Assembly: GCF_001921205.1 (NCBI RefSeq)
Contig: NZ_MSIE01000002.1
Location: 124,001-188,000 of the forward strand
DNA from: Actinophytocola xanthii
GTDB taxonomy: Bacteria; Actinomycetota; Actinomycetes; Mycobacteriales; Pseudonocardiaceae
Reading direction: 5' to 3'
Length of the DNA stretch: 64,000 bases
The notes under the pieces are model-generated. The model saw only the letters and a program-made list of their open reading frames with translations, searched no databases and was not told where the DNA came from. How positions within the stretch are numbered: the first letter of the stretch is position 1; each line of letters begins with the position of its first letter. The position numbers and the translations under genes were made by a program. This document shows, one piece after another, positions 1 through 64,000 of this stretch.

Positions 1-1
1 G

Positions 2-133
2 TCCGCGGACCGGCGCTACTTCCGAAGGACCGACATGACAGCGCTCGCGCTGGCGATCGAGGAGGTGGCCGTGCAGGCCGCGACCCGACCTGACACGCCA
101 ACCGGCGCCGTCCCCGCGGCGGCGCTGCGATGA
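2..133 (+). CDS. C-terminal end of an unidentified protein (cut by window start)
   Basis: An open frame enters from the left edge and stops at the TGA at 131-133, leaving 43 residues. The stretch has an aromatic/basic start (RRYFRRTD) and an alpha-helical, Ala/Glu/Val-rich middle, then a Pro/Ala tail. The stop overlaps the ATG of the E1-alpha gene (ATGA), so the two are almost certainly in one operon and translationally coupled. I do not recognise the family from this fragment. Confidence 0.6.
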   Translation, partial: SADRRYFRRTDMTALALAIEEVAVQAATRPDTPTGAVPAAALR

Positions 134-1113
134 CGGCGTCCGCTGTGGACAGCGCGGTCGGTCTGTACCGGACGGTGCGGCTGGTCCGGCGGTTCGAGGA
201 GCGGGCGATCGAGCTGGTCCGGTCGGGCGACATCGTCGGCGGCATCCACCCCTACGTCGGGCAGGAGGCGGTCGCCGCCGGGGTGTGCGCCGCGCTCGGT
301 GCCGGCGACCTCGTCACCGGCACCCACCGCGGACACGGGCACGTGCTCGCCAAGGGCGCCGACCCGGCCCGGATGATGGCCGAGCTGACCGGCCGGGAGA
401 GCGGCCTGAACAAGGGGCGCGGCGGCTCCATGCACGCGGCCGACTTCGGGGTCGGGGTCCTCGGCGCCAACGCGATCGTCGGTGCCGCGGGGGCCATCGC
501 GACCGGGGCGGCGTGGGCGCGGCGGCGGCTCGGCACCCCGGTCGTCGCGGCGACGTTCTTCGGTGACGGCGCGGTCAACGAGGGCATGCTCCTGGAGGCG
601 TTCAACCTGGCCGCGCTCTGGCGGGTGCCGGTGTTGTTCGTGTGCGAGAACAACGGCTACGCCACGACGATGCGCGTGGACGACGCGGTCGCCGGCAGCA
701 TCACCGGGCGAGCCGAGGCGTTCGGCATCCCCGCGTCCACGGTGGACGGTCAGGACCCGGAGGCGGTGCTCGCCGCCGCCCGGGAGGCGGTGGACCGGGC
801 CCGTGCCGGCGCCGGGCCGTCGTTCCTGGAGTGCCGGACCCGGCGGTTCGACGCCCACCACACCTTCGAGCACGTGGTGCGGCTGCGCTACCGCACCGAC
901 GAGGAGCTGGCGGGGATCCGTGCCCGCGACCCGGTGGACATCCAGGGCGCACGCCTGGACGCCGCCGTACGCGCCGAGGTGGACGAGGAGGTGGAGCGTG
1001 TGCTGGCGAACGCCGTCGAGTTCGCGCTCGCGAGCCCGTTGCCCGACCCGCTCACCGCGCTGGACCACCTGTACGCGAGCGGGCTCCGGCCCCGACCGGG
1101 GAGTGGTGTCTGA
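130..1113 (+). CDS. Thiamine-diphosphate-dependent 2-oxoacid dehydrogenase, E1 alpha subunit
   Basis: This 327-residue protein is the alpha subunit of a heterotetrameric pyruvate/branched-chain/acetoin dehydrogenase-type E1. It would decarboxylate a 2-oxoacid on thiamine diphosphate together with the beta subunit next door. The ThDP/Mg motif is visible as GDGAVNEG followed by an Asn about 25 residues on (CENNGYA), and an HRGHGH stretch lies near residue 60, where the ThDP pocket lies in the family. Length is typical. The start ATG overlaps the previous stop, and its own stop overlaps the beta-subunit ATG. No E2 or E3 gene is in the window, so a housekeeping pyruvate dehydrogenase is unlikely. 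Similar E1 pairs occur in natural-product clusters such as pristinamycin PglB/PglC, which make phenylacetyl-CoA from phenylpyruvate. The substrate is inferred from context only. Confidence 0.9.
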   Translation: MTASAVDSAVGLYRTVRLVRRFEERAIELVRSGDIVGGIHPYVGQEAVAAGVCAALGAGDLVTGTHRGHGHVLAKGADPARMMAELTGRESGLNKGRGGSMHAADFGVGVLGANAIVGAAGAIATGAAWARRRLGTPVVAATFFGDGAVNEGMLLEAFNLAALWRVPVLFVCENNGYATTMRVDDAVAGSITGRAEAFGIPASTVDGQDPEAVLAAAREAVDRARAGAGPSFLECRTRRFDAHHTFEHVVRLRYRTDEELAGIRARDPVDIQGARLDAAVRAEVDEEVERVLANAVEFALASPLPDPLTALDHLYASGLRPRPGSGV

Positions 1114-2087
1114 TGCCCTGGCTGTCCTACCAGAAGGCGCTCAACCGGGCGCTCGCCGACGCGATGGCCGCCGACGAGACGGTGTTCGTGCTCGGCGAGG
1201 ACGTCCGGGCCGCCGCGTCGACCGTGACCGCGGGCCTGGTCGGGCGGTTCGGGCCGGAACGGGTGCTCGACACCCCGCTGTCCGAGCAGGGCTTCACCAG
1301 CTTCGCCACCGGCGCCGCGCTCGTCGGCATGCGCCCCGTCATCGAGTTCCAGATCCCCGCGCTGCTGTTCCTGTCCTTCGAGCAGATCACCAACCACGCG
1401 CACAAGTTCTCGCTGATGACCGGCGGACAGTGCCGCGTTCCGGTGACCTACGTCGTGCCCGGGTCCGGGTCGCGCACCGGGTGGGCCGGGCAGCACTCCG
1501 ACCACCCGTACAGCCTGTTCGCCCACGTCGGGGTCAAGACCGTCGTGCCGGCGACGCCGGCCGACGCCTACGGGCTGCTGCGCTCGGCGGTCCAGGACCC
1601 CGACCCGGTGGTGGTGTTCGCGCCCTCGGCCGCGCTCGCCCGCCGCGAGGACACCGACCTGGCCGCGCTCGCGCCGGTGCCGCTCGGCTCGGGACGGGTG
1701 CACCGCCGCGGTACCGACGTCACGGTGGTCGCCGTCGGACACCACGTGCAGGACGCGGTCGCGGTGGCCGACGACCTCGCCGAGACCGTGTCGGTGGAGG
1801 TGTTCGACCCCAGGACGCTCTACCCGTTCGACTGGGACGGGCTCACCGAGTCGGTCGGCCGGACCGGGCGGCTGGTGGTCATCGACGACTCGAACCGGAC
1901 GTGTGGAATCGCCGGCGAGGTGATCGCGACGATGGCGGAACGGGTGCGGCTGGCCGCCCCGCCGGCACGGGTCACCCGCCCCGACGGCGCGGTGCTGCCG
2001 TTCTCGCCGGAGCTGGACCGGGCGACCCAGCCGAGCAGGGCCCAGCTCGCGGCGGCGGTCTCCCTCGTGGTCAAGGAGCGGCCATGA
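1113..2087 (+). CDS. 2-oxoacid dehydrogenase E1 beta subunit
   Basis: This 324-residue protein has the transketolase pyrimidine-binding domain in its first half and the transketolase C-terminal domain after about residue 190. The family landmarks are the GEDV stretch near residue 28, the ring LSEQGFTSFATGAAL, FLSFEQ, and PGSGSRTGWAGQHS. The chosen start is the ATG at 1113, which overlaps the E1-alpha stop (TGATG); the open frame continues upstream but inside the alpha gene. It forms the E1 heterotetramer with the alpha subunit. A missing E2/E3 means it either borrows the primary-metabolism core or acts in a specialised reaction. Confidence 0.9.
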   Translation: MPWLSYQKALNRALADAMAADETVFVLGEDVRAAASTVTAGLVGRFGPERVLDTPLSEQGFTSFATGAALVGMRPVIEFQIPALLFLSFEQITNHAHKFSLMTGGQCRVPVTYVVPGSGSRTGWAGQHSDHPYSLFAHVGVKTVVPATPADAYGLLRSAVQDPDPVVVFAPSAALARREDTDLAALAPVPLGSGRVHRRGTDVTVVAVGHHVQDAVAVADDLAETVSVEVFDPRTLYPFDWDGLTESVGRTGRLVVIDDSNRTCGIAGEVIATMAERVRLAAPPARVTRPDGAVLPFSPELDRATQPSRAQLAAAVSLVVKERP

Positions 2088-2095
2088 GGCCCGGC

Positions 2096-2830
2096 TCACC
2101 GACGGCCGGTGCGTGCCCCCCGGACCGCGGCGAGGTGGGCCCCCAGCACCCGCACGGTCTCCGCGAGCGCTATCGCGTCTCCGCGTGCGTTGACGTGCCT
2201 CCCGTCACCGCTGAACAGGCCGGGATCGGTGGCGGCGGGGTGCGCGGTGAGGTTCACGTGCAGCGTGCCGAGCTCCGCCGCGACGGCCGCAGTGTGCTCG
2301 GACAGCGTCTCCATCCGCCTGCGCAGCCCCGGGCGAAGCCAGTCGGCGATCGCGGGGGAGGGGGAGTAGGAGACGTTGTAGAGCCCCACCGTGATCACGT
2401 CCGCTCCCGCCGCCCGCAGCGCGGTGACCATCGTCCGCAGCTGGGCGTCGACCGACGCCGGACGGTAGGTCGCGGGGAACGCGTCGTTGGCACCGCACAC
2501 GACGAGCGCGAGGTCCGGCCGGAACTCCAGCGCGGGACCGAGCTGGCGGGCCGCGACCTCCCGGGCCCGCAGGCCCCGGTGGCCGAGGTTGAGGTACACG
2601 AGATCCGGCGCGGCGGCGGCCAGCTCGTGCGCGACGCGGTCGGCGAGCTGTGCGCTGCCGTAGCCGGGAACCGGCTCGGAGAGTCCTTCTGCGACGCTGT
2701 CGCCGAGGACGGCGAACCGCCGCCAGGGGTGTCCGGCGAGCAGCCGCGCACTCTCCCCGGAACGCAGGCAGTAGGGATCCGCCGACTCGCGCGACGGCTC
2801 GCGACAGGAAAGGTGGCGGTCGTTATCCAT
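2096..2830 (-). CDS. SGNH/GDSL-family hydrolase, predicted cytoplasmic
   Basis: The 244-residue protein has the SGNH blocks in order: block I GDSVAEG (catalytic Ser), block II with Gly in NLGHRG, block III GAND (Asn), and block V DGRHVN supplying the Asp/His pair. Family members are esterases, lipases or acyl-carrier thioesterases. No signal peptide is seen, so it should act in the cytoplasm. I chose the ATG at 2830, which has GGAG five bases upstream, over a GTG two codons earlier. It lies on the strand opposite to the E1 genes and ends 9 bp after the beta-subunit stop. Specific substrate unknown; deacylation of a cluster product is possible but unproven. Confidence 0.85.
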   Translation of the reverse strand: MDNDRHLSCREPSRESADPYCLRSGESARLLAGHPWRRFAVLGDSVAEGLSEPVPGYGSAQLADRVAHELAAAAPDLVYLNLGHRGLRAREVAARQLGPALEFRPDLALVVCGANDAFPATYRPASVDAQLRTMVTALRAAGADVITVGLYNVSYSPSPAIADWLRPGLRRRMETLSEHTAAVAAELGTLHVNLTAHPAATDPGLFSGDGRHVNARGDAIALAETVRVLGAHLAAVRGARTGRR

Positions 2831-3101
2831 GCCCACTCCGCTCGTTCATTCGGCGAAATCACCCGCAGCGGCCAAGAGTCGATTCGGGACGCGAGGGTAC
2901 CGGTCGCCTTCGAGCGGTACTAGTGACCCGTTCGCGTTGTGTGCCAACGAAGAGGAAGGTCGCAAGAATAGTGCGGATGGATCGGGACGACTGCTCTGGT
3001 CGTACGAACACACTGGACCCGTTCGCGAACATGATTGACCACGAATAGAAGTGCCGGCTACGTTCCGGACCCACTCAAGGATTTGCTGGAGGTTCCACCG
3101 A

Positions 3102-4415
3102 ATGAACATCCCGAGAAAATGGCGGTCGCGGTCGCTGATCGCCACGGGGCTGCTTGCGGCTGTCACGTCGACCGTGCTCGTCGCCGGCGCGGGTGCGGCG
3201 TCCGAGGGGCGACACGGCGTGTCCCGGGACTGGACCGGCAGCTGGGCGGCGGCCGTCACCCGGGGCAACCTGAGCGGCTCGTCGTTCGTGGGCCTGAACA
3301 ACCAGAGCGTGCGGATGATCGTGCACGGCTCGGTGGGCGGCTCGAAGGTCCGGGTGCGGCTCACCAACCTCTACGGCGAGAAGGCCGTCACCGTCGGCCG
3401 GGCCACCGTCGCGAAGCCGAACACCGCGACCCCCGAGCTGTCCGACGTGGACCCCTCGACGCTGCGGGAGCTGACCTTCGGCGGCTCGGCCTCGTTCGTC
3501 ATGCCCAAGGGCGCGGAGCTGCTCAGCGACCCGGTCGACCTCCGGGTGGGCAACGACGAGGACCTCGTGGTGAGCGTCTTCCTCCCCACTCCGACCGGTC
3601 TGACGACGTTCCACTCGACGACCCGGCAGAACAACTACATCGGCCCCGGTGACCTCGTGAGCGACCCGGGTGGGGCCGGCTACACCACCCAGCGCACGTG
3701 CTGCTGGTTCTTCCTGGCCGGTGTGGACGTTCTCCGCGACAACGGCGCGGGCTCGGTCATCGTGTTCGGCGACTCGCTCGCCGACGGCCACGGCACCACG
3801 TTCAACGGCAACATGCGCTGGCCGGACCAGCTGTTCGACCGGTTGCAGCGCAAGGTGCACCGCAGGGACCTGCCCGGCGTGCTGAACATCAGCCGGGGTG
3901 GCGCACGGCTGAACCACGACGGGCTCGAGCCGGGCGACGGCGGCTTCCCCGGGTTCCCCGAGCTCGGCGACAACGCGTTCTCCCGGCTCGACGAGGACGT
4001 CTTCTCCGAGACCGCGGCGCATGCGGTGGTTCTGGACCTCGGCATCAACGACATCTGGATGAACAACGACTCCGCCGACGCGGTCATCGCCTCGATCCGC
4101 CAGCTCAACCAGCAGATCAGGCAGCGCGGGTACACCGTGCTCGTCGGCACCCTCGGGCCGTTCGAGGGCCTCAACGGCGGCACGGCTCTGGTGTGGACGC
4201 CGGAGAAGGAGGCGACACGCCAGGCGGTGAACGAGTACCTGCGGACGCACCGCCACGAGTTCGACGCGGTCGTGGACTTCGACAAGGTCCTCAGCGACCC
4301 GGCGAACCCGAGCAAGCTGAAGCCGGAGTACGACTCGGGCGACCACATCCATCCGAACGACCTGGGTGCCAAGGCGATGGCGGAGGCCGTCCCGCTGCAC
4401 CTGGTCGTGCGCTGA
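3102..4415 (+). CDS. Secreted SGNH/GDSL-family esterase
   Basis: This 437-residue protein starts with a Sec-type signal peptide (basic MNIPRKWRSR, then a hydrophobic stretch ending near AGAGAA). An N-terminal beta-rich domain covers roughly residues 45-215, then comes an SGNH hydrolase domain with VFGDSLADG (Ser), NISRGGA (Gly), GINDIW (Asn) and DHIHPND (Asp-His). This arrangement matches actinobacterial extracellular SGNH esterases that deacetylate or deacylate polysaccharides or lipids. The start ATG has GGAGG about 9 bases upstream (at 3088-3092); the frame could extend to 3051 but without a good ribosome site. It is followed by two tandem hairpins, so it is probably monocistronic. Confidence 0.88.
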   Translation: MNIPRKWRSRSLIATGLLAAVTSTVLVAGAGAASEGRHGVSRDWTGSWAAAVTRGNLSGSSFVGLNNQSVRMIVHGSVGGSKVRVRLTNLYGEKAVTVGRATVAKPNTATPELSDVDPSTLRELTFGGSASFVMPKGAELLSDPVDLRVGNDEDLVVSVFLPTPTGLTTFHSTTRQNNYIGPGDLVSDPGGAGYTTQRTCCWFFLAGVDVLRDNGAGSVIVFGDSLADGHGTTFNGNMRWPDQLFDRLQRKVHRRDLPGVLNISRGGARLNHDGLEPGDGGFPGFPELGDNAFSRLDEDVFSETAAHAVVLDLGINDIWMNNDSADAVIASIRQLNQQIRQRGYTVLVGTLGPFEGLNGGTALVWTPEKEATRQAVNEYLRTHRHEFDAVVDFDKVLSDPANPSKLKPEYDSGDHIHPNDLGAKAMAEAVPLHLVVR

Positions 4416-4417
4416 CC

Positions 4418-4458
4418 GGTGGCGGGCCCGGTGGCCCCGTACCACCGGGCCCGCCACC
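4418..4458 (+). terminator. Strong hairpin terminator after secreted SGNH gene
   Basis: A perfect 17-bp stem (GGTGGCGGGCCCGGTGG and its complement) with a 7-base loop begins 2 bp after the stop codon at 4415. No T-run follows, as is common in high-GC actinomycete terminators. Confidence 0.75.
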
Positions 4459-4459
4459 A

Positions 4460-4488
4460 CCCGGGTGGCGGGTCTCCCGCCACCCGGG
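4460..4488 (+). terminator. Second tandem hairpin
   Basis: A perfect 13-bp stem (CCCGGGTGGCGGG and its complement) with loop TCT lies directly after the first hairpin. The two stems share the GGTGGCGGG core, so alternative pairing between them is possible. It lies between the SGNH stop and the alpha/beta-hydrolase start at 4519 and is probably part of a bipartite terminator. Confidence 0.65.
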
Positions 4489-4518
4489 CCCGGCGTCCTT
4501 CCGACGACCACGGAGGCC

Positions 4519-5454
4519 ATGGTGCCGCTTGACCCACAGGTCGCCGCGATGCGTGCGGAGCGCATGGCCCGCGGCGCGACACCCCTGTACGAGATGACGC
4601 TCGCGCAGGCGCGTGCCGCGGACCTGGCGGACATCCGTGCGGCCGGCGGGGACCCCGAGCCGGTGTTCGAGGTGACCGACGCGACGTTCCCGGGCCCAGC
4701 CGGCGAGCTGCCGGTCCGCCTCTACCGCCCGTCCGCCGACCGTCCACTGCCGACGCTGGTGTACTTCTTCGGCGGGGGCTGGACCCTGGGCGGCATCGAC
4801 ACCTCCGACGGGGTCTGCCGGGCGCTCGCGAACGCCGCCGGCTGCCTGGTCGTGACCCCGGGCTACCGGCTGGCGCCGGAGCACCCGTTCCCGGCCGCGA
4901 CCGACGACTGCCTCACCGCGCTGGGATGGGTGGCGGAGAACGCGGACGCCCTCGGAGCCGACCCCGCCAGAGTCGCCGTCGGCGGCGACAGCGCGGGCGG
5001 CAACCTGGCGGCTGTGGTGGCGCTGCAGGCCCGGGACCGCGGCCTGCCGCTCGCCGCGCAGCTGCTGGTGTACCCGAACACCTGCTACCGCGCGGACACC
5101 GAGTCGCTGCGCGACAACGACGACAGGTGGATGTTCAACCACCACTCGGTCGACTGGTACTGGCGCAACTACCTCCCCGACCCCGAGGCGGGCCGGGACC
5201 CGCGGGTGTCGCCGCTGCTCGCCCCCGACCTGTCCGGGCTGCCGCCCGCGCTGGTGATCACCGCGGAGTACGACCCGCTGCGCGACGAGGGCGAGCGCTA
5301 CGCCGAGCGGATGCGCGCCGCGGGGGTGGCCGTGGAGCTGACCCGCTACGACGGAATGGCGCACGGGTTCTTCACCATGTCCGGGTCGCTCGCCGACGCG
5401 CGCCGGGCCCTCGACCAGGCGGCGAGGTACCTGCGGGAGACCCTGTGGCGATGA
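4519..5454 (+). CDS. Alpha/beta-hydrolase, hormone-sensitive-lipase-like
   Basis: The 311-residue protein is an HSL-type (Abhydrolase_3) esterase. It shows the oxyanion GGGW motif, but with Phe instead of the usual His before it (YFFGGGW), the nucleophile elbow GDSAGG, an Asp in EYDPLRDEG and the His in MAHGF. The start ATG at 4519 has GGAGG six bases upstream; in-frame sequence further up belongs to the preceding terminator region. Its stop overlaps the next ATG (ATGA), so it is co-translated with the hydroxyacid oxidase and aminotransferase. Known family members hydrolyse short acyl esters; here it could free an acyl-CoA or acyl-enzyme intermediate in the manner of the PglD thioesterase, though PglD is not the same subfamily. 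That role is inference. Confidence 0.85.
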   Translation: MVPLDPQVAAMRAERMARGATPLYEMTLAQARAADLADIRAAGGDPEPVFEVTDATFPGPAGELPVRLYRPSADRPLPTLVYFFGGGWTLGGIDTSDGVCRALANAAGCLVVTPGYRLAPEHPFPAATDDCLTALGWVAENADALGADPARVAVGGDSAGGNLAAVVALQARDRGLPLAAQLLVYPNTCYRADTESLRDNDDRWMFNHHSVDWYWRNYLPDPEAGRDPRVSPLLAPDLSGLPPALVITAEYDPLRDEGERYAERMRAAGVAVELTRYDGMAHGFFTMSGSLADARRALDQAARYLRETLWR

Positions 5455-6548
5455 CCCGTGAGCAGGCGCCGAGCCTCGCCGACGTCGCCCGGCTCGCGCA
5501 GGCGCGGCTGCCCCGGGACCTGTGGGACTACGTCGCGGGTGGCAGCGGTGCGGAGACGACCCTCGCGGCCAACCGGGCCGCGCTCGAGGAGGTGTCGATG
5601 CTGCCCCGGGTGCTGACCGGAACCCGCGCACCCGACCCCGCGACCCGCCTGCTCGGCTCGGCGGCCGCGGCCCCGTTCGCCGTGGCACCGATGGCCTACC
5701 AGCGCCTGCTGCACCCCGACGGCGAGCTCGCCACCGCCGAGGCCGCGGCGGCCGCCGGCGTGCCGTTCGTGGTGAGCACGCTCAGCAGCGTGCCGGTCGA
5801 ACAGATCGCGAGGACCGGCGCCACCACCTGGTTCCAGCTCTACTGGCTGCGCCCACCCGGTCTCGTCGAGTCCCTCGTGGCGCGGGCCGAGGACGCGGGC
5901 TGCGAGGCGTTGGTGGTGACCGTCGACGTGCCGGTCATGGGACGGCGGCTGCGCGACGTGCGCAACTCGTTCGCGTTGCCCGACGACGTGGTAGCGGCAC
6001 ACCTGGCCGACGGCGCGGCGAGCCGCGCCCACGAGCCGGTCCCCGGGGAGTCGGCGATCGCCGCGCACACCGCCGCCACCTTCGCCCCCGGCCTGGGCTG
6101 GGCCGACATCGCACGGCTGCGCGCCTCGACCTCGCTTCCGCTGGTGCTGAAGGGGATCCTCGACCCCCGGGACGCACTGCTTGCCGAGGAGTCCGGTGTG
6201 GACGCGGTCGTCGTGTCCAACCACGGCGGCCGCCAGTTCGACGGCGCGGCCCCGAGCATCGCCGCCCTGCCCGCGGTGGCCGACGCACTGGCCGGGCGAG
6301 TCGCGGTGTACCTGGACAGCGGGATCAGAACCGGCACCGACATCCTCCGCGCGCTGGCCTGCGGGGCCGAGGGCGTCCTCGTCGGCAGGCCGGTGCTCCA
6401 CGGGCTCGCGGTCGACGGCGCGCGAGGTGTCGGACATGTGCTGTCCCTGCTGGCCGAGGAGCTCCGCGACGCGATGACGTTGGCCGGCTGCGCCGACGTC
6501 GCCGCCGTGCGAGCCCTGTCCACCGTTCGAACTGTGAGGACCCGATGA
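5451..6548 (+). CDS. FMN-dependent alpha-hydroxyacid oxidase (Hmo/lactate-oxidase family)
   Basis: The 365-residue protein is a TIM-barrel FMN enzyme oxidising a 2-hydroxyacid to a 2-oxoacid. Visible family signatures are the N-terminal DLWDYVAGGSG segment, PMAYQRLLHPDGE, the WFQLYW strand, VLKGI with the FMN-contacting Lys, SNHGGRQ with catalytic His and substrate-binding Arg, and the phosphate-binding DSGIRTG and GAEGVLVGRP. Hmo enzymes in glycopeptide clusters use 4-hydroxymandelate and make 4-hydroxyphenylglyoxylate. The neighbour downstream is an HpgT/PglE-like aminotransferase, which makes a mandelate-type substrate plausible. Both ends overlap neighbours by 4 bp, so the three genes form one coupled unit. 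No mandelate synthase is seen in the window; it may lie upstream. Confidence 0.88.
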   Translation: MTREQAPSLADVARLAQARLPRDLWDYVAGGSGAETTLAANRAALEEVSMLPRVLTGTRAPDPATRLLGSAAAAPFAVAPMAYQRLLHPDGELATAEAAAAAGVPFVVSTLSSVPVEQIARTGATTWFQLYWLRPPGLVESLVARAEDAGCEALVVTVDVPVMGRRLRDVRNSFALPDDVVAAHLADGAASRAHEPVPGESAIAAHTAATFAPGLGWADIARLRASTSLPLVLKGILDPRDALLAEESGVDAVVVSNHGGRQFDGAAPSIAALPAVADALAGRVAVYLDSGIRTGTDILRALACGAEGVLVGRPVLHGLAVDGARGVGHVLSLLAEELRDAMTLAGCADVAAVRALSTVRTVRTR

Positions 6549-7966
6549 GCGTCGCCGACCTGCCAGGAGCGCTGCCCGAGGACCGGCCGGCCGTCGTCCT
6601 GGCACCCGTCACCGAACTGCCGCCGCCGCGGCCACCCGTGTGGACGGACCTCCGCGCCGAGGACCTGCACCCCTCGCTGGAGGATCCGGCGCTGACGTCG
6701 ATGAACCTCCTCAACGAGGTCGCGAACCACTACCCGGACGCGGTGTCGTTCGCCGCGGGCCGCCCCTACGAGGAGTTCTGGCGGCTCGACGACGTCCCCC
6801 GCCACCTCGCGCGGTTCAGCGAGCACCTCCGGACCGACCTCGGGTACGGCGAGGAACGGGTGCGCAGGACGTTGTTCCAGTACGGACGCACCAAGGGGAT
6901 CGTGCACGACCTGGTGGCCGCCAACCTGGAGCTGGACGAGGGGATCTCCGTCGACCCGGAGTCGGTCGTGGTCACCGTCGGCTGCCAGGAGGCGATGGTC
7001 CTGGTGCTGCGTGCGCTGCGGTCGGGACCGCGGGACGTGCTCCTGGCCGTGTCCCCCACCTACGTCGGCCTCACCGGGGCGGCGCGGCTGGTCGACATGC
7101 CGGTGCTGCCGGTGGCGAGCGGCGAGGCCGGCGTCGACCTCGACGACCTGCTCGCCCGGATCCAGGGCGCGCGTTCGGCCGGCCTGCGGCCGCGCGCCTG
7201 CTACGTCATGCCCGACTTCGCGAACCCGTCGGGTGTCAGCATGTCGGAGAAGACGCGGCGGGCGCTGCTGTTGCTGGCGCGCGAGGAGGACTTCCTGCTG
7301 CTGGAGGACAACCCGTACGGCCTGTTCCACGGCGGCGAGCGGGTGCCGACCTGCAAGGCACTCGACGAGCACCGGCGCGTGGTCTACCTGGGCTCGTTCG
7401 CGAAGACGGTGCTGCCGGGCGCCCGGGTCGGCTACGTCGTGGCCGACCAGACCGTCACCGCCGGGGACGGCACGGTCCGGCTGCTGGCCGACGAGCTGTC
7501 GAAGATCAAGAGCATGCTGACCGTGAACACCTCGGCACTGGCCCAGGCGGTCGTGGGTGGCGCGCTGCTCGAGCACGGGTGCAGCCTGCTGCGTGCCACC
7601 CAACCGGCGCGGGCGGTCTACACGGCCAACCGCGCCCGGCTGGTCGAAGGGCTCGCCGCCCGCTTCGGCACCGGGTCCCCGGTCGGCTGGAACGTGCCGG
7701 GTGGGGGGTTCTTCGTCGTCGTCACGGTTCCCTTCCCGGTCGACGACGCGCTGCTGACCCGCTCCGCCCGCGACTACGGCGTCCTGTGGACGCCCATGCA
7801 CCACTTCTACGACACGGCCGGGCAGGGCAGGGACGGCCCGCGGTCGCTACGCCTGTCCTGTAGCGCGCTGACCCCCGAGCAGGTGGACACCGGCCTTGAC
7901 CGGCTGGCCCGCCTCATCACCGACGAGCTGGCGAGAACACCTCGCCGTGCCGACCGTTTCCCGTGA
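6545..7966 (+). CDS. PLP-dependent class I/II aminotransferase, HpgT/PglE-like
   Basis: This 473-residue fold-type I aminotransferase has an N-terminal proline-rich lead of about 50 residues. PLP-binding features are MPDFANPSG, EDNPYG and the Schiff-base Lys in GSFAKTVLPGARVGY (about residue 287). The C-terminal Arg for the substrate carboxylate is likely in SLRLSCS. The overall pattern resembles the MocR/2-aminoadipate group that includes phenylglycine aminotransferases HpgT and PglE. It would transaminate an arylglyoxylate, the product expected from the upstream oxidase. It starts at the ATG overlapping that gene's stop and is followed by a bidirectional terminator. Substrate assignment is by context, not proven by residues. 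Confidence 0.85.
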   Translation: MSVADLPGALPEDRPAVVLAPVTELPPPRPPVWTDLRAEDLHPSLEDPALTSMNLLNEVANHYPDAVSFAAGRPYEEFWRLDDVPRHLARFSEHLRTDLGYGEERVRRTLFQYGRTKGIVHDLVAANLELDEGISVDPESVVVTVGCQEAMVLVLRALRSGPRDVLLAVSPTYVGLTGAARLVDMPVLPVASGEAGVDLDDLLARIQGARSAGLRPRACYVMPDFANPSGVSMSEKTRRALLLLAREEDFLLLEDNPYGLFHGGERVPTCKALDEHRRVVYLGSFAKTVLPGARVGYVVADQTVTAGDGTVRLLADELSKIKSMLTVNTSALAQAVVGGALLEHGCSLLRATQPARAVYTANRARLVEGLAARFGTGSPVGWNVPGGGFFVVVTVPFPVDDALLTRSARDYGVLWTPMHHFYDTAGQGRDGPRSLRLSCSALTPEQVDTGLDRLARLITDELARTPRRADRFP

Positions 7967-8025
7967 ATTGTCGTCCCCGCGGAATTACCGCCCACCGAGG
8001 GTGACGGTTTCTCAGCAAAAACAGG

Positions 8026-8067
8026 CAGTGGGCCCGCGCCGTGCTTTCGCCCGGCGCGAGCCCACTG
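8026..8067. terminator. Bidirectional hairpin terminator between aminotransferase and repeat-peptide gene
   Basis: The arms CAGTGGGCCCGCGCCG and CGGCGCGAGCCCACTG pair over 15 of 16 bases around a short loop. It is followed by TTT on the plus strand, and by TG then five T on the minus strand. It lies between convergent genes and can stop transcription from both sides. Confidence 0.85.
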
Positions 8068-8075
8068 TTTATCGA

Positions 8076-8195
8076 CTAGCTGCTGACGCCGGCGCCGGCC
8101 TCGAGCTCGCCGCCGCCAAAAGCACGCTCCGCCTCGGCGCCGCCGAAGGCGATTTCCGCCTCGCCGCCACCGAAAGCGACTTCACTTCCACCCAT
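8076..8195 (-). CDS. 39-residue Gly/Glu/Phe repeat peptide (putative precursor peptide)
   Basis: The ATG at 8195 is preceded by a near-perfect ribosome site (AAGGAGG, spacing about 8). The peptide is only 39 residues and stops at TAG. It is built from three imperfect 9-residue units of the form AFGG(G/A)E(A/L)E followed by a variable residue, flanked by MGGSEV at the start and AGAGVSS at the end. It contains no Cys, Lys or Pro and is acidic. The gene has an AT-rich leader likely to hold its own promoter and ends at a strong terminator, as in genes for highly expressed small peptides such as RiPP precursors. No recognisable RiPP-modifying enzyme is in the window; upstream KAS III, ligase and MFS genes are the nearest partners. 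Function unknown. Confidence 0.7.
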   Translation of the reverse strand: MGGSEVAFGGGEAEIAFGGAEAERAFGGGELEAGAGVSS

Positions 8196-8319
8196 GGTCA
8201 GTTCCTCCTTGCAAGAGGGGACAATACGAACAGAGTATCTATAATGGAGCCTGCCACCACAAGCTGCATTCGCCCATATTTGATGCGCCGAATGCCGACT
8301 GAGGACTGGTGCTAAGAGT
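8196..8319 (-). promoter_or_regulatory. AT-rich leader upstream of the repeat-peptide gene
   Basis: This gap is clearly less GC-rich than its surroundings. On the minus strand it carries TATAGATACT about 45 bases before the ATG, preceded at a roughly promoter-like distance by CTTGTGG, then a strong AAGGAGG ribosome site. It suggests a dedicated promoter downstream of the KAS III gene. The exact -35/-10 assignment is tentative. Confidence 0.45.
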
Positions 8320-9264
8320 TCAGTGTTCGAGAACCATTGCCGAGAAGATCGCGCCGTATCCCGCCGATACGACGAGATAGCGGTCACCCGCGCTCAGCAA
8401 CCCATTCTTGATGGCGGTGCGGTAGTTCAGGAACGTGTCCGCCGCGAACGTGTGGCCGATCAGGGGCACGTTGTCCAGCAGCACCACCGTCGGCGGCAGG
8501 CCGAGCTCCCGGCACACCTTCCGCCAGGAGCGCGTGTTGACGTTGTGCGGAAGGACCAGCCGCAGCTCGTCGACGCGCAGCCCGGCCCGTTCCGCGGCGG
8601 CGCGGATGACCTGGCCCATCAGCGGGGTGTACTCCCTCGCGAAGCGCTCCGCGTGGTCGGCGCGGTCGGCGCGGTCGGCCGCCCAGTGGTCCAGATCGCC
8701 GCACTGCAGGGTGACGTAGCTCAGCACGCGGTCGCGCGGTCCGTCCGCGGACACCAGGCAGGCGGCCGAGGCCTCGCCGAAGATCCGGGCCTCCGGCCGC
8801 AGCGACTCGTCCAGCGTGAAGACCTGCTCGCCCGCGACGATCAGCGCGAGGGCGTCCGGGTCCCCGTCCGCGGTCAGCAGCCGCCCGGCGACGTCGATGG
8901 CGAGCAGGCCGGCCGCGCACCCGTGGTGGCCGACAGCGAACGCGGTCGCCGCACGCAGGCCGAGCAGGTCGCACAGCTCCGGCAACGGGTTCACCGGATG
9001 GGGCAGGGACACCGGAACCGTGCGCGCGTAGAGCAGGTAGCGGACCCGGTCGGCGCGACCAGGCAGCGCGGAGAGGCCGTGTGCTGCCTGGGCGAGGAGG
9101 TCGAGGAGCGTCTCGCCCGGCTTCTGGCGCCGGACCTCGGAGTAGCCGTAGGAGCGCCGCAGGGTGTCCAGGGTGGAGGGTGGGAGGCGCCAGTCGGCCA
9201 GGAGCTCCTCGAGGGGAACCCGGCGGTCGGGCAGGTATCCGGCGATCTCGCGGAGCGCGGTCAT
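8320..9264 (-). CDS. Beta-ketoacyl-ACP synthase III-like (FabH-fold) acyltransferase with altered triad
   Basis: The 314-residue protein has a thiolase/KAS III fold. The nucleophile Cys is in HHGCAAG (Cys116) and the His in LPHNVN (His240). The position of the third residue, normally Asn in GNTSAAS, reads GHTFAAD, so Asn is replaced by His (His271). Some KAS III relatives that move acyl groups to oxygen or nitrogen (CerJ, DpsC types) also have altered triads, so it may not form C-C bonds. The ATG at 9264 is chosen because upstream residues are Pro/Ser-rich and unlike the family. The gene is divergent from the hotdog thioesterase, 53 bp away, and lies upstream of the repeat peptide on the same strand. 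Confidence 0.85.
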   Translation of the reverse strand: MTALREIAGYLPDRRVPLEELLADWRLPPSTLDTLRRSYGYSEVRRQKPGETLLDLLAQAAHGLSALPGRADRVRYLLYARTVPVSLPHPVNPLPELCDLLGLRAATAFAVGHHGCAAGLLAIDVAGRLLTADGDPDALALIVAGEQVFTLDESLRPEARIFGEASAACLVSADGPRDRVLSYVTLQCGDLDHWAADRADRADHAERFAREYTPLMGQVIRAAAERAGLRVDELRLVLPHNVNTRSWRKVCRELGLPPTVVLLDNVPLIGHTFAADTFLNYRTAIKNGLLSAGDRYLVVSAGYGAIFSAMVLEH

Positions 9265-9317
9265 GACGTTCGCGTTCGGCGGCGTGCCGTGGACGGTCGG
9301 CGTACTACTGTCGGCGG

Positions 9318-9746
9318 GTGACGAGTGAGCGCAGAGGTCATTTCTGGGACGCTGTGGACGGTCGTGCGCCGATGCCAACGGCGACGAGAACATTGGGGTG
9401 GTCGCTGATCCGGGCCTACCCCGAGCGGGGCGAGATCGAGGTCTCGTTCGAGGCCACCGACGACTTCCTCAACCCGGCGGGCTCGGTACACGGCGGCTTC
9501 CTCACCGCCATGCTGGACGACACAATGGGACCCGCTCTGGCCGCCACGCTGGACCCCGGCCTGCTCGCGGTGACCCTCGAGCTCAAGACGAGCTTCCTGC
9601 GGCCGGCCAGGCCGGGGCGACTGGTGGGTCACGGGCGCGTCCTGCGCAGCGGTGGCACCATCGCGTTCCTCGCCGGCGAGCTGCTCGACGACACCGGGCA
9701 GGTGGTGGCGGTCGGGTCGGCGACCGCACGGATCGTGCGCGGCTGA
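9318..9746 (+). CDS. PaaI-type hotdog thioesterase
   Basis: This 142-residue single-domain protein has the hotdog signature LNPAGSVHGGFLTAMLDD, where the HGG and following Asp are typical of PaaI-like acyl-CoA thioesterases, and a second conserved stretch LKTSFLRPARPG. It starts at GTG 9318, back to back with the KAS III gene. Its likely role is hydrolysis of aromatic or short acyl thioesters, either for product release or for editing of the neighbouring acyl-activating pathway. The last bases lie 10 bp from the convergent MFS gene stop. Confidence 0.88.
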   Translation: MTSERRGHFWDAVDGRAPMPTATRTLGWSLIRAYPERGEIEVSFEATDDFLNPAGSVHGGFLTAMLDDTMGPALAATLDPGLLAVTLELKTSFLRPARPGRLVGHGRVLRSGGTIAFLAGELLDDTGQVVAVGSATARIVRG

Positions 9747-9756
9747 GCCGCCGCGC

Positions 9757-11043
9757 TCAGCGTTCGCCGTCATTCCCGTCATTCCCGTCGTTCCCGGTGT
9801 CGGCCAGGGTGGGGGCGCCCTTGCGGTAGCGCAGCAAGGGAATCATGGTGATCAGCAGGCACAGGGATCCGGACAGGAGGATCGTCGGCGTGAGTCCCAG
9901 GCCGGCGACCGTGAGCCCGGCGAGGGTGCCGCCGACCGCGAGGCTGCTGCCGGTGACCGCGCTCACCATGCCGAACACCCGGTTCTGCAGCTCGACCGGC
10001 ACGCGGGCGTAGAGCATGGCGCCGAGGATCGGCCGGATCGCCGCCTGGGTGACGCCACAGAGCACCGAGACGACGAGCACGACGGCCAGGCTGTCGGTCA
10101 GGCCGAGCGTCAGCTGCCGGGGCGCGACGCACAACACCAGGCTGACCGTGAAGGTCAGGTACTGCGGGAGCTTCGGGCCGACAATGGTGAAGGCGATGTT
10201 CCCGACGATCGCACCGCAGGCGAACGCCCCGAGGATGAGGCCGACCGCGGGCACGGCGCCGAACCGCTCCTGGACCCACAGCGGCACGAACACCGCGTAG
10301 TTGGCGACGGTGAACAGGTTGACCACCGCGGTCATGGCGAGCATCCCGACCAGCAGCCGGTCCTGCCGGAGGTGGGCGGCGCCGCGCCGCAGGGCGGCGA
10401 GGTAGCGTTCGCCGGCCGCGGCCCGGCGGTCCGGCATGGTCCCGGCCGGGGGATGGACGAGCAGCCCGACGAGCACCGCGGACAGGGTGAAGCTCGCGGC
10501 GTCGAACCAGATCGCGCCCTGCGGTCCCAGCAGGAGGATCAGCAGACCGCCCAGCGGGGCGGCGGTCACCATCGCGAGGTTGCCGGTCCCGTCGTAGATG
10601 GCCGTGGTCCGGATGATCTGCATGCCCGCGGCGTCGCTGACCGGTCGGAGCAGGACGTGCTGGGCACGGCCGGCGACACCGGAGAGCGCGCCCTTGACCG
10701 CGACCAGCGCGGCGAGCGGGAGGAACCCGATTTCCGGCGTGGCCGCGACCGCCGCCATCGCCAGGGCCGAGGTGAGCTCGGCGACGATCATCGTGCGCCG
10801 GATGCCGAACCGGTCGGTCAGCGGGGTGGCGAACACCCCGGCCAGGAGCGCCGGGAACACCGTCGCCGCGGAGATCAGGCCCATCTTGGCCGCGCTGCCG
10901 GTACTGGTGAGCACCAGCCACGGCACGGCAACCGTCGTCACCACGCTGCCGAGCATCGAGACGACGTGTGCTCCGAGCAGCGCGGCGAGCCCGACCCGAC
11001 CGGCGGTACGGCTCGGGCCGGACGCCTCGCTGACCGTGCTCAA
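9757..11043 (-). CDS. MFS transporter, probable exporter
   Basis: The protein of about 428 residues has around 12 hydrophobic segments and the MFS_3/enterobactin-exporter-like pattern, with loop motif TDRFGIRRT after helix 2 and GVAGRAQHVLLRPV in helix 4. The tail carries a short hydrophilic (GND)n repeat. The best start is TTG at 11043, which overlaps the ligase stop as TTGA; no ATG or GTG lies nearby in the right place. Coupling to the ligase suggests export of the pathway product or self-protection. Confidence 0.85.
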   Translation of the reverse strand: MSTVSEASGPSRTAGRVGLAALLGAHVVSMLGSVVTTVAVPWLVLTSTGSAAKMGLISAATVFPALLAGVFATPLTDRFGIRRTMIVAELTSALAMAAVAATPEIGFLPLAALVAVKGALSGVAGRAQHVLLRPVSDAAGMQIIRTTAIYDGTGNLAMVTAAPLGGLLILLLGPQGAIWFDAASFTLSAVLVGLLVHPPAGTMPDRRAAAGERYLAALRRGAAHLRQDRLLVGMLAMTAVVNLFTVANYAVFVPLWVQERFGAVPAVGLILGAFACGAIVGNIAFTIVGPKLPQYLTFTVSLVLCVAPRQLTLGLTDSLAVVLVVSVLCGVTQAAIRPILGAMLYARVPVELQNRVFGMVSAVTGSSLAVGGTLAGLTVAGLGLTPTILLSGSLCLLITMIPLLRYRKGAPTLADTGNDGNDGNDGER

Positions 11044-12614
11044 TCCGCCGCGCTTTCCACCAACGCGTGCTCGGCCGCGTACCTTTCGCGCAGCCGCCGG
11101 GTGTTGGTCTTGCCGCTGCCGGTCCTGGGCAGGTCGTCCACGAAGTCGAACGAGCGCGGGGTCCACACCCAGGTGAGCTTCTCGGTGACCAGCTCGGCGA
11201 GCTCCTGCTCGCTCACCGTGGCGCCCTCGGTGAGCACGACGTAGGCATGGGCGGCCTCGCCGAGCTTCGGGTGCGGTACGCCGATCACCGCGGCCGCCCG
11301 GACCTGTGGGTGGGTGCTCAGCGCGTCCTCGATCGCCCGGGGGAAGATGTGGTGGCTGCCGTAGGTCGTGATGATCATGTCGCTGGCCCGGCCGGTCAGG
11401 TAGATGTAGCCGTCGTCGTCGACGTGGCCGAGGTCGCCGGTGCGTACCCAGCCGTCGACGAGCGTCTCCGCGGTCTGCTCCGGCCGTCCGATGTAGCCGG
11501 CGAAGTTCAGCTTGCTGGCCACCCACAGCTCGCCGGTCTGGCCGGGGGGCAGCACCGTGCCGTCCTCCCCGCGGATCTCCAGCCGAACGTCGCCGTAGGC
11601 CGGCCCGCAGGAGCTGATCCGGTCCGGCCGGCTCGGGTCGTCGCCGACCCCGGGGAACGCCGAGATGAACGGGGACTCGGACAGGCCGTAGGTGATGCGC
11701 AGGACCGGGCCGAGGCGTTCTCGGGCCTGGCGCAGCCGGACCGGGTTGGTCGCCGCGGTGCCGACGCTCAGCACGACCATGGCGGACAGGTCGCGCTTGT
11801 CGATGTCGGGATGGTCCAGCAGCTCGTAGAGCATCAGCGGGGTGATGAACGTCGAGTTGACCTGCTCCCGCTCCACCAGCGCCAGGAACTCTGCGGCGCG
11901 GAAGAACCGCGAGACCAGCAGCGTGCCGCCGGTGAACAGGTACAGGAAGGCCGAGGTCTGACCGGCCACGAACCACATCGGCGTCACGGTGAGGTGGCGG
12001 TAGCGCGGCTCGCCGGCGGCGACGACGTGCTCGGCGAGCGTGAGGACCTGTTCGTACAGGTTCGCCGTGTGCAGCAGCGGTTTGGGTGTTCCGGTGGTAC
12101 CGCTGGTCTGGAAGACCGACTCCGGTTCGCCGGTCGCCGTACGCGGGTCGAACGGGGCGGCGCCGACGGGACGTGCGGTGAGGACGTCCGGTCCGGCGCC
12201 CCCGGGTCCGACGCAGAAGACCGGGACTCCCCACCGGTCCACGATGTCCCGGCCGCGTTGCTCGTGCACCGCGACCTCGTAGAGCACAGCGTCGGGCCGG
12301 ACCTGGTCGAGGTAGGCGTTCATCTCGGTGGCGGAGCCCGCGTTGGACACCCACGCCGTCCGGCACCCGAGCAGGTGCAGGGCGAGCTGGATCATCGGCG
12401 CGTGCGGCGGATAGCCGAGCAGTACCGCCACTGTGGAGCCCGGCCGCAGTCCCATGTCGACAAGGTTTGCCGCGATGTCGAGCACGGCCGCGCGCACCTC
12501 GGCATAGGTGAACCGGCTCTCGCCGTTCACCAGGGCCTCCCGGTCCGCGTACCCGGCGAAGAGTTCCAGTGCCCGCAGCACGTAGTCCGGTCGGGAGGCG
12601 GGCAGGGGGTCCAT
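11040..12614 (-). CDS. AMP-dependent acyl/aryl-CoA ligase
   Basis: The 524-residue class I adenylate-forming enzyme shows the A3 phosphate loop TSGTTGTPK, an A5-like TYGLSESPF, the TGDLG motif (A7), the hinge region GRASDMIITTYGSHHIFP, and the C-terminal Lys in RTGSGKTNT. It activates a carboxylic acid to an acyl-adenylate and probably an acyl-CoA or acyl-carrier thioester. There is no attached carrier domain. The ATG at 12614 has GGAG seven bases upstream; a GTG six codons earlier is possible. It is the first gene of a two-gene operon with the MFS exporter and could feed the neighbouring KAS III enzyme. Substrate unknown. Confidence 0.88.
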   Translation of the reverse strand: MDPLPASRPDYVLRALELFAGYADREALVNGESRFTYAEVRAAVLDIAANLVDMGLRPGSTVAVLLGYPPHAPMIQLALHLLGCRTAWVSNAGSATEMNAYLDQVRPDAVLYEVAVHEQRGRDIVDRWGVPVFCVGPGGAGPDVLTARPVGAAPFDPRTATGEPESVFQTSGTTGTPKPLLHTANLYEQVLTLAEHVVAAGEPRYRHLTVTPMWFVAGQTSAFLYLFTGGTLLVSRFFRAAEFLALVEREQVNSTFITPLMLYELLDHPDIDKRDLSAMVVLSVGTAATNPVRLRQARERLGPVLRITYGLSESPFISAFPGVGDDPSRPDRISSCGPAYGDVRLEIRGEDGTVLPPGQTGELWVASKLNFAGYIGRPEQTAETLVDGWVRTGDLGHVDDDGYIYLTGRASDMIITTYGSHHIFPRAIEDALSTHPQVRAAAVIGVPHPKLGEAAHAYVVLTEGATVSEQELAELVTEKLTWVWTPRSFDFVDDLPRTGSGKTNTRRLRERYAAEHALVESAAD

Positions 12615-12820
12615 GACGTACTCCAGGTGCACCTCGGTGACGAGCCGGCGAATGCTAACTCCGCGGAGGCGTCGTTTTTCCCAGCGCTGACAGGGTTTTC
12701 CGGCAATCGGCTGAACGGGTCAGCGACCTGCTCCCGGGTGGCGGAACACGTTCGCACCGCCGCTGCCGGTGTGCCGCCGGCGGGTACCGTTCGCCACCAG
12801 AACCTGGGAGGGTCAGCGGA

Positions 12821-13786
12821 ATGCGCGGAATGTTCGTCGCCGGCCCGCCCAGCACGGGCGACGGAGGACGGCTCCGGGTACACAGCGCGGCGGCCCGGAC
12901 GTTCGACGAGCCGACCGGCCAGGCGCTCAACCCGACACTGCCCGGCTACCTCGCCGACCTGACCGCTCCGTACGGGGTCGCGGTGCGCGCGGACCTCCTC
13001 GAGCTGGGTGTCGGGCACTCCTACGGCGAGATGTGCCTGCCGCTGCTCGCCGAGCTGGTGTCCGAGGAGCGGCCGGCCGACCTGCTCGTGCTGGCCACCG
13101 ACATCCCCGACGCCCGGTTCGGTCGTGCCACCGCGACGGTGCTCAGCTCCCACTGCGCCGGTGCCCCGCTGGGGTTCACGGTGTGCGACCAGGGGGTGCT
13201 GGCCGCGTTCACGGCGCTGCACGTCATCGGCGGCTTCGCCAGCACCGGCGGCGCCCGGCGGGCCGTGCTGCTGGTCGCCGAGCAGCCGATCGTGTACCAC
13301 GAGCTGCCTGTGCCCACGCAGGTTCCAGGCCGGGCCGTGGCGGTGGGCGTGGTGCTCGAGACCGCGGGGCCAGGGGGAGGGGTGTCGGTCCGCCGGCACC
13401 CGAAGCCGGCCCAGGACGGCGTGGCGGAGGTACTGGCCGCGGAGGTGGCCCGGCTCTCCGCCGACGGCCCGCCGCCGACCGTGGTGCTCGGCAGCCGGCT
13501 GGCCGAGCTGGTGGGGGACCGGGGCCTCGCCGGGGACATCCGGGCGTACCGGGGAGACCAGCCGTTGACCGGTCTCTGGCTCGAGCTGGTCCGCGGGCTG
13601 TCCGGCTGGCGGGAGGCGGGAGGGCGGGTGCTGCTCGCGGACTACGACCCGACACCGGGGTACCTGTTCTCGGCCGCCATCCGGTTCGACGGGCCGCCGG
13701 AGGAGCCCTCGTTCTCCTCCGCCGGGCTCACCCGGCCGGGACGCGAGCCGTCGACTCGCGTTCGACCAGGCGGACGTCGAGGGTGA
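12821..13786 (+). CDS. Degenerate KAS/thiolase-fold protein
   Basis: This 321-residue protein keeps the N-terminal half of a KAS III-like fold (LLVLATDIPDARFGRATATVL, then GAPLGFTVCDQGVLAAFTAL, then a strand ending LLVAEQ). The Cys in VCDQG (Cys122) sits near the catalytic position, but the surrounding Asp-Gln-Gly differs from the usual CxxG pattern. No HQAN- or GNTSA-like motif is visible in the second half. It may be a non-catalytic partner of the KAS III enzyme at 8320-9264, as in CLF- or PqsB-type pairs. The start ATG has GGGAGG about 9 bases upstream. Its 3' end overlaps the convergent LacI gene by 59 bp; the last 25 residues are Pro/Arg-rich. Confidence 0.65.
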   Translation: MRGMFVAGPPSTGDGGRLRVHSAAARTFDEPTGQALNPTLPGYLADLTAPYGVAVRADLLELGVGHSYGEMCLPLLAELVSEERPADLLVLATDIPDARFGRATATVLSSHCAGAPLGFTVCDQGVLAAFTALHVIGGFASTGGARRAVLLVAEQPIVYHELPVPTQVPGRAVAVGVVLETAGPGGGVSVRRHPKPAQDGVAEVLAAEVARLSADGPPPTVVLGSRLAELVGDRGLAGDIRAYRGDQPLTGLWLELVRGLSGWREAGGRVLLADYDPTPGYLFSAAIRFDGPPEEPSFSSAGLTRPGREPSTRVRPGGRRG

Positions 13787-14753
13787 CCGCGGCCGAGGGG
13801 CGCTTCCCGTGCCGCACGGCGGCGAGGAGCAGGTCCACGGCGTTGGCCGCCTTGCCCGCCAGGTCCTGGGCCACCGTGGTGAGCTTGGGCGTCACGTAGG
13901 CGCTGAGGTCCAGGTCGTCGAAGCCCACGACGGACACCGCCGCCGGCACCGGGACGCCGGCCCGGGCGAGGCCTTCCATGACACCGATCGCGAGGATGTC
14001 GGCGGTGGCGAAGACGGCCGTCGCGTGGGGGTGGGACCCGGGCAACCGGGCGCCCAGTGCCACCCCGTCCTCGTGGGTCGTGTTGGCGGTCTCGACCAGG
14101 CTCTCGTCCCACTCGATGGCGGCGTCCGCGAGGGCCGCGCGGAAGCCGCGGAATCGTTCGTGGACCACACCGACGTCGGTGAAGGCCGGGCCGGCGAAGA
14201 GGATCGCGCGGTGGCCCAGGGCGATGAGGTGCGTCGTCGCCAGCCGGGCGCCGGTGAAGTCGTCGGAACGCACCCCGGTCGTCAGGGGGTTGCCCGAGTA
14301 GCTGTCGATGGCTAGGACCGGCACCCGTCCGAGCGCGCCCCGGCTCAGCCGGTCGATCTCCTCGTCGAGGAAACCGAGCAGGATCGCCCCGTCCAGGCTC
14401 CAGGACCGCAGTGCCTCGGGCACCTCGGCGGGATCGGCGATACCACGCAGCAGCAGGTGGTAGCCGCGCTTGCGCAGCTCGCGTTCGATCTGCCCGAGGA
14501 TCGCGGTGTTGTGCGGGCTGAGCGTGAGGCTGTCCTCGTCGGCGGCCGGGACGAGCAGCCCGACGAGGCGGGAGGTGCGGGCGGCGAGGCTGCGGGCGGA
14601 GGCACTGGGGACGTAGCCCAGCTCCGCGACGATGCGCTGCACGCGGTCCACGGTTTCCGCGGACACCCGGGCGTGGTTGCCGTTCACCACGTTGGAGACG
14701 GTCATCATGCTCACGCCGGCGGCGTTGGCGATGTCCTTCAGCGTCACCCGCAT
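13728..14753 (-). CDS. LacI-family transcriptional regulator of the alpha-glucan locus
   Basis: The 341-residue protein begins with a classic LacI helix-turn-helix (MRVTLKDIANAAGVSMMTVS) and hinge helix (VPSASARSLA), followed by a periplasmic-binding-protein-like sugar sensor domain ending near DVRLVERES. ATG at 14753 is the natural start. It is divergent from the GH13, ABC importer and glucanase genes. A LacI-type palindrome lies between them at 14846-14859, so it probably represses that operon until a glucan-derived oligosaccharide binds. Confidence 0.92.
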   Translation of the reverse strand: MRVTLKDIANAAGVSMMTVSNVVNGNHARVSAETVDRVQRIVAELGYVPSASARSLAARTSRLVGLLVPAADEDSLTLSPHNTAILGQIERELRKRGYHLLLRGIADPAEVPEALRSWSLDGAILLGFLDEEIDRLSRGALGRVPVLAIDSYSGNPLTTGVRSDDFTGARLATTHLIALGHRAILFAGPAFTDVGVVHERFRGFRAALADAAIEWDESLVETANTTHEDGVALGARLPGSHPHATAVFATADILAIGVMEGLARAGVPVPAAVSVVGFDDLDLSAYVTPKLTTVAQDLAGKAANAVDLLLAAVRHGKRPSAAVTLDVRLVERESTARVPAG

Positions 14754-14845
14754 CCGTGCTCCCCCCGTTGCTCGCCCTGCCCAGCGTAGAAGCCGCGCAC
14801 GCATTGACACCCGCGCGGCAGGCGGTCTAACCTCCGCGATAGTAA

Positions 14846-14859
14846 GTGTAGCGCTAAAC
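14846..14859. promoter_or_regulatory. LacI-type operator (palindrome around TAGCGCTA)
   Basis: GTGTAGCGCTAAAC is a near-perfect 14-bp palindrome with the central CG step typical of LacI/GalR sites. It lies in the divergent region, 93 bp before the LacI start and 65 bp before the GH13 start, so it could control both. Confidence 0.75.
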
Positions 14860-14923
14860 CTGTATTGACCAGCGCCGACTCGGCGCCGGGTCTTCCACAT
14901 GCGCGGGTGAGGAGAGCGGAAAG

Positions 14924-16558
14924 GTGACGACGGGCGAGGGCCGGACGGCCGGACAGTGGTGGCGCGACGCGTTGATCTACCAGGTTTACCCGCGCAGCTT
15001 CGCCGACGCGAACGGCGACGGCGTCGGCGACCTCGCCGGCGTGGCCGCCCGCCTTCCCTACCTCCGGGACCTCGGCGTGGACGCGATCTGGTACACGCCG
15101 TGGTACGTCTCGCCGCAGGCCGACGGCGGCTACGACGTGGCCGACTACCGGGCGATCGACCCGGCCCTGGGAACCCTGGAGCAGGCCGAGGCTCTGCTCG
15201 CGCAGGCCGCCGACGTGGGAATCCGCACGATCGTCGACGTCGTGCCGAACCACGTCTCCGACGAGCACCCGTGGTTCCGGGCGGCGGTGGCGGCCGGCCC
15301 CGGCTCGCCCGAGCGGGAACGGTTCTGGTTCCGTGACGGCCGCGGTCCCGGCGGGGAGCTGCCGCCGACCCGGTGGACGTCCAGCTTCTCCGGCGGAACC
15401 TGGACCCGCGTCCCCGACGGCCAGTGGTACCTGCACCTGTTCGCACCACAGCAGCCCGACCTGAACTGGAACCACCCCGACGTCCGCCGCGAGCACGAGG
15501 ACGTGCTGCGGTTCTGGTTCGACCGCGGGGTGGCGGGCATCCGCGTCGACTCCGCCACGATGCCGGTCAAGGACCCGGCGCTCCCGGAGGTGCCGGAGTC
15601 CTACGCCGCGGGCGAGCACCCGTTCCTCGACCGGGACGAGCTGCACGACATCTACCGCGGCTGGCGCGCGGTCGCGGACTCCTACGCCGAGCCCAGGGTG
15701 CTGGTGGGGGAGATCTGGCTCGACGACCGGCACCGATTCGCCCGGTACCTGCGACCCGACGAGATGCACTCGGCGTTCAACTTCGACTTCATGATGCGCC
15801 CATGGGAGGCCAAGCAGCTCCGGGAGTCCATTCAGTCCACACTGGACGCCCACGCGCCGGTCGGCGCCCCGCCGACCTGGGTGCTGTCCAACCACGACGT
15901 CACGCGTCCGGTCACCCGCTACGGGCGCGCGGACAGCTCGTTCGGCTTCGCCGCGAAACGCTTCGGCACCCCCACCGACCTCGTTCACGGAACGCGCCGG
16001 GCCAGGGCGGCGGCACTGCTCACCGCGGCGCTGCCCGGGGCGCTCTACCTGTACCAGGGTGACGAGCTGGGACTCCCGGAGGTCGAGGACCTCCCGCTCG
16101 AGGCACTGCGGGACCCGATGCACTTCCGTTCGGAGGGCCTGGATCCCGGGCGGGACGGCTGCCGGGTGCCCATCCCGTGGACCCGCTCCGGCCGGTCGTT
16201 CGGGTTCGGGCCGGAGGACGGGGACGCGCCGACCTGGCTTCCCCAGCCCGCCGGCTGGGGCGCGCACTCCGTGCAGGCGCAGGACGGGGATCCCGGCTCC
16301 ATGCTCACCCTCTACCGCAGCGCGCTGGCGCTGCGCCGGTCCGACCCGGCGTTGCGCGGGGAGTCGTTCACCTGGCTGGACGTCGGCGATGGCGCGGGAG
16401 CGGAGGTGCTCGCCTTCGCGCGCGGCGACCTGCTGTGCGTGGTGAACCTCGGCGCCGATCCCGTTCCCCTGCCCACTCACCGCCAGGTGCTGTTGACCAG
16501 CGCCGAGCTGGACCGTGACCGCTTACCCACCGACGCCGCCGCCTGGCTGCGCGCCTGA
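14924..16558 (+). CDS. GH13 alpha-glucosidase (oligo-1,6-glucosidase/maltase type)
   Basis: The 544-residue cytoplasmic enzyme (no signal peptide) carries the GH13 conserved regions: DVVPNH (region I), GIRVDSA with nucleophile Asp about 209 (II), VLVGEIW with acid/base Glu about 263 (III) and LSNHDVTRP with Asp about 325 (IV). The start WWRDALIYQVYPRSFADANGDG is diagnostic for the alpha-glucosidase branch. It would cleave imported short alpha-gluco-oligosaccharides to glucose. The GTG start at 14924 follows GGAAAG. It is the first gene of the LacI-controlled operon and lies 13 bp from the binding-protein gene. Confidence 0.93.
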   Translation: MTTGEGRTAGQWWRDALIYQVYPRSFADANGDGVGDLAGVAARLPYLRDLGVDAIWYTPWYVSPQADGGYDVADYRAIDPALGTLEQAEALLAQAADVGIRTIVDVVPNHVSDEHPWFRAAVAAGPGSPERERFWFRDGRGPGGELPPTRWTSSFSGGTWTRVPDGQWYLHLFAPQQPDLNWNHPDVRREHEDVLRFWFDRGVAGIRVDSATMPVKDPALPEVPESYAAGEHPFLDRDELHDIYRGWRAVADSYAEPRVLVGEIWLDDRHRFARYLRPDEMHSAFNFDFMMRPWEAKQLRESIQSTLDAHAPVGAPPTWVLSNHDVTRPVTRYGRADSSFGFAAKRFGTPTDLVHGTRRARAAALLTAALPGALYLYQGDELGLPEVEDLPLEALRDPMHFRSEGLDPGRDGCRVPIPWTRSGRSFGFGPEDGDAPTWLPQPAGWGAHSVQAQDGDPGSMLTLYRSALALRRSDPALRGESFTWLDVGDGAGAEVLAFARGDLLCVVNLGADPVPLPTHRQVLLTSAELDRDRLPTDAAAWLRA

Positions 16559-16571
16559 ACCTGGAGTGACG

Positions 16572-17951
16572 ATGAAGTCTCCCCACCGCACCGCCCGCCT
16601 GGCCCTCGTGCTCTGCCTGTCGCTCACCCTCGCCGCGTGCGGGTCCGACGGCGCCGGAGGTTCCGACGCCGTCGGCGAGGACGGCAGGGTCGTGGTCACG
16701 GTCGCCATCGACGCCGGCCTCGAGCAGGGCGCCGTCGACGCCTTCAACGAACGGGTCGAGCAGTTCGAGGCCAGTCACTCCGATGTGGACATCCAGCCGC
16801 AGGAGTACACCTGGAGCGCGGCCACCTTCACCTCCCAGCTGGCCGGCGGAACCATCCCCGACGTGTTCACCGTGCCGTTCACCGACGGCCGCGGCCTGAT
16901 CGAACGCGAGCAGATCGCCGACATCGCCGACCAGGTGGACCGGCTCCCGTACGCGGACTCGTTCAACCCCACCGTCGCCACCGCCGGCCAGGCGCCCGAC
17001 GGTCGCCAGTGGGCGGTGCCGATCGCCGCCTACGGCCAGGGACTGCACTACAACCGGACTCTGTTCACCCAGGCCGGGCTCGACCCGGACCGGCCGCCCA
17101 CCACCTGGCCGCAGGTGCGCGCCGCGGCACGGCAGATCGCCGAGCGCACCGGGCAGACCGGCTACGCGCAGATGACCTCCGACAACACCGGCGGCTGGAT
17201 CCTGACCACACTGGACTACGCGTTCGGGGGCCGTACGGAGTCGATCCGGGGGGAGAAGGCAACGGCCACCCTGGACACGCCCGAGATGACCGAGGCGCTC
17301 GAGCTGGTGGCGGCCATGCGGTGGGAGGACGAGAGCATGGGCGCCAACTTCCTCTACGACTGGGCGACCATCAACCAGGACTTCGCGGCCGGCCGGATCG
17401 GCATGTACGTCTCCGGTGGCGGCAACTACGGCAACCTCGTCACGCAGAACGCGATGCGGCCGGCCGACTACGGGGTGGCGGTCCTGCCGCTGGTCGACGA
17501 CCCCGAGGCCGGGGTGCTCGGCGGCGGCACGCTGGCCGTGGTGAGCCCGAAGACCGGTGAGCGCACCCGCGAGGCGGCGGTGCGGTGGATCGACTTCTAC
17601 TACATGGCCAAGCTCACCGACAAGGACGCCGCCGTCCTCGACGCGCGGACCCTGGCCGAGACGGGCCAGCCGGTGGGCGCTCCCCAGCTGCCGGTGCTGG
17701 ACCGGGCGACCTTCGACGCGGCGCGGGGCTGGGTGAAGGAGTACGTGAACGTCCCGGTGGACCAGCTCAGGCCCTACACCGACGCGATGTTCGACCAGCC
17801 GCTGGTCACCGAGCCGACCCGGTCGACCCAGGAGGTGTACGGCATTCTCGACACCGTCGTGCAGACCGTGCTCACCGACCGGGACGCCGACATTCCCGCG
17901 TTGCTGGCCGACGCCCAGTCGCAGGCCCAGGCCCTGCTCGACCGGGGCTGA
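16572..17951 (+). CDS. Sugar ABC transporter substrate-binding lipoprotein
   Basis: The 459-residue protein has a lipoprotein signal peptide with lipobox LTLAAC, then a family 1 (MalE-type) extracellular binding domain rich in Trp/Tyr/Asn stretches such as FTVPFTDGRG and AVPIAAYGQGLHYN. It would capture oligosaccharides, probably alpha-glucans cut by the secreted glucanase encoded downstream, and hand them to the two permeases. ATG at 16572 follows GGAG; upstream in-frame sequence lies inside the GH13 gene. Confidence 0.92.
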   Translation: MKSPHRTARLALVLCLSLTLAACGSDGAGGSDAVGEDGRVVVTVAIDAGLEQGAVDAFNERVEQFEASHSDVDIQPQEYTWSAATFTSQLAGGTIPDVFTVPFTDGRGLIEREQIADIADQVDRLPYADSFNPTVATAGQAPDGRQWAVPIAAYGQGLHYNRTLFTQAGLDPDRPPTTWPQVRAAARQIAERTGQTGYAQMTSDNTGGWILTTLDYAFGGRTESIRGEKATATLDTPEMTEALELVAAMRWEDESMGANFLYDWATINQDFAAGRIGMYVSGGGNYGNLVTQNAMRPADYGVAVLPLVDDPEAGVLGGGTLAVVSPKTGERTREAAVRWIDFYYMAKLTDKDAAVLDARTLAETGQPVGAPQLPVLDRATFDAARGWVKEYVNVPVDQLRPYTDAMFDQPLVTEPTRSTQEVYGILDTVVQTVLTDRDADIPALLADAQSQAQALLDRG

Positions 17952-17954
17952 GAC

Positions 17955-18863
17955 GTGACCCGGCGCCGGCGGAGCCCGCGAACCTGGGTGCGGCACGGAG
18001 GGCTCGCGCCCCTGGTGTTCCTGTTGCCGATGGTGCTGGTCTTCGGGTTGTTCTCCTGGGGGCCGATCGTCCAGTCCGTGGTGATGAGCGTCCAGCGGAC
18101 CAACATGGTGACCGGGGCGGAGTTCGTCGGGTTGGACAACTTCGCCCAGGTGCTCGCCGACCCTCTGCTGTGGACGGCCGTGCGGAACACGCTCTGGTTC
18201 GCGGTGCTCGCGCTGGTGTTCGGCTACCCCATCCCGCTGGTGGTCGCCGTGCTGATCAACGAGGTGCGCAGGCGCAGGGGCCTGTTCAGCGCCTTGGCCT
18301 ACCTGCCGGTGGTGGTCCCACCGGTGGTGGCGGTGCTGCTGTGGAAGTTCTTCTTCGACGCCGGGCCGAACGGGGTCTTCAACACGCTCCTCGGCGCGGT
18401 CGGGATCGGCCCGCTGCGGTGGCTGCAGGACGCCGACACCGCCATGCCCTCGCTGGTGCTCGAGGCCACCTGGGCGGCGGCCGGCAGCACGGTGATCATC
18501 TACCTGGCCGCGCTGGCCGCGGTGCCCCCGGAGCTCTACGAGGCCGCCGAGATCGACGGCGCGTCGATCCGGCGCAAGGTCTGGCACGTCACCCTGCCCA
18601 ACCTGCGCGGGGTCCTGCTGGTCACGTTCATCCTGCAGATCATCGGCACCGCGCAGGTGTTCCTCGAGCCGTTCCTGTTCACCGGGGGTGGACCGGCCAA
18701 CGCCACGACGACCGTCCTGCTGCTGATCTACGACTACGCCTTCGCCGACAGCCTGGGCGGGGACTACGGCGCGGCGACCGCGCTCAGCCTGATGCTGGCC
18801 GCCGTGCTCGCCGTGTTCTCCGCGCTCTACTTCCGCCTCACCCGCTCGTGGAGCACCTCGTGA
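17955..18863 (+). CDS. Sugar ABC transporter permease (MalF type)
   Basis: This 302-residue integral membrane protein has about six helices and the EAA loop (YEAAEIDGASIRRKVWHVTLPNL) that contacts the ATPase. It starts with GTG 3 bp after the binding-protein stop, and its TGA overlaps the GTG of the second permease. It pairs with that permease to form the channel. No ATPase gene follows, so it probably uses a shared MsiK-type ATPase. Confidence 0.92.
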   Translation: MTRRRRSPRTWVRHGGLAPLVFLLPMVLVFGLFSWGPIVQSVVMSVQRTNMVTGAEFVGLDNFAQVLADPLLWTAVRNTLWFAVLALVFGYPIPLVVAVLINEVRRRRGLFSALAYLPVVVPPVVAVLLWKFFFDAGPNGVFNTLLGAVGIGPLRWLQDADTAMPSLVLEATWAAAGSTVIIYLAALAAVPPELYEAAEIDGASIRRKVWHVTLPNLRGVLLVTFILQIIGTAQVFLEPFLFTGGGPANATTTVLLLIYDYAFADSLGGDYGAATALSLMLAAVLAVFSALYFRLTRSWSTS

Positions 18864-19723
18864 GCGGGCGTGGGCTGCTCTCCCCGGCGGAGTGGGCGTC
18901 GAAGCCGCTGCGGCGCGGGGTCCGCGTGGTCCACGGGTTGCTGCTCGCGCTGTTGCTGGTCGTCGGGCTCGGACCGATGCTGTGGTTGGCCAAGGCCGCC
19001 GTCACGCCGACCCGGGACACCCTCCGGCAGCCGCTCGCGATCTTCCCGAACGGCATCGACCTCGCCAACCTGGCCACCGCGTGGACCAGGGTGGACATCG
19101 ACCGCCACTTCCTCAACACGGTCCTGCTTGCGCTCGGCTGCTGGCTCGTGCAGCTCCTCGTGGCGACCACGGCTGGCTACGCGCTGGCCGTGCTCCGGCC
19201 GCGCTACGGCAGGCTGGTCACCGGCGTCGTGCTGGCGACGTTGTTCGTGCCGTCGATCGTGCTGCTGGTGCCGCTCTACCTCACCGTCGTCCGCACCTCG
19301 ATGATCAACACGTTCTGGGCCGTGTGGCTTCCGGCGGGCGCCAACGCGTTCGCCATCGTGCTCGTCCAGCGGTTCTTCGCGAACCTGCCGCGCGAGGTCT
19401 TCGAGGCCGCGCGGGTGGACGGCGCCGGGCCGTACCGGCTGTTCTGGTCGGTCGTGCTGCCGATGTCGCGGCCGATCATCGGCGTCGTCTCGGTGCTCGC
19501 CGTCGTGGCCAGCTGGAAGGACTTCCTCTGGCCGCTGCTCGTGCTGCCCGACCCGGCGGCGCAGCCGCTCTCGGTGCGCCTGCCCGCCCTCCAGCGCTAC
19601 GTCGAGCTCGACGTGTTCCTCGCCGCGCTGGCCATCTCCACCGTGATCCCGGTCGTGATCTTCCTGGTCTTCCAGCGGCTGTTCCTGCGCGGCGGCGCGT
19701 TGGAGGGCGCCGTGAAGGGCTGA
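18860..19723 (+). CDS. Sugar ABC transporter permease (MalG type)
   Basis: This 287-residue membrane protein has six predicted helices and an EAA loop (FEAARVDGAGPYRLFWSVVLPM). GTG at 18860 overlaps the previous stop (GTGA); the frame is open further upstream but only inside the first permease gene. It completes the importer. The next gene, for the secreted glucanase, starts 30 bp on, so all five genes from 14924 form one operon. Confidence 0.9.
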   Translation: MSGRGLLSPAEWASKPLRRGVRVVHGLLLALLLVVGLGPMLWLAKAAVTPTRDTLRQPLAIFPNGIDLANLATAWTRVDIDRHFLNTVLLALGCWLVQLLVATTAGYALAVLRPRYGRLVTGVVLATLFVPSIVLLVPLYLTVVRTSMINTFWAVWLPAGANAFAIVLVQRFFANLPREVFEAARVDGAGPYRLFWSVVLPMSRPIIGVVSVLAVVASWKDFLWPLLVLPDPAAQPLSVRLPALQRYVELDVFLAALAISTVIPVVIFLVFQRLFLRGGALEGAVKG

Positions 19724-19753
19724 CCCACCCGTCCCTGCCACGAGGAGCCAACA

Positions 19754-22669
19754 ATGATGTCGCAGCACCTGTCCCGAGTGGGGGCGGCCGCGCTCGCCGC
19801 CCTCCTCGTCACCGCCACGGCGGTGACCACCGCGCCGGTCACGGCCGCGGCCGCTGCGGTGACCGTCGAGGCGGAGAGGGCCGCCCTGGCCGGCGGCGCC
19901 CGCATCGAGACCGAGCACGCCGGGTACACCGGACCGGGCTATGTCGGTGGCTTCGTCGATGCCAACCGCGGCACGGCGACGGCCACCTTCGCCGTCACCG
20001 GGGCCACCGCGGGCGGCAACGACCTCGTCGTCCGGTACGCCAACGGCACCGGTGGCACCCGGACGATGTCGCTGGTCGTCAACGGGACCACCCGCCAGAT
20101 CAGCCTGCCCGCGACGGCGAGCTGGGCGACCTGGGGAACCGTGCGGTACTCGGCAGCGCTCGCCGGCGGCTCGAACACGGTCGCCCTGCGCTACGGGCGG
20201 GCGGACAACGGCAACGTGAACCTCGACAGCCTGACCGTCTCGCCGGCCCAGACACCCGCCGAGGGCACCTGCGAGGCGGAGGGCGCGGCGTTGTCCGGCG
20301 GCGCGCTGGCTGAGTCCGAGCACGCCGGGTACACCGGCTCGGGTTATGTCGGCGGTTTCACCGACGCCAACCGGGGCACCGCCACGGCCACGTTCACCGT
20401 GCCGGCCACGAGCACCGGGACCGCGACGGCGGTGATCCGGTACGCCAACGGCACCGGCGGCACCCGGACCATGTCGCTGGTGGTCGACGGCACCGCCCGC
20501 CAGATCACCCTGCCCGCCACCGCGAGCTGGTCGACCTGGGGCACGGTGGCGGAGCCGGTGTCGCTGCGCGCCGGGAACAACACGGTCGCGGTGGGCTACG
20601 GCACCGCCGACAGCGGCAACGTCAACCTCGACCAGCTCCGGATCGACGCCCCGCCCGCGCCGGAGGAGCCGGTGGGCGACGGCGAGCTCGAGACGGCCTT
20701 CCTCTCCGGCGGTGCCGCGGTCGGCACCGACGTCCCCGGCTTCACCGGGCGGGGTTTCGTCACCGGGCTGACCACCACGGGTGCCCGGGTCATCCGCACG
20801 GTGAACCTGGCCGCGGCCGGCACCGCCACCGTGGCGCTGCGGTTCCGCAACCCCACCGGCGCGGCCCGCACCCTCTCGGTCTACGCCAACGGCCTGCGCC
20901 AGGCGCGGCTCACGCTGCCGGCGGGGGAGTGGCAGACCCTGAACCACACGCTCCCGCTGCGGGCGAACCTGAACCTGGTCGGGTACCAGGTGGACCAGGG
21001 CGACACCGGCGGCGTCCAGCTCGACAACGTCGTCGTCGCCGGCAGCACGCCGCTGGACGCGCGCGGCGCGACCCTGCCGTACACCACCTACGAGGCGGAG
21101 GCGGGCAGGACCACCGGACGGGTGCTCCCCGCGGACCGCACGTACACCACCCGGCAGGCGGAGGCCTCCGGCCGGCGCGCGGTCGAGCTCACCGGCACCG
21201 GGCAGTACGTCGAGGTCACGCTGACCGAGCCGGCCAACGCGATCACCGTGCGGACCAGCATCCCGGACAACGCGCAGGGCACCGGCACCAGCGCCCCGCT
21301 TGCCGTGCACGCCGGCGGCGCGAAGGTCACCGACCTCGCGCTGACGTCCCGGTACAGCTGGATGTACGGCCCCTACCCGTTCACCGGCGCGCCCGGCGGC
21401 GAGCGCCCGCACCGCTTCTTCGACGACTCCCGGGTCCTGCTGCCCCGCACCTACCCGTCCGGCACCGTCCTCCGGCTGACCAAGGAGACCGCCGCCGTGG
21501 ACACGATCACGGTGGACCTGGTGGACGCCGAGGTCGCCGACCCGGCCCTGAGCGCGCCGGCGGGCTACGTGAACGTCACGGCGCACGGGGCGCGCCCCGA
21601 CGACGGCGGCGACGACACCGCGGCCATCCGGGCGGCGATCGCCGCGGCCCAGTCCGGCGCCACCCGGGGCGTGTGGATCCCGGTCGGCCGGTTCGCCATC
21701 AGCGGCCTGCTCCACGTCGCCGGCGTCGACGTCCGCGGGGCGGGGATCTGGCACACCGTCCTGCAGGGCACCAACCGCCGCGGCGGCTTCATGGCGACCG
21801 GCGGCAACGTCCAGGTCGCCGACCTCACCCTGGACGGCGACGTCACCACCCGCGACCCGGACAACGCCCCCAACTCCGACGCGGCGATCGAGGGCGACTT
21901 CGGCAGCGGTTCGCTGGTCCACCACGTCGCCACCAACCACGCGAAGGTCGGCCTCTGGGTGAACGGGAGCACCAGCGGCCTGTACGCGGCCGGGCTGCGG
22001 GTGCGCAACACGATGGCCGACGGGGTCAACATCAACGGCAACGCCACCGGCGTCCGGGTCGAACAGAGCACGCTGCGCAACACCGGCGACGACGCCCTGG
22101 CGATGTGGTCCTGGGCCGGGGCCGGGGGAACCGTGCGGGACAGCGTGTTCGCGTTCAACACCGTGGCGCTGCCGATCCTGGCGAACGGCGCGGCGATCTA
22201 CGGCGGCGCCGGCAACCGGGTCGAGGACACCCTGGTCTCGGACACGGTGTTCCAGGGTTCGGGCGTCACCGTGTCCAACTGGCACCAGGCGACCCCGTTC
22301 AGCGGGACCACGGTCGTCGCACGCACCACGCTCACCCGGACCGGATCCCACAGCCTCGACTGGAACAGCGACCTCGGCGCGGTCTGGCTGTACGCCCCGG
22401 AGACCGCGCTGACCGGCGCGGTGGTCCTGCGAGACCTGCGGGTGGCGGACAGCTCGTACCAGGGCCTGCTGGCGAGCTGGCAGCAGCCGATCACCAACCT
22501 GACCGTCGAGCGCGTGACCTTCGCCGGCACGGGGACCGCCGGCATGGAGTTCAACGTCCCGGGCAGCGGAACGTTCAGCCAGGTCACGGTAACCGGCAAC
22601 GCCGGACCGGCACTGGTGAACAACTCCGGCTTCACGATCGTGCGCGGCCCCGGCAACGTCGGCTGGTGA
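19754..22669 (+). CDS. Secreted alpha-1,3-glucanase/mycodextranase-like protein (GH87-like) with CBM35 modules
   Basis: The 971-residue protein has a signal peptide (about 1-35). Two closely similar CBM35 modules follow (about 36-155 and 165-290; each has AEGA/AERA..., HAGYTG-GYVGGF-DANRG and NGTGGTRTMSLVV). A third, more divergent CBM-like module covers about 300-420, then comes a domain typical of mycodextranases (from YEAEAGRTTGRVL). A right-handed parallel beta-helix runs from about 605 (VNVTAHGARPDDGGDDTAA) to the end, with pectate-lyase-like turns and clustered Asp residues (NTGDDALAMWSW). This layout matches GH87 alpha-1,3-glucanase/mycodextranase. It would release oligosaccharides outside the cell for the importer and GH13 enzyme of the same operon. 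Family call is from architecture. Confidence 0.8.
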   Translation: MMSQHLSRVGAAALAALLVTATAVTTAPVTAAAAAVTVEAERAALAGGARIETEHAGYTGPGYVGGFVDANRGTATATFAVTGATAGGNDLVVRYANGTGGTRTMSLVVNGTTRQISLPATASWATWGTVRYSAALAGGSNTVALRYGRADNGNVNLDSLTVSPAQTPAEGTCEAEGAALSGGALAESEHAGYTGSGYVGGFTDANRGTATATFTVPATSTGTATAVIRYANGTGGTRTMSLVVDGTARQITLPATASWSTWGTVAEPVSLRAGNNTVAVGYGTADSGNVNLDQLRIDAPPAPEEPVGDGELETAFLSGGAAVGTDVPGFTGRGFVTGLTTTGARVIRTVNLAAAGTATVALRFRNPTGAARTLSVYANGLRQARLTLPAGEWQTLNHTLPLRANLNLVGYQVDQGDTGGVQLDNVVVAGSTPLDARGATLPYTTYEAEAGRTTGRVLPADRTYTTRQAEASGRRAVELTGTGQYVEVTLTEPANAITVRTSIPDNAQGTGTSAPLAVHAGGAKVTDLALTSRYSWMYGPYPFTGAPGGERPHRFFDDSRVLLPRTYPSGTVLRLTKETAAVDTITVDLVDAEVADPALSAPAGYVNVTAHGARPDDGGDDTAAIRAAIAAAQSGATRGVWIPVGRFAISGLLHVAGVDVRGAGIWHTVLQGTNRRGGFMATGGNVQVADLTLDGDVTTRDPDNAPNSDAAIEGDFGSGSLVHHVATNHAKVGLWVNGSTSGLYAAGLRVRNTMADGVNINGNATGVRVEQSTLRNTGDDALAMWSWAGAGGTVRDSVFAFNTVALPILANGAAIYGGAGNRVEDTLVSDTVFQGSGVTVSNWHQATPFSGTTVVARTTLTRTGSHSLDWNSDLGAVWLYAPETALTGAVVLRDLRVADSSYQGLLASWQQPITNLTVERVTFAGTGTAGMEFNVPGSGTFSQVTVTGNAGPALVNNSGFTIVRGPGNVGW

Positions 22670-22680
22670 CGCGGCCGGTC

Positions 22681-23148
22681 TCAGCGGTTCTGGGACGGCG
22701 GGCCACCCGCGGAGGTGGGCAGGGTGTCCGGCTCGACCAGGACGAGCTCGACGTCCCACTGGCCCTCGCACTCGGCGCGGCGCACGAGTGCCTGGCCGGC
22801 GGCGTAGTTCCCGGCGGTGAAGAAGACCTCCGCCTCGAAGCCCTCGTTGTCCATTCCGGCCGGTCGGTAGCCCGCGGCGGTCACCGCGTCCTGGATCAGC
22901 ACCGTGAGCTCGTCGATGGGCTCGGCCGAGACCGCCCGCACGGTGAGGTGACCACGCGTGCTCACGACCTCGGTGACGGTGCCGACCCGGTCGAGGGAGA
23001 GCCCGTCGGGCAGGAGCGCGGTCTGCTCCGGGGGAGCGGGGCCGGGTCGCGGACAGCTCGCGGCCTCCTCCCCCGACCCACCCGAGCACCCCGCGACCAC
23101 CAGCAGTGACGCGGCGGCGACAGACAGTGCTAGCTCACGTCCCGGCAC
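22681..23148 (-). CDS. Small lipoprotein of unknown function
   Basis: The 155-residue protein starts with a lipoprotein signal (SVAAASLLVVAGC) and continues into a single small alpha/beta domain (strands TVTEVVSTRGHLTVRAV, helix DELTVLIQDAVTAAGY, strand DVELVLVEP). I recognise no family. A GTG start at 23148 is used. It is convergent with the glucanase gene (11 bp apart) and divergent from the VPS10-like gene. Confidence 0.75.
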   Translation of the reverse strand: MPGRELALSVAAASLLVVAGCSGGSGEEAASCPRPGPAPPEQTALLPDGLSLDRVGTVTEVVSTRGHLTVRAVSAEPIDELTVLIQDAVTAAGYRPAGMDNEGFEAEVFFTAGNYAAGQALVRRAECEGQWDVELVLVEPDTLPTSAGGPPSQNR

Positions 23149-23266
23149 GGCGCCACTCTAGACACCGAGTGGGAAAAACAGGGAAAACGAACAACCGTTC
23201 GGAGGACGACGAAACGGACTTCTCGGGGCTACCGTGCGGACGAATCCCCGAGCCTGGAGGCGACGA

Positions 23267-25615
23267 GTGGCCCCGCGCAGAACCCGACCTGTCCCGATCG
23301 TGGCCGCGGCGCTCGCGGTCCTCCTGGGTGCGGGCGCCGCCTCCGTCACCGAGCCGACGCGGGACGCCCCGGCGCCCGCGGCGCAGGCCACCGCCAACCC
23401 GGTCGGCGCCGAGGAGTGGATGTACCTCCAGCGCGCCAACCCGGACGGCTCCATTCCGGAGGCCGCGGTCACCGAGGCCGTCGCGCAGTCCGACCGGATG
23501 GGTGCGACGGCCATGCGCTCGCCCGGCACCGACCAGGTCTGGTCCGAGCTGGGCCCGAGCAACATCGGCGGCCGCATCCGCGACGTCGCGGCCGACCCGA
23601 CCACCAGGAACGTCGTCTACATCGCCACCGGCACCGGCGGGCTCTGGCGCAGCGACGACGCGGGCGCGACGTTCGTCCCCGCCTGGGACGACCAGCTGCC
23701 GCAGTCGATGGGCGCGGTCGCCGTCGACTCCCGCGGCGTGGTCTGGGCGGGCACCGGCGAGCCCGACCACGGCGGCGGCTCCTCCTACTACGGCCGGGGT
23801 GTCTACCGGTCCACCGACCGCGGTCGCACGTGGACCAACGTGGGGCTGCGCAGCGGCGACACCATCGGCCAGATCGTCATCGACCCGCGCGACGACCGGC
23901 GCGTGTTTGTCGCGGTGATGGGCGCGCTGCACGACACCCAGCCCACCCGCGGTCTGTTCATGACCGAGAACGGCGGGCGGACCTGGACCCGCGTCATCGT
24001 CCCGGCCAGTGCCTCGACCGGCGCGATCGACGTGAGCATCAACAAGTCCAACCCGGACATCATGCTCGCCACCACCTGGGACAAGATCCGGGACGAGAAG
24101 TCGCGCATCTACGGCAAGAACTCGTTCGTCTACCGCTCCACCGACGGCGGTCGCAGCTGGACCAACATCCACGCCGCGCCGCTCCCGCAGAGCGTCGACA
24201 TCGAGGGCCAGCCGGTCACCGCCACCTACGTCGGCCGGATGGGCGTCGACTTCAGCGACAGCGACCCCAACCGCGCCTACCTCATCTCCAGTACCGCCGG
24301 CGGCAACTTCAACGGCTTCTTCACCAGTGCCGACGCCGGCGCCACCTGGACCCCGGTCGGCCCGACCAGCGGCGGCACCCTGCAGACCATCAGCGGCGGG
24401 TTCGCCTGGTGGTTCGGCCGGGTGTACGTGGACCCGGTGGACCCGGCGCACGTGTTCGTCGCGGGCGTGAGCCTCGCCGAGAGCCGCGACGGCGGCCTCA
24501 CCTGGGTCACCTCGCAGACCCCGCACGCCGACCAGCACGGCCTCGAGTGGGACCCGTTCGTGCCGAACAAGGTGTACCTCGGCAACGACGGCGGCTTCTA
24601 CTGGTCCACCGAGAACGGCGCCGCGCAGGGCCTGTGGGCCAAGACCCCGCACCTCGCGGTGACACAGTTCTACGCGATGGACGTCTCGGTCCAGGACGGT
24701 TCCCGGGTCAACGCGGGCTCGCAGGACAACGGCTCGCTGAAGTCCTGGGGGACCGACAACACCGTCACCGGCGACTGGTTCAACTTCGTCGGCGGCGACG
24801 GGATGATGAACCGGATCGACCCGACCAACGACCGCAAGTACTACGGCTGCTCGCAGAACGGCGGCTGCCGCGGCTTCGTCGACGGCGTCGGGTTCAGCAT
24901 GGCGATCCCGGGCCTGCGCAGGAACTGGGTGGCGCCGCTCGAGTTCGGCGCCGACCCGCGGATCATGTTCGGCGGCAGCGAGGTCGTGAACCGGATCGAC
25001 ATCGACCCCGGCCAGCGCGTGTGGCAGCCGATCAGCCCGGACCTCACCGAGGGCACCGAGCCCCGCGCGCCCGGTTTCGGCACCGTCACGGCGATCGGCA
25101 CCACACCGGCCGATCCGAACCTGGTCTACGCCGGCACCGACAGCGGCCTGATGTGGGTCAGCCGCAACGCCATGGCCGCGCCCGGCGAGGTGACCTGGGA
25201 GAAGCTGCAGAGCCCGGTGTTCCCCGGTCGCTGGGTCACCCGCATCACCGTCGACCACGAGAACGCCAAGGTGGCCTGGGCGAGCTTCTCCGGCTGGCGC
25301 TCCGGCGACCCCTACCCGCACCTGGTCATGACCAGGGACGGCGGCCGCACCTGGTCGGACATCACCGGCTGGCGGATCCCACAGGCGCCGGTCAACGACG
25401 TCATCCGCCATCCCACGAAGAAGAACTGGCTGTTCATCGCGACCGACGTCGGCGTCTTCCGCACCACCAACCTCGGCAAGACGTGGAGCAAGGTCGGCGC
25501 GAACCTGCCGCTGGTGCCGGTCAACGACATCGACCTGCCGGCCGGCAGCGACACGCTCTACGCCGCCACCTACGGGCGCAGCATCTGGACCACCTCGCTC
25601 GCCGACGCGCAGTGA
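23267..25615 (+). CDS. Secreted VPS10/BNR-repeat beta-propeller protein
   Basis: The 782-residue protein has an N-terminal signal region and a long series of propeller blades with Asp-box/BNR motifs (S-D-GG-TW forms such as STDRGRTWTN, SADAGATWTP, RDGGLTWV, SRDGGRTW variants). It matches the sortilin/VPS10-domain and xyloglucanase-like group often labelled glycosyl hydrolase. The GTG at 23267 has GGAGG six bases upstream and is preferred over a GTG 11 codons earlier. No catalytic residues can be assigned, so it may bind carbohydrate or protein rather than cleave. It lies just ahead of a sugar importer operon (70 bp), suggesting a role in polymer capture. Confidence 0.8.
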   Translation: MAPRRTRPVPIVAAALAVLLGAGAASVTEPTRDAPAPAAQATANPVGAEEWMYLQRANPDGSIPEAAVTEAVAQSDRMGATAMRSPGTDQVWSELGPSNIGGRIRDVAADPTTRNVVYIATGTGGLWRSDDAGATFVPAWDDQLPQSMGAVAVDSRGVVWAGTGEPDHGGGSSYYGRGVYRSTDRGRTWTNVGLRSGDTIGQIVIDPRDDRRVFVAVMGALHDTQPTRGLFMTENGGRTWTRVIVPASASTGAIDVSINKSNPDIMLATTWDKIRDEKSRIYGKNSFVYRSTDGGRSWTNIHAAPLPQSVDIEGQPVTATYVGRMGVDFSDSDPNRAYLISSTAGGNFNGFFTSADAGATWTPVGPTSGGTLQTISGGFAWWFGRVYVDPVDPAHVFVAGVSLAESRDGGLTWVTSQTPHADQHGLEWDPFVPNKVYLGNDGGFYWSTENGAAQGLWAKTPHLAVTQFYAMDVSVQDGSRVNAGSQDNGSLKSWGTDNTVTGDWFNFVGGDGMMNRIDPTNDRKYYGCSQNGGCRGFVDGVGFSMAIPGLRRNWVAPLEFGADPRIMFGGSEVVNRIDIDPGQRVWQPISPDLTEGTEPRAPGFGTVTAIGTTPADPNLVYAGTDSGLMWVSRNAMAAPGEVTWEKLQSPVFPGRWVTRITVDHENAKVAWASFSGWRSGDPYPHLVMTRDGGRTWSDITGWRIPQAPVNDVIRHPTKKNWLFIATDVGVFRTTNLGKTWSKVGANLPLVPVNDIDLPAGSDTLYAATYGRSIWTTSLADAQ

Positions 25616-25685
25616 GGCCGGTCCAGCCCTGAACCGCCCGCCCATCCGACCACCCCGACGGACCGCCACCTGGTGGACCGTCGGG

Positions 25686-26462
25686 GTGATCGCACTGTCC
25701 GTCGTCTTCCTCGCCCCGCTCGCGGTCATGGTGCTTGGCTCGCTGCAGCGCCCACTGCAACCCCCACCCAACGGCCTGGACCTGTGGCCCGACCCCGCCG
25801 AGTGGGCCAACTACCCGGCGGTGGCGCGGTTCATGCCACTCGGCGGACTGCTGCTGAACTCGCTGCTGCTGGTCGTCCTCGCCGTCCCGGTCACCGTCGC
25901 GGTCACCTCGATGGCGGGCCTCGCGATCGTCACCGCGCGCGGGACGGCACGCCGCCTGCTGGTCGGCGTGTCGGTACTCACGCTGCTCGTCCCCGCCGCC
26001 ACGCTGTGGGTGCCGAGGGTCGTGCTGCTGCGCGGCGTCGGCCTGGCCGACACACCGTTCACCGTCGCCCTGCTCGCGCTCGCCGGCACGACCCCGTTCT
26101 ACGTCCTGCTGTTCGCGCTGGCCTACTCGCGCATCCCCCGGTCGCTGCTCGAGGCCGCCACGCTGGAGGGCATGAGCCCGTTCGCGGTGTGGCGCCGCGT
26201 CGCGCTGCCGCTGGCCAGGCCGGCGGCGGTGGCCGTGGCGGCGCTGGCCGGGCTGTACTACTGGTCCACGTTCATGGACCCGCTGACCCTCGTGTCGTCG
26301 CCGGGAAACTGGCCGGCGGCACTGGGGCTGCGGACCCTCAGTGAGATGGAGGTCGCGCTGTACCCGATCTACCTCGCGGCCGCGGTGCTGGTGACCGCAC
26401 CCGCGCTGCTCGCGTTCGGCGTCGCCCAACGGTCCTTCTTCTCGTCGGTGGAGCGCCGATGA
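25686..26462 (+). CDS. Sugar ABC transporter permease (MalG type)
   Basis: This 258-residue membrane protein has an EAA loop (LEAATLEGMSPFAVWRRVALPL). The GTG at 25686 places the first helix directly at the N-terminus. In-frame residues upstream (from a CTG at 25629, RPPIRPPRRTATWW) look like a normal cytoplasmic lead, so the true start may be a non-standard codon there. Its stop overlaps the ATG of the binding-protein gene. Unusually, this permease precedes the binding protein. Confidence 0.82.
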   Translation: MIALSVVFLAPLAVMVLGSLQRPLQPPPNGLDLWPDPAEWANYPAVARFMPLGGLLLNSLLLVVLAVPVTVAVTSMAGLAIVTARGTARRLLVGVSVLTLLVPAATLWVPRVVLLRGVGLADTPFTVALLALAGTTPFYVLLFALAYSRIPRSLLEAATLEGMSPFAVWRRVALPLARPAAVAVAALAGLYYWSTFMDPLTLVSSPGNWPAALGLRTLSEMEVALYPIYLAAAVLVTAPALLAFGVAQRSFFSSVERR

Positions 26463-27718
26463 GGGCCATCCCGCTCGTGCTCCCGGCGCTCCTCGTGCTG
26501 AGCGCCTGTTCCGGCGGCGCGGGCGCCGACGGCGACGACGGTGGCGGCGGGGAGAGCACCGCGCCGATCACCGTGCAGGTCGGGGCCGACCCGGAGGAGG
26601 CGGCGGTCTACCGCAGCCTCGTCTCGGCCTACCGCGAGGCCGGCGGCGGTGAGGTCGAGCTGGTCACGGTAGCCCGCGACGACCACCTCACCCGGCTCTC
26701 CACCGCGTTCACCTCCGGCGACGCGCCCGACGTCTTCCTCGTCAACTACCGCCAGTACGCGCCGTTCGTGCAACGCGGCGCCGTGGAGCCGATCGGTCCA
26801 CTGCTCGAGGACGCCGGCGTCGACACCGCGAACTACTACGAGGAGCCGCTGCGCGCGTTCACCTACGACGGCGCGCTGCAGTGCATGCCGCAGAACATCT
26901 CCTCGCTCGTCGTCTACTGGAACCGGGACCTGTTCGCCCGGGCCCGGGTGCCCGCACCCACGGCGGACTGGAGCTGGGCGGAGTTCGTGGCCACCGCGCA
27001 GGCCCTGACCGGCGACGGCGTCAAGGGCGTCGGCATCGACCCGTCGATCGTCCGCATGGCGCCGTTCGTCTGGAGCAACGGCGGCACGATCGTCGACGAC
27101 GAGACCGAGCCGACCCGCACGACCCTGCACGAGCCGGACGCCCGCGCCGCACTACAGGCCGTTGTGGACCTCGTCGGCACCGGTGCGACGCCCGACAGGG
27201 AACAGCTCGCCGCGCAGGGGCTGCCCGAGCAGTTCATGACGGGGAAGGTGGCGATGTTCCTGAGCTCGCGCGTGGAGGTACCTGCCCTGCGCGAGCAGCG
27301 CGGTCTGGACTTCGACGTCGCCGCGTTGCCGGTCATGGGCGAGCCGGCGTCGGTCCTGCACTCCGACGCCTACTGCCTGGCCAGCGGTTCGGACAACGCC
27401 GCCGCCGCGGCGAGGTTCGTCGCCTACGCCGTCGGAACGCAGGGGCAGACCCTCACCGCGCTCGCCGGGCGCACCGTGCCGTCCCTGCGTTCCGTCGCGA
27501 CCTCGCCGGCGTTCCTCAGCCCCTCCCGCGCGCCGGCGTCCTCGCAGGTGTTCCTCGACGCCATCCCGCACCTGCGGCACACGCCGGTCACGCCGGCCTG
27601 GCCCGAGGTCGAGGACGTGATCGGCGCGCAGCTGGAGCGGGCGTTCACCGAAGGCGTGCCGCTGGACGAGGTGCTCGCGGAGATCCGGGCGCAGGCGGAT
27701 CCGTTGCTGGCCCGATGA
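26459..27718 (+). CDS. Sugar ABC transporter substrate-binding lipoprotein
   Basis: The 419-residue protein has the lipobox LLVLSAC and a family 1 solute-binding domain (SGDAPDVFLVNYRQYAPFV, MPQNISSLVVYWNRDLF). ATG at 26459 overlaps the permease stop and its own stop overlaps the ATPase ATG. It likely binds the oligosaccharides produced by the neighbouring secreted alpha-galactosidase, but ligand identity is inferred from position only. Confidence 0.92.
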   Translation: MRAIPLVLPALLVLSACSGGAGADGDDGGGGESTAPITVQVGADPEEAAVYRSLVSAYREAGGGEVELVTVARDDHLTRLSTAFTSGDAPDVFLVNYRQYAPFVQRGAVEPIGPLLEDAGVDTANYYEEPLRAFTYDGALQCMPQNISSLVVYWNRDLFARARVPAPTADWSWAEFVATAQALTGDGVKGVGIDPSIVRMAPFVWSNGGTIVDDETEPTRTTLHEPDARAALQAVVDLVGTGATPDREQLAAQGLPEQFMTGKVAMFLSSRVEVPALREQRGLDFDVAALPVMGEPASVLHSDAYCLASGSDNAAAAARFVAYAVGTQGQTLTALAGRTVPSLRSVATSPAFLSPSRAPASSQVFLDAIPHLRHTPVTPAWPEVEDVIGAQLERAFTEGVPLDEVLAEIRAQADPLLAR

Positions 27719-28716
27719 GCCTGGTCGTCGAGGGCGCCCGGAAGGAGTTCGTGGCCCGCCGGGGCGCGCGGGTCCTGGCCCTGGACGGGGTCGACCTCGA
27801 GGCGAAGCCGGGCGAGCTGCTCGTGGTCGTCGGCCCGTCCGGGTCGGGGAAGTCGACGCTGCTGCGGGCGGTCGCCGGGCTGGAGTCGCTGGACGCCGGG
27901 CGGGTCCTGATCGACGACCGCGACGTCACCGGCGTGCCCGCCGGGCGCCGCGACGTGGCCCTGGTCTTCCAGGAGGCCGCGTTGTTCCCGCACCTGCGGG
28001 TGGCGGCGAACATCGGGATCGGGGAACGGGCGCGCGGGACCCGGCGGCGCGAGGTCGAGACGCGCGTCCGGGAGGTGGCCCGCGCGCTGGACCTCGAGCC
28101 GCTGTTGGGGCGGATGCCGGACGAGCTGAGCGGTGGCGAGCGGCAGCGGGTCGCGCTCGCCCGCGCGATGGTCCGGTCGCCGCGGGTGTGCCTGCTGGAC
28201 GAGCCGCTCGCCTCGGTCGACACCGAGCTGCGGCTGCGGATGCGGGCCGAGATCCGCGCGGTGCAGCGGTCGTTCGGCGTGCCGATGGTGCACGTCACCC
28301 ACGACCAGGCCGAGGCGATGGCGCTGGGCGACCGGGTCGCGGTCATGGCCGCGGGCCGGGTGCTGCAGTGCGACACCCCGGCCGAGGTCTACGCCCGGCC
28401 GGCGACGGCGGCGGTCGCCCGGAGCTTCGGTCCGCTGCCGATGAACCTGCTGCCCGCCGCCGACGGGGTGATCCTCGGCGTGCGGCCGGAGCGGCTGCGG
28501 GTGTGCCGGGAGGGGCGGGGCCGGCCCGGCTCGGTGGTCGCCGTCGAACCGTCGGGGGAGGAGTGCCTGGTTCGGGTGCTCCCCGACGGCGCCGAGCAGG
28601 ACCTGCTCGCCCGGGTGCCGTGGGCCGACGCCCCGCACCCCGGGGAGCGCGTCGTGCTCGCCTGGCGACCCGAGGACGAGCACCGCTTCGACGCCGCGAC
28701 CGGGGCGCGCCGGTGA
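27715..28716 (+). CDS. Sugar ABC transporter ATP-binding protein (MsiK/UgpC-like)
   Basis: The 333-residue ATPase has Walker A GPSGSGKST, Q-loop VFQE, signature LSGGERQRVALARAM, Walker B CLLDEPLAS and H-loop HVTHDQ, then a C-terminal TOBE-like domain (from about residue 240). ATG at 27715 is inside an ATGA overlap with the binding-protein stop. It energises the importer encoded around it, and could also serve the ATPase-less importer at 16572-19723. Confidence 0.94.
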   Translation: MSLVVEGARKEFVARRGARVLALDGVDLEAKPGELLVVVGPSGSGKSTLLRAVAGLESLDAGRVLIDDRDVTGVPAGRRDVALVFQEAALFPHLRVAANIGIGERARGTRRREVETRVREVARALDLEPLLGRMPDELSGGERQRVALARAMVRSPRVCLLDEPLASVDTELRLRMRAEIRAVQRSFGVPMVHVTHDQAEAMALGDRVAVMAAGRVLQCDTPAEVYARPATAAVARSFGPLPMNLLPAADGVILGVRPERLRVCREGRGRPGSVVAVEPSGEECLVRVLPDGAEQDLLARVPWADAPHPGERVVLAWRPEDEHRFDAATGARR

Positions 28717-29576
28717 GGAGGCTGCCGCTCGCGGCGCCCTACCTGCTGGGGTCGGCGCTGTTGGTCCTCGCCCCGCTCGGGCTGGCCGCGGCGCTGGCCT
28801 TCACCGACTACTTCGGCTTCCGCGCGCCGGAGCCCACCGGCACCGACAACCTCGCGCGCCTGGCCGGCGACCAAGTGTTCTGGGCCGCCGTCGGCACCAG
28901 CGCGCTGGTCGCCGCCGTCGCTGTGCCGCTGCGGCTGTTCCTCGCGGTCGGCGCCGCCCTGCTGCTGGCCCGGCGCCGCGGTGCGCGGACCGCGCTCGGC
29001 CGGGTCGCGGCGTACCTGCCGTCGGTCGTCCCGGACGCGGCCTGGGCGCTGCTGTGGCTGTGGATCCTCAACCCGCTCTACGGTCCGCTGCCGGCGCTGC
29101 TGGGCGTGCTGGGCCTTCCCGACCCGGGTTTCCTGACCACCCCATGGGGAGCACGGCTCGGCCTGGTGCTGGTCATGGCGTTCCAGGTGGGGGAGGCGTT
29201 CGTGGTCGCCCTCGCCGCCCGGCTGGCCATCCCGTCCCGCCTGCACGAGGCGGTCGCGGTCGAGGGCGGCTCGCCCTGGTTCGCGATGACCCGGGTCACG
29301 CTGCCGCTGATGGCCCCGGTCGTGCTGGTCCTCGCGGTGCGGGACGTGGTCGTGGTGGTCCAGAACGCGTTCGTCCCCGCCCTGCTGGTGACCGACGGCG
29401 GCCCGGTGGACGCGACCCTCACCGCGCCGCTGGTGATCTACCGGCGCGCCTTCGAGTACGGCGAGCTCGGCTACGCGAGCACGCTGTCGGTCGCCCTGCT
29501 CGTGCTCACCGGGATCGCGGCCGCGTTCCCGCTCTGGCTCGCCGCCCGCCTCGCTGGCCGTCAACGGGTCGCCTGA
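28713..29576 (+). CDS. Sugar ABC transporter permease (MalF type)
   Basis: The 287-residue membrane protein has six hydrophobic segments and an EAA loop (LHEAVAVEGGSPWFAMTRVTLPL). GTG at 28713 overlaps the ATPase stop. Gene order is permease, binding protein, ATPase, permease, all with 4-bp overlaps, which should give tight stoichiometric coupling. The last 16 bp overlap the end of the convergent alpha-galactosidase gene. Confidence 0.92.
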   Translation: MRRLPLAAPYLLGSALLVLAPLGLAAALAFTDYFGFRAPEPTGTDNLARLAGDQVFWAAVGTSALVAAVAVPLRLFLAVGAALLLARRRGARTALGRVAAYLPSVVPDAAWALLWLWILNPLYGPLPALLGVLGLPDPGFLTTPWGARLGLVLVMAFQVGEAFVVALAARLAIPSRLHEAVAVEGGSPWFAMTRVTLPLMAPVVLVLAVRDVVVVVQNAFVPALLVTDGGPVDATLTAPLVIYRRAFEYGELGYASTLSVALLVLTGIAAAFPLWLAARLAGRQRVA

Positions 29577-31510
29577 CAGGTCAGCTTCGGGTCCACCCAC
29601 TCCGAGTGGTCGTAGTTGTTGTTGTCCGGCCCGACGCCGGCGACCAGCACCAGCTCGGTCACGCCGGTGACGTCCACGTCGACCGGCACCGCCGGCTGCC
29701 CGCCGGTGACGAGGCCGGTCTCGGCCAGCGTCCGGCCGTCGCCGACCACGGTGAACGTGACCGAGCCGCGGTTCCCGGTCTCGTCGTCGATTCCGGCGGC
29801 CGCGGTGAACCGCGTGCAGTGCTCGCCGAGGTAGTAGGTCAGCTCCGACGCGGCGTGCGGGGCGAGCCCCTTGGCGTAGGTGACGCCGGCGATCGTCAGC
29901 GGGTTGCCGTCGACGCTCTCGTCGACACCGAGCGACCCCCAGCCGACCTCGGCGCTCACCGGCTCCAGGTCGGACAACCACGGCGTGCCGACCGGGCTCG
30001 TGGCGGTCGTCACCGCGCCGTGGCCCGACACCCGGCCGGTGCGGTGGCGGATGTCGGCGGTCAGCGCGTGTGTGCCGTTCGCGACGGTCGCGGGCGCGGT
30101 GACGGTGAAGTCGAGCGTCGCCGTCCGACCGGGCCGGACAACCCGGACCCGCGTCCCGTCCTCGGCGCGCACGTCCCAGCCAGGGGGCGCGGCGAGCGCG
30201 ACCCGGACGTCGCGCACCGGCCGCGTCCCGTCGTTGGTGACCAGCACGCTGGCCGTGAACGACTCGCCCTGTTCGACATAGCCGGGGGCGACCGCGTCGG
30301 GTGCCACCGCGGGAGCACCGTGCCCACCCGGCCTGACCACGAACATGCGTGCACCGTGGGCCGGCACCGACGCGCGGACGTGCGACCGGGTGACGGTCGT
30401 GGTGTCGGTCCACAGGTCGCGCATCGTGTAAGCCCGGGCCCCCGGCAGCCCGAGGTCGGCGGCTGTCGTCGCCACCCGCGCGCCGGTGGTGCCGCGGTTG
30501 AACAGCACCACCGCGGCGCCGCCCCCGGACGTCGGCTTCGCCCAGACCTCCAGGTCTCCGTCGTCGGCGATCTTGTGGCCCTGGATGCCGGCCCAGTCCT
30601 GGTTCACCGCGATGACGTCGCGGTCGGTGAGCAGTGCCCGGGTTGTCGGGTCCATCGAGCGCAGGTCGTTGCCGGCGATCAGCGGGGCGTTGAGGATGCT
30701 CCACAGGCTCATGTGCGCCCGGTACTCCTCTGTGGTCATACCGCCGTTGCCGATCTCCAGCATGTCCGGGTCGTTCCACCCGTTCGGACCGGAGTAGGCC
30801 TCGAGGCCGACCTGCTGGTCGAGGATGGACACCACACTGCCCCACCGGTCGCTGATGTCGCCGGTGGTGCGCCAGTAGTGGCCGCCGATCTCGGCCGCCC
30901 ACTCCCAGGGCCGGTTCGCGCCCCACTCGCAGATCGAGTAGACGATGTCCCGCCCGGTCGCGGCGAGCGCGTCGGCCATCGCGGTGTACCGCTCCAGCGC
31001 CGGTCGGCCCTCGTTGTAGCAGTTGTCGTACTTGAGCAGGTCGACGCCCCACGCCGCGAAGCTGGCGGCGTCGGTGGTCTCGTGGTCCAGGCTCGCCGGC
31101 AGGCGTTGGCAGGTCATCGTGCCCGCCGAGGAGTAGATGCCGAGCTTGAGGCCCCTGGCGTGCACGTAGTCGGCGAGCGCCTTGATCCCACTGGGGAAGC
31201 GCACCGGGTCGGCCTGAAGGCGGCCCTGCGCGTCGCGTTCCGGCGCCATCCAGCAGTCGTCGATGTTGACGTAGGTGTAGCCCGCGGCCCTCATGCCGGA
31301 GGAGACCATCGCGTCCGCGGTCCCGCGGATCAGCTCCTCGTCGATGTCGCAGCCGAACTTGTTCCAGCTGTTCCAGCCCATCGGCGGGGTCGTCGCCAGG
31401 GGCGGCTTGTCCGCCGCGGCCGCCGGGGCAGCGGTGCCCGGGGTGCCGACGACCGGCAGCGAGGCGGCGGCCAGCACGGCGAGCAGGGCGACACGCAGAG
31501 GTCGTCTCAT
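29561..31510 (-). CDS. Secreted GH27 alpha-galactosidase with C-terminal NPCBM-type module
   Basis: The 649-residue protein has a signal peptide (about 1-33), then the GH27 signature MGWNSWNKFGCDIDE, the nucleophile in DLLKYDNC, and the acid/base region NDPDMLEIGNGG. After the beta-sandwich (to about residue 400) there is an NEW3-like alpha-galactosidase-associated domain (DAVAPGYVEQGESF...VRVALAAPPGWDV), then an NPCBM/CBM51-type module (TPWLSDLEPVSAEVGWGSLG to the C-terminus). It would remove terminal alpha-galactose from galactomannan or raffinose-type sugars outside the cell. It is convergent with and overlaps the importer operon by 16 bp, suggesting a functional pair. Confidence 0.93.
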   Translation of the reverse strand: MRRPLRVALLAVLAAASLPVVGTPGTAAPAAAADKPPLATTPPMGWNSWNKFGCDIDEELIRGTADAMVSSGMRAAGYTYVNIDDCWMAPERDAQGRLQADPVRFPSGIKALADYVHARGLKLGIYSSAGTMTCQRLPASLDHETTDAASFAAWGVDLLKYDNCYNEGRPALERYTAMADALAATGRDIVYSICEWGANRPWEWAAEIGGHYWRTTGDISDRWGSVVSILDQQVGLEAYSGPNGWNDPDMLEIGNGGMTTEEYRAHMSLWSILNAPLIAGNDLRSMDPTTRALLTDRDVIAVNQDWAGIQGHKIADDGDLEVWAKPTSGGGAAVVLFNRGTTGARVATTAADLGLPGARAYTMRDLWTDTTTVTRSHVRASVPAHGARMFVVRPGGHGAPAVAPDAVAPGYVEQGESFTASVLVTNDGTRPVRDVRVALAAPPGWDVRAEDGTRVRVVRPGRTATLDFTVTAPATVANGTHALTADIRHRTGRVSGHGAVTTATSPVGTPWLSDLEPVSAEVGWGSLGVDESVDGNPLTIAGVTYAKGLAPHAASELTYYLGEHCTRFTAAAGIDDETGNRGSVTFTVVGDGRTLAETGLVTGGQPAVPVDVDVTGVTELVLVAGVGPDNNNYDHSEWVDPKLTCQATR

Positions 31511-31556
31511 CGTGACTCCATGGGGACGGTCGTGTTCGGAGCGTAAACCCCGGCGC

Positions 31557-31577
31557 GGGAAAGGAAAAGGCTTTCCC
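31557..31577. promoter_or_regulatory. Inverted repeat upstream of the alpha-galactosidase
   Basis: GGGAAAG and CTTTCCC are 7-bp arms separated by 7 bases, 47 bp upstream of the GH27 start in a locally A-rich patch. It could be an operator of an unlinked regulator, since no regulator gene lies near the alpha-galactosidase. Confidence 0.4.
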
Positions 31578-31597
31578 TTATGGGCGGCTGACCGTTA

Positions 31598-32098
31598 GTG
31601 GCTCACGAACGGGGGTGCGGCGTGCCTTCGGCCAGCCACCTCGCGTTCACCGTGGTGCTGTCCTGGCGCAACACGCCGCTCCCGATGGCGCGGCCGGGGG
31701 AGGAGCGGCGCGGCCTGCTCGAGGCGGTCCTGGACGTGCAGGGCCTGCGGGTGCGCGTGATGACCACCCACTTCCAGCACGACAACGCCGCGTCCCGGCT
31801 CGTGCAGCCCGAGACCGTCGCCGCCGCGGTCGAGGCGTCGCGCGAACCGGTCGTGCTGACCGGGGACCTGAACGCCAGGGCGGACGCCCCGGAGATCGCC
31901 GCGCTGACCGGCACGATGACCGACAGCCACGCCAGGGCGGGCCACGGCGACGGCGCGACACATCCGGCGGAGGCACCGAACGCCCGGATCGACTACGTGC
32001 TCTCGACGAAGGCGTTGCCGGTGTGGTCCCGGGTCCTGACCTCCGACGCCTCCGACCACCTGCCGGTCCTCGCCCGGTTGGTGGTGGTGCGGAGGTAG
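31598..32098 (+). pseudogene. 5'-truncated endonuclease/exonuclease/phosphatase (EEP) family gene
   Basis: The 166-residue frame contains only the C-terminal half of an EEP domain: LRVRVMTTHFQH, VVLTGDLNARADAPEIAAL (metal/catalytic Asp-Asn), ARIDYVLST and the final SDASDHLPVLARL with the catalytic Asp-His. The N-terminal metal-binding Asn and the EIxGLQE region typical of the approximately 270-residue secreted family are absent. The sequence upstream is the alpha-galactosidase promoter, so the missing half is not nearby in another frame. It looks like a decayed remnant, although a GTG at 31598 could still start a short protein. Confidence 0.7.
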
Positions 32099-32147
32099 CG
32101 GAAAAGCGCGTGAGCGGACCGCGGTCCCGGGCGTAGGGTCGCGAGCC

Positions 32148-32936
32148 GTGGCTGACGAGGTGAACGCGGGCGGACACGGCGACGATCCGGCCGACGGTTG
32201 GTTTCCGGAGAGCGTCGCGGCGGGCTACGACGCCCCGGGCGGTTCGAACGCGCCCGACGTCGTGGCGCCCGCGGTGGAGGTTCTGGCGGAGCTGGCCGAC
32301 GGACCGGTGCTCGAGCTCGCCGTGGGCACCGGACGGATTGCCGCGCCGTTGGCCGCACGTGGTGTGCCGGTGAGCGGCATCGAGCTGAGCCGCGCCATGG
32401 CCGCGCGAATCGCGGACAAGCCCGGCGGCGCCGACGTCGCCGTCACGATCGGCGACATGACCACGACCCGGGTACCCGGCGAGTTCTCCCTGGTCTACCT
32501 GGTGTTCAACACGATCGGCAACGTCACCACACAGGACGGTCAGGTCGAGGTCTTCCGCAACGCGGCCGAGCACCTGCGCCCGGGAGGCCTGTTCCTCGTC
32601 GAGGTGGGTCTGCCGGACCTGCGTCGCCTGCCGCCCGGGCAGGACGTCGTCCCGTTCGCGCTGGCGCCCCGCCCCGACGGCGGCGGCTACCTCGGGTTCG
32701 ACCAGTACGACGTGACGACCCAGGAGCTCACCTCGACCCACGTCACCGTGTCCGCGGACGGGACGGGGAGCTTGCGCCGCATGCCCTTCCGGTACGTCTG
32801 GCCCTCGGAGCTGGACCTGATGGCGCGCATCGCCGGGATGCGGCCGAAGTACCGCTGGGCGGACTGGGACCGTTCCCCGCTCACCGCCGAATGCACCCGG
32901 CACGTGTCGGTCTGGGAGAAGGTCGCGGCTCCCTGA
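32148..32936 (+). CDS. Class I SAM-dependent methyltransferase
   Basis: The 262-residue Rossmann-fold protein has motif I as VLELAVGTGRIAAPLA (a slightly unusual GTG in place of GCG or GSG), an acidic SGIELSRAM strand and LRPGGLFLVEV. The substrate-binding half includes RYVWPSELDLMARIAGM. GTG at 32148 is the start. It stands alone, with a strong terminator after it. Target (small molecule or protein) unknown. Confidence 0.85.
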   Translation: MADEVNAGGHGDDPADGWFPESVAAGYDAPGGSNAPDVVAPAVEVLAELADGPVLELAVGTGRIAAPLAARGVPVSGIELSRAMAARIADKPGGADVAVTIGDMTTTRVPGEFSLVYLVFNTIGNVTTQDGQVEVFRNAAEHLRPGGLFLVEVGLPDLRRLPPGQDVVPFALAPRPDGGGYLGFDQYDVTTQELTSTHVTVSADGTGSLRRMPFRYVWPSELDLMARIAGMRPKYRWADWDRSPLTAECTRHVSVWEKVAAP

Positions 32937-32961
32937 GTCGCGGCGGACCGGGGCGGGTCCT

Positions 32962-32993
32962 CGGTGGGCGGTGAACGCGCTCACCGCCCACCG
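32962..32993. terminator. Bidirectional terminator between methyltransferase and LysE genes
   Basis: A perfect 13-bp stem (CGGTGGGCGGTGA and its complement) with loop ACGCGC lies between two convergent genes. Confidence 0.82.
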
Positions 32994-33003
32994 GGGCACC
33001 GGG

Positions 33004-33636
33004 TCAGGCCTGGCTGATCGTGGCCGCCACCGCGCCCAGTGCGATGTAGACCAGGCCGCTGGACAGGTCCAACCTGCGGCGAGCGGTCGCGGTCCGGCGC
33101 AGGCGTCCGGACAGGGCGCTCGCCAGCAGCGCGTAGGTGCCGTCGCTGAGGATGCCCAGCACGATGAACCCGATGCCGAAGAACAGCAGCTGCCAGCCGA
33201 CCGAGCCCCGGGCCGGGTCGACGAACTGCGGCAGGAACGCCACGAAGAACACGAGCGTCTTCGGGTTCAGGATGTTCACGAGCACGCCCTGGGTGAAGAT
33301 CCGCCAGTTCGACATCCGCGGCGGCTCGGCCACCGAACCGTCGTCGGTCCTGGTCAGCCAGAGCTTCTGCACGCCGAGCCAGACCAGGTAGGCCACGCCC
33401 AGCCACTTCACGATCTGGAACGCCGTCGTGGACGCCAGCAGCAGCGCCGACAGGCCCAGCGACGTCAGTACCACGTAGAAGATGGAACCGACGTGGATCC
33501 CGAGCACGGACACCAAACCGGCGGTCCGGCCCTGTGCCACCGTCCTGGTCACGATGTAGACCACCGCGGGACCGGGCACCACGAGCAGCGCCAGGGTCGC
33601 CGTGACGAACATCAGCAGTGTCGAGATCGTTGGCAT
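33004..33636 (-). CDS. LysE/RhtB-family amino-acid exporter
   Basis: The 210-residue protein has six hydrophobic segments and the family signature VVPGPAVVYIVTRTVAQGRTAGL near the N-terminus, then LVWLGVQKLW and VNILNPKTLVFFVAFLPQF. Members export amino acids and analogues. ATG at 33636 has AAGGAGGG upstream, inside the end of the previous gene. It is the last gene of an operon with the racemase-superfamily enzyme and TrpB2, so it probably exports the product of the 33-40 kb cluster. Confidence 0.9.
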   Translation of the reverse strand: MPTISTLLMFVTATLALLVVPGPAVVYIVTRTVAQGRTAGLVSVLGIHVGSIFYVVLTSLGLSALLLASTTAFQIVKWLGVAYLVWLGVQKLWLTRTDDGSVAEPPRMSNWRIFTQGVLVNILNPKTLVFFVAFLPQFVDPARGSVGWQLLFFGIGFIVLGILSDGTYALLASALSGRLRRTATARRRLDLSSGLVYIALGAVAATISQA

Positions 33637-33640
33637 GTTG

Positions 33641-34450
33641 CTAACCCGCCCTCCTTGCGAGTGGTGTGGTGAACAGCCGGCCGACTCCCAGGGCCGTGTC
33701 GCGGATCCCAGCCATGCGCAGGCACTGCCACAGGCACGCCTGGTTCGAGGTCACCACCGGCACCCCCAGGTCCCGTTCCAGCGGTTCGATCGCTTCCAGC
33801 GTCCGGAAGCCGCTTCCGGGAATCAGTATGCCGTCGGCCTCCGCCGGGAACGAGTCCCGTGCCTGCCGGTACACCTCTTCGGGTCGCACCTCCCACTGGC
33901 CTCCCAGGTCGTAGATCTCGAACGTCTCCCGGTCGCGCCACCCCGGACCGAGGTCGAACCGCTTCTGGCCGGCGAACGGGAAGCCGGTGGCGGTGAAGTA
34001 CCTCTCCGCCGCGGCGTAGCTCGTCCGCGTGAACCACGGCGGGCTCACCAGGTGCGGTCGCGCGATGCCGACCGCTCGCATCGCGTCGAGCATCGCCAGC
34101 GGTGCCGTCGTCACCGGCGTGCCGCCCGCCCGCTTGCTCGCCTGCTCGCAGAACAGCTCGTCGAACCCCGGTCCGGCGAGGAAGCTGCTCGAGCCGAAGC
34201 ACAGGCAGATCACGTCCAGGCGCAACTGGCCGAGCTGCTCGAGGCCGCGGGCGATGTCCGGCGACTCCGCGAGCGCGGCCGCGTGGTCGCCCTCGAAGTC
34301 CGAGCCCGGTCTGCGGGGGCTGTCGAACCGGGCCGCGTGAACGGTGACCCCGGGCGGTGCCATCGCCCAGATCTCGGCCTCCGGCACCGCGTCCTTGTGG
34401 ATGACGAGGATGCCGATCCTCGCCCGCCAGCCCCAGCCCTCGGCAGTCAC
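33641..34450 (-). CDS. Asp/Glu racemase superfamily enzyme (maleate isomerase/arylmalonate decarboxylase-like)
   Basis: The 269-residue protein has two related halves. The first carries VICLCFGSSSFLAGPGFDE and the second ADGILIPGSGFRTLEAIEPLERDLGVPVVTSNQACLWQCL, the paired segments that hold the active-site Cys residues in maleate cis-trans isomerases and related decarboxylases. GTG at 34450 overlaps the TrpB2 stop as GTGA and is preferred to an ATG eight codons earlier. Family chemistry is cofactor-free proton removal or return next to a carboxylate, so it may epimerise, isomerise or decarboxylate the amino-acid-derived product or precursor. Exact reaction unknown. Confidence 0.8.
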   Translation of the reverse strand: MTAEGWGWRARIGILVIHKDAVPEAEIWAMAPPGVTVHAARFDSPRRPGSDFEGDHAAALAESPDIARGLEQLGQLRLDVICLCFGSSSFLAGPGFDELFCEQASKRAGGTPVTTAPLAMLDAMRAVGIARPHLVSPPWFTRTSYAAAERYFTATGFPFAGQKRFDLGPGWRDRETFEIYDLGGQWEVRPEEVYRQARDSFPAEADGILIPGSGFRTLEAIEPLERDLGVPVVTSNQACLWQCLRMAGIRDTALGVGRLFTTPLARRAG

Positions 34451-35829
34451 CGTGCCGCCCCCGCGAGCTCCCACACCTGCTCGGGAATGCTCGACCTGGC
34501 GGCGATGACGGTCTCCTCGTCGAGCTCCATGTCGTCGAGCTCACCGGCGAAGAACCGCTCGTAGGCGGTCAGGTCGAAGTGCCCGTGCCCAGACAGTCCG
34601 AAAAGGATGGTCTGGGGCCGGCCCTCCGCCTTGCAGCGCAACGCCTCGTCGATCGCGACGCGGATCGCGTGCGAGGACTCCGGTGCCGGCAGGATGCCCT
34701 CGGCCCTGGCGAACCGGACGGCGGCGTCGAAGCAACGCCGCTGGGTGACCGCCCTGGCCTCCATCAGCCCTTCCTCCACGGCCCGGCTGACCAGCTGGCC
34801 CATGCCGTGCGCGCGCAGCCCGCCGGCGTGGACGGTCGGCGGGACGAAGCCGTGTCCGAGGGTGTGCATGCGGAACAGGGGGGTCAGGCCGGCGCTGTCG
34901 GCGTAGTCGTAGGCGATCGTGCCCCTGGTGAGCGTCGGGCACGCGGCCGGTTCGGCGGCGATCACCCGCACACGCTCGCCGCCGTGCAGCTGCGCGCCGA
35001 GGAACGGGAACGACAGACCGGCGAGGTTGCTGCCGCCGCCCGCGCAGCCGACGACGATGTCGGGGTAGTCGCCGGCGAGGTCGAACTGGCGGATGGCCTC
35101 CTGGCCGATGACCGTCTGGTGGGCCAGGACGTGGTTGGACGCGCTGCCGAGGACGTAGCCGAGCGAGTCGTCGGCCCCGGCCGCCTCGAGCGCCTCGGAG
35201 GTGGCGATCCCGAGACTGCCCGGGCAGTCCGGGTCGACGGCGAGGACGGCGCGCCCGGCCGCGGTCTCCGTACTGGGGCTGGGCACGCACACCGCACCGA
35301 ACGCCTCCATCAGCGAGCGGCGGTACGGCTTCTGGGTGAAGCTGACCTTCACCATGTAGACCTTGGCGGACAGACCGAACATCGCGGCGCTCTGGGCGAG
35401 CGCGCTGCCCCACTGGCCGGCTCCGGTCTCGGTGACCAGGCCGCGCTTGCCGGCCTGCTTGTTGTAGAACACCTGGGCCACAGCGGTGTTCGGCTTGTGG
35501 CTGCCGGTGGGCGCCACGCCCTCGTACTTGTAGTAGATGCGGGCAGGCGTGTCGAGCTCCGCCTCCAGCCTGCGCGCGCGGAACAGCGGCGAGGGGCGCC
35601 ACTGCGCGTAGATCTGGCGGACCGGCTCGGGGATCTCCCACTCGCGTTCGGTGCTGAGCTCCTGGTCGATGAGCGGCTCCGGCATCGTCCGCGCCATCTC
35701 GTCCCGCGTCACCGGCCGGCCGGTGTCCGGGTTCAGCGGCGGGTGCAGCGGCGGAAGGTCGGCGGCGAGGTTGTACCAGGTGGTAGGGATGTCGCGCTCG
35801 TCGAGCAGGAACTTGATGCGGTCGACCAT
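34447..35829 (-). CDS. TrpB2-type PLP-dependent tryptophan synthase beta-like enzyme
   Basis: The 460-residue fold-type II PLP enzyme has the Schiff-base Lys in GSHKPNTA (Lys112), the ETGAGQWG loop and the phosphate-binding GCAGGGSNLAG. The N-terminal extension (PPLHPPLNPDTGRPV) and overall length mark the TrpB2 subfamily. There is no trpA, trpC or other tryptophan gene nearby, so stand-alone beta-replacement of serine with another nucleophile is plausible. ATG at 35829 follows GGAGGTATCG. It heads the operon TrpB2, racemase-like enzyme, LysE exporter, divergent from the adenylation/carrier operon. It may make a non-proteinogenic amino acid for that pathway. Confidence 0.88.
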   Translation of the reverse strand: MVDRIKFLLDERDIPTTWYNLAADLPPLHPPLNPDTGRPVTRDEMARTMPEPLIDQELSTEREWEIPEPVRQIYAQWRPSPLFRARRLEAELDTPARIYYKYEGVAPTGSHKPNTAVAQVFYNKQAGKRGLVTETGAGQWGSALAQSAAMFGLSAKVYMVKVSFTQKPYRRSLMEAFGAVCVPSPSTETAAGRAVLAVDPDCPGSLGIATSEALEAAGADDSLGYVLGSASNHVLAHQTVIGQEAIRQFDLAGDYPDIVVGCAGGGSNLAGLSFPFLGAQLHGGERVRVIAAEPAACPTLTRGTIAYDYADSAGLTPLFRMHTLGHGFVPPTVHAGGLRAHGMGQLVSRAVEEGLMEARAVTQRRCFDAAVRFARAEGILPAPESSHAIRVAIDEALRCKAEGRPQTILFGLSGHGHFDLTAYERFFAGELDDMELDEETVIAARSSIPEQVWELAGAAR

Positions 35830-36345
35830 CGATACCTCCAGAGTTCACGTTCGAAGACGGCGTGGCTGGGCGCGCCGATATCCCGAGAGGCGGAGGGGTG
35901 GCCGGTCGGGCCCGCGCGCCTGGCGTCGCAGTGGTCGTTCGACCTGCCGCAGGAGAAGTTAGACAGCGCTGGCAACACGAGCAAGAGTCCGGCCGGGTGA
36001 TTGTCGGCTTTCCGGTCACCCCGGATTTTCCCAGGTCGGTTCTCGAAGTATTTCACGGAACGTAGGTGAGGCGCCGAAATTCGGGTGAAGAGGTATAGAC
36101 CACGGGACCCTCTCCGGTGCGCGGAGCGTGATAGTCGCGACTACCGAGCGGGGTTGAGACTCTGTGTGGTCGGCGCGTGTTTGTGTCCGGTTGACTTCGT
36201 TTTGCTCCGAACGGCGTATTGTCCGGCGTGTCAGAGCGGTGCTAAAACCATCTCCGGATCCCGCGAGCCGTGACATTCCGGTGCCGGGTCCGCTCCCGGA
36301 GTCACCTCTTTCCCGGTAGTCAGCCGCTCATTGGTGAGGAAGAGA
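35830..36345. promoter_or_regulatory. Divergent control region of the 33-40 kb cluster
   Basis: This about 515-bp gap between the TrpB2 and adenylation genes holds no convincing gene. The right half (35990-36240) is markedly richer in A/T than the surroundings. It includes TTGACT at 36191 followed by TATTGT about 20 bases later, a possible though over-spaced plus-strand promoter. The TrpB2 ribosome site lies at the left edge. No clear long palindrome was found. Confidence 0.5.
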
Positions 36346-37800
36346 TTGATTGCCGTGTATTCCTCGAACCCATTGGTGCTCGCCGTGGTCGAGCACGCAC
36401 GCAGCCTACCGTCCGAGCCGGCCCTGTCCTGGCGGGGAAAAACCGTCAGCTTCGCCGAACTCGCCGAAATGACGAGAACCGCGGCGTCGGTGGTGGCGGG
36501 CCTTCCGCCCGGACCCGTCGGCATCGTCGGGGAGAAGGCGCCGGAGACGGTCGCCCTCGTCCTCGGCTGCCTGGCCGCCGGCCGCCGCTTCCTCATCCCC
36601 GCGCCGACCCTGCCGGTACCGACGCTGTCGAGCCTGTACCGCCGAGCGGGGTGTGTCGCAATTGTGTCCACATCGGACATGGGGGACGGCGCGAACGGTC
36701 TGGCTACCGATGTCGTCGACGTCCGCGCCTCGGCGGGCGAGCCGCCCGAGGTCGAGGCCGACGACGTCTCGTTCATGCTGACCACGTCGGGCTCGACCGG
36801 AACCCCCAAGATCGTGCCGCTGACCGTGGCAGCGGTCGAGCGCTTCGCGCGATGGGCAGGCGCGGAGTTCGACCTCGGTCCCGGACGGCGGGTGCTGAAC
36901 TACGCGCCGCTCAACTTCGACCTGTGCCTGCTGGAGGTGTGGGCGACGCTGCGTTGCGGTGGCTGCGTGGTGCTGGCCGACCCCGAGCAGGCGACCAACG
37001 GCGCCGCGCTGGCCGAACTGGTCGCGGGTCAGCGCGTGCACGTCGTCCAGGCCGTGCCGATGTTCTACGAGCTGCTCCTGCCGGCCGTGCGCGCGCCACT
37101 CGACTCGGTCGACCGGGTCCTGGTGACCGGCGACGTGTTCCGCCCCGCGCTGCTCCCGAGGCTCCGCGAGGTCTTCCCGAACGCCCGGCTCACGAACGTC
37201 TACGGCTGCACGGAGACCAACGACAGCTTCACCCAGGACCTCCGGGCTGACATGGACGTGATCCCCATGGGAGCGCCGATTCCCGGCGTGCGCGCGCTGC
37301 TGGTGGCCGAGGACGGCAGCGTGCTGCACGGTTCCGGTGTCGGTGAGCTGCTCGTCAGCACGCCGTTCCAGACGCCCGGCTACCTGGACTCCCCGGACCG
37401 CTACGTGCCGCACCCCGAAGGGGCCGACGAGCTGCGCTACTTCCGGTCCGGCGACCTGGTGCGCCGCACCGACACCGGCGCGCTGGTCCTCGAAGGACGG
37501 ACGGACTCGCGGGTGAAGATCCGCGGCCAGCAGGTGAACACCCAACAGGTCGAGCAGGTCCTGCTCGACCACCCCGCCGTGCTTGAGGCGGCCGCGCTGG
37601 TGGCACCCGACCCGGTCGCCGGCAAGCGGCTGCACGTCGTCGTCCGGACCGACGGGACGGCGAACAGCCTGGTGCTGCGCAGGCACTGCGTGGACCGACT
37701 GCCCCGGGCGGCAGTCCCCTCGACGCTGCGGGTCGCCACCGACCCGTTGCCCCGCACCGCCACCGGAAAGGTGGACCGCAAACACCTGACCGCAACCTGA
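36346..37800 (+). CDS. Stand-alone amino-acid adenylation enzyme (NRPS A domain)
   Basis: The 484-residue protein has NRPS core motifs: A3 LTTSGSTGTPK, A4-like NYAPLNFDLCLLEVW (the Asp that grips the alpha-amino group is present), A5 NVYGCTETND, A7 YFRSGDLVRR, A8 GRTDSRVKIRGQQVNTQQVE and A10 PRTATGKVDRKHL. There are no C, T or TE domains. It would load an amino acid on the separate carrier protein encoded 7 bp downstream. Start is uncertain: TTG 36346 has the best ribosome site spacing (GAGGA, 5 bases), while TTG 36331, GTG 36334 and GTG 36355 are possible. Substrate cannot be read safely by eye. Confidence 0.9.
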   Translation: MIAVYSSNPLVLAVVEHARSLPSEPALSWRGKTVSFAELAEMTRTAASVVAGLPPGPVGIVGEKAPETVALVLGCLAAGRRFLIPAPTLPVPTLSSLYRRAGCVAIVSTSDMGDGANGLATDVVDVRASAGEPPEVEADDVSFMLTTSGSTGTPKIVPLTVAAVERFARWAGAEFDLGPGRRVLNYAPLNFDLCLLEVWATLRCGGCVVLADPEQATNGAALAELVAGQRVHVVQAVPMFYELLLPAVRAPLDSVDRVLVTGDVFRPALLPRLREVFPNARLTNVYGCTETNDSFTQDLRADMDVIPMGAPIPGVRALLVAEDGSVLHGSGVGELLVSTPFQTPGYLDSPDRYVPHPEGADELRYFRSGDLVRRTDTGALVLEGRTDSRVKIRGQQVNTQQVEQVLLDHPAVLEAAALVAPDPVAGKRLHVVVRTDGTANSLVLRRHCVDRLPRAAVPSTLRVATDPLPRTATGKVDRKHLTAT

Positions 37801-37807
37801 GGAGCTG

Positions 37808-38086
37808 GTGATCCAGATGGACAACACCGAGATCATCACTCGGTACCTGGTGGAGGAGTTCCTCCCGGACGTCGACGTGACCGAGCTGCCCCCGGACTAC
37901 GACCTGTTCGCCGGCGGCGTCGTCGACAGCCTCGCGCTGCTCAAGATCATCGACTGGCTGGGCGAACGGTTTCACCTGAACCTCGAGGACATCGAGATCG
38001 CGCCGGACAACTTCCGGACCGTGCACGCCATCGACTCGTTCATCGGCGCCGCCGGCGCCCACCTGGTTGGGAAGGGGATGTCATGA
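37808..38086 (+). CDS. Stand-alone peptidyl/acyl carrier protein
   Basis: The 92-residue protein is a four-helix carrier with the phosphopantetheine site in GGVVDSLALLKI (Ser41). GAGGAG precedes the start; GTG 37808 and ATG 37817 are both possible. It is encoded between the adenylation enzyme and the cupin, and its stop overlaps the cupin ATG. It should hold the activated amino acid as a thioester while the downstream flavoenzyme and cupin act on it, as carrier proteins do in PltL/RedO-type pyrrole pathways. Confidence 0.9.
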   Translation: MIQMDNTEIITRYLVEEFLPDVDVTELPPDYDLFAGGVVDSLALLKIIDWLGERFHLNLEDIEIAPDNFRTVHAIDSFIGAAGAHLVGKGMS

Positions 38087-38457
38087 TCGTTCGCACGTTG
38101 TCCGACGCCAAGGTCGTCGACTGGGGCAACGGCCTCAGCAGGCGTTTCCTGCTCGCCGAGGACGGCATGGGCTACACCGTGACCGACACCATCGTCTCGG
38201 CCGGGACCAAGTCCCGGTTGCAGTACAGCAACCACCTCGAGGCCTGTTACTGCATCGAGGGCGAGGGCGAGGTCGTCGACCTCGACGGCAACAGCCACAA
38301 GCTGACCCCGGGCACGCTGTACGCGCTTGACCAGCACGACGCGCACTTCCTGGTCGCCGCCGAGGACACGGACCTGCGGCTGGTGTGCGTCTTCAGCCCC
38401 GCGCTGCACGGCGACGAACGGCACTCGCTGGACGAGGCGCGGTTCTCCCACTACTGA
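38083..38457 (+). CDS. Ectoine-synthase-like (EctC-family) cupin
   Basis: The 124-residue single-domain cupin matches EctC almost end to end: MIVRTL start, RRFLLAEDGMGYTVTDT, NHLEACYCIEGEGEV, GTLYALDQHDAHFL and LRLVCVFSP. The residues corresponding to the EctC metal ligands are kept (Glu53, Tyr80, His88, with EctC-like spacing). EctC closes a tetrahydropyrimidine ring by loss of water from acetyl-diaminobutyrate. EctA, EctB and EctD genes are absent here, and the gene is coupled by ATGA to a carrier protein, so it probably performs a related cyclisation or water elimination on a tethered or released amino acid. This is not an osmolyte operon. Confidence 0.88.
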   Translation: MIVRTLSDAKVVDWGNGLSRRFLLAEDGMGYTVTDTIVSAGTKSRLQYSNHLEACYCIEGEGEVVDLDGNSHKLTPGTLYALDQHDAHFLVAAEDTDLRLVCVFSPALHGDERHSLDEARFSHY

Positions 38458-38474
38458 CCGACAGGGTGACAACC

Positions 38475-39629
38475 ATGCTCGAGTGGACAGAGGAGCAGCA
38501 GGAGCTGCGTGCCGGGCTCAGGCGGTGGTGCGACGCGCTCAACGACGGCCGGGCCGAACGGGAGCGCGCGAGCGTGTTCGACCACACCGCGTGGAAGCTG
38601 GTCGGTGAGTCGGGAGTGCTCGGTCTGCCGTTCGGCACGGAGTGGGGCGGGCTCGGACAGGGCCTGTTGACGACGATGTACGTGCTCGAGGAGCTCGGGC
38701 ACAGCTGCCGTGACGGCGGGTTGAGCTTCTCGGTCACGACACACATGGTCAGCACCGGGGTTCCGGTGCAGCGCTTCGGATCGGCGTACCTGAAGGACCG
38801 CTACCTGCCCGGGATCTGCGAGGGGTCGACGATCGGTGCCCACGCGATCAGCGAGCCGGACAGCGGTTCCGACGCGCTGAACATGCGCACCACCGCCACC
38901 AGGCGCGGCGAGGGTTGGGTCCTGTCCGGCAGCAAGACCTTCGTCAGCAACGGGCCGGTGGCCGACCTGGTGGTCGTCTACGCCAGGACCGACCCGGACG
39001 CTGGCCCGCTGGGCGTGACCGCGTTCCTCGTCGAGCGCGACACCCCAGGTCTGTCCGTCGGCAGGCCGATCGAGAAGATGGGTTTGCGGACCTCGCCCTT
39101 CGCGGAGGTCTTCCTCGACGACTGCGTCGTCCCGGCGGCGAACGTGATCGGCAGGCCCGGCGGCGGTTTCCTGGTGCTGGACCACGTGATGAAGTGGGAG
39201 ATCCTGTGCTCGTTCATCGTCAATGTGGGCCAGATGCGCCACCGCCTCGAGCGGTGCGTCGACTACGCGCGGAGCCGGACCCAGTTCGGCCAGCCGATCG
39301 GCTCGTTCCAGTCGGTGGCCAACCGGATCGTCGACATGCGAACGGCGACCGAGACGGCCAGCCGCTGGCTCTACGACACCGCCACCAGGATGGAACGCGG
39401 TGAGAACGTGACAGTGGACATCGCGACGAGCAAGCTGGTCGCCAGCCAGGCCAATGTGGACACCGCGCTGTCGGCGGTCCAGGTGTTCGGCGGCAACGGC
39501 TACACGGCCGAGTACGGCCTGGAGGCGGAACTGCGGGACGCCGTCGCCGGTGTCATCTACTCCGGAACATCCGACATCCAACGCAACAGAATCGCCCGCA
39601 TGATGGGTCTGGACAAGAGGAAGGGATGA
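38475..39629 (+). CDS. Acyl-CoA-dehydrogenase-like flavoprotein, probable carrier-tethered aminoacyl dehydrogenase
   Basis: The 384-residue FAD enzyme has the family blocks AHAISEPDSGSD, GWVLSGSKTFVSNG, RTQFGQPIGSFQ and QVFGGNGYTAEYGLE. The usual catalytic Glu of medium/short-chain enzymes (IYEGT) is Ser here (IYSGT, Ser363). A Glu in MKWEILCSF (Glu242) sits where isovaleryl-CoA and prolyl-carrier dehydrogenases (PltE/RedW type) have their base. With the adenylation enzyme and carrier next door, alpha/beta desaturation of a carrier-bound aminoacyl thioester is likely. ATG at 38475 lies 17 bp after the cupin stop; the in-frame upstream extension is inside the cupin gene. Confidence 0.85.
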   Translation: MLEWTEEQQELRAGLRRWCDALNDGRAERERASVFDHTAWKLVGESGVLGLPFGTEWGGLGQGLLTTMYVLEELGHSCRDGGLSFSVTTHMVSTGVPVQRFGSAYLKDRYLPGICEGSTIGAHAISEPDSGSDALNMRTTATRRGEGWVLSGSKTFVSNGPVADLVVVYARTDPDAGPLGVTAFLVERDTPGLSVGRPIEKMGLRTSPFAEVFLDDCVVPAANVIGRPGGGFLVLDHVMKWEILCSFIVNVGQMRHRLERCVDYARSRTQFGQPIGSFQSVANRIVDMRTATETASRWLYDTATRMERGENVTVDIATSKLVASQANVDTALSAVQVFGGNGYTAEYGLEAELRDAVAGVIYSGTSDIQRNRIARMMGLDKRKG

Positions 39630-39630
39630 C

Positions 39631-40326
39631 GTGGACGAGTCCACCATCGCCCCGACGGAGTTCCTCGACCACGAGTCACCACAGGTCCGCGAGCTCGTGG
39701 CGAGCACCATCGGGGACGAGAAGAACCTCACCAGCCGCGCGGTCGCGCTGTTCTACGCCGTGCGCGACGGGCTGCGCTACGAGGTCTACGGCAGCGACCT
39801 GTCCCGAGAGGGCATGCGCGCCAGCGCGATCATCGACCGCGGCTACGGTTTCTGCATTCACAAGTCGTTGGTCTACGCCGCCGCCGTCCGCGCGGCCGGC
39901 ATCCCGAGCCGTCTGGTGTTCGGGGACGTCCGCAACCACCTGGCGTCCCCGCGCCTGCGCGAGCTGGTCGGCGGCGACCTGTTCCGGTTCCACTGCCTGA
40001 CCGAGGTCCAGCTCGACGGCCGCTGGATCAGGGCCACACCGGTGTTCAACAGGATGCTGTGCCGCCTGTACCGGATCGCCCCGCTCGACTTCGACGGCCG
40101 GACCGACAGCGTCTACCACCCGTACGACGAGCAGGGTCGTCGGCACATGGAGTTCGTCCGCTGGCACGGCGAGTTCGCCGACTTCCCCTACGACCTCGTC
40201 GTGAACGGCATCCGGGACGCGCACCCCCGGCTGTTCGCGAGCAGCCGGCACACCACCGGCGGCTCCCTCGAGGAGGAGTCGGCGGACCAGCGTCGCCTGC
40301 TGGAGCGCTCGTCGGCAGTGGTCTGA
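39631..40326 (+). CDS. Transglutaminase-like cysteine-fold protein
   Basis: The 231-residue protein has a transglutaminase-like core with Cys75 in DRGYGFCIHKSLVYAAAVRAAG and His121 in FRFHCLTEV; the third residue, usually Asp, is not obvious (ATPVFN follows). Such domains can act as amidases, proteases or acyltransferases. AdmF of the andrimid pathway, a transglutaminase homologue, joins a carrier-bound acyl group to an amine. Coupled by position to the dehydrogenase (GTG 1 bp after its stop), it is the best candidate for product release or amide formation in this cluster. Confidence 0.82.
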   Translation: MDESTIAPTEFLDHESPQVRELVASTIGDEKNLTSRAVALFYAVRDGLRYEVYGSDLSREGMRASAIIDRGYGFCIHKSLVYAAAVRAAGIPSRLVFGDVRNHLASPRLRELVGGDLFRFHCLTEVQLDGRWIRATPVFNRMLCRLYRIAPLDFDGRTDSVYHPYDEQGRRHMEFVRWHGEFADFPYDLVVNGIRDAHPRLFASSRHTTGGSLEEESADQRRLLERSSAVV

Positions 40327-40333
40327 GGGTCGG

Positions 40334-40367
40334 GCCGGGACGGTGGAGGGCTCGCAGCCGTCCCGGC
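40334..40367. terminator. Terminator between the transglutaminase-like and caspase-like genes
   Basis: A 10-bp perfect stem (GCCGGGACGG and its complement) with a 14-base loop fills the gap between two convergent genes. Confidence 0.7.
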
Positions 40368-42866
40368 TCACCTGTCTGCGGCATGGACCAACCAGTCGAT
40401 GGTATGGCTGACCGAGTTCGTGGACGGGTCGATGACCGAGATGGTTCGGTTGTCGCTGGCGACGTAGACGTGCTCGCCGGAACTGTCGACGGCGACGGCC
40501 GTGGGGTGCGGTCCTACCCGGATCGGCGGGCCGGCCACCGAGCTGGTGGCCACGTCGACCACGGACACCGTGTCGGACTCGGCGCTGGGCACGTACATGC
40601 GTGAGTTGTCCGGCAGCAGCGCGAGGTCCGCCGGCGCCTCGACAGTGATCGACTCGCTGGTCATCGCGCCCGGTTCGACCAGGGACAGGCGGTCCTTCTC
40701 GGCGCAGCCGAGCCAGAACGAGCCGGTGGGGCTGGCGAGCACCGTCTCGCCGCACATGGTGGCGTCCTCGACGTGGCCGTTGTCGATGCCGACCCAGGCG
40801 ATCCAGGAGCCCGCCGCGATGTAGACGCGCTGGTCGGTCGGGTCCACGGCGACATCGCGTGGTTCCTCGGGTAGGCGTACGGTGCCCGGCCGCACGGTCC
40901 CGGTGAAGGTGTCGACAGCCTGGAGGGTGTTTGGCTCCCGGGTGATCACGTAGGCGGTGCGGCCGTCCCGCCGGAACGCGACCCCGACCGGGATGCCGTC
41001 CAGCGGGATCGTCTGCTCGTTCATCCCGTGCGTCCGGAACACCGACAGGCTGCGCCGCGTGCGGAACCCCGTGACGAAGACCCGCTCGCCGAGGGGATGG
41101 GCGGCGAGGCCCGCGCCCATCCCGGGCGCGAGCTCGGCCCCGAGCTCGCGCTGGTCGACCGTCTCCCGGGTGACCGTGTCGACGACGGTCAAGGTCGGCG
41201 GGTTGGTGGAGGTGAGGTAGAGGCGCTCGCCGTCCGGGCTGACCGTCATCGCGCTCACCAGCGGCGCCGGCTGCTCGCTGCCGCCGCTCGACCCCTCGTT
41301 CCGGTTCAGCAGGAGCACGAGGGACACCACCAGGGCCCCCACCACGGTGGCGGCGAGAGCGGGGACCAGCACCAGCCGCACCCGGCGGGAACGGAACCAC
41401 GGCTCGCTGGTGTTCCCGGCGGCGGTGTCGACAGTGGGATCGGGCTCGGTCGCCGCGGTGCCGGGTCCGGCCGCGATGGCGGGAGTGGGGGCGGTGTCGG
41501 GCGCGGTGCTGGGGTCGGTCGTGTTGTCGGGGGTGGGGGCGGTGTCGGTCGCGGGGCTGGTGTCCGCCGCGGTGCCGGGTCCGGCCGGGACGGCGGGGGT
41601 GGCCGCGGTGTCTTCCGCGGGGCTGGTGTCGGTCGCGGGGCTGGTGTCCGCCGCGGTGCCGGGTCCGGCCGGGACGGCGGGGGTGGCCGCGGTGTCTTCC
41701 GCGGGGCTGGTGTCGGTCGCGGGGCTGGTGTCCGCCGCGGTGCCGGGTCCGGCCGGGACGGCGGGGGTGGCCGCGGTGTCTTCCGCGGGGCTGGTGTCGG
41801 TCGCGGGGCTGGTGTCCGCCGCGGTGCCGGGCTCGGCCGGGATGGCGGGGGTGGCCGCGGCGTCTGGCGCGGGACCGGTGTGCGTCGCGGGTGGTTCAGG
41901 CACCGGGACGGCCGGGGGAGGGGAGGTCAGCGCTCGGTAGCGGGCGGTCGCGGCGGAGGACACCTGTTTGCTGTCGTCCTCGGCGAGGGTCGCGATCGCC
42001 TCGCGGACGCGGGTCCGGACCGACTCGTTCCCGATGCGGAGCAGGTGGTCCAGGCCCTCCAGGGCAGCCAGGCGGTCCGCGGCGATGGGGCTGCGCAGGG
42101 CGTTGCTCAGGTACGCGGGCAGGGTCCAGTTGACGTTGCGGGCGATGACCGTCCGGCCCTCGACGTTGTCCTGGCGCTTGGGCCGCTGGCGGGGCATCTC
42201 CTCGACGACGCGTTCGTGGACGTAGCCGTACAGCTCGTCCAGCGTGATGTCGCCGTCGCCGTCCAGGTCGGCGCTGCCGTCGCGCAGTCCGGCCACCAGG
42301 TGGCGGGTGAACACCGACTGCGCCGCCTCGCCGTGCGGAGTGTTGCCCTCGAACGAGTACTGGGTCGAGTCGGAGGCGGTCAGGACCGTCCGGCCGCGGC
42401 CCTGGAACCGTTCCAGCGCGTGGACCTCGGGGTCGGCCTTGGGCAGCCGACCGGCCGGGAACGCACCGCTGTAGCAGCAGTCCAGGATCAGCACCTGCCG
42501 CCGCGAGGCGCACCCGCTCATCGCCTGGTCGATCTGCTCGGCCGGGAGCGCGGTGAACAGCAGGCTGTCCCGGCGCGTGTTTGTCATCGCCAGGTAGAGC
42601 CGACCGCCGTCGTCCTTGAGACCGTGGCCGGTGAAGTACAGCAGCACGAGGTCGTCGCGGCGACAGTCCCGGTAGAGCTCGCCGATGGCCTCGCCGACGC
42701 GGTGGTGTGGCTCGTTCACCAGCGTGTCGACCTCGAAGCCCGCGATGTCCGGGTCCGCGAGCACCTCGGCCAGCGCCTCGGCGTCGTGCGGCGGCGAGGT
42801 CAGGCGCCGCAGCCCGGGGTCGAGATACTCGTAGGTCGCGATCAGCAGCGCGAGACGCCGGCCCAT
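40368..42866 (-). CDS. Membrane-anchored caspase-like (C14) protease with repeat stalk and beta-propeller
   Basis: The 832-residue protein has an N-terminal caspase/metacaspase domain (about 1-240) with His81 in FTGHGLKDDGG and Cys131 in ILDCCYSGAF. An acidic DLDGDGDITLDEL segment near the p10 part resembles a calcium loop. A helical segment (about 245-310) follows, then a Pro/Ala/Thr/Asp-rich stalk (about 315-490) that includes four 28-residue repeats, one transmembrane helix (about 495-520), and a YVTN/SMP-30-like beta-propeller (about 530-832) with repeated VDT/VDP blade ends. The caspase side is predicted to be cytoplasmic and the propeller outside. The gene begins 3 bp after the EACC1-like gene stop, so they are co-expressed. 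Probable role is proteolytic suicide or a conflict response triggered through a sensor; target unknown. Confidence 0.88.
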   Translation of the reverse strand: MGRRLALLIATYEYLDPGLRRLTSPPHDAEALAEVLADPDIAGFEVDTLVNEPHHRVGEAIGELYRDCRRDDLVLLYFTGHGLKDDGGRLYLAMTNTRRDSLLFTALPAEQIDQAMSGCASRRQVLILDCCYSGAFPAGRLPKADPEVHALERFQGRGRTVLTASDSTQYSFEGNTPHGEAAQSVFTRHLVAGLRDGSADLDGDGDITLDELYGYVHERVVEEMPRQRPKRQDNVEGRTVIARNVNWTLPAYLSNALRSPIAADRLAALEGLDHLLRIGNESVRTRVREAIATLAEDDSKQVSSAATARYRALTSPPPAVPVPEPPATHTGPAPDAAATPAIPAEPGTAADTSPATDTSPAEDTAATPAVPAGPGTAADTSPATDTSPAEDTAATPAVPAGPGTAADTSPATDTSPAEDTAATPAVPAGPGTAADTSPATDTAPTPDNTTDPSTAPDTAPTPAIAAGPGTAATEPDPTVDTAAGNTSEPWFRSRRVRLVLVPALAATVVGALVVSLVLLLNRNEGSSGGSEQPAPLVSAMTVSPDGERLYLTSTNPPTLTVVDTVTRETVDQRELGAELAPGMGAGLAAHPLGERVFVTGFRTRRSLSVFRTHGMNEQTIPLDGIPVGVAFRRDGRTAYVITREPNTLQAVDTFTGTVRPGTVRLPEEPRDVAVDPTDQRVYIAAGSWIAWVGIDNGHVEDATMCGETVLASPTGSFWLGCAEKDRLSLVEPGAMTSESITVEAPADLALLPDNSRMYVPSAESDTVSVVDVATSSVAGPPIRVGPHPTAVAVDSSGEHVYVASDNRTISVIDPSTNSVSHTIDWLVHAADR
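41541..41876. repeat. Four tandem 84-bp repeats within the caspase-like gene
   Basis: Units begin at 41541, 41625, 41709 and 41793. The first three look identical base for base and the fourth diverges in its last third. Each codes for 28 residues (PGTAADTSPATDTSPAEDTA and the following ATPAVPAG). The period is a multiple of 3, so copy changes keep the frame. It is a flexible stalk between caspase and membrane. Confidence 0.95.
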
Positions 42867-42869
42867 GCA

Positions 42870-43250
42870 CTACCCGTCGCTCGTGTGCCTGCGGACGTAA
42901 GCCTCGACCAGGGCACGCTGCTGCGCGTCGGTCGCCCGGTCGATCTCGATCGTGTCCCCGTCGATCGTCAGGGAGATCCGGTGCTGTCCGGTTCGCCTGC
43001 CGAGCCAGTCCCGCAGTGCCTCGACCAGCACCGTGAACACCCCGCCGGACGCACCCAGCGCCAGGACGGCCGCGCCGAGCGTCACCGGGTCGGCGGCCTT
43101 CGCCCCCTCGGGCGCGGTGCCCGCCGGCGCGGGGCGCACCTCGGCCAGGTCGAGCTCGACCAGCTCGGCCCTGAGGGACCGGGAGAGCCGGTCGGCGTCC
43201 TCGGGATCGGTCTCCGGGTCCGGCTCCAGGACCACCAGCACCTCGGCCAT
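42870..43250 (-). CDS. EACC1-like (effector-associated constant component 1) small protein
   Basis: The 126-residue protein has the pattern of EACC1: a start MAEVLVVLEPDPETDPEDADRL, a helix RSLRAEL followed by an LAEVRPAP strand, a GAKAADPVTLGAAVLAL segment, a hydrophobic helix VFTVLVEALRDWLGRR, then a strand-strand-helix end (RISLTIDGDTIEIDRAT, QQRALVEAYV). EACC1 proteins occur next to caspase, trypsin and other effectors in actinobacterial conflict systems described by comparative genomics. ATG at 43250 has AAGGCGG seven bases upstream; a longer frame starts at 43271. It directly precedes the caspase-like gene and may couple it to a sensing event. Confidence 0.8.
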   Translation of the reverse strand: MAEVLVVLEPDPETDPEDADRLSRSLRAELVELDLAEVRPAPAGTAPEGAKAADPVTLGAAVLALGASGGVFTVLVEALRDWLGRRTGQHRISLTIDGDTIEIDRATDAQQRALVEAYVRRHTSDG

Positions 43251-43276
43251 GTGCGCACCGCCTTGGGTCACCGACA

Positions 43277-43304
43277 GGTGGTGGGCCGCGAGCGGCCCAC
43301 CACC
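43277..43304 (-). terminator. Terminator of the carbonic anhydrase gene
   Basis: A 12-bp perfect stem (GGTGGTGGGCCG and its complement) with loop CGAG lies just downstream of the carbonic anhydrase stop on the minus strand and 26 bp upstream of the EACC1-like start, separating the two units. Confidence 0.75.
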
Positions 43305-43313
43305 ATGGTGGGG

Positions 43314-44054
43314 TCAGTGCTGTGGGACCTCGGTGAGCAGCCGGCCGTTGAGGGGCTGGGTGGCGCGGGAGTTGCCGTGGTCGAACAGGGTCTGGAAGCG
43401 GGCGATGGTGGCCCGGGTGACCGTCCGGTCGGCCATCAGGAACCACTGGACGCCCTCGGTGAACGGGGCGGTGGTCAGCGAGCCCTGGTAGCGGATCGTG
43501 CTGTGGTTGGCCGGGAGGAGGCTGGCCAGGTCGATCGACGGCACGGCAACCGGGTCACCGCACTCCGGCGACAGGCGGGCGAGCACGGTGTCCACAGTGG
43601 AGCGTGGACCCGGGCGGAGCGGGACGCCGACCACGAGGAGCCGGCCCTCGGCGCTGCGGTGCACCAGGTGCATCTCCAGGGGGAGCGAGTGACCGCCGAA
43701 GCGGTGCTCGGACGGGGTGTGGAAGTGGAACTGCTCCAGCTCGTAGCGCACGCCGGCGACGGTGACGTGCGCGGTGCCCGCCGGGACGCGCGCCTCCTCG
43801 GTCTCCTCGTGGTGCCTGGTCCGACAGCCGTTCGGGCTGTCCTGGTCCTTGCGGACGTAGGCCAGCTCGACAGCCGTACGCCCGTAGGACACGCGTAACG
43901 GCGGCTGGGTCCGGTCGACGTCGACGGCGGACCTGACGACGTCGACCGGGCTCTGCCGCGGTACCTGGGACTGTGCTGTCGTGCCTGTTCCCCCGACCGC
44001 GGCCAGCGCCACGGGCACGGTCAGCAGCACGGCGGAAAGACGCTTGCTCCTCAC
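43314..44054 (-). CDS. Secreted alpha-class carbonic anhydrase
   Basis: The 246-residue protein has a signal peptide (about 1-27), the family start QSPVDV, the zinc ligands in QFHFHTPSEH (two His) and EMHLVH (third His), and the end region ATQPLNGR, equivalent to NxRPxQ. It hydrates CO2 outside the membrane. ATG at 44054. It is divergent from the first subtilase gene (249 bp gap). The gap contains a short GC-rich inverted repeat (CGAGGA/TCCTCG around 44093) but no clear promoter. Confidence 0.93.
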   Translation of the reverse strand: MRSKRLSAVLLTVPVALAAVGGTGTTAQSQVPRQSPVDVVRSAVDVDRTQPPLRVSYGRTAVELAYVRKDQDSPNGCRTRHHEETEEARVPAGTAHVTVAGVRYELEQFHFHTPSEHRFGGHSLPLEMHLVHRSAEGRLLVVGVPLRPGPRSTVDTVLARLSPECGDPVAVPSIDLASLLPANHSTIRYQGSLTTAPFTEGVQWFLMADRTVTRATIARFQTLFDHGNSRATQPLNGRLLTEVPQH

Positions 44055-44303
44055 GGACTACTCCCAACCCCGAGATGGACTCTGCCGCCCGGCGAGGAGG
44101 GTCCTCGTCGGGCGCACACAATCCAAGCCGAAGAAATCCGTGCAATGGCCCGGATCTGGGCGCGGCGAGCAGCGCGAAGACCCCAGAAGGAAACGAACCG
44201 GACTATTCGCCGTATGAGACGCCTCACGACGAATTGGCACGAGAGGTAAACGCCCGGGCGGCCTGCGGCGTAGTAACGAGAGGAACTCCGACTGTGAGGA
44301 GAC

Positions 44304-47300
44304 GTGGTGGGTCGACTGAGATGGTGGCGTCGTCGGGCGGTTGGCGTGGTGGCGGTCGCGCTGGCCGCGGGCACGACGGCGGTGCCCGGGCCGGGGGCGG
44401 TGGCCGAACCCGCCCCCGCCGGCGACCGGGGTGAGCCGGTCAGGGTCACGCTGGTCAGCGGGGACCGGGTGGAGCTGTGGGGGACCGACCCGTCAGCCCC
44501 GGTGCGGATCGAGCCGGCATGGCGCACCCGCCCGGTGCCGTTTCAGGACTACTGGCACAACGGCAACCGGTACGTCGTTCCCGCCGACGCGGCGCGGCTG
44601 GTGGGCAACGGCACGCTGGACCGTGAGCTGTTCAACGTCACCGGGCTGGTCCGGCAGCGCTACGACGACGCGCACACCCCGTCGGTGCCGTTGCTGGTCG
44701 AGTACACCGACGCGCGGGCCCGCTCGCGGGCCGCGGTGCCGACGGGTGCCTCGGTGCGCCGGGCGCTGCCCGAGCTCAACCTGACCGCCCTGGACCAGAA
44801 GAAGGCCAGCGCCTCGGTCTTCTTCGGCGAGCTGGCCGGGGACAGGCCCAACGCCCGGAGCGCGGCCGGGGTGCGCAGGGTGTGGCTGAACAAGCGGGTC
44901 CGGGCCACGCTGGACCAGAGCGTGCCGCAGGTCGGCGCGCCGACGGCCTGGCAGCGCGGGCTGACCGGGGCCGGGGTGCGGGTCGCCGTGCTCGACACCG
45001 GGATCGACACCGACCACCCGGACCTGACCGACACGACCGCGGTCAGCCAGGACTTCACCGGCACCGGCGGGGTCGAGGACGGCCACGGGCACGGAACGCA
45101 CGTCGCGTCGATCATCACGGGGACCGGCGCCGCCTCGGACGGGCGGTACCGCGGGGTGGCGCCGGACGTCACGCTCGCGGTCGGCAAGGTGCTCGACGAC
45201 GACGGCTGGGGCACCGAGGACGGCGTGCTCGCCGGGATGCGGTGGGCCGCCGCGGAGTCCGGCGCGAAGGTCGTGAACATGAGCCTGGGCAGCGTCCCCA
45301 CCGACGGCCAGGATCCGATGTCGGTCGCGGTGAACACGTTCAGCCGCCAGTACGGGACGCTGTTCGTGATCGCCGCCGGCAACGACGGGGCGGATCAGAC
45401 GGTGAACTCCCCGGCGGCCGCGGACGACGCGCTCACGGTCGGCAGCGTGTCCACGAGCGACGAGCCGAGCTGGTTCTCCAGCCGCGGCCCGCGGGTCGGG
45501 GACGGCGGGGCCAAGCCGGAGATCAGCGCCCCGGGCGGGGCCATCGTCGCGGCCCGGCCGGCCGGTGTGCCGCCGCTGGGCGAGCCGGTCGGCGAGGACT
45601 ACCAGCGCCTCGACGGCACCTCGATGGCCACCCCGCACGTGGCCGGCGCCGCGGCGATCCTGGCCCAGCAACACCCGGACTGGCGCGGGCCCGCACTGAA
45701 GTCGGCCCTGGTCAGCAGCGCCCAGGAGATACCGGACGCCGGCGTGTACCAGGTTGGCACCGGCCGGCTGGACCTCGTGCGGGCGACCGCGACGCCGGTC
45801 GTGGCCACCGCCGCGGTGTCGGCCTACCTGCCCTGGCCGAACGCGGGGTCACAGGAGCGCCGGACGGCCACCTGGACCAACACCAGCGACGCGCCGATCA
45901 CGCTGTGGCTGCGTGCCGACCTCGTCGACGGAAGGGGCCAACCCGCGCCGACGGGCCTGGTCACCCTGGCCCAGGACCGCGTCACCGTGCCGGCCGGCGG
46001 CAGCGCGCCGGTCGAACTGGTCGTCACCGGACAGGAGGGCCGGACCGGGACCTACTCCGGGGTGCTTGTGGCGACCGACGCCGGCGGCGCGGTCCGCACC
46101 CGCACCGCGGTCTCGGTGTACCAGCAGGAGCAGCGGTTCGAGCTCACGCCGAAGCTGCTCGACCGCACCGGTGCCGAACCCGAGCCCTACGGCGCGTCGT
46201 TCGTGATTATCAACGACCTGGAGTCCGGCGAGAGCTACCTGGGCGAGGGGGGTCAGGCGATCAGCCTGCCCCGCGGCCGGTACGCCCTGCATGCCGCGAT
46301 CAGCACCGAGGAGCCGGGCCGCCCGGCGTCGCACGCGATGATCAGCCATCCCGAGCTGAACCTCGACCGGGACCTGACCCAGGTGCTCGACGCCCGCATC
46401 GGTCAGCCGGTCACCGCCGAGCCGGACAACCCGGACGCCCGCGGCGGGACTCACGCTGTCACCGCCATGTCCCGGACCGAGAGCTGCGACTGTCGTGCCA
46501 CGTTCACGCTGGAGAGCGACGCGCAGTTCGAGCCGCTCTACGCGGCGACCGTGCCGGGGACGTCCTCGGACGCCTACGCGCTCGCCCACGCCCGCCGAGC
46601 CACCGAGCCGGACCTGGAGCTGGTGGCCGACGACGGGCAGCCGTTCGACGTCAACCTCCAGGTGCTCTTCGGCACCCCGCCGACCGAGCGGACGAGGCTC
46701 ACCGCGGTGTTCGGCGGCGAGGGCACTCCGGAGGACCTCGCCGCGATCGACGCCACCGGGAAGCTCGTGGTGATCGAGCTCGAGTGGCCTGGCGACAAGA
46801 ACGAGTTCATCCGCCGGGGCGTCAACATCGCCAAGGCGGGCGGCAAGCTGGCCATGATCCGGATCCTCGACCCCGACTCCGAGCCGCCACCGCCGAACGA
46901 CGATCCGATCGAGGGCGAACCGGTACCGGCCTTCTACAACTACGACGCCACCGCGGACCGGCTGGTCGAGCTGGTCAAGCGGGGCGAGACCACGGTCGAC
47001 TACGTCAGCCGGGCGACCACCGACCTGCGCTACGAGCTGGTCCACGGGGTCGAGCGGCAGCTCACCGCGCCGCTCACCTACCGGCCGCGGACCAGCGACC
47101 TCGCCACCCTGCGCGCGACCTACCACGACAACGCGCCGAACACGCCCGGCTTCACCGCGTTCGCCACGATGTTCGGAACCTACGTCGGCACCGGGACAGT
47201 CGCGCGGACGGCGTCGCAGCAGGAACGGGTGGAGTACTTCACCCCCGGCGAGTGGGACCTGGCCTGGACCACCGGCCCGAGCCTCCTCGCCGACACCGCG

Positions 47301-48020
47301 ACGCTCGCCGCCCACCGGCCGCCCACCCGAATCGCGTGGAACAAGGCGGTGACCGGGCCGTCGCTGCGCGGTACGACGATCAACTACATCCACGAGGACC
47401 CGCACCCGTGGGGGTGGCGGGACGACGGGCGGATGAGCGTCGCGCTGCCGATGTACGGCGACGCCGCCGGACGGCCCCGGATGGTGAGCAGGTTCCACGA
47501 CCCCACCGGTTCGGTCACCGTGTACCGGGACGGAACGGAGCTGGGCACGGCTCCGGTGACGCGGTTCGTCGACGTCGCGGTGCCGGGCCAGGACTCGTCC
47601 TACCGGGTCGTCGCCGACGCCCGGCAGGACAACCCCGCCTGGCCGCTGTCCACTGTGGTCCAGGCGGAGTGGACCTTCCGCTCCTCGGCGGAGGGCGACG
47701 GCAGGGCGCTGCCGATGCTGACCGCCCGGTTCGACCCGGCTGTGGACCTGCGCAACCGGGCGCCCGGCGGCCGGCTGTTCTCCTTCCCGGCCCATGTGGA
47801 GCGGCAGGACGGTGCCGCCCGGGTCACCTCGCTGTCGGTGGACGTGTCCTACGACGACGGGGCGACCTGGCAGCCGGCGCAGGTCCGGCGGGACCAGGGC
47901 CACTGGCGGGTGACCGTGCGGCACCCTCGGACCGGCTACGTCTCGCTGCGGACGCGGGTCGAGGACGTGGACGGGAACGGGCTGACGCAGACGATCGTCC
48001 GTGCGTACCAGCTCGGCTGA
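44304..48020 (+). CDS. Secreted S8 subtilisin-like serine protease, large multidomain
   Basis: The 1238-residue protein has a signal peptide, a prodomain of about 180 residues, then the S8 catalytic domain with Asp231 (VAVLDTGIDTDHPDL), His266 (GHGHGTHVAS) and Ser440 (GTSMATPHVAGAA). The C-terminal two thirds are beta-rich domains, including an inserted-like segment with AIDATGKLVVIEL and an end module VDLRNRAPGGRLFSFPAHVER. GTG at 44304 has AGGAG about 7 bases upstream. Its closest visible relative is the subtilase at 59286-62972, which has the same layout. Broad extracellular protein degradation is likely. Confidence 0.92.
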   Translation: MVGRLRWWRRRAVGVVAVALAAGTTAVPGPGAVAEPAPAGDRGEPVRVTLVSGDRVELWGTDPSAPVRIEPAWRTRPVPFQDYWHNGNRYVVPADAARLVGNGTLDRELFNVTGLVRQRYDDAHTPSVPLLVEYTDARARSRAAVPTGASVRRALPELNLTALDQKKASASVFFGELAGDRPNARSAAGVRRVWLNKRVRATLDQSVPQVGAPTAWQRGLTGAGVRVAVLDTGIDTDHPDLTDTTAVSQDFTGTGGVEDGHGHGTHVASIITGTGAASDGRYRGVAPDVTLAVGKVLDDDGWGTEDGVLAGMRWAAAESGAKVVNMSLGSVPTDGQDPMSVAVNTFSRQYGTLFVIAAGNDGADQTVNSPAAADDALTVGSVSTSDEPSWFSSRGPRVGDGGAKPEISAPGGAIVAARPAGVPPLGEPVGEDYQRLDGTSMATPHVAGAAAILAQQHPDWRGPALKSALVSSAQEIPDAGVYQVGTGRLDLVRATATPVVATAAVSAYLPWPNAGSQERRTATWTNTSDAPITLWLRADLVDGRGQPAPTGLVTLAQDRVTVPAGGSAPVELVVTGQEGRTGTYSGVLVATDAGGAVRTRTAVSVYQQEQRFELTPKLLDRTGAEPEPYGASFVIINDLESGESYLGEGGQAISLPRGRYALHAAISTEEPGRPASHAMISHPELNLDRDLTQVLDARIGQPVTAEPDNPDARGGTHAVTAMSRTESCDCRATFTLESDAQFEPLYAATVPGTSSDAYALAHARRATEPDLELVADDGQPFDVNLQVLFGTPPTERTRLTAVFGGEGTPEDLAAIDATGKLVVIELEWPGDKNEFIRRGVNIAKAGGKLAMIRILDPDSEPPPPNDDPIEGEPVPAFYNYDATADRLVELVKRGETTVDYVSRATTDLRYELVHGVERQLTAPLTYRPRTSDLATLRATYHDNAPNTPGFTAFATMFGTYVGTGTVARTASQQERVEYFTPGEWDLAWTTGPSLLADTATLAAHRPPTRIAWNKAVTGPSLRGTTINYIHEDPHPWGWRDDGRMSVALPMYGDAAGRPRMVSRFHDPTGSVTVYRDGTELGTAPVTRFVDVAVPGQDSSYRVVADARQDNPAWPLSTVVQAEWTFRSSAEGDGRALPMLTARFDPAVDLRNRAPGGRLFSFPAHVERQDGAARVTSLSVDVSYDDGATWQPAQVRRDQGHWRVTVRHPRTGYVSLRTRVEDVDGNGLTQTIVRAYQLG

Positions 48021-48076
48021 GCGGTTCCCGGTTCGGCGGCGTCTCGTTCCGGGGTGCCGCCGGACCGGGCTCAGCC
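48015..48076. terminator. Bulged hairpin between subtilase and SGNH lipoprotein genes
   Basis: An outer GGCTGAG/CTCAGCC pair encloses an inner stem CCCGGTTCGGCGGC with its 13-of-14 complement. It spans the stop codons of two convergent genes and likely terminates both. Confidence 0.65.
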
Positions 48077-49015
48077 GGGAACGGCCGCCAGGACGGCGGA
48101 GGCGATGACCCGGTGACCGGCGGGCGTGGGATGGACGTCGGCGCGATCGCAGAAGTAGGTGAGCTCGCAGATCCTGGCCACGGGCTCCGGAACCGGGCCG
48201 TAGGTCGGGTCCCGGGTGGTCTCGGTCAACGGTTGGTAGCCGCCGGTCGCGGCGGTGACGTCGACGAACCCCGCGCGGACCTTGTCGTACTCGGCCCGCA
48301 GGGCGGTGTTGAGGACATCGCGGAACAGCGGCACCGACAGGCGCGCGAGGTCCTGACCGTCCGGGAACACCGGCGACACCCAGGCACCGAGGAACACGTC
48401 GGGGTAGGTGAGACCCACGATCGGCGCGTCGCCGGCGGCCTCGCGCAGAACGGGCAGGACCTCGGCGAGGTTGGCCTGGATCTCGGTCACCGCCTCGGCG
48501 GCGCACGTCGCGGCCTGGGAGGTGGTGGTGGCCCGCGCGCACGGAGTCAGGTCGTTCCCCCCGATGACGACGGTCACCAGGCTTACCCGTCCCTGATTCT
48601 CACGCAGCGTCCGCACGGCGGCGTCGAGCTGGGTGCGGCCGGTCGGGTCGGGTGCGTCGAGCGCGCGGTTGCCGGGCGCGCAGCCCGACCCCTCGCGCAG
48701 CCCCGCCGACGTGGCCCCGCTGCAGGCGACGTTGACCAGTCGCAGGTTCGACCGTGCGGCGACCAGGTAGGCGAACCCGTCCGGGCTGGGGCCGGCGGGC
48801 ACCCCGTCCGCCGCCGGGCGGTAGCCGGTCGCGTAGGAGTCGCCCACCGACACGTACACCCCGCCGGCTACCGGCACGCCGCTCGTGCTGGTGCTGGAGG
48901 TGGTGGCGCTGGGGGGAGCCGTGCTCGGAGGAGCCGTGGACGTGGCGTCCGGTCCTCCTCCGGTACACGCCGCGAGGAGCGCGAGCAGCCCTGCGAGCAA
49001 CACGGGTCTGGTCAC
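48071..49015 (-). CDS. SGNH/GDSL-family hydrolase lipoprotein
   Basis: The 314-residue protein has a lipobox (LLALLAAC), a Ser/Thr/Pro linker (about 20-50), then an SGNH domain with VGDSYATGY (Ser), ACSGATSAGL (Gly), IGGNDL (Asn) and the Asp-His pair in DVHPTPAGH. Extra Cys residues (GCAPGN, PCARATTT, ATCAAE) suggest disulfides, as in actinobacterial lipases of the SGNH type. It is anchored outside the cell; substrate probably a lipid or acyl ester. Confidence 0.88.
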   Translation of the reverse strand: MTRPVLLAGLLALLAACTGGGPDATSTAPPSTAPPSATTSSTSTSGVPVAGGVYVSVGDSYATGYRPAADGVPAGPSPDGFAYLVAARSNLRLVNVACSGATSAGLREGSGCAPGNRALDAPDPTGRTQLDAAVRTLRENQGRVSLVTVVIGGNDLTPCARATTTSQAATCAAEAVTEIQANLAEVLPVLREAAGDAPIVGLTYPDVFLGAWVSPVFPDGQDLARLSVPLFRDVLNTALRAEYDKVRAGFVDVTAATGGYQPLTETTRDPTYGPVPEPVARICELTYFCDRADVHPTPAGHRVIASAVLAAVPG

Positions 49016-49259
49016 GGCGCCGCGGCACCGCGGGGGAAGGGGTGCTCCATGGCACGAGTGTCACACAGGCCAACCGAGACCGCGCCGGCAAGCGACGTGT
49101 TCTGAAAAGATTTCCAAATCGCGAGGGCGCTGTCATACCACAATTTGTTCACGTAATACCGGCCGTCGTCGGACTCGGCATTCGTCATTCGTCTTTTCGG
49201 GGGAGGCGTTTTTTGCGCGTCGCGGTTGTCGGCGGCGGAGGTGTCGGGAGGTCGACCGG

Positions 49260-49952
49260 CTACCCCTGGAGCTGGGTGAGGTAGGCGTCGAGCTGGGCCG
49301 CGCCGGCCAGCAGGGTGCGGCTGCGCGTGGTGAGCCGGTCCTGCCAGGAGGCGAGGAAGGTGCTCAACGCGTCCGCCCCGCCCGCCTCGCGCAGCGAGCG
49401 GACGAACCGCGCGACCTTGCTCAAGGGGTAGCCGCCTCGGCGCAGTTGACGGGCGATCTCGGCGTCCCACACGGGGTCGGGTCCGTACTGGCGGTAGCCC
49501 GTGACTCGGTCGCGCTCGGGGTGCAGGATGCCTTCGGTCTCCCACGTGCGCAGCGTCGCCGGGTGCACGTCGAGCCGGTGGGCGAGCTCGCCCACGGTCA
49601 GCGGGCGACCGCGTACCGGCGCGGGGGTGGCGGTGGACAGGCTGGCGAGTGCCGTCGCGACCTCGGTTCGCGTGTCGCGTTCGGCCAGCAGCGCGACGTG
49701 TGCGGCGTCGATGAGCCGGTAGGCCGCCTCGAGGTCGCCGCTGTTGGTCGCGCGCATGATCTCCGTCGCCTGCTGGTGCCCGTGGCCGCCGCGCAGCGCG
49801 AGGAAGGCACGGAGGGCCTGCGCGTGCAGGGAGGTGTAGCGCCGGTAGCCGGTCTCGCCGCGTTCGGCCTGCGGGAGGATGCCGGCCTCCTCGTAGTTGC
49901 GGACCGCCTGTGCGGACATCCCGTGCTCCCTGGCGAGGTCGATCGGGCGCAG
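49260..49952 (-). CDS. TioE-type regulator with two MerR-like DNA-binding domains, CTG start
   Basis: The 230-residue protein has a first MerR helix-turn-helix (RPIDLAREHGMSAQAVRNYE, then GILPQAERGETGYRRY) and a second one (LTVGELAHRLDVHPATLRTWE, then GILHPERDRVTGYRQY), joined by a helical middle. The frame has no ATG, GTG or TTG where the conserved (M)RPIDLAREHG start should be. A CTG sits exactly there, seven bases after GGAGG. Starting at the later ATG would delete half of the first helix-turn-helix. Upstream frame sequence is Arg/Thr-rich and not conserved-looking. Target unknown; it may regulate the two genes just upstream. Confidence 0.8.
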   Translation of the reverse strand: MRPIDLAREHGMSAQAVRNYEEAGILPQAERGETGYRRYTSLHAQALRAFLALRGGHGHQQATEIMRATNSGDLEAAYRLIDAAHVALLAERDTRTEVATALASLSTATPAPVRGRPLTVGELAHRLDVHPATLRTWETEGILHPERDRVTGYRQYGPDPVWDAEIARQLRRGGYPLSKVARFVRSLREAGGADALSTFLASWQDRLTTRSRTLLAGAAQLDAYLTQLQG

Positions 49953-50026
49953 CGGGATACCTCCGGTTGTGCGGCTGGAGCCGGTACGTCTCGGCCGCCC
50001 AACGATAGCGCTGGCGACCCGGCAGG

Positions 50027-50512
50027 TCAGCGAGCGAACAGCGTCTCCAGCTCGATCCCGACCCCGAGGCCGGTGGTGAACCCCGCCGTCCAGGCGCCGG
50101 CGCTGTTGTACCGGCCGCTGAACCCCACCTCGCCGAACAGGTACAGGTTCGAGCGCCGGACCGGGTACTTCACCCCGCCCTGGAGGAAGTCCACGACCCA
50201 GGCGTGCTCGGTCGAGTCGTGGCCGAACTGGTGGGCGACGCCCTGCTCGAGGCTGAGCTCCAGCTGCGAGCCCAGCGCCCGCCAGCTCCGTTGGACCAGC
50301 GTCCAGCCGAACTTCGCCTGCCAGGTGAAGTCGGTGGAGTAGGTGAACGAGAAGGCCGGGTCGCTCGGGTTGACCAGCCCGAACAGCGGCCGGCTCAGCA
50401 GGTGGACGTCGTTCTGGGTGTAGGCGAAGGTCATCGTCGCCTCGAAGCCCTCGCTGGTGTCGCCCTCGGCCGCCGCCTCGGCGGAGACCGCGCCGTACTG
50501 GGGGGAGGTCAT
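50027..50512 (-). CDS. Beta-strand-rich protein of unknown function
   Basis: The 161-residue protein shows long amphipathic strands with many aromatics (FSFTYSTDFTWQAKFGWTLVQ, LELSLEQGVAHQFG, SNLYLFGEVGFSGRYNS, GFTTGLGVGIELETLF). This resembles beta-barrel or beta-sandwich proteins more than a typical cytosolic enzyme. It has no signal peptide. ATG at 50512 overlaps the stop of the peptidoglycan-binding-domain gene, so the two are co-translated. No family recognised. Confidence 0.75.
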   Translation of the reverse strand: MTSPQYGAVSAEAAAEGDTSEGFEATMTFAYTQNDVHLLSRPLFGLVNPSDPAFSFTYSTDFTWQAKFGWTLVQRSWRALGSQLELSLEQGVAHQFGHDSTEHAWVVDFLQGGVKYPVRRSNLYLFGEVGFSGRYNSAGAWTAGFTTGLGVGIELETLFAR

Positions 50513-50859
50513 GAGGTTCTCCCGGCGTTGGCAGGCAGGTCGTCGAGCTGTTCGATCGTGTACTGCTCGTCCGGTGCCGCGACCTCCACCTGGAGGGAGA
50601 CCGCGATGTCGTTCGGCGGCCGGTGCGACTGCTCACCGCCCGCCGGTTCGCCGGTGAGCGCCGCCCACGTGCCCGGGTCACAGCTGCCGGTGGCCGCCAG
50701 CCCGTGCCGCTGCTGGACCGCGGCGACCGCCTGCTCGGTCGCCGCGCAGTACTCCCCGGCCTGGAAGCCGCTACCCACCTGGTGGTACTCCAGCAGCTGC
50801 TGCAGGTAGGTGACCCATTCCCCGGTGTCGCCCGCGCCGAGCGCCGGTTGCTCCGCCAT
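50509..50859 (-). CDS. Peptidoglycan-binding-domain (PG_binding_1) protein
   Basis: The 116-residue protein has a PG_binding_1 fold in its first 70 residues (ALGAGDTGEWVTYLQQLLEYH, FQAGEYCAATEQAVAAVQQRHGL, DPGTWAAL), followed by a short acidic tail. No signal peptide is seen. It is translationally coupled to the beta-rich gene downstream, so the two proteins probably work together, for example as a wall-targeted or injected complex. That role is inference. Confidence 0.82.
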   Translation of the reverse strand: MAEQPALGAGDTGEWVTYLQQLLEYHQVGSGFQAGEYCAATEQAVAAVQQRHGLAATGSCDPGTWAALTGEPAGGEQSHRPPNDIAVSLQVEVAAPDEQYTIEQLDDLPANAGRTS

Positions 50860-50994
50860 TGCTCTGTTGTCGCAGGCGGGACGGCCGGGCGCAGGGGCCT
50901 CCGGGGCACACGATCGGGCACGGGGAGCTGCCTCGCGGTACGCGCCGGTGCGGTAGTTGAGGAATCAATCAGCGTGCTGTGGCGTTCACGGGGC

Positions 50995-52017
50995 ATGAAG
51001 AAGATCGGATTCCTGTCGTTCGGGCACTGGTCGGACGGCCCGCACTCGGGGACGAGGACGGCGTCGGACGCCCTGCTGCAGGCGGTGGACCTGGCCGTGG
51101 CCGCGGAGGAGCTGGGTGCTGACGGCGCCTACTTCCGGGTGCACCACTTCGCCAGGCAGCTCGCGTCACCGTTCCCCCTGCTGGCGGCGATCGGCGCGAA
51201 GACCGAGCGCATCGAGCTCGGGACCGGGGTCATCGACATGCGGTACGAGAACCCGATGTACATGGCCGAGGACGCCGGTGCGGCGGACCTCCTCGCCGGC
51301 GGCAGACTGCAGCTGGGCATCTCCCGCGGGTCACCGGAGCAGGTGATCGACGGGTGGCGGTACTTCGGATTCCAGCCCGCGGAGGGGCAGACGGACGCCG
51401 ACATGGCCCGCACCCACGCCGAGGTGCTGCTGCGGGTGCTGGAGGGCAGGGGGTTCGCCCAGCCCAACCCGCGTCCGATGTTCGCCAACCCGCCCGGGTT
51501 GCTGCGGCTCGAGCCGCACTCCCCGGGACTGCGGGAGCGGATCTGGTGGGGTGCGGGTTCCAACGGCACGGCCGTGTGGGCGGCCGAGCACGGGATGAAC
51601 CTGATGAGCTCGACGCTGAAGAACGACGAGGGCGGGGCGCCCTTCCACGTGCAGCAGGCCGAGCAGATCCGCGCCTTCCGCAAGGCGTGGGCCGAGGCCG
51701 GATGGGAGCGCGAGCCACGCGTGTCGGTCTCGCGCAGCATCTTCGCGCTGACCTCCGACCTCGACCACGCCTACTTCGGCGGCGAGGGGGAGAGCTCGGA
51801 CCAGGTCGGCTACCTCGATGCCAGCACGCGCGCGATCTTCGGCCGCACCTACGCCGCGGAGCCCGACGTGCTGGTGGAGCAGCTGGCCGAGGACGAGGCG
51901 ATCGCCGAGGCGGACACGCTGCTGCTGACCGTGCCCAACCAGCTGGGCGTCGACTACAACGCGCACGTGCTCGAGAGCATCCTCACCCACGTCGCTCCGG
52001 CACTCGGCTGGCGCTGA
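50995..52017 (+). CDS. LLM-class flavin-dependent oxidoreductase (bacterial luciferase-like)
   Basis: The 340-residue TIM-barrel protein begins MKKIGFLSFGHW and shows family signatures ELGTGVIDMRYENPMYMAEDAGAADLLAGGRLQLGISRG. It uses reduced flavin for monooxygenation or oxidation of a small molecule. ATG at 50995. Its 3' end overlaps the convergent SDR gene by 35 bp. No pathway partner beyond the SDR is seen. Confidence 0.88.
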   Translation: MKKIGFLSFGHWSDGPHSGTRTASDALLQAVDLAVAAEELGADGAYFRVHHFARQLASPFPLLAAIGAKTERIELGTGVIDMRYENPMYMAEDAGAADLLAGGRLQLGISRGSPEQVIDGWRYFGFQPAEGQTDADMARTHAEVLLRVLEGRGFAQPNPRPMFANPPGLLRLEPHSPGLRERIWWGAGSNGTAVWAAEHGMNLMSSTLKNDEGGAPFHVQQAEQIRAFRKAWAEAGWEREPRVSVSRSIFALTSDLDHAYFGGEGESSDQVGYLDASTRAIFGRTYAAEPDVLVEQLAEDEAIAEADTLLLTVPNQLGVDYNAHVLESILTHVAPALGWR

Positions 52018-53026
52018 GCAGCCGCTCGCTGAGCTCCCACAGCCGTCGGGCCGAGCTCGGGTCGACGGCGTGGGGCACGACTTCGGACGGGACGTCCTCG
52101 CTGGTGCCGAAGGCGACGGGCCTCGGGGTGTCCAGCGGCGAGATGTCGTTGTCCTTGAGGTAGACGCCGCCGATGTCGGCGAGCAGCGGGCTGGTGGCGG
52201 CGAACACGCTCGTGCTGGCCCCCTGCTGCGGCGTCTTCATCTCGCGTGCGGGGTCGCGGACCGGTCGCCCGGACTCGTCGAGCAGGCCCATCGCCCGCAG
52301 CTCCTCGTCGCTGAGCCAGGCGGTCCGCTCCTCGCCCTCGGCCAGCCACGGACCCAGGTTCGTGCCGAGGACGATCCCGGGGTGCACCGCATAGCCGCGG
52401 ATGCCCTCGGCGGCCCAGCGACGGTCCAGCTCGACCGCGAACAGGACGTTGGCCGTCTTGGACTGACCGTAGGCCAGCATGCCCAGGTCGTCGTAGCCCG
52501 TGGTGAAGTGCGGGTCGTCCCAGCGGATGTCGGAGAGGCGGTGGCCGCCGGAGGTCACGTTGACCACCCGCGCGCCGTGGGCGGCACGTAGGGCCGGCAG
52601 CAGGGCCAGCGTCAGCTGGAAGTGGCCGAGGTGGTTGGTCGCGAACTGCACCTCGTAGCCGCGGTCGTCCCGGACCAGCGGGCCGGCCATGATGCCGGCG
52701 TTGTTGACCAGGACATGCAGCGGGCGGCCGGAGTCGAGGTACCGCGCGGCGAAGGCGTCGATCGAGGCCGGGTCGAGCAGGTCGAGGCGGTCGGTTCGGA
52801 CGCGGTCGAGCCCGGCCAGCCGTGCCGCCGCGCGGTCGGGGTTGCGCGCGGCCACGGTGACCGACGCGCCGGCCCCCGCCAGGGCGCGGGTGGTCTCCAG
52901 GCCGATGCCGTTGTGGCCGCCGGTGACGACCACGTGCGTGCCGGAGAGGTCGAGGCCGCGGACGACGTCCTCGGCGGTCGCCGCCGCGGTGAAGCCGGTT
53001 CCGATGGGATGCTGTCTGTGGTTCAT
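51983..53026 (-). CDS. Short-chain dehydrogenase/reductase (retinol-dehydrogenase-like)
   Basis: The 347-residue Rossmann protein has the cofactor motif TGGHNGIG, NNAG, a catalytic Ser in NVTSGGHRL and the YGQSK motif. The Arg pattern after strand 2 (AARNPDR) suggests NADP. It is longer than the classical 250 residues, with a C-terminal extension typical of WWOX/retinol-type SDRs. It is divergent from an AraC regulator 73 bp away, its probable controller. Confidence 0.9.
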   Translation of the reverse strand: MNHRQHPIGTGFTAAATAEDVVRGLDLSGTHVVVTGGHNGIGLETTRALAGAGASVTVAARNPDRAAARLAGLDRVRTDRLDLLDPASIDAFAARYLDSGRPLHVLVNNAGIMAGPLVRDDRGYEVQFATNHLGHFQLTLALLPALRAAHGARVVNVTSGGHRLSDIRWDDPHFTTGYDDLGMLAYGQSKTANVLFAVELDRRWAAEGIRGYAVHPGIVLGTNLGPWLAEGEERTAWLSDEELRAMGLLDESGRPVRDPAREMKTPQQGASTSVFAATSPLLADIGGVYLKDNDISPLDTPRPVAFGTSEDVPSEVVPHAVDPSSARRLWELSERLLSASRVPERRG

Positions 53027-53099
53027 GGCTCCAGCCTGCGCCGACCGGCCCGTACTCTGAATAGTTGTCAGTCCGCATTTCTTGCGCGATAGTACGACC

Positions 53100-54023
53100 G
53101 TGGACCAGCTGTCCGAGGTGTTCGACCTCGTCGAGGTGCGCGGGCTCGTGACCGGCGGGTTCGCGGTGGGGGGTCCCTGGGTGTCCTACGGCGCCATTCG
53201 GGATCCGATGAAGCTCATCGCGGTCGTGCGTGGCCGGCTCCGGCTCGCCACCGACGGCATCGACGGTCCGATCCTGCTCGAGCCTGGCGACGTCGCGATC
53301 CTGAACAACCGGGCATGGCTGGAGCTGCGCGGCGGCACCGGCGACGGACCGCCCCGCGAGATCGTCCCGGAGGAGAACGACCTGGCCACCCGGATCGAGG
53401 GGACCGCCGCCGGGACCGACGACGTGGTCATCGGGGGCCGGGTCGACCTCAACCCGACCGGTCAGGCCCTGCTGCTCCAGGCGCTTCCGCCGGTGGGACA
53501 CGTCCGGGCCTCGGCGGCCACGGCAACGAACCTGCGCGCCAGCCTCGACCGGCTGTTCGAGGAAGTGGCCGGCAACCGCATCGGCTCGGAGTTCGCGGTC
53601 CGGCAGTACGGCCAGCTCCTGCTGCTCGAGGTGCTGCGGGCCTACCTCGACCAGACCGAGCTCCCCCCGGGATGGCTGCGGCTGCTGATCGACGAACGAC
53701 TGCGGCCGGCACTGGGCCTGATGCACGCCGAACCGGGGCGGCCCTGGGGTCTGGCGGAGCTCGCGCGAGCCGCGGCGATGTCGCGGACCTCCTTCGCCGA
53801 CCGCTTCCGCGCCGTGGCGGGCATGCCCCCGCTGGCCTACCTCAACCGCTGGCGCATGCTGCTGGCCCAGCGCGCCCTCCGCGACCGCGACGTCCGCGTC
53901 GGGTCCCTCGCGGCGGAGCTGGGCTACTCCTCGGAGAGCGCGTTCAGCACGGCGTTCAAACGCGAGGTAGGGGAGTCCCCGCTGCGCTATCGCTACCGGA
54001 TGCGTGACCACGCGACTACCTGA
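53100..54023 (+). CDS. AraC-family regulator with N-terminal cupin
   Basis: The 307-residue protein has an AraC-binding-type cupin (AraC_binding_2/cupin_6-like; FDLVEVRGLVTGGFAVGG) and a C-terminal pair of helix-turn-helices (WGLAELARAAAMSRTSFADRFRAVAGMPPLAYLNRWRM and LAAELGYSSESAFSTAFKREVGESPLRYR). GTG 53100 gives the usual family start; TTG 53082 is an alternative. It is adjacent and divergent to the SDR gene, the typical place for its target. Confidence 0.9.
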   Translation: MDQLSEVFDLVEVRGLVTGGFAVGGPWVSYGAIRDPMKLIAVVRGRLRLATDGIDGPILLEPGDVAILNNRAWLELRGGTGDGPPREIVPEENDLATRIEGTAAGTDDVVIGGRVDLNPTGQALLLQALPPVGHVRASAATATNLRASLDRLFEEVAGNRIGSEFAVRQYGQLLLLEVLRAYLDQTELPPGWLRLLIDERLRPALGLMHAEPGRPWGLAELARAAAMSRTSFADRFRAVAGMPPLAYLNRWRMLLAQRALRDRDVRVGSLAAELGYSSESAFSTAFKREVGESPLRYRYRMRDHATT

Positions 54024-54078
54024 CGTGTCGGGTCAGCGCTAGCATCGGACACCTGCCGGCGGAGTCGGGGAGGTCGCG

Positions 54079-57000
54079 ATGCGCGGTCTGGTCGTTGTCG
54101 TTGCGGTGGCACTCCTCGGCGGGGCGGTGGCGACGGCCCCGGCCGCCGCAGCCCCGGCGGCCGGCGTGCCGGGCGGCGACGTCTACGCCTACCTGGAGAA
54201 TCCGGGGATGGTCGCGGAGGGGCAGCGCCCGCACCACGCGTTCCTGCGGCCCCACGAGGACATCCGCTCGGCGGCGCGCGGGGACGAGCGGAGCCGCTAC
54301 GCCAGGTCCCTGGACGGGGAGTGGCGCATCGCGATGGCCGACCTGCCGGAGAAGGTCCCGACCGGTTTCCACGCCGCCGGCTACGACACCTCGGGCTGGC
54401 GGCGGGTGCGGGTGCCGCACACCTGGCAGACCGACGGGCTCGACCACCCGATCTTCCGGAACATCGCCACCGAAATCCAGCCCGACGACCCGCCACGCGT
54501 GCCGAGGGACGTCAACCCGACCGCCGCCTACGCCCGGAACTTCGACGTGCCCGCCGACTGGGCCCGACGCGCGACGTTCCTCCGTTTCGAGGGTGTGACC
54601 TCGGGCTACTTCGTCTGGGTCAACGGCCGGTACCTGGGCTACGACCAGGGCGGCTACACGCCGGCCGAGTTCGACATCTCCTCGGCGCTGCGACCGGGCC
54701 GCAACCGGCTCGCCGTCCAGGTGCACCGGTGGACCGCCGGCGCCTACCTCGAGGACGTCGACCAGTGGCGCTACGCGGGCATCTTCCGGTCGGTGCACCT
54801 CTACTCGACCCCGAGGACCTACCTCGAGGACGTCACACTGCGCACCGACCTCGACCCCACCTACACCGACGCGACGCTCACCGCCGCCGTCGAACTCGGG
54901 CACGCACCCGGTGGCGCGACCGGCGAGCACCGGGTGACCGCGAGCCTGCGGGACCCGCGGGGCCGGGAGGTCGGCAGGACGAGCACCCGGGTCGATGTCG
55001 AGGGGCCGGCGACGGCGCGGCTCGCCATGCCGGTCCGCGACCCTGCCAAGTGGACGGACGAGACGCCGAACGTCTACACCGTGGTGTTCACCCTCGCCGG
55101 CCCGAACGGGCGGGTGAGCCACGTGACGAGCGAGACGGTCGGCTTCCGCGAGATCGAGATCCGCGACCGGGTGCTGCTGGTGAACGGGAAGCGAGTGCTG
55201 TTCAAGGGGGTCAACCGGGCGGAGACCGACCCCGAGCACGGCCGACACGTGCCGAGGGCGGCGCAGGAGCGCGACGTCGCGCTGATGGAACAGCTGAACG
55301 TGAACGCCGTGCGGACCTCGCACTACCCGTCCGACCCGTACTTCTACGAGCTCGCCGACCGGCACGGGCTGTGGGTCGACGACGAGGTGGACATCGAGAC
55401 CCACAACCACGAGAACTGCGCCGACTGGTGCCAGGCCAACCAGCCCGAGTGGCGCGCGGCGTTCCTCGACCGGCTCGTGGGCATGGTGGAACGGGACAAG
55501 AACCACCCCAGCGTGTTCATGTGGGACACCGGCAACGAGGCCGGCCTCGGCGCCCACCACTTCGCGATGGCGGACTGGCTCGACGCCAACGACCCCACGC
55601 GGCCGATCTACCACCAGTCCAACAACCCGGACGGGGACGCGCCGTTCGCGGACGTGTGGGGACCGCGTTACCCGTCGCCGGAGAGGTTCGCCCAGCAGGC
55701 GGTGAGCACGACCAAGCCGGTGATCCTGGGCGAGTACGCCCACGCCATGGGCAACAGCCTCGGCAACTTCCGCGAGTTCTGGGACATCGTCCGGGCCAAC
55801 CCGCAGACCCAGGGCGGGTTCATCTGGGACTGGGCGGAGCAGAGCATCAGCCAGCCGGTGCGGATCGTGCCGGACAGCTCGGGCAACGACATCCTCGCGC
55901 ACCTCTCGGGCGCTCCGTCGCTTGTGGAGGGACACCGCGGGAAGGGCCTGTACCTGTCCGGTCTGGACGACTTCGTCGAGGTGTACCGCGACCGGCGGCT
56001 CGATCTCACCGGGACGGCCGTGACGCTCGACGCCTGGGTGAAGCCGGGGGAGTGGAGCGGCGACTTCCGCATCGTCGGCAAGGGCGACCACCAGTACGCG
56101 TTGAAGATGAAGAACGAGAACACGCTGGAGTTCTTCATCCACAGCGGGACCTGGCGTCCGGTGCAGGCCAGGGTGCCCGCGGACTTCTACGGCAACTGGC
56201 ACCGGGTGAGCGGGACCTACGACGGAACGGTGCTGCGGCTCTACATCGACGGGCGCGAGGTGGCGAGCACGCCGTTCAGCGGCCGGATCGACACCTCCTC
56301 GGCGGAGGTGAACATCGGTCGCGACTTCGAGACCTCCTGGAACGACCCGTATGACGTGGGTCGGATGGCGCACGGCGTCGTGGACGACGTCCGCATCTAC
56401 GACCGGGCGCTGACCCAGGCCGAGCTGTCCAACAGCACGCCGGCCGGGGATGCTTTGCTGGCACTGGACTTCGACCGGATCGAGAAGCGCGGCCGCCATT
56501 TGTCCTACGGCTCCAGCCTGTCCGGGTTGGACGGGCTGGTGGGTGCGGACCGCTACCTGCAGCCGGAGACCGCCCAGCTGGCGTGGGCGCAGCAGCCCTT
56601 GCGGTTCTCCTACGCAGACGGGACGCTCACCGTCGCGAACGAACGCCAGTGGGTCGGCACGGAGGACCTCCGGTTGCGCTGGCGGGTGAGCGAGGGGGCG
56701 AGAGTGGTGGCGCGCGGCGAGCGTCCGCTGCGCATCGGCCCAGCCGCGACGGGAACGGTGCGGCTCCGGGTGCCCGGCAACCCGCGCGACCGCGAGCGGT
56801 TCCTGACCGTCGAGGCGGTGACCGCCTTCGGGGGCCCGATGCTGCCGCGTGGCCACGTACTCGCGCACGACCAGTTCCTCCTCGGCGGGACGCGGGTGCC
56901 CGGTCTCGACCCGGCGCCGCAGGCGGGCAGCGTGACGACCGCGGAGACCGATGCGTCGGTGGTCGTCACGGCCGGTCCCGGGCGGTACACAGTGGACAAG

Positions 57001-57834
57001 CGGTCCGGCACGATGTCCTCGATCGTCGTGCGGGGCAGGGAGCTGCTGGCCGGTGGGCCCGAGCTGGACGTGTGGCGCGCGCCCATCAGCAACGAGACGT
57101 TCGCCTGGGGACGCGCCGAAGGCGAGGACTGGCGACGGGTCGGCCTCGACCGGTTGGCGACCACGGTCACCGGGGTCACCGTCTCACCCGTGCCGTCGGG
57201 GGTCCGGGTGGTCGTCGTCTCGCGGGTGGGGGCGACGGACGTGGCCGACGCCTGGTTCGACCAGACGATGACGTACACGATCGACCGCGGCGGGACGATC
57301 CGGCTGGACCACCAGGTGACCCCGCAGGGGAGGGTGCGCTCGCTGACCTACCTGCCGAGGGTCGGCGTGTCGCTGGCGGTGCCGGAGTCCTACGACCGCT
57401 TCGCCTGGTACGGCAGGAAGGTGGAGAGCTACGTCGACCGGCGGGAGGGCTCACCGATCGGCGTCCACCGGTCCACGGTCGCCGACCAGTACGTCCCGTA
57501 CCACCGCCCGCAGGACCACGGCAACCACACCGACGCGCGCTGGGCCCTGCTCACCGACGGCCGCACCGGCGGCCTGCTGGTCGCCGGCGCCAAGGACGTC
57601 AGCGTGACCCGCTTCGACGACCTCGACCGGGCGGCGTACCCCTTCCAGCTGCGACCGAACGACGGCTGGCACACCCTGCACGCCTCGCACGCGGTCACCG
57701 GCGTCGGGGACACCCCGAACCCGGTGCGGGAGCACTACCAGGTCCAGCAGAACGTGACCCACGAGTACACGCTGACCCTGCGCCCCCTGACCGCGAGCGA
57801 GGCCAGAGCCGGCCTACCGACCGGCGCGGGCTGA
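54079..57834 (+). CDS. Secreted GH2 beta-galactosidase with an inserted LamG/concanavalin-like module
   Basis: The 1251-residue protein has a signal peptide (about 1-29), GH2 sugar-binding and Ig-like domains, and a TIM barrel with acid/base Glu487 (DTGNEAGLG) and nucleophile Glu552 (ILGEYAHAMGNS). A LamG domain (about 620-790; GLYLSGLDDFVEVYRD to VVDDVRIYDRAL) lies directly after the barrel and before the beta-sandwich and the Bgal_small-type domain (about 940-1240). ATG at 54079 follows GGGGAGG. The LamG module probably adds polysaccharide binding. Extracellular removal of terminal beta-galactose is likely. Confidence 0.92.
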   Translation: MRGLVVVVAVALLGGAVATAPAAAAPAAGVPGGDVYAYLENPGMVAEGQRPHHAFLRPHEDIRSAARGDERSRYARSLDGEWRIAMADLPEKVPTGFHAAGYDTSGWRRVRVPHTWQTDGLDHPIFRNIATEIQPDDPPRVPRDVNPTAAYARNFDVPADWARRATFLRFEGVTSGYFVWVNGRYLGYDQGGYTPAEFDISSALRPGRNRLAVQVHRWTAGAYLEDVDQWRYAGIFRSVHLYSTPRTYLEDVTLRTDLDPTYTDATLTAAVELGHAPGGATGEHRVTASLRDPRGREVGRTSTRVDVEGPATARLAMPVRDPAKWTDETPNVYTVVFTLAGPNGRVSHVTSETVGFREIEIRDRVLLVNGKRVLFKGVNRAETDPEHGRHVPRAAQERDVALMEQLNVNAVRTSHYPSDPYFYELADRHGLWVDDEVDIETHNHENCADWCQANQPEWRAAFLDRLVGMVERDKNHPSVFMWDTGNEAGLGAHHFAMADWLDANDPTRPIYHQSNNPDGDAPFADVWGPRYPSPERFAQQAVSTTKPVILGEYAHAMGNSLGNFREFWDIVRANPQTQGGFIWDWAEQSISQPVRIVPDSSGNDILAHLSGAPSLVEGHRGKGLYLSGLDDFVEVYRDRRLDLTGTAVTLDAWVKPGEWSGDFRIVGKGDHQYALKMKNENTLEFFIHSGTWRPVQARVPADFYGNWHRVSGTYDGTVLRLYIDGREVASTPFSGRIDTSSAEVNIGRDFETSWNDPYDVGRMAHGVVDDVRIYDRALTQAELSNSTPAGDALLALDFDRIEKRGRHLSYGSSLSGLDGLVGADRYLQPETAQLAWAQQPLRFSYADGTLTVANERQWVGTEDLRLRWRVSEGARVVARGERPLRIGPAATGTVRLRVPGNPRDRERFLTVEAVTAFGGPMLPRGHVLAHDQFLLGGTRVPGLDPAPQAGSVTTAETDASVVVTAGPGRYTVDKRSGTMSSIVVRGRELLAGGPELDVWRAPISNETFAWGRAEGEDWRRVGLDRLATTVTGVTVSPVPSGVRVVVVSRVGATDVADAWFDQTMTYTIDRGGTIRLDHQVTPQGRVRSLTYLPRVGVSLAVPESYDRFAWYGRKVESYVDRREGSPIGVHRSTVADQYVPYHRPQDHGNHTDARWALLTDGRTGGLLVAGAKDVSVTRFDDLDRAAYPFQLRPNDGWHTLHASHAVTGVGDTPNPVREHYQVQQNVTHEYTLTLRPLTASEARAGLPTGAG

Positions 57835-57842
57835 GTGGATTC

Positions 57843-58244
57843 TCACCAGCCTCCCTGGACCATTGTCTGGAACAACCATTCGCCGTCCCGCTTCACCAGG
57901 AGGTCCCCGTACCGCACGGTCTGGGAGAAGTCCCCGACGGTGATCGTGGCGTCGGTGACCACGAACACGAGGCCGGCGTGGAGGAACACCGGGGTGCGAA
58001 CCGACTCCATCTGGACGTCGCCGCCGCCGAGCTGCTCGGCCATCGCGGTGAGGAACCGACTCCGGTCCCACGACTCGGCCGACCCGTCGGTCACGGCGTT
58101 GACCGGAAACATCGCCATGTCCGCCATCGCCTCGACATCCTTGGCCACCGCCAGGGCGTCCCACTTCTCGAACCACGCGAGGACGCCTGCCACGTCCTCG
58201 TCACTCGCCACGAACCCGGCCCCGCGTGTCTGCTCAGCACTCAT
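57843..58244 (-). CDS. NTF2-like (DUF4440/SnoaL-type) small protein
   Basis: The 133-residue protein has the cone-shaped NTF2-like pattern: a helical start (DEDVAGVLAWFEKWDALAVAKDVEAMADM), then beta strands (VFLHAGLVFVVTDATITV, YGDLLVKRDGEWLFQTMVQGGW). Family members act as small-molecule isomerases, hydrolases or binding proteins. ATG 58244 preferred over GTG 58253. It is divergent from a MerR gene with palindromic operators between them. Confidence 0.82.
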   Translation of the reverse strand: MSAEQTRGAGFVASDEDVAGVLAWFEKWDALAVAKDVEAMADMAMFPVNAVTDGSAESWDRSRFLTAMAEQLGGGDVQMESVRTPVFLHAGLVFVVTDATITVGDFSQTVRYGDLLVKRDGEWLFQTMVQGGW

Positions 58245-58257
58245 GGCGACCACTCTA

Positions 58258-58272
58258 CCGTACGGTGTACGG
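58258..58272. promoter_or_regulatory. Inverted repeat CCGTAC-GGT-GTACGG
   Basis: Perfect 6-bp arms with a 3-bp centre, 14 bp upstream of the NTF2-like gene start. The style resembles TetR-type operators. It is positioned to block expression of that gene; the binding protein is unknown. Confidence 0.5.
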
Positions 58273-58292
58273 AGTTATTGTCGGCGCTCCGC

Positions 58293-58313
58293 TTGACCCT
58301 GACGCAGGGTCAA
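58293..58313. promoter_or_regulatory. MerR-family operator with 9-bp perfect arms
   Basis: TTGACCCTG and CAGGGTCAA flank a 3-bp centre (ACG), a perfect dyad of the type bound by MerR/TipA-like activators of drug-response genes. It lies 138 bp upstream of the MerR gene and 49 bp upstream of the NTF2-like gene start, so it may act on both. TTGACC at its start could double as a -35 box. Confidence 0.75.
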
Positions 58314-58375
58314 CCCGCCATCCTGCTGTCCGGAGCGCCGCACAGGACCGGGAGTGCCGCGCCTGAAGGAGGGAC

Positions 58376-58435
58376 ATGACGATGGACGCGGCGTACGTCG
58401 GCGCGGTGCTCGGCTACCGCCGGAAGATCGCCTGA
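58376..58435 (+). CDS. Possible 19-residue leader peptide before the MerR gene
   Basis: An ATG with AAGGAGGG six bases upstream opens a 19-codon frame ending in TGA at 58433-58435, 15 bp before the MerR start. The peptide is MTMDAAYVGAVLGYRRKIA. It may be a leader peptide or the remnant of a former target gene. Short length makes this uncertain. Confidence 0.4.
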   Translation: MTMDAAYVGAVLGYRRKIA

Positions 58436-58450
58436 GGCAGGCTGGGAGCC

Positions 58451-59266
58451 ATGCTCACCATCGGCCAGCTGGCGACCCATGCCGGGGTGACCGTGCGGGC
58501 GGTACGCCACTACCACCAGATCGGGCTGCTCCCGGAGCCCGAACGGGACAGCTCCGGCTACCGGACCTACGACGCGGCCGCGGTCGTGCGGCTGATCCGC
58601 ATTCACACCCTGGCGGCCGCGGGGGTGCCACTGTCGCGGGTGCAGGAGCTCCTCGACGCCGACCAGGACGAGTTCGCCAACGCCATCACCGAGATCGACA
58701 AGGAGCTCCGCGCCAGGATCGGACAGCTGCGGGAGACCCGGCGACGGCTCGCCAGGCTCGCCGCCGGCGACCAGCTGGCGCTGCCGGCGAGCGTCCTGGG
58801 CTACCTCGATCGCCTGCGTGGGCTCGGCATCGAGGAGTGGTACGTCGAGATGGAGCGGGACGCCTGGATCATGGTCGCCGCCCAGGTGCCGCACCTGATC
58901 GACTCCGTGATCTCCGCGAAGCACGAGCAGCTGGACGACCCCGACATGGTGAAGCTCTACACCCTCGTCAACGGCGCACGCGACTGCCCGCCCGACGACC
59001 CGCGGGTCGTCGAGTTCGCCGACATCGTGGAGCGCCTGCGGTTCCGTTCCGTGGAGTCCGGAGTGCGGGGGTTCGACGAGTTCGACGACCAGTTCGTCAC
59101 CTTCCTGGACTCGGTCGTGGCCGAGTCCGCACCGGGCGCGAGGCGGGTCCTGGCGATCCTGGAGGAACGGGGCTGGAAGGGCTGGACCCGCATCGAGCGC
59201 GTGCCCGCCGACAGACCCGGGGCCCGGGCCGAGGACGCGTCCGAGGTCGGGGACGGACGCCCGTGA
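58451..59266 (+). CDS. MerR-family transcriptional regulator
   Basis: The 271-residue protein has an N-terminal MerR winged helix (MLTIGQLATHAGVTVRAVRHY, then GLLPEPERDSSGYRTY), a dimerisation coiled coil (about 75-105) and a C-terminal effector-binding helical domain (about 115-250) resembling TipA-S-like drug sensors. ATG at 58451. It probably controls its own promoter through the dyad at 58293-58313. A strong terminator overlaps its last codons. Confidence 0.9.
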   Translation: MLTIGQLATHAGVTVRAVRHYHQIGLLPEPERDSSGYRTYDAAAVVRLIRIHTLAAAGVPLSRVQELLDADQDEFANAITEIDKELRARIGQLRETRRRLARLAAGDQLALPASVLGYLDRLRGLGIEEWYVEMERDAWIMVAAQVPHLIDSVISAKHEQLDDPDMVKLYTLVNGARDCPPDDPRVVEFADIVERLRFRSVESGVRGFDEFDDQFVTFLDSVVAESAPGARRVLAILEERGWKGWTRIERVPADRPGARAEDASEVGDGRP

Positions 59267-59282
59267 GCGTCCGTCCCCGACC
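59245..59282. terminator. Terminator between MerR and second subtilase gene
   Basis: A perfect 16-bp stem (GGTCGGGGACGGACGC and its complement) with loop CCGTGA overlaps the end of the MerR gene and stops just before the subtilase stop codon; it serves both convergent genes. Confidence 0.85.
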
Positions 59283-59285
59283 CGC

Positions 59286-62200
59286 TCAGCTACCGATCTG
59301 GTACGCCCGCACGACCGTCTGCCGCACCGTGTTGCCGTTGGTGTCGGTCGCCGTGGCACGCAGGGAGGCGTAGCCGGTCGCCGGGTGGCGCACGGTCACC
59401 GTCCAGTGGCCGTCGCGGGAGCGGGTCGCGGCCCGCTGCCATGTCTGCCCGTCGTCATAGGACACCTCGACGTTGAGGTCCCGGACCGTGGGTTCGCCGT
59501 CGGCGCGTTCGACGTGGGCGGGGAAGGTGAACGCCTTGCCGCCCGGTGCTCGGTTGCGGAGGTCCACCGCCGGGTCGAAACGCGCGGTCAGCAGTGGCAA
59601 CGGCTTCGCGTCGGCGGCCGAGGAGGAGCGGAACGTCCACTCCGCCGACACCTTCGTCGACAGTGGCCAGTGTTCGGCCGCGATCGTGTTCTCCGTGACC
59701 AGGCGGTAGGCGCCGTCCTCGCCGGGTACCGGGATCCGTGCCAACCCCGGGTTCTGCACGGTCGCCACCAGCTCGCCGTCGCGGTACAGGCTGATCGACC
59801 CGCTCACCTCCGCGAAGACGAAGTCGCTCAGCAGGCGCGGTCTTCCGGCCCCGTCGCCGTGCATCGCCAACGCCAGGTCGAACACGTCGTCCTTGCGCCA
59901 GACCCACGGGCGAGGTCCCTCGTTGGGGTAGGGCTGGCCGATGCCGCGAAGTGACGGCCCGACCACAGCCTTGTTCCACACGATCCGGTTCCGCCGGCCG
60001 GCGGCGAACGTCACGGTGTCGGTCAGGTAGCCGCGCCTGGCCGCGGACCAGTCCAGCGTCCAGGTCCCGGGGGTGAAGTACTCCACCCGCTCCTGCCCGG
60101 TAACCACGAGCTTGGGATAGTTGCTGCCGACGGGACGGCCGAAGAACTCCCAGCCCGCGAGGTAGGAGGCAAAGCGGTCGGGGGCGCTCTCGTGGTAGGC
60201 CGTGCGCACCGCCGCGAGGTCGCGGGTCCTGGGTCGGAACACCTGCTCGGCGGTGACCTGCCGCTCGACCCCGTAGCCCAGCTCGTAGCGGAGGTCGGTG
60301 ACGGGGCGGTTGACGTAGGACGCCGTCGCGCCGTCGGTCCTGGCGTAGGCGACGAACCGGGCCGTTGTCCCCCCGACGTAGCCTTCCAGGGTCGGCAGCG
60401 CGAAATTGACACCCGCGCGGCTGCGGACCTGGGCGGAGGTCTCGGCGAGAGGGCTCAGCAGGACGAGCCGGCCGCCGGCCGCCTTGACGTTGGCGATGCG
60501 CTTGCCCAGCTCGTCAAAGGAGGTACCGAGCGGCATCTCGAGGACCACCAGCCGACCCTCGGCGTCGATCTCGCCAAGCTCTTCGGGCGTACCGCCGCCG
60601 CCGTAGGCGACCGGGAGTGTCAGGTTCTCGGCGTCGTCCGAAGGCTGTATCCAGCCCACGCGGACCGCGAACCGCTGCCCGTCGTCCGCCGTGAGCTCCA
60701 GAGCCGGCTCGGTGGCGGTCCTCTGCTGTGCCATGGCGAAGTTGGCCGAGCTGGTGCCGGGCACCGTCGCCGCGTACGTCTCGTGGAAGCGCGGGTCCAC
60801 CTCGAGATAGCTGGAACTCGTGCAGTCACACGAGGAAATCTTGGCGAGAGCCGAGATTTTCAGGCTACCGCCGTTCGCCGCGGGATTGTCGGGCTCCACC
60901 GAGAACCGCTTGCCGGCACGTGCGTCGAACGTCTGGGTGAGGTCCCGGTCCAGGTGCAGCTCGGGATGGCTGATCATGCTGTACGACGGCTCCTGCCCCG
61001 GTCGCGCCGTCTCGATCACGGTTCTCAGCGCGTAGCGGCCCGTCGGCAGTCGAAGCGGCCCAGCCCCTATGCCGATCCCGTCGCCGGTGTCCAGGTTGAG
61101 CAGCGATACCGAGAAGGCGTCCGAGACGGCCGGTTTTCCGTTCCGGTCGATCGCGTCGACGGTGAGGGTGTACATCGGCCCCTCCTGGCGCACCGACAGC
61201 GCGGTGCGGGTCGTGACCGAACCGCCGGAGGCGGTGAGCACCCCGCCGTAGGTGCCCGGCTTGTCCCCGGCGGTGGCGGTCAGCTCGACCGACGCTTCGC
61301 CGCTCGCGGGCACGGTGACCCGTGAGGCCGACAGCGCGAGCAACCCGTCGGGTGCGTCGGGGACATCGGCACGCAGGTCGAGCGTGACCGGCTCGGTGCC
61401 GGCGTTGCGCCAGGTGACCGTCTGCTTCTTCTGCGCGCCCTGGTTGGGCCAGGGCAGGTAGGTCGAGACGGCACCGGTCGCGACGACCGGCGCCGTGGTG
61501 GCGCGGGTGAGGTCCACCCGGCCGGTCCCCACCGCGAACGGACCGGCGCCGTCGATCGCGGCGGCGCTGCTCACCAGCGCGTCCTTCAGCCGGTCGGGCG
61601 CCCAGTCGGGGTGGCGCTGGGCCAGGATCGCCGCCGCGCCCGCCACGTGCGGCGAGGCCATCGACGTGCCGGACATGCCCTGGTAGGCGTCGCCGACGGG
61701 CTGGCCGTGGTCCGGGACACCGTCGGGTCGCGCGGCCACGATGCCCTCTCCCGGCGCCGCGATCTCCGGCTTGACCGCGCCGTCGCCGCCGCGGGGACCC
61801 CTGCTGGTGAAATGGCTCGGGACGTCCTGCTTGGACACGCTGCCGACGCTCAACGCGGCGTCGGCGGCCGCGGGCGCGGCAACCGAACCGTCGCGGGCCA
61901 TGTTGCCGGTGGCGACGACGAACAGCGTGCCGTGCTCCCGGGTCAGGGTGTTCAGCGCCTGGGAGACCGGGTCCGTGCCGTCGCTGCCGGGGATACCGCC
62001 GAGGCTCATGTTGACGACCTTCGCGTCCGCCTCGGCGGCCGCCCAGGTCATACCGGCGAGGATGGCATCGAAGCCGCCGGAGCCGTCGTCGCCGAGCACC
62101 TTGCCGATGGCGAGCCTCGCGTCCGGCGCGACGCCCTTGTACCTGCCCTCCGACGCCGCACCCGAACCGGCGATCGTCGAGGCGACGTGGGTGCCGTGCC

Positions 62201-62972
62201 CGTCACCGTCCTCCACGGATCCCTTGCCGGAGAAGTCCTTGCTCGCCTCGACCTTGCCCGCCAGGTCGGGGTGGTCGGTGTCGATGCCGGTGTCCAGCAC
62301 CGCGACCCGCACGTCCCGGCCGGTCAGCCCGGCCGCCCACGCGGTCGGCGCGCCGATCTGCCGCACGCTCTGGTCGAGGCTGGCCCGCATCCGGCCGTTC
62401 AGCCAGACCTTTCGCACAGCCGGCCGCCGCGCCTGCCGGTCGGCGGTGAGCGTGTTCCAGAACCGCGTCGCGTCGGTCTTGCGCTCGTCGAGGGCGGTCA
62501 TGGCGAGGTTCGGCAGCGAGCGGCGGAGCGTGGTGCCCTCGGGCGCCGCGGCGCGGGAGGCGGCCGCGCCGTCGGTGTGCTGCACGAGCAGCGGCAGGGT
62601 CTTCGTGTCGGCGTCGCCGTAGCCCTGCCGGAGCAGGCCGGTGATGTTGAACAGCTCCTCGTCGAGCAGGCCCGAGCTCACCAGGCGGCCCGCGTCCGCG
62701 GGGAGGAGGTAGGTGTCGCCGTCGCGGGTGAACTCCTGGAAGGGGATGGGTTTCCCGCGCAGGGCCGGTTCGACCCGAACGCTGGTCCGGCCGCCGACGG
62801 TGCGCGCGGCGACCCGGTCACCGGTGACCAGCGTGACCCAGCTCTCCGATGCCGACACCGGCCCCTCGTCGGGTGCGGCCTGCGACGCGGTGCCACCGGG
62901 CGGGCCGAACAGGGCGAACGCGAGCGCCGCCGCGAGCACGGCGGAGCCCACTGGCCATTTCAGTCGTCTCAT
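59286..62972 (-). CDS. Secreted S8 subtilisin-like serine protease, paralogue of the 44304-48020 gene
   Basis: The 1228-residue protein has a signal peptide, prodomain, and S8 domain with Asp227 (VAVLDTGIDTDHPDL), His262 (GDGHGTHVAS) and Ser437 (GTSMASPHVAGAA). Its C-terminal beta-rich part ends with VDLRNRAPGGKAFTFPAHVER, nearly the same as the first subtilase. ATG at 62972 is preferred over an upstream frame start at 63044. It is divergent from a two-component system 89 bp away that may control it. Confidence 0.92.
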   Translation of the reverse strand: MRRLKWPVGSAVLAAALAFALFGPPGGTASQAAPDEGPVSASESWVTLVTGDRVAARTVGGRTSVRVEPALRGKPIPFQEFTRDGDTYLLPADAGRLVSSGLLDEELFNITGLLRQGYGDADTKTLPLLVQHTDGAAASRAAAPEGTTLRRSLPNLAMTALDERKTDATRFWNTLTADRQARRPAVRKVWLNGRMRASLDQSVRQIGAPTAWAAGLTGRDVRVAVLDTGIDTDHPDLAGKVEASKDFSGKGSVEDGDGHGTHVASTIAGSGAASEGRYKGVAPDARLAIGKVLGDDGSGGFDAILAGMTWAAAEADAKVVNMSLGGIPGSDGTDPVSQALNTLTREHGTLFVVATGNMARDGSVAAPAAADAALSVGSVSKQDVPSHFTSRGPRGGDGAVKPEIAAPGEGIVAARPDGVPDHGQPVGDAYQGMSGTSMASPHVAGAAAILAQRHPDWAPDRLKDALVSSAAAIDGAGPFAVGTGRVDLTRATTAPVVATGAVSTYLPWPNQGAQKKQTVTWRNAGTEPVTLDLRADVPDAPDGLLALSASRVTVPASGEASVELTATAGDKPGTYGGVLTASGGSVTTRTALSVRQEGPMYTLTVDAIDRNGKPAVSDAFSVSLLNLDTGDGIGIGAGPLRLPTGRYALRTVIETARPGQEPSYSMISHPELHLDRDLTQTFDARAGKRFSVEPDNPAANGGSLKISALAKISSCDCTSSSYLEVDPRFHETYAATVPGTSSANFAMAQQRTATEPALELTADDGQRFAVRVGWIQPSDDAENLTLPVAYGGGGTPEELGEIDAEGRLVVLEMPLGTSFDELGKRIANVKAAGGRLVLLSPLAETSAQVRSRAGVNFALPTLEGYVGGTTARFVAYARTDGATASYVNRPVTDLRYELGYGVERQVTAEQVFRPRTRDLAAVRTAYHESAPDRFASYLAGWEFFGRPVGSNYPKLVVTGQERVEYFTPGTWTLDWSAARRGYLTDTVTFAAGRRNRIVWNKAVVGPSLRGIGQPYPNEGPRPWVWRKDDVFDLALAMHGDGAGRPRLLSDFVFAEVSGSISLYRDGELVATVQNPGLARIPVPGEDGAYRLVTENTIAAEHWPLSTKVSAEWTFRSSSAADAKPLPLLTARFDPAVDLRNRAPGGKAFTFPAHVERADGEPTVRDLNVEVSYDDGQTWQRAATRSRDGHWTVTVRHPATGYASLRATATDTNGNTVRQTVVRAYQIGS

Positions 62973-63061
62973 GACCCCGACCCTGGCCGCGAAATGTTCG
63001 ATTGTCGTGACCGTTCCGTGCGCGTTCGTCGACAAGATCGCCACAACGCTAAGGTGCGCTC

Positions 63062-63745
63062 ATGGCGCTGGTTCTCCTGGTCGAGGATGACGACGCGCTG
63101 GCCGAGGCGCTGGCACTCGGGCTCGGCGGGCTCGGCCACCGGATTCAGGTCGCCGGCACCGGCGAGGACGCGCTTACGGCGGTGTTCGGCCCCGGTCCGG
63201 CCGTGGACGTGGTGCTGCTGGACGTGATGCTGCCCGATCTGGACGGCTTCGAGGTCTGCCGCCGCATCCGGGCCAAAAGCATGGTGCCGGTGCTGATGCT
63301 GACCGCCCGCGGCGACGCCGTGGACGTGGTCGTCGGGCTGGAGGGCGGTGCCGACGACTACGTGGTCAAGCCGAGCGAGCCGCGGATCCTCGACGCGCGA
63401 ATGAAGGCCGTGCTGCGCAGGGTGGCCGCGCCGGCCGCCGAACCCGCGCTGCGCTTCGGGACGCTCGCCGTCGACCCCGCCGCGATGCTGGTGACCAGGG
63501 ACGGCGCGGAGGTGCGCCTCACCGCCACCGAGCTGCGCCTGCTCATCGAGTTCGCCCGGCACCCCAACCAGGTGCTCAGCCGCCAGGCGCTGCTCAAGCG
63601 GGTGTGGGAGTACGGCTACGTCGGTGACTCCCGCATCGTCGACGCCACGGTGGCCCGGCTGCGAGCCAAGGTCGAGGACGACCCGGCCAACCCGGCGCTG
63701 CTGCGGACCGTGCGCGGGCTCGGCTACCGCCTGACGCCCCCGTGA
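63062..63745 (+). CDS. OmpR/PhoB-family response regulator
   Basis: The 227-residue protein has a receiver domain with acidic EDDD, phosphorylated Asp54 (VLLDVMLPDLDG) and the conserved Lys in YVVKPSEP, which is usually KPF. A winged-helix DNA-binding domain follows (VRLTATELRLLIEFARHPNQVLSRQALLKRVW to RTVRGLGYRL). Its stop overlaps the sensor kinase GTG. It may control the divergent subtilase gene. Confidence 0.95.
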   Translation: MALVLLVEDDDALAEALALGLGGLGHRIQVAGTGEDALTAVFGPGPAVDVVLLDVMLPDLDGFEVCRRIRAKSMVPVLMLTARGDAVDVVVGLEGGADDYVVKPSEPRILDARMKAVLRRVAAPAAEPALRFGTLAVDPAAMLVTRDGAEVRLTATELRLLIEFARHPNQVLSRQALLKRVWEYGYVGDSRIVDATVARLRAKVEDDPANPALLRTVRGLGYRLTPP

Positions 63746-64000
63746 GGTCCTACCTGGGCCTGCGTGCCCGGATCACGCTGGTCATCGTGCTCATCACCAC
63801 CGCGACGGCGACAGCGGTGGCGGTCGCCGCCTACCGGCTGCAGGCCGAATCGATCGAGGGCCGGTTCACCGCTGCGGCCACCGTGGGTTTCGCCTCCGAC
63901 CTTGACCAGGCGCGCCTGCGGCAGAGCGGCGACCCGCTGCCGTCCACGGTCGCCTACATGCGGGGCAGGCGCGGCATCGACTGGGCGCTGTTCGACTTCG
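63742..64000 (+). CDS. Sensor histidine kinase, N-terminal part (cut by window end)
   Basis: GTG at 63742 overlaps the response-regulator stop (GTGA). The 86 visible residues show a short basic start, a transmembrane helix (ITLVIVLITTATATAVAVAAY) and the beginning of an extracellular sensor region. Kinase domains lie beyond the window. Assignment rests on operon context and the membrane segment. Confidence 0.85.
   Translation, partial: MRSYLGLRARITLVIVLITTATATAVAVAAYRLQAESIEGRFTAAATVGFASDLDQARLRQSGDPLPSTVAYMRGRRGIDWALFDF

Follow-up and report, generated by a model that had tools for sequence, protein, structure and literature searches.

What is made by a gene cluster in which an ectoine synthase-like cupin is encoded among an adenylation enzyme, a carrier protein, a dehydrogenase and a transglutaminase-like protein? 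This question is raised by a locus of Actinophytocola xanthii within a stretch of 64,000 nucleotides, here called the window. An earlier note described five tightly packed genes at 36346-40326, and its coordinates, gaps and family names are confirmed: all five plus-strand ORFs are present and intact, the gaps amount to 7 bp, -4 bp (an ATGA overlap), 17 bp and 1 bp in order, and Pfam profiles agree with the families. As judged from the sequence, these genes would belong to an eight-gene specialised-metabolite cluster which converts glutamine to an aminopyrrole and further to a serine-coupled, exported amino acid, and the probability of this whole pathway is estimated at roughly 0.58.

Extent and conservation of the cluster

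The five-gene extent proposed previously holds for the plus strand, while the full cluster would additionally comprise the divergent three-gene operon TrpB-like/EutA-like/LysE at 33004-35829 on the minus strand (Table 1). This operon also stands alongside the module in relatives, and as parts of the cluster its TrpB-like and EutA-like genes bear on the identity of the product. The adenylation gene was assigned a TTG start at 36346, with an AGGA stretch seen by eye just upstream (the ORF opens at 36331), and the EutA-like ORF, which runs mechanically to 34474, has a GTG start at 34450 overlapping the TrpB stop (GTGA). Between both operons, a consensus scan gave no sigma-70-like site, and the sequence of another locus, L032, matches only over the first ~50 bases past the start of TrpB and in one exact word of 14 bases. 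Neither EctA/EctB nor a HAD phosphatase (SdmB) was found by Pfam among ten proteins scanned around the cluster.

Table 1. Features of the proposed cluster, with positions in the window
Feature	Position	Strand	Evidence and remarks
LysE-type exporter	33004..33636	-	third gene of divergent operon; PF01810 6.1e-35
EutA/AMDase-like protein, Asp/Glu racemase superfamily	33641..34450	-	PF17645 2.2e-17; putative decarboxylase
TrpB2-like PLP enzyme	34447..35829	-	NF009057 671 bits, cut-off 366; putative serine-coupling enzyme
Divergent intergenic region between both operons	35830..36345	none	sequence scan
Stand-alone adenylation enzyme, SdmC-like	36346..37800	+	PF00501 (AMP-binding) 1.2e-53, PF13193 5.9e-11
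Peptidyl carrier protein, SdmD-like	37808..38086	+	PP-binding 0.0016; attachment Ser41 in DSL
EctC-like cupin, SdmE-like, putative cyclase	38083..38457	+	PF06339 (Ectoine_synth) 6.1e-38
FAD dehydrogenase, prolyl-carrier dehydrogenase group	38475..39629	+	acyl-CoA dehydrogenase C-terminal domain 7.1e-36
Transglutaminase-like protein (TG), putative hydrolase	39631..40326	+	PF01841 (Transglut_core) 9.9e-16

For comparison, the module was defined as an EctC-like protein, a stand-alone adenylation enzyme, a carrier and a dehydrogenase standing together, as they do in the window. The full module turned up at 99 of the 123 distinct loci that EctC similarity had retrieved in two collections (window included), and at 52 of the 60 Pseudonocardiaceae loci selected for their EctC identity, as counted by tblastn (51 of 60 by profiles). 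In contrast, it occurs in none of 19 control loci with an ectoine-range EctC, of which one features a lone dehydrogenase match and another a lone AMP-binding match. Thus, the genes do co-occur, and a lack of co-occurrence was the result named beforehand as speaking against a joint function. At least five different downstream gene sets accompany the module; TrpB (25 loci) and PsuG (11 loci) never occur together among the 99 module loci.

Proposed formation of the aminopyrrole ring

For showdomycin, the biosynthetic passages of a review describe the conversion of L-glutamine to a 2-aminopyrrole carboxylate by a cyclase, an adenylation enzyme, a carrier, oxidation and hydrolysis (PMC8724604). The combination of five families, which had not been recognised in the earlier note, is known from there, and the first four steps proposed here follow the same route, being well supported by homology and shared signatures. 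Since the sdm sequence of Streptomyces showdoensis is absent among the loci found, the link to showdomycin runs via this review and sdm-like loci. In the PsuG-type locus L121, the order adenylation-carrier-EctC-dehydrogenase-TG-PsuG-HAD phosphatase-MFS fits the account given there of the sdm genes (PMC8724604).

The EctC-like cupin would start by cyclising L-glutamine under loss of water to 5-amino-3,4-dihydro-2H-pyrrole-2-carboxylate (= 2-amino-1-pyrroline-5-carboxylate), a conversion described for EctC, in the passages concerned, as an inefficient and reversible side reaction (PMC6344544, PMC5924519). The protein exceeds the ectoine synthase cut-offs of Pfam (130 vs 27 bits) and NCBIfam (144.7 vs 128), and its Fe ligands E53, Y80 and H88 are kept in 99/99 module loci. 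Nevertheless, both features taken to mark ectoine synthases, a Trp two residues before a conserved Ser and Asn or His at position 38, are missing from the module proteins: the Trp stands five residues before the Ser in 99/99 (two in 19/19 controls), and the Asn38 position is occupied by Thr, Ala or Cys in 99/99 (His in 19/19 controls).

The adenylation enzyme would subsequently activate the cyclised acid and load it onto the carrier. Its code in the window, DLLQLTVDSK, is unlike typical glutamine codes, and 98/99 module loci follow the pattern D[LI][LF]Q[VILMA]T[VIL]D[ST]K, with 11/11 PsuG-type (sdm-like) loci and the window carrying it. The code may fit the cyclised substrate rather than glutamine itself, and SdmC is likewise said to activate the cyclised substrate in the review's account (PMC8724604). 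The carrier scores just below the Pfam PP-binding cut-off (19.1 vs 20.8 bits); its attachment Ser is kept in 99/99 module loci, window included. By taking two electrons, the FAD dehydrogenase would then yield the aromatic 2-amino-1H-pyrrole-5-carbonyl-carrier, which would pull the unfavourable cyclisation forward. Its best PDB matches are the prolyl-ACP dehydrogenase 4irn (9.5e-92) and 5zw0 (9.5e-86), and Glu242, presumably the catalytic Glu in the isovaleryl-CoA-dehydrogenase-like position, is kept in 99/99 module loci. The PltF/PltL/PltE-like logic of adenylation, carrier and dehydrogenase suggested earlier is borne out, and the dehydrogenase is closest to the prolyl-carrier group; the cyclic amidine proposed as intermediate is probably right as well and is assigned here to the EctC-like step. 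The order of desaturation followed by cyclisation is likely reversed, with cyclisation preceding the two-electron oxidation to the aromatic aminopyrrole.

Finally, the transglutaminase-like protein would hydrolyse the thioester and free the acid from the carrier, a hydrolysis step also being described for showdomycin in the review (PMC8724604). A releasing enzyme of this family had been anticipated, probably rightly. Cys75 and His121 are kept in 71/71, with Thr136 instead of Asp as third triad residue in 71/71. TG is present in 19/19 TrpB-type, 11/11 PsuG-type and 16/16 deaminase-type loci; the 28 module loci without it all feature TrpD and, in 22 cases, a ketosynthase, which fits another use of the carrier-bound acyl group.

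Proposed route from the ring to an exported amino acid

The gene combination and the ring-making steps are thus already known from showdomycin, while the new part is what follows ring formation with the TrpB-like partner. Gene content suggests that, in place of C-glycosylation by a C-glycosynthase, the electron-rich ring carbon adjacent to the amino group would attack the serine-derived aminoacrylate on the TrpB-like enzyme to give 3-(2-amino-5-carboxy-1H-pyrrol-3-yl)alanine. The EutA/AMDase-like protein would help to remove the ring carboxylate, and LysE would export the amino acid, with air oxidation to a thiol-reactive maleimide being possible, like showdomycin's precursor. Slightly better than even odds are given to the joining of aminopyrrole and serine to an exported Trp-like amino acid that possibly oxidises to the maleimide. 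The best PDB matches of the enzyme are the TrpB chains 6hul, 4qys and 6hte; the Schiff-base Lys112 is kept in 25/25 module TrpBs and Glu134, the Glu109-like residue in TrpB2 criteria, in 24/25. All 25 form one clade apart from 24 non-module TrpB rows (SH-aLRT 100), and the canonical trpBA is located elsewhere in the genome.

The EutA-like protein reaches 76 bits against TIGR02990 (EutA; cut-off 318). In comparison with AMDase structures, the Cys188 position corresponds to Gly220 in 39/39; the N-terminal site, Cys in EutA and maleate isomerase or Gly in AMDase, is Phe93 in the ungapped alignment (39/39), with the gapped alignment differing, and an adjacent Cys is found in 20/39. The gene is confined to TG loci (39/39), occurs in 11/11 PsuG-type loci, never accompanies TrpD (0/39) and is missing from UbiD loci (0/12), an exclusion confounded with shared ancestry as locus classes cluster on the tree. 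Ten of the 19 TrpB-type loci do not contain it, seven of these also being without EamA/LysE. By path length, the rows nearest to the window EutA after L032 are TrpB-type. EamA or LysE is found near 12/19 TrpB-type loci vs 1/80 other module loci, with LysE at the same place in L032. Likewise, the exporter follows the locus class elsewhere (MFS in 11/11 PsuG-type, SMR in 15/16 deaminase-type), MFS genes also occurring near 6/19 TrpB-type loci.

Other products are conceivable from the same genes. AdmF of andrimid is an amide synthase, and TG, with its transglutaminase fold, kept Cys and His and presence in every TrpB-type locus, could similarly join the aminopyrrolyl group to an amine for which the TrpB-like enzyme makes the partner or precursor. 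This is unlikely, since TG is equally present in all PsuG-type loci, the showdomycin class for which the review states hydrolysis (PMC8724604), and in all deaminase-type loci, the loci without it all have TrpD and mostly a ketosynthase, and its triad has Thr instead of Asp. About as improbable is a free aminopyrrole acid or simple maleimide, with the TrpB-like and EutA-like proteins only protecting or supplying (spare tryptophan synthase, serine turnover). In three loci (L077, L078, L080), the module indeed has genes for anthranilate synthase as well as TrpD- and TrpC-like genes nearby, and four others (L066, L068, L119, L145) combine module and TG, while the stretch counted there includes none of the named partners. 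Nevertheless, 16/19 TrpB-type loci have no TrpD-, TrpA-, TrpC- or TrpF-like gene within 9 kb, so that TrpB alone would add no tryptophan capacity without indole supply, and the TrpBs of the module are grouped in a clade of their own.

A showdomycin-type nucleoside with the C-glycosynthase encoded elsewhere is very improbable. The genome does feature a single PsuG gene, located on a different contig (C122, 366 bits), and the window EutA groups with PsuG-type EutAs (SH-aLRT 94, not starred), sharing the motifs CFGS and PGSGF. However, this PsuG is only 37-43% identical to 14 module PsuG rows (two pairs being duplicate records), with L121 PsuG at 53-93% to the others, and, as judged by eye, precedes a gene for a PfkB-type sugar kinase, as in pseudouridine breakdown; no other module family was matched in the surrounding 14.5 kb, and it looks like a housekeeping gene. 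Moreover, the 64 kb window gave no IndigA-profile match for a PsuG/YeiN-like C-glycosynthase (SdmA), and TrpB and PsuG do not share any module locus. Least credible of all, with next to no probability, is ordinary ectoine-type osmolyte synthesis beside unrelated neighbours: the EctC scores would allow it, but the module proteins differ in Trp spacing and at Asn38, the gene stands in a conserved order with carrier-type genes, and the genome has a single EctC and no EctA above cut-off (best 25.5 vs 120.6 bits). Co-occurrence together with the lack of EctA refutes it.

Significance and relation to known systems

Under the serine-coupling pathway, the product would be a new Trp-like amino acid that is exported and thiol-reactive and, as such, a plausible antimetabolite. 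The showdomycin ring-making module would represent one instance of a widely distributed unit (99 loci), and many orphan EctC proteins, whose function is called unclear in the passages on them (PMC6344544, PMC5924519), would gain a testable one. In 44 relatives, TrpD/F/C/A-like genes apparently constitute a second, non-indole 'tryptophan' pathway. More tentatively, at somewhat less than even odds, one glutamine-derived 2-aminopyrrole module might act in Actinobacteria as interchangeable ring supplier, leading with a C-glycosynthase to a nucleoside (showdomycin), with a TrpB-like enzyme to aminopyrrolyl or maleimidyl alanine and with a TrpD/F/C/A/B-like set to a fused pyrrolopyrrole, i.e., that second pathway. 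Both the predicted amino acid and the parallel pathway have defined substrates.

Compared with ectoine synthase and the orphan EctC proteins as covered in PMC6344544 and PMC5924519, the window cupin shares fold, three Fe ligands and, putatively, the ring from glutamine, and differs in the Trp three residues earlier, Thr/Ala/Cys at Asn38 and the carrier-based cluster. The dehydrogenase is nearest to PltE, RedW and PigA, with the same tethered-ring logic including adenylation and carrier partners, but lies below the curated equivalog cut-offs (PigA 394 vs 500 bits, RedW 381 vs 650 bits), and its substrate would be a cyclic amidine, so that a single two-electron step would suffice for aromaticity. 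Like TrpB2-type tryptophan synthase beta, the TrpB-like enzyme passes the NCBIfam cut-off and keeps the catalytic Lys and Glu, but it has no adjacent TrpA and its clade is separate. The EutA-like protein belongs to the superfamily of arylmalonate decarboxylase, EutA and maleate isomerase, yet remains below the family cut-offs and has Gly at the Cys188 position. With the sdm cluster of S. showdoensis, as described in PMC8724604, the window shares the putative cyclase role, the adenylation enzyme, the carrier and the predicted oxidation and hydrolysis steps, the cyclase and hydrolase families being matched by gene content as the review's passages do not name them; in place of the PsuG-type C-glycosynthase, it features a TrpB-like enzyme and a LysE exporter.

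The eight-gene unit and its conservation

All five genes of the compact cluster described in the earlier note were found in place on the plus strand, separated by gaps of 7, -4, 17 and 1 bp, and their family assignments agree with Pfam and NCBIfam. The carrier gave the weakest match, its attachment serine being present despite the sub-cut-off score. The extent of the cluster held only for these five, as three divergent upstream genes (TrpB-like, EutA/AMDase-like and LysE) had been overlooked. The closest relative, L032, features the same eight genes in the same arrangement, and other relatives (e.g., L034, L059, L061-L064, and L067) carry TrpB-like, EamA exporter and EutA-like genes downstream of the five on one strand. 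Thus, the unit is taken to comprise eight genes (33004-40326). In a scan for promoters and terminators, the sole promoter-like match falls within the carrier gene. The caspase-fold gene directly downstream of the cluster contains near-identical repeats in a region rich in proline and threonine, and its C-terminus gives a weak beta-propeller-like match.

Genes of the unit and the downstream neighbor (window positions)
Gene	Position	Strand	Remarks
LysE exporter	33004-33636	-	tightly packed divergent group
EutA/AMDase-like	33641-34450	-	tightly packed divergent group
TrpB-like PLP enzyme	34447-35829	-	tightly packed divergent group
Adenylation enzyme	36346-37800	+	Pfam, NCBIfam
Carrier	37808-38086	+	weakest family match (19.1 bits; cut-off 20.8)
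EctC-like	38083-38457	+	Pfam, NCBIfam
Dehydrogenase	38475-39629	+	Pfam, NCBIfam
Transglutaminase-like (TG)	39631-40326	+	Pfam, NCBIfam
Caspase-fold (Peptidase_C14)	40368-42866	-	

Of 297 family genomes searched for the EctC protein, 225 gave a match. Identities among the matches listed ranged from 80% down to about 47-50%, followed by a bulk near 42-48%, and 60 loci (≤20 kb each) were taken from the upper part of this list and its border. The adenylation enzyme, carrier, EctC and dehydrogenase, i.e., the module, occurred in 52 of these 60 Pseudonocardiaceae loci by a tblastn-based count and in 51 by profiles. Scanning of a named genome collection supplied 80 further loci, which were the best 80 of 586; counts hence describe the loci found and not frequencies. 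Including the window, 141 sources were obtained, from which 18 were removed due to EctC DNA identical to that of another, leaving 123 distinct loci. Such an identity links L066, of the same-genus genome G094, to L128, the record of Actinophytocola algeriensis, and thereby places the window's genome in the genus of that species. Since the gene calls stem from a simple GC-position method with some mis-set starts, the counts rest on six-frame profile matches instead.

The full module (EctC plus profile matches >60 bits, in a 9-kb range, for the adenylation enzyme, the carrier and the dehydrogenase) was present in 99/123 distinct loci and in none of 19 control loci with an ectoine-range EctC, two of which contained lone matches (a dehydrogenase in L178 and an AMP-binding protein in L185). 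The conservation by which the earlier note proposed to check its five families was thereby confirmed for these four. At these thresholds, 24 loci were without the full module, five of them holding part of it (L043, L072, L102, L104, and L131); these five may be cut or mis-scored. The tryptophan spacing in all 24 EctC-like proteins is the same as in module EctCs. Such genes (e.g., L144, L150, L160, L162, L163, L166, L170, and L171) occur in Corynebacterium, Pseudomonas, Burkholderia, Rhizobiales, a cyanobacterium and others. In the phylum, the EctC profile matched 40 of 396 genomes, with module-range scores in two only (220 and 187 bits; next 124.5), one being the window's own genome, so that the module is concentrated in some families. 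Moreover, the distances of the other module proteins correlate with those of the adenylation enzyme (r 0.69-0.80; 0/500 permutations as high; shared descent not corrected).

Conserved residues and the proposed route

In 99/99 module loci, EctC retains the iron ligands (E53, Y80, and H88) and the contact residues Ser, Arg, Thr, Tyr and Phe. Its contact Trp precedes the conserved Ser by five residues in all of them and by two residues in 19/19 controls, and the Asn38 position features Thr, Ala or Cys in 99/99 module loci versus His in 19/19 controls. In the enzyme from Paenibacillus, Asn38 binds the carboxylate of the substrate (PMC6344544). The altered residues fit a different substrate, either free glutamine or a thioester. 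EctC is described to form a cyclic amidine from glutamine with very low efficiency in a reversible reaction whose equilibrium lies toward glutamine (PMC5924519). An aromatizing oxidation would pull this cyclization forward.

The window's adenylation enzyme features the ten-letter code DLLQLTVDSK, and the pattern D[LI][LF]Q[VILMA]T[VIL]D[ST]K is common to 98 of the 99 module loci, the sole exception being L152, the longest branch of the tree. Given this shared code, the module most likely has one substrate across all classes of loci. The window code is not known to match any glutamine code, which was counted as neutral. Likewise, Glu242 of the dehydrogenase and the carrier serine are present in 99/99 loci. 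The TG proteins kept Cys and His in 71/71 cases, with Thr replacing Asp in all 71. The EutA-like proteins carry Gly at the position of AMDase Cys188 (39/39) and Phe at the other catalytic position (39/39, ungapped alignment); as one alignment is gapped there and an adjacent Cys occurs in 20/39, the absence of the second catalytic Cys is less sure.

In its entirety, the interpretation of the earlier note, a tethered amino acid that is desaturated and then cyclized, is supported in part. The steps from glutamine up to the aminopyrrole acid are assigned a probability of about 0.85. Coupling of the aminopyrrole to serine by the TrpB-like enzyme is slightly favored, and a decarboxylase function of the EutA-like protein is suggested only tentatively. 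By analogy, a maleimide might be the final product form, a plausible though not favored outcome.

Partner classes and tryptophan-like genes

Partner genes allowed the 99 module loci to be assigned to classes, the distribution of which over a tree built from the four module proteins needs 20 changes in all, compared with a mean of 60.6 in shuffles (quick method).

Partner classes among the module loci
Class	Partner genes	Loci	Further genes
I	TrpB-like without Trp set	19 (window included)	EutA in 9
II	≥3 of TrpD/F/C/A-like, with TG	16	UbiD in 11, TrpB in 6
III	≥3 of TrpD/F/C/A-like, without TG	28	ketosynthase in 22
IV	PsuG-type C-glycosynthase	11	
V	cytidine-deaminase-like	16	
Other		9	

TG occurs in 71/99 loci, and TrpD in all 28 without it. 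EutA is always accompanied by TG (39/39) and never by TrpD or UbiD (Fisher p 0.003 for UbiD, ancestry not corrected). EamA or LysE exporters were detected in 12/19 class I loci versus 1/80 other module loci, MFS transporters in 11/11 class IV and also 6/19 class I loci, and SMR exporters in 15/16 class V loci. Class V, e.g., L073, L074, L079, L081, L133, L135-L137, L149, L153, L157, and L168, combines TG, EutA and the cytidine-deaminase-like gene with a MarR regulator (15 loci) and a DsbA-like protein (13), which would suit the export of a thiol-reactive product. Class III (e.g., L044, L048-L053, L093, L106, L113, L146, L154, and L159) includes MaoC-like genes in 21 loci and an aminotransferase-fold gene in 14; here, polyketide synthesis may start from the acyl group on the carrier.

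The window's TrpB-like enzyme scores 671 bits (NCBIfam cut-off 366). Module TrpBs kept the catalytic Lys in 25/25 cases and, in 24/25 (Asp in L034), the Glu by which TrpB activates indole. In 80 family genomes, all seven TrpB matches of at least 67% identity, including the window's own, sit in module loci, the next one reaching 60%. When 24 non-module rows were included in a quick tree, module TrpBs grouped as one clade (SH-aLRT 100), in which class I (99) and class II (95) separate without mixing. The 4.2-4.4 kb surrounding these 24 non-module TrpBs gave no EctC, carrier, TG or adenylation matches; four contained a dehydrogenase-profile match (74-186 bits). We infer that the nucleophile would be 2-aminopyrrole itself in class I and a fused ring made from it in class II. 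The window's own genome encodes canonical trpBA elsewhere and, besides, a third TrpB-like gene (C57:22185-23468; TrpB2-like paralogue, 53%), which directly adjoins a 432-residue gene resembling, by eye, acyl-CoA reductase or aldehyde dehydrogenase and is possibly part of another TrpB-using pathway. In the TrpB-type loci L077, L078 and L080, anthranilate synthase TrpE/TrpG, TrpD- and TrpC-like genes, a P450 and an FAD-monooxygenase/PLP-decarboxylase fusion follow.

Classes II and III comprise 44 loci, of which 43 give a TrpA match over threshold, six contain TrpB and 11 contain UbiD; all five Trp-like genes adjoin the module in L033, L035, L037, L039, L041, and L098. Catalytic residues are kept in TrpA (Glu/Asp, 43/43), TrpF (Cys/Asp, 44/44), TrpD (Asp-Glu, 44/44) and TrpC (Glu, Lys, Lys, Glu 44/44; Asn 42/44). 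Shared changes lie near the acceptor or PRPP sites: in TrpD, GTGGD is altered to GTGGG (44/44) and the Asn109 position to Ser (43/44), and in TrpC the Glu210 position is Ala in 43/44. These replacements would suit a ring that bears an amino group but is not anthranilate. In these relatives, the genes apparently encode a second tryptophan-like pathway that does not run through indole; for class II loci with UbiD (11/16; removal of the ring carboxylate), our reading is a pyrrolo[2,3-b]pyrrole analogue of indole or tryptophan, which is absent from the window.

Alternatives and known systems

Production of ectoine as an osmolyte was ruled out by the gene context, the EctC signature residues and the missing EctA. 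A PltE-like conversion of proline to pyrrole was rejected as well, the dehydrogenase scoring under the equivalog cut-offs and EctC having no role there. A C-glycosynthase located elsewhere could in principle complete a showdomycin-like route, and the window's own genome does hold one PsuG gene on another contig. Nevertheless, this protein is only 37-43% identical to module PsuGs, whereas that of the class IV locus L121 shares 53-93% with the others, and its gene stands before one resembling, by eye, a PfkB-type kinase. PsuG and a PfkB-type kinase are the usual pair of pseudouridine breakdown. The remote PsuG is accordingly taken as housekeeping, which lowered the already very small probability of this alternative further, to a highly improbable level.

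In anthelvencin, a pyrrolamide, an EctC-like protein reportedly serves for the same cyclic amidine as proposed for the module; none of the papers listed mentions this compound. Air oxidation reportedly takes part in showdomycin formation. Showdomycin was reportedly studied by Ren et al. in 2021, and EctC with glutamine by Witt et al. in 2011. The showdomycin (sdm) sequence itself was not among the loci found. Among the open-license papers listed, titles and abstract openings yielded no recognized description of the module with a TrpB-like partner or TrpD/F/C/A, a weak negative. In L121, the genes are ordered adenylation enzyme, carrier, EctC, dehydrogenase, TG, PsuG, HAD phosphatase and MFS, and an EutA-like gene lies downstream on the opposite strand; this gene reaches 284 bits with the EutA profile of the present analysis and matched no Pfam family at 0.001. 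The proposed showdomycin route, described as incompletely understood, starts with cyclization of L-glutamine by SdmE and activation of 2-amino-1-pyrroline-5-carboxylate by SdmC, with SdmD as the carrier; oxidation and hydrolysis follow, after which the YeiN-like SdmA attaches ribose 5-phosphate, SdmB takes off the phosphate and the remainder is non-enzymatic (PMC8724604). The gene order of L121 agrees with this route (PMC8724604).
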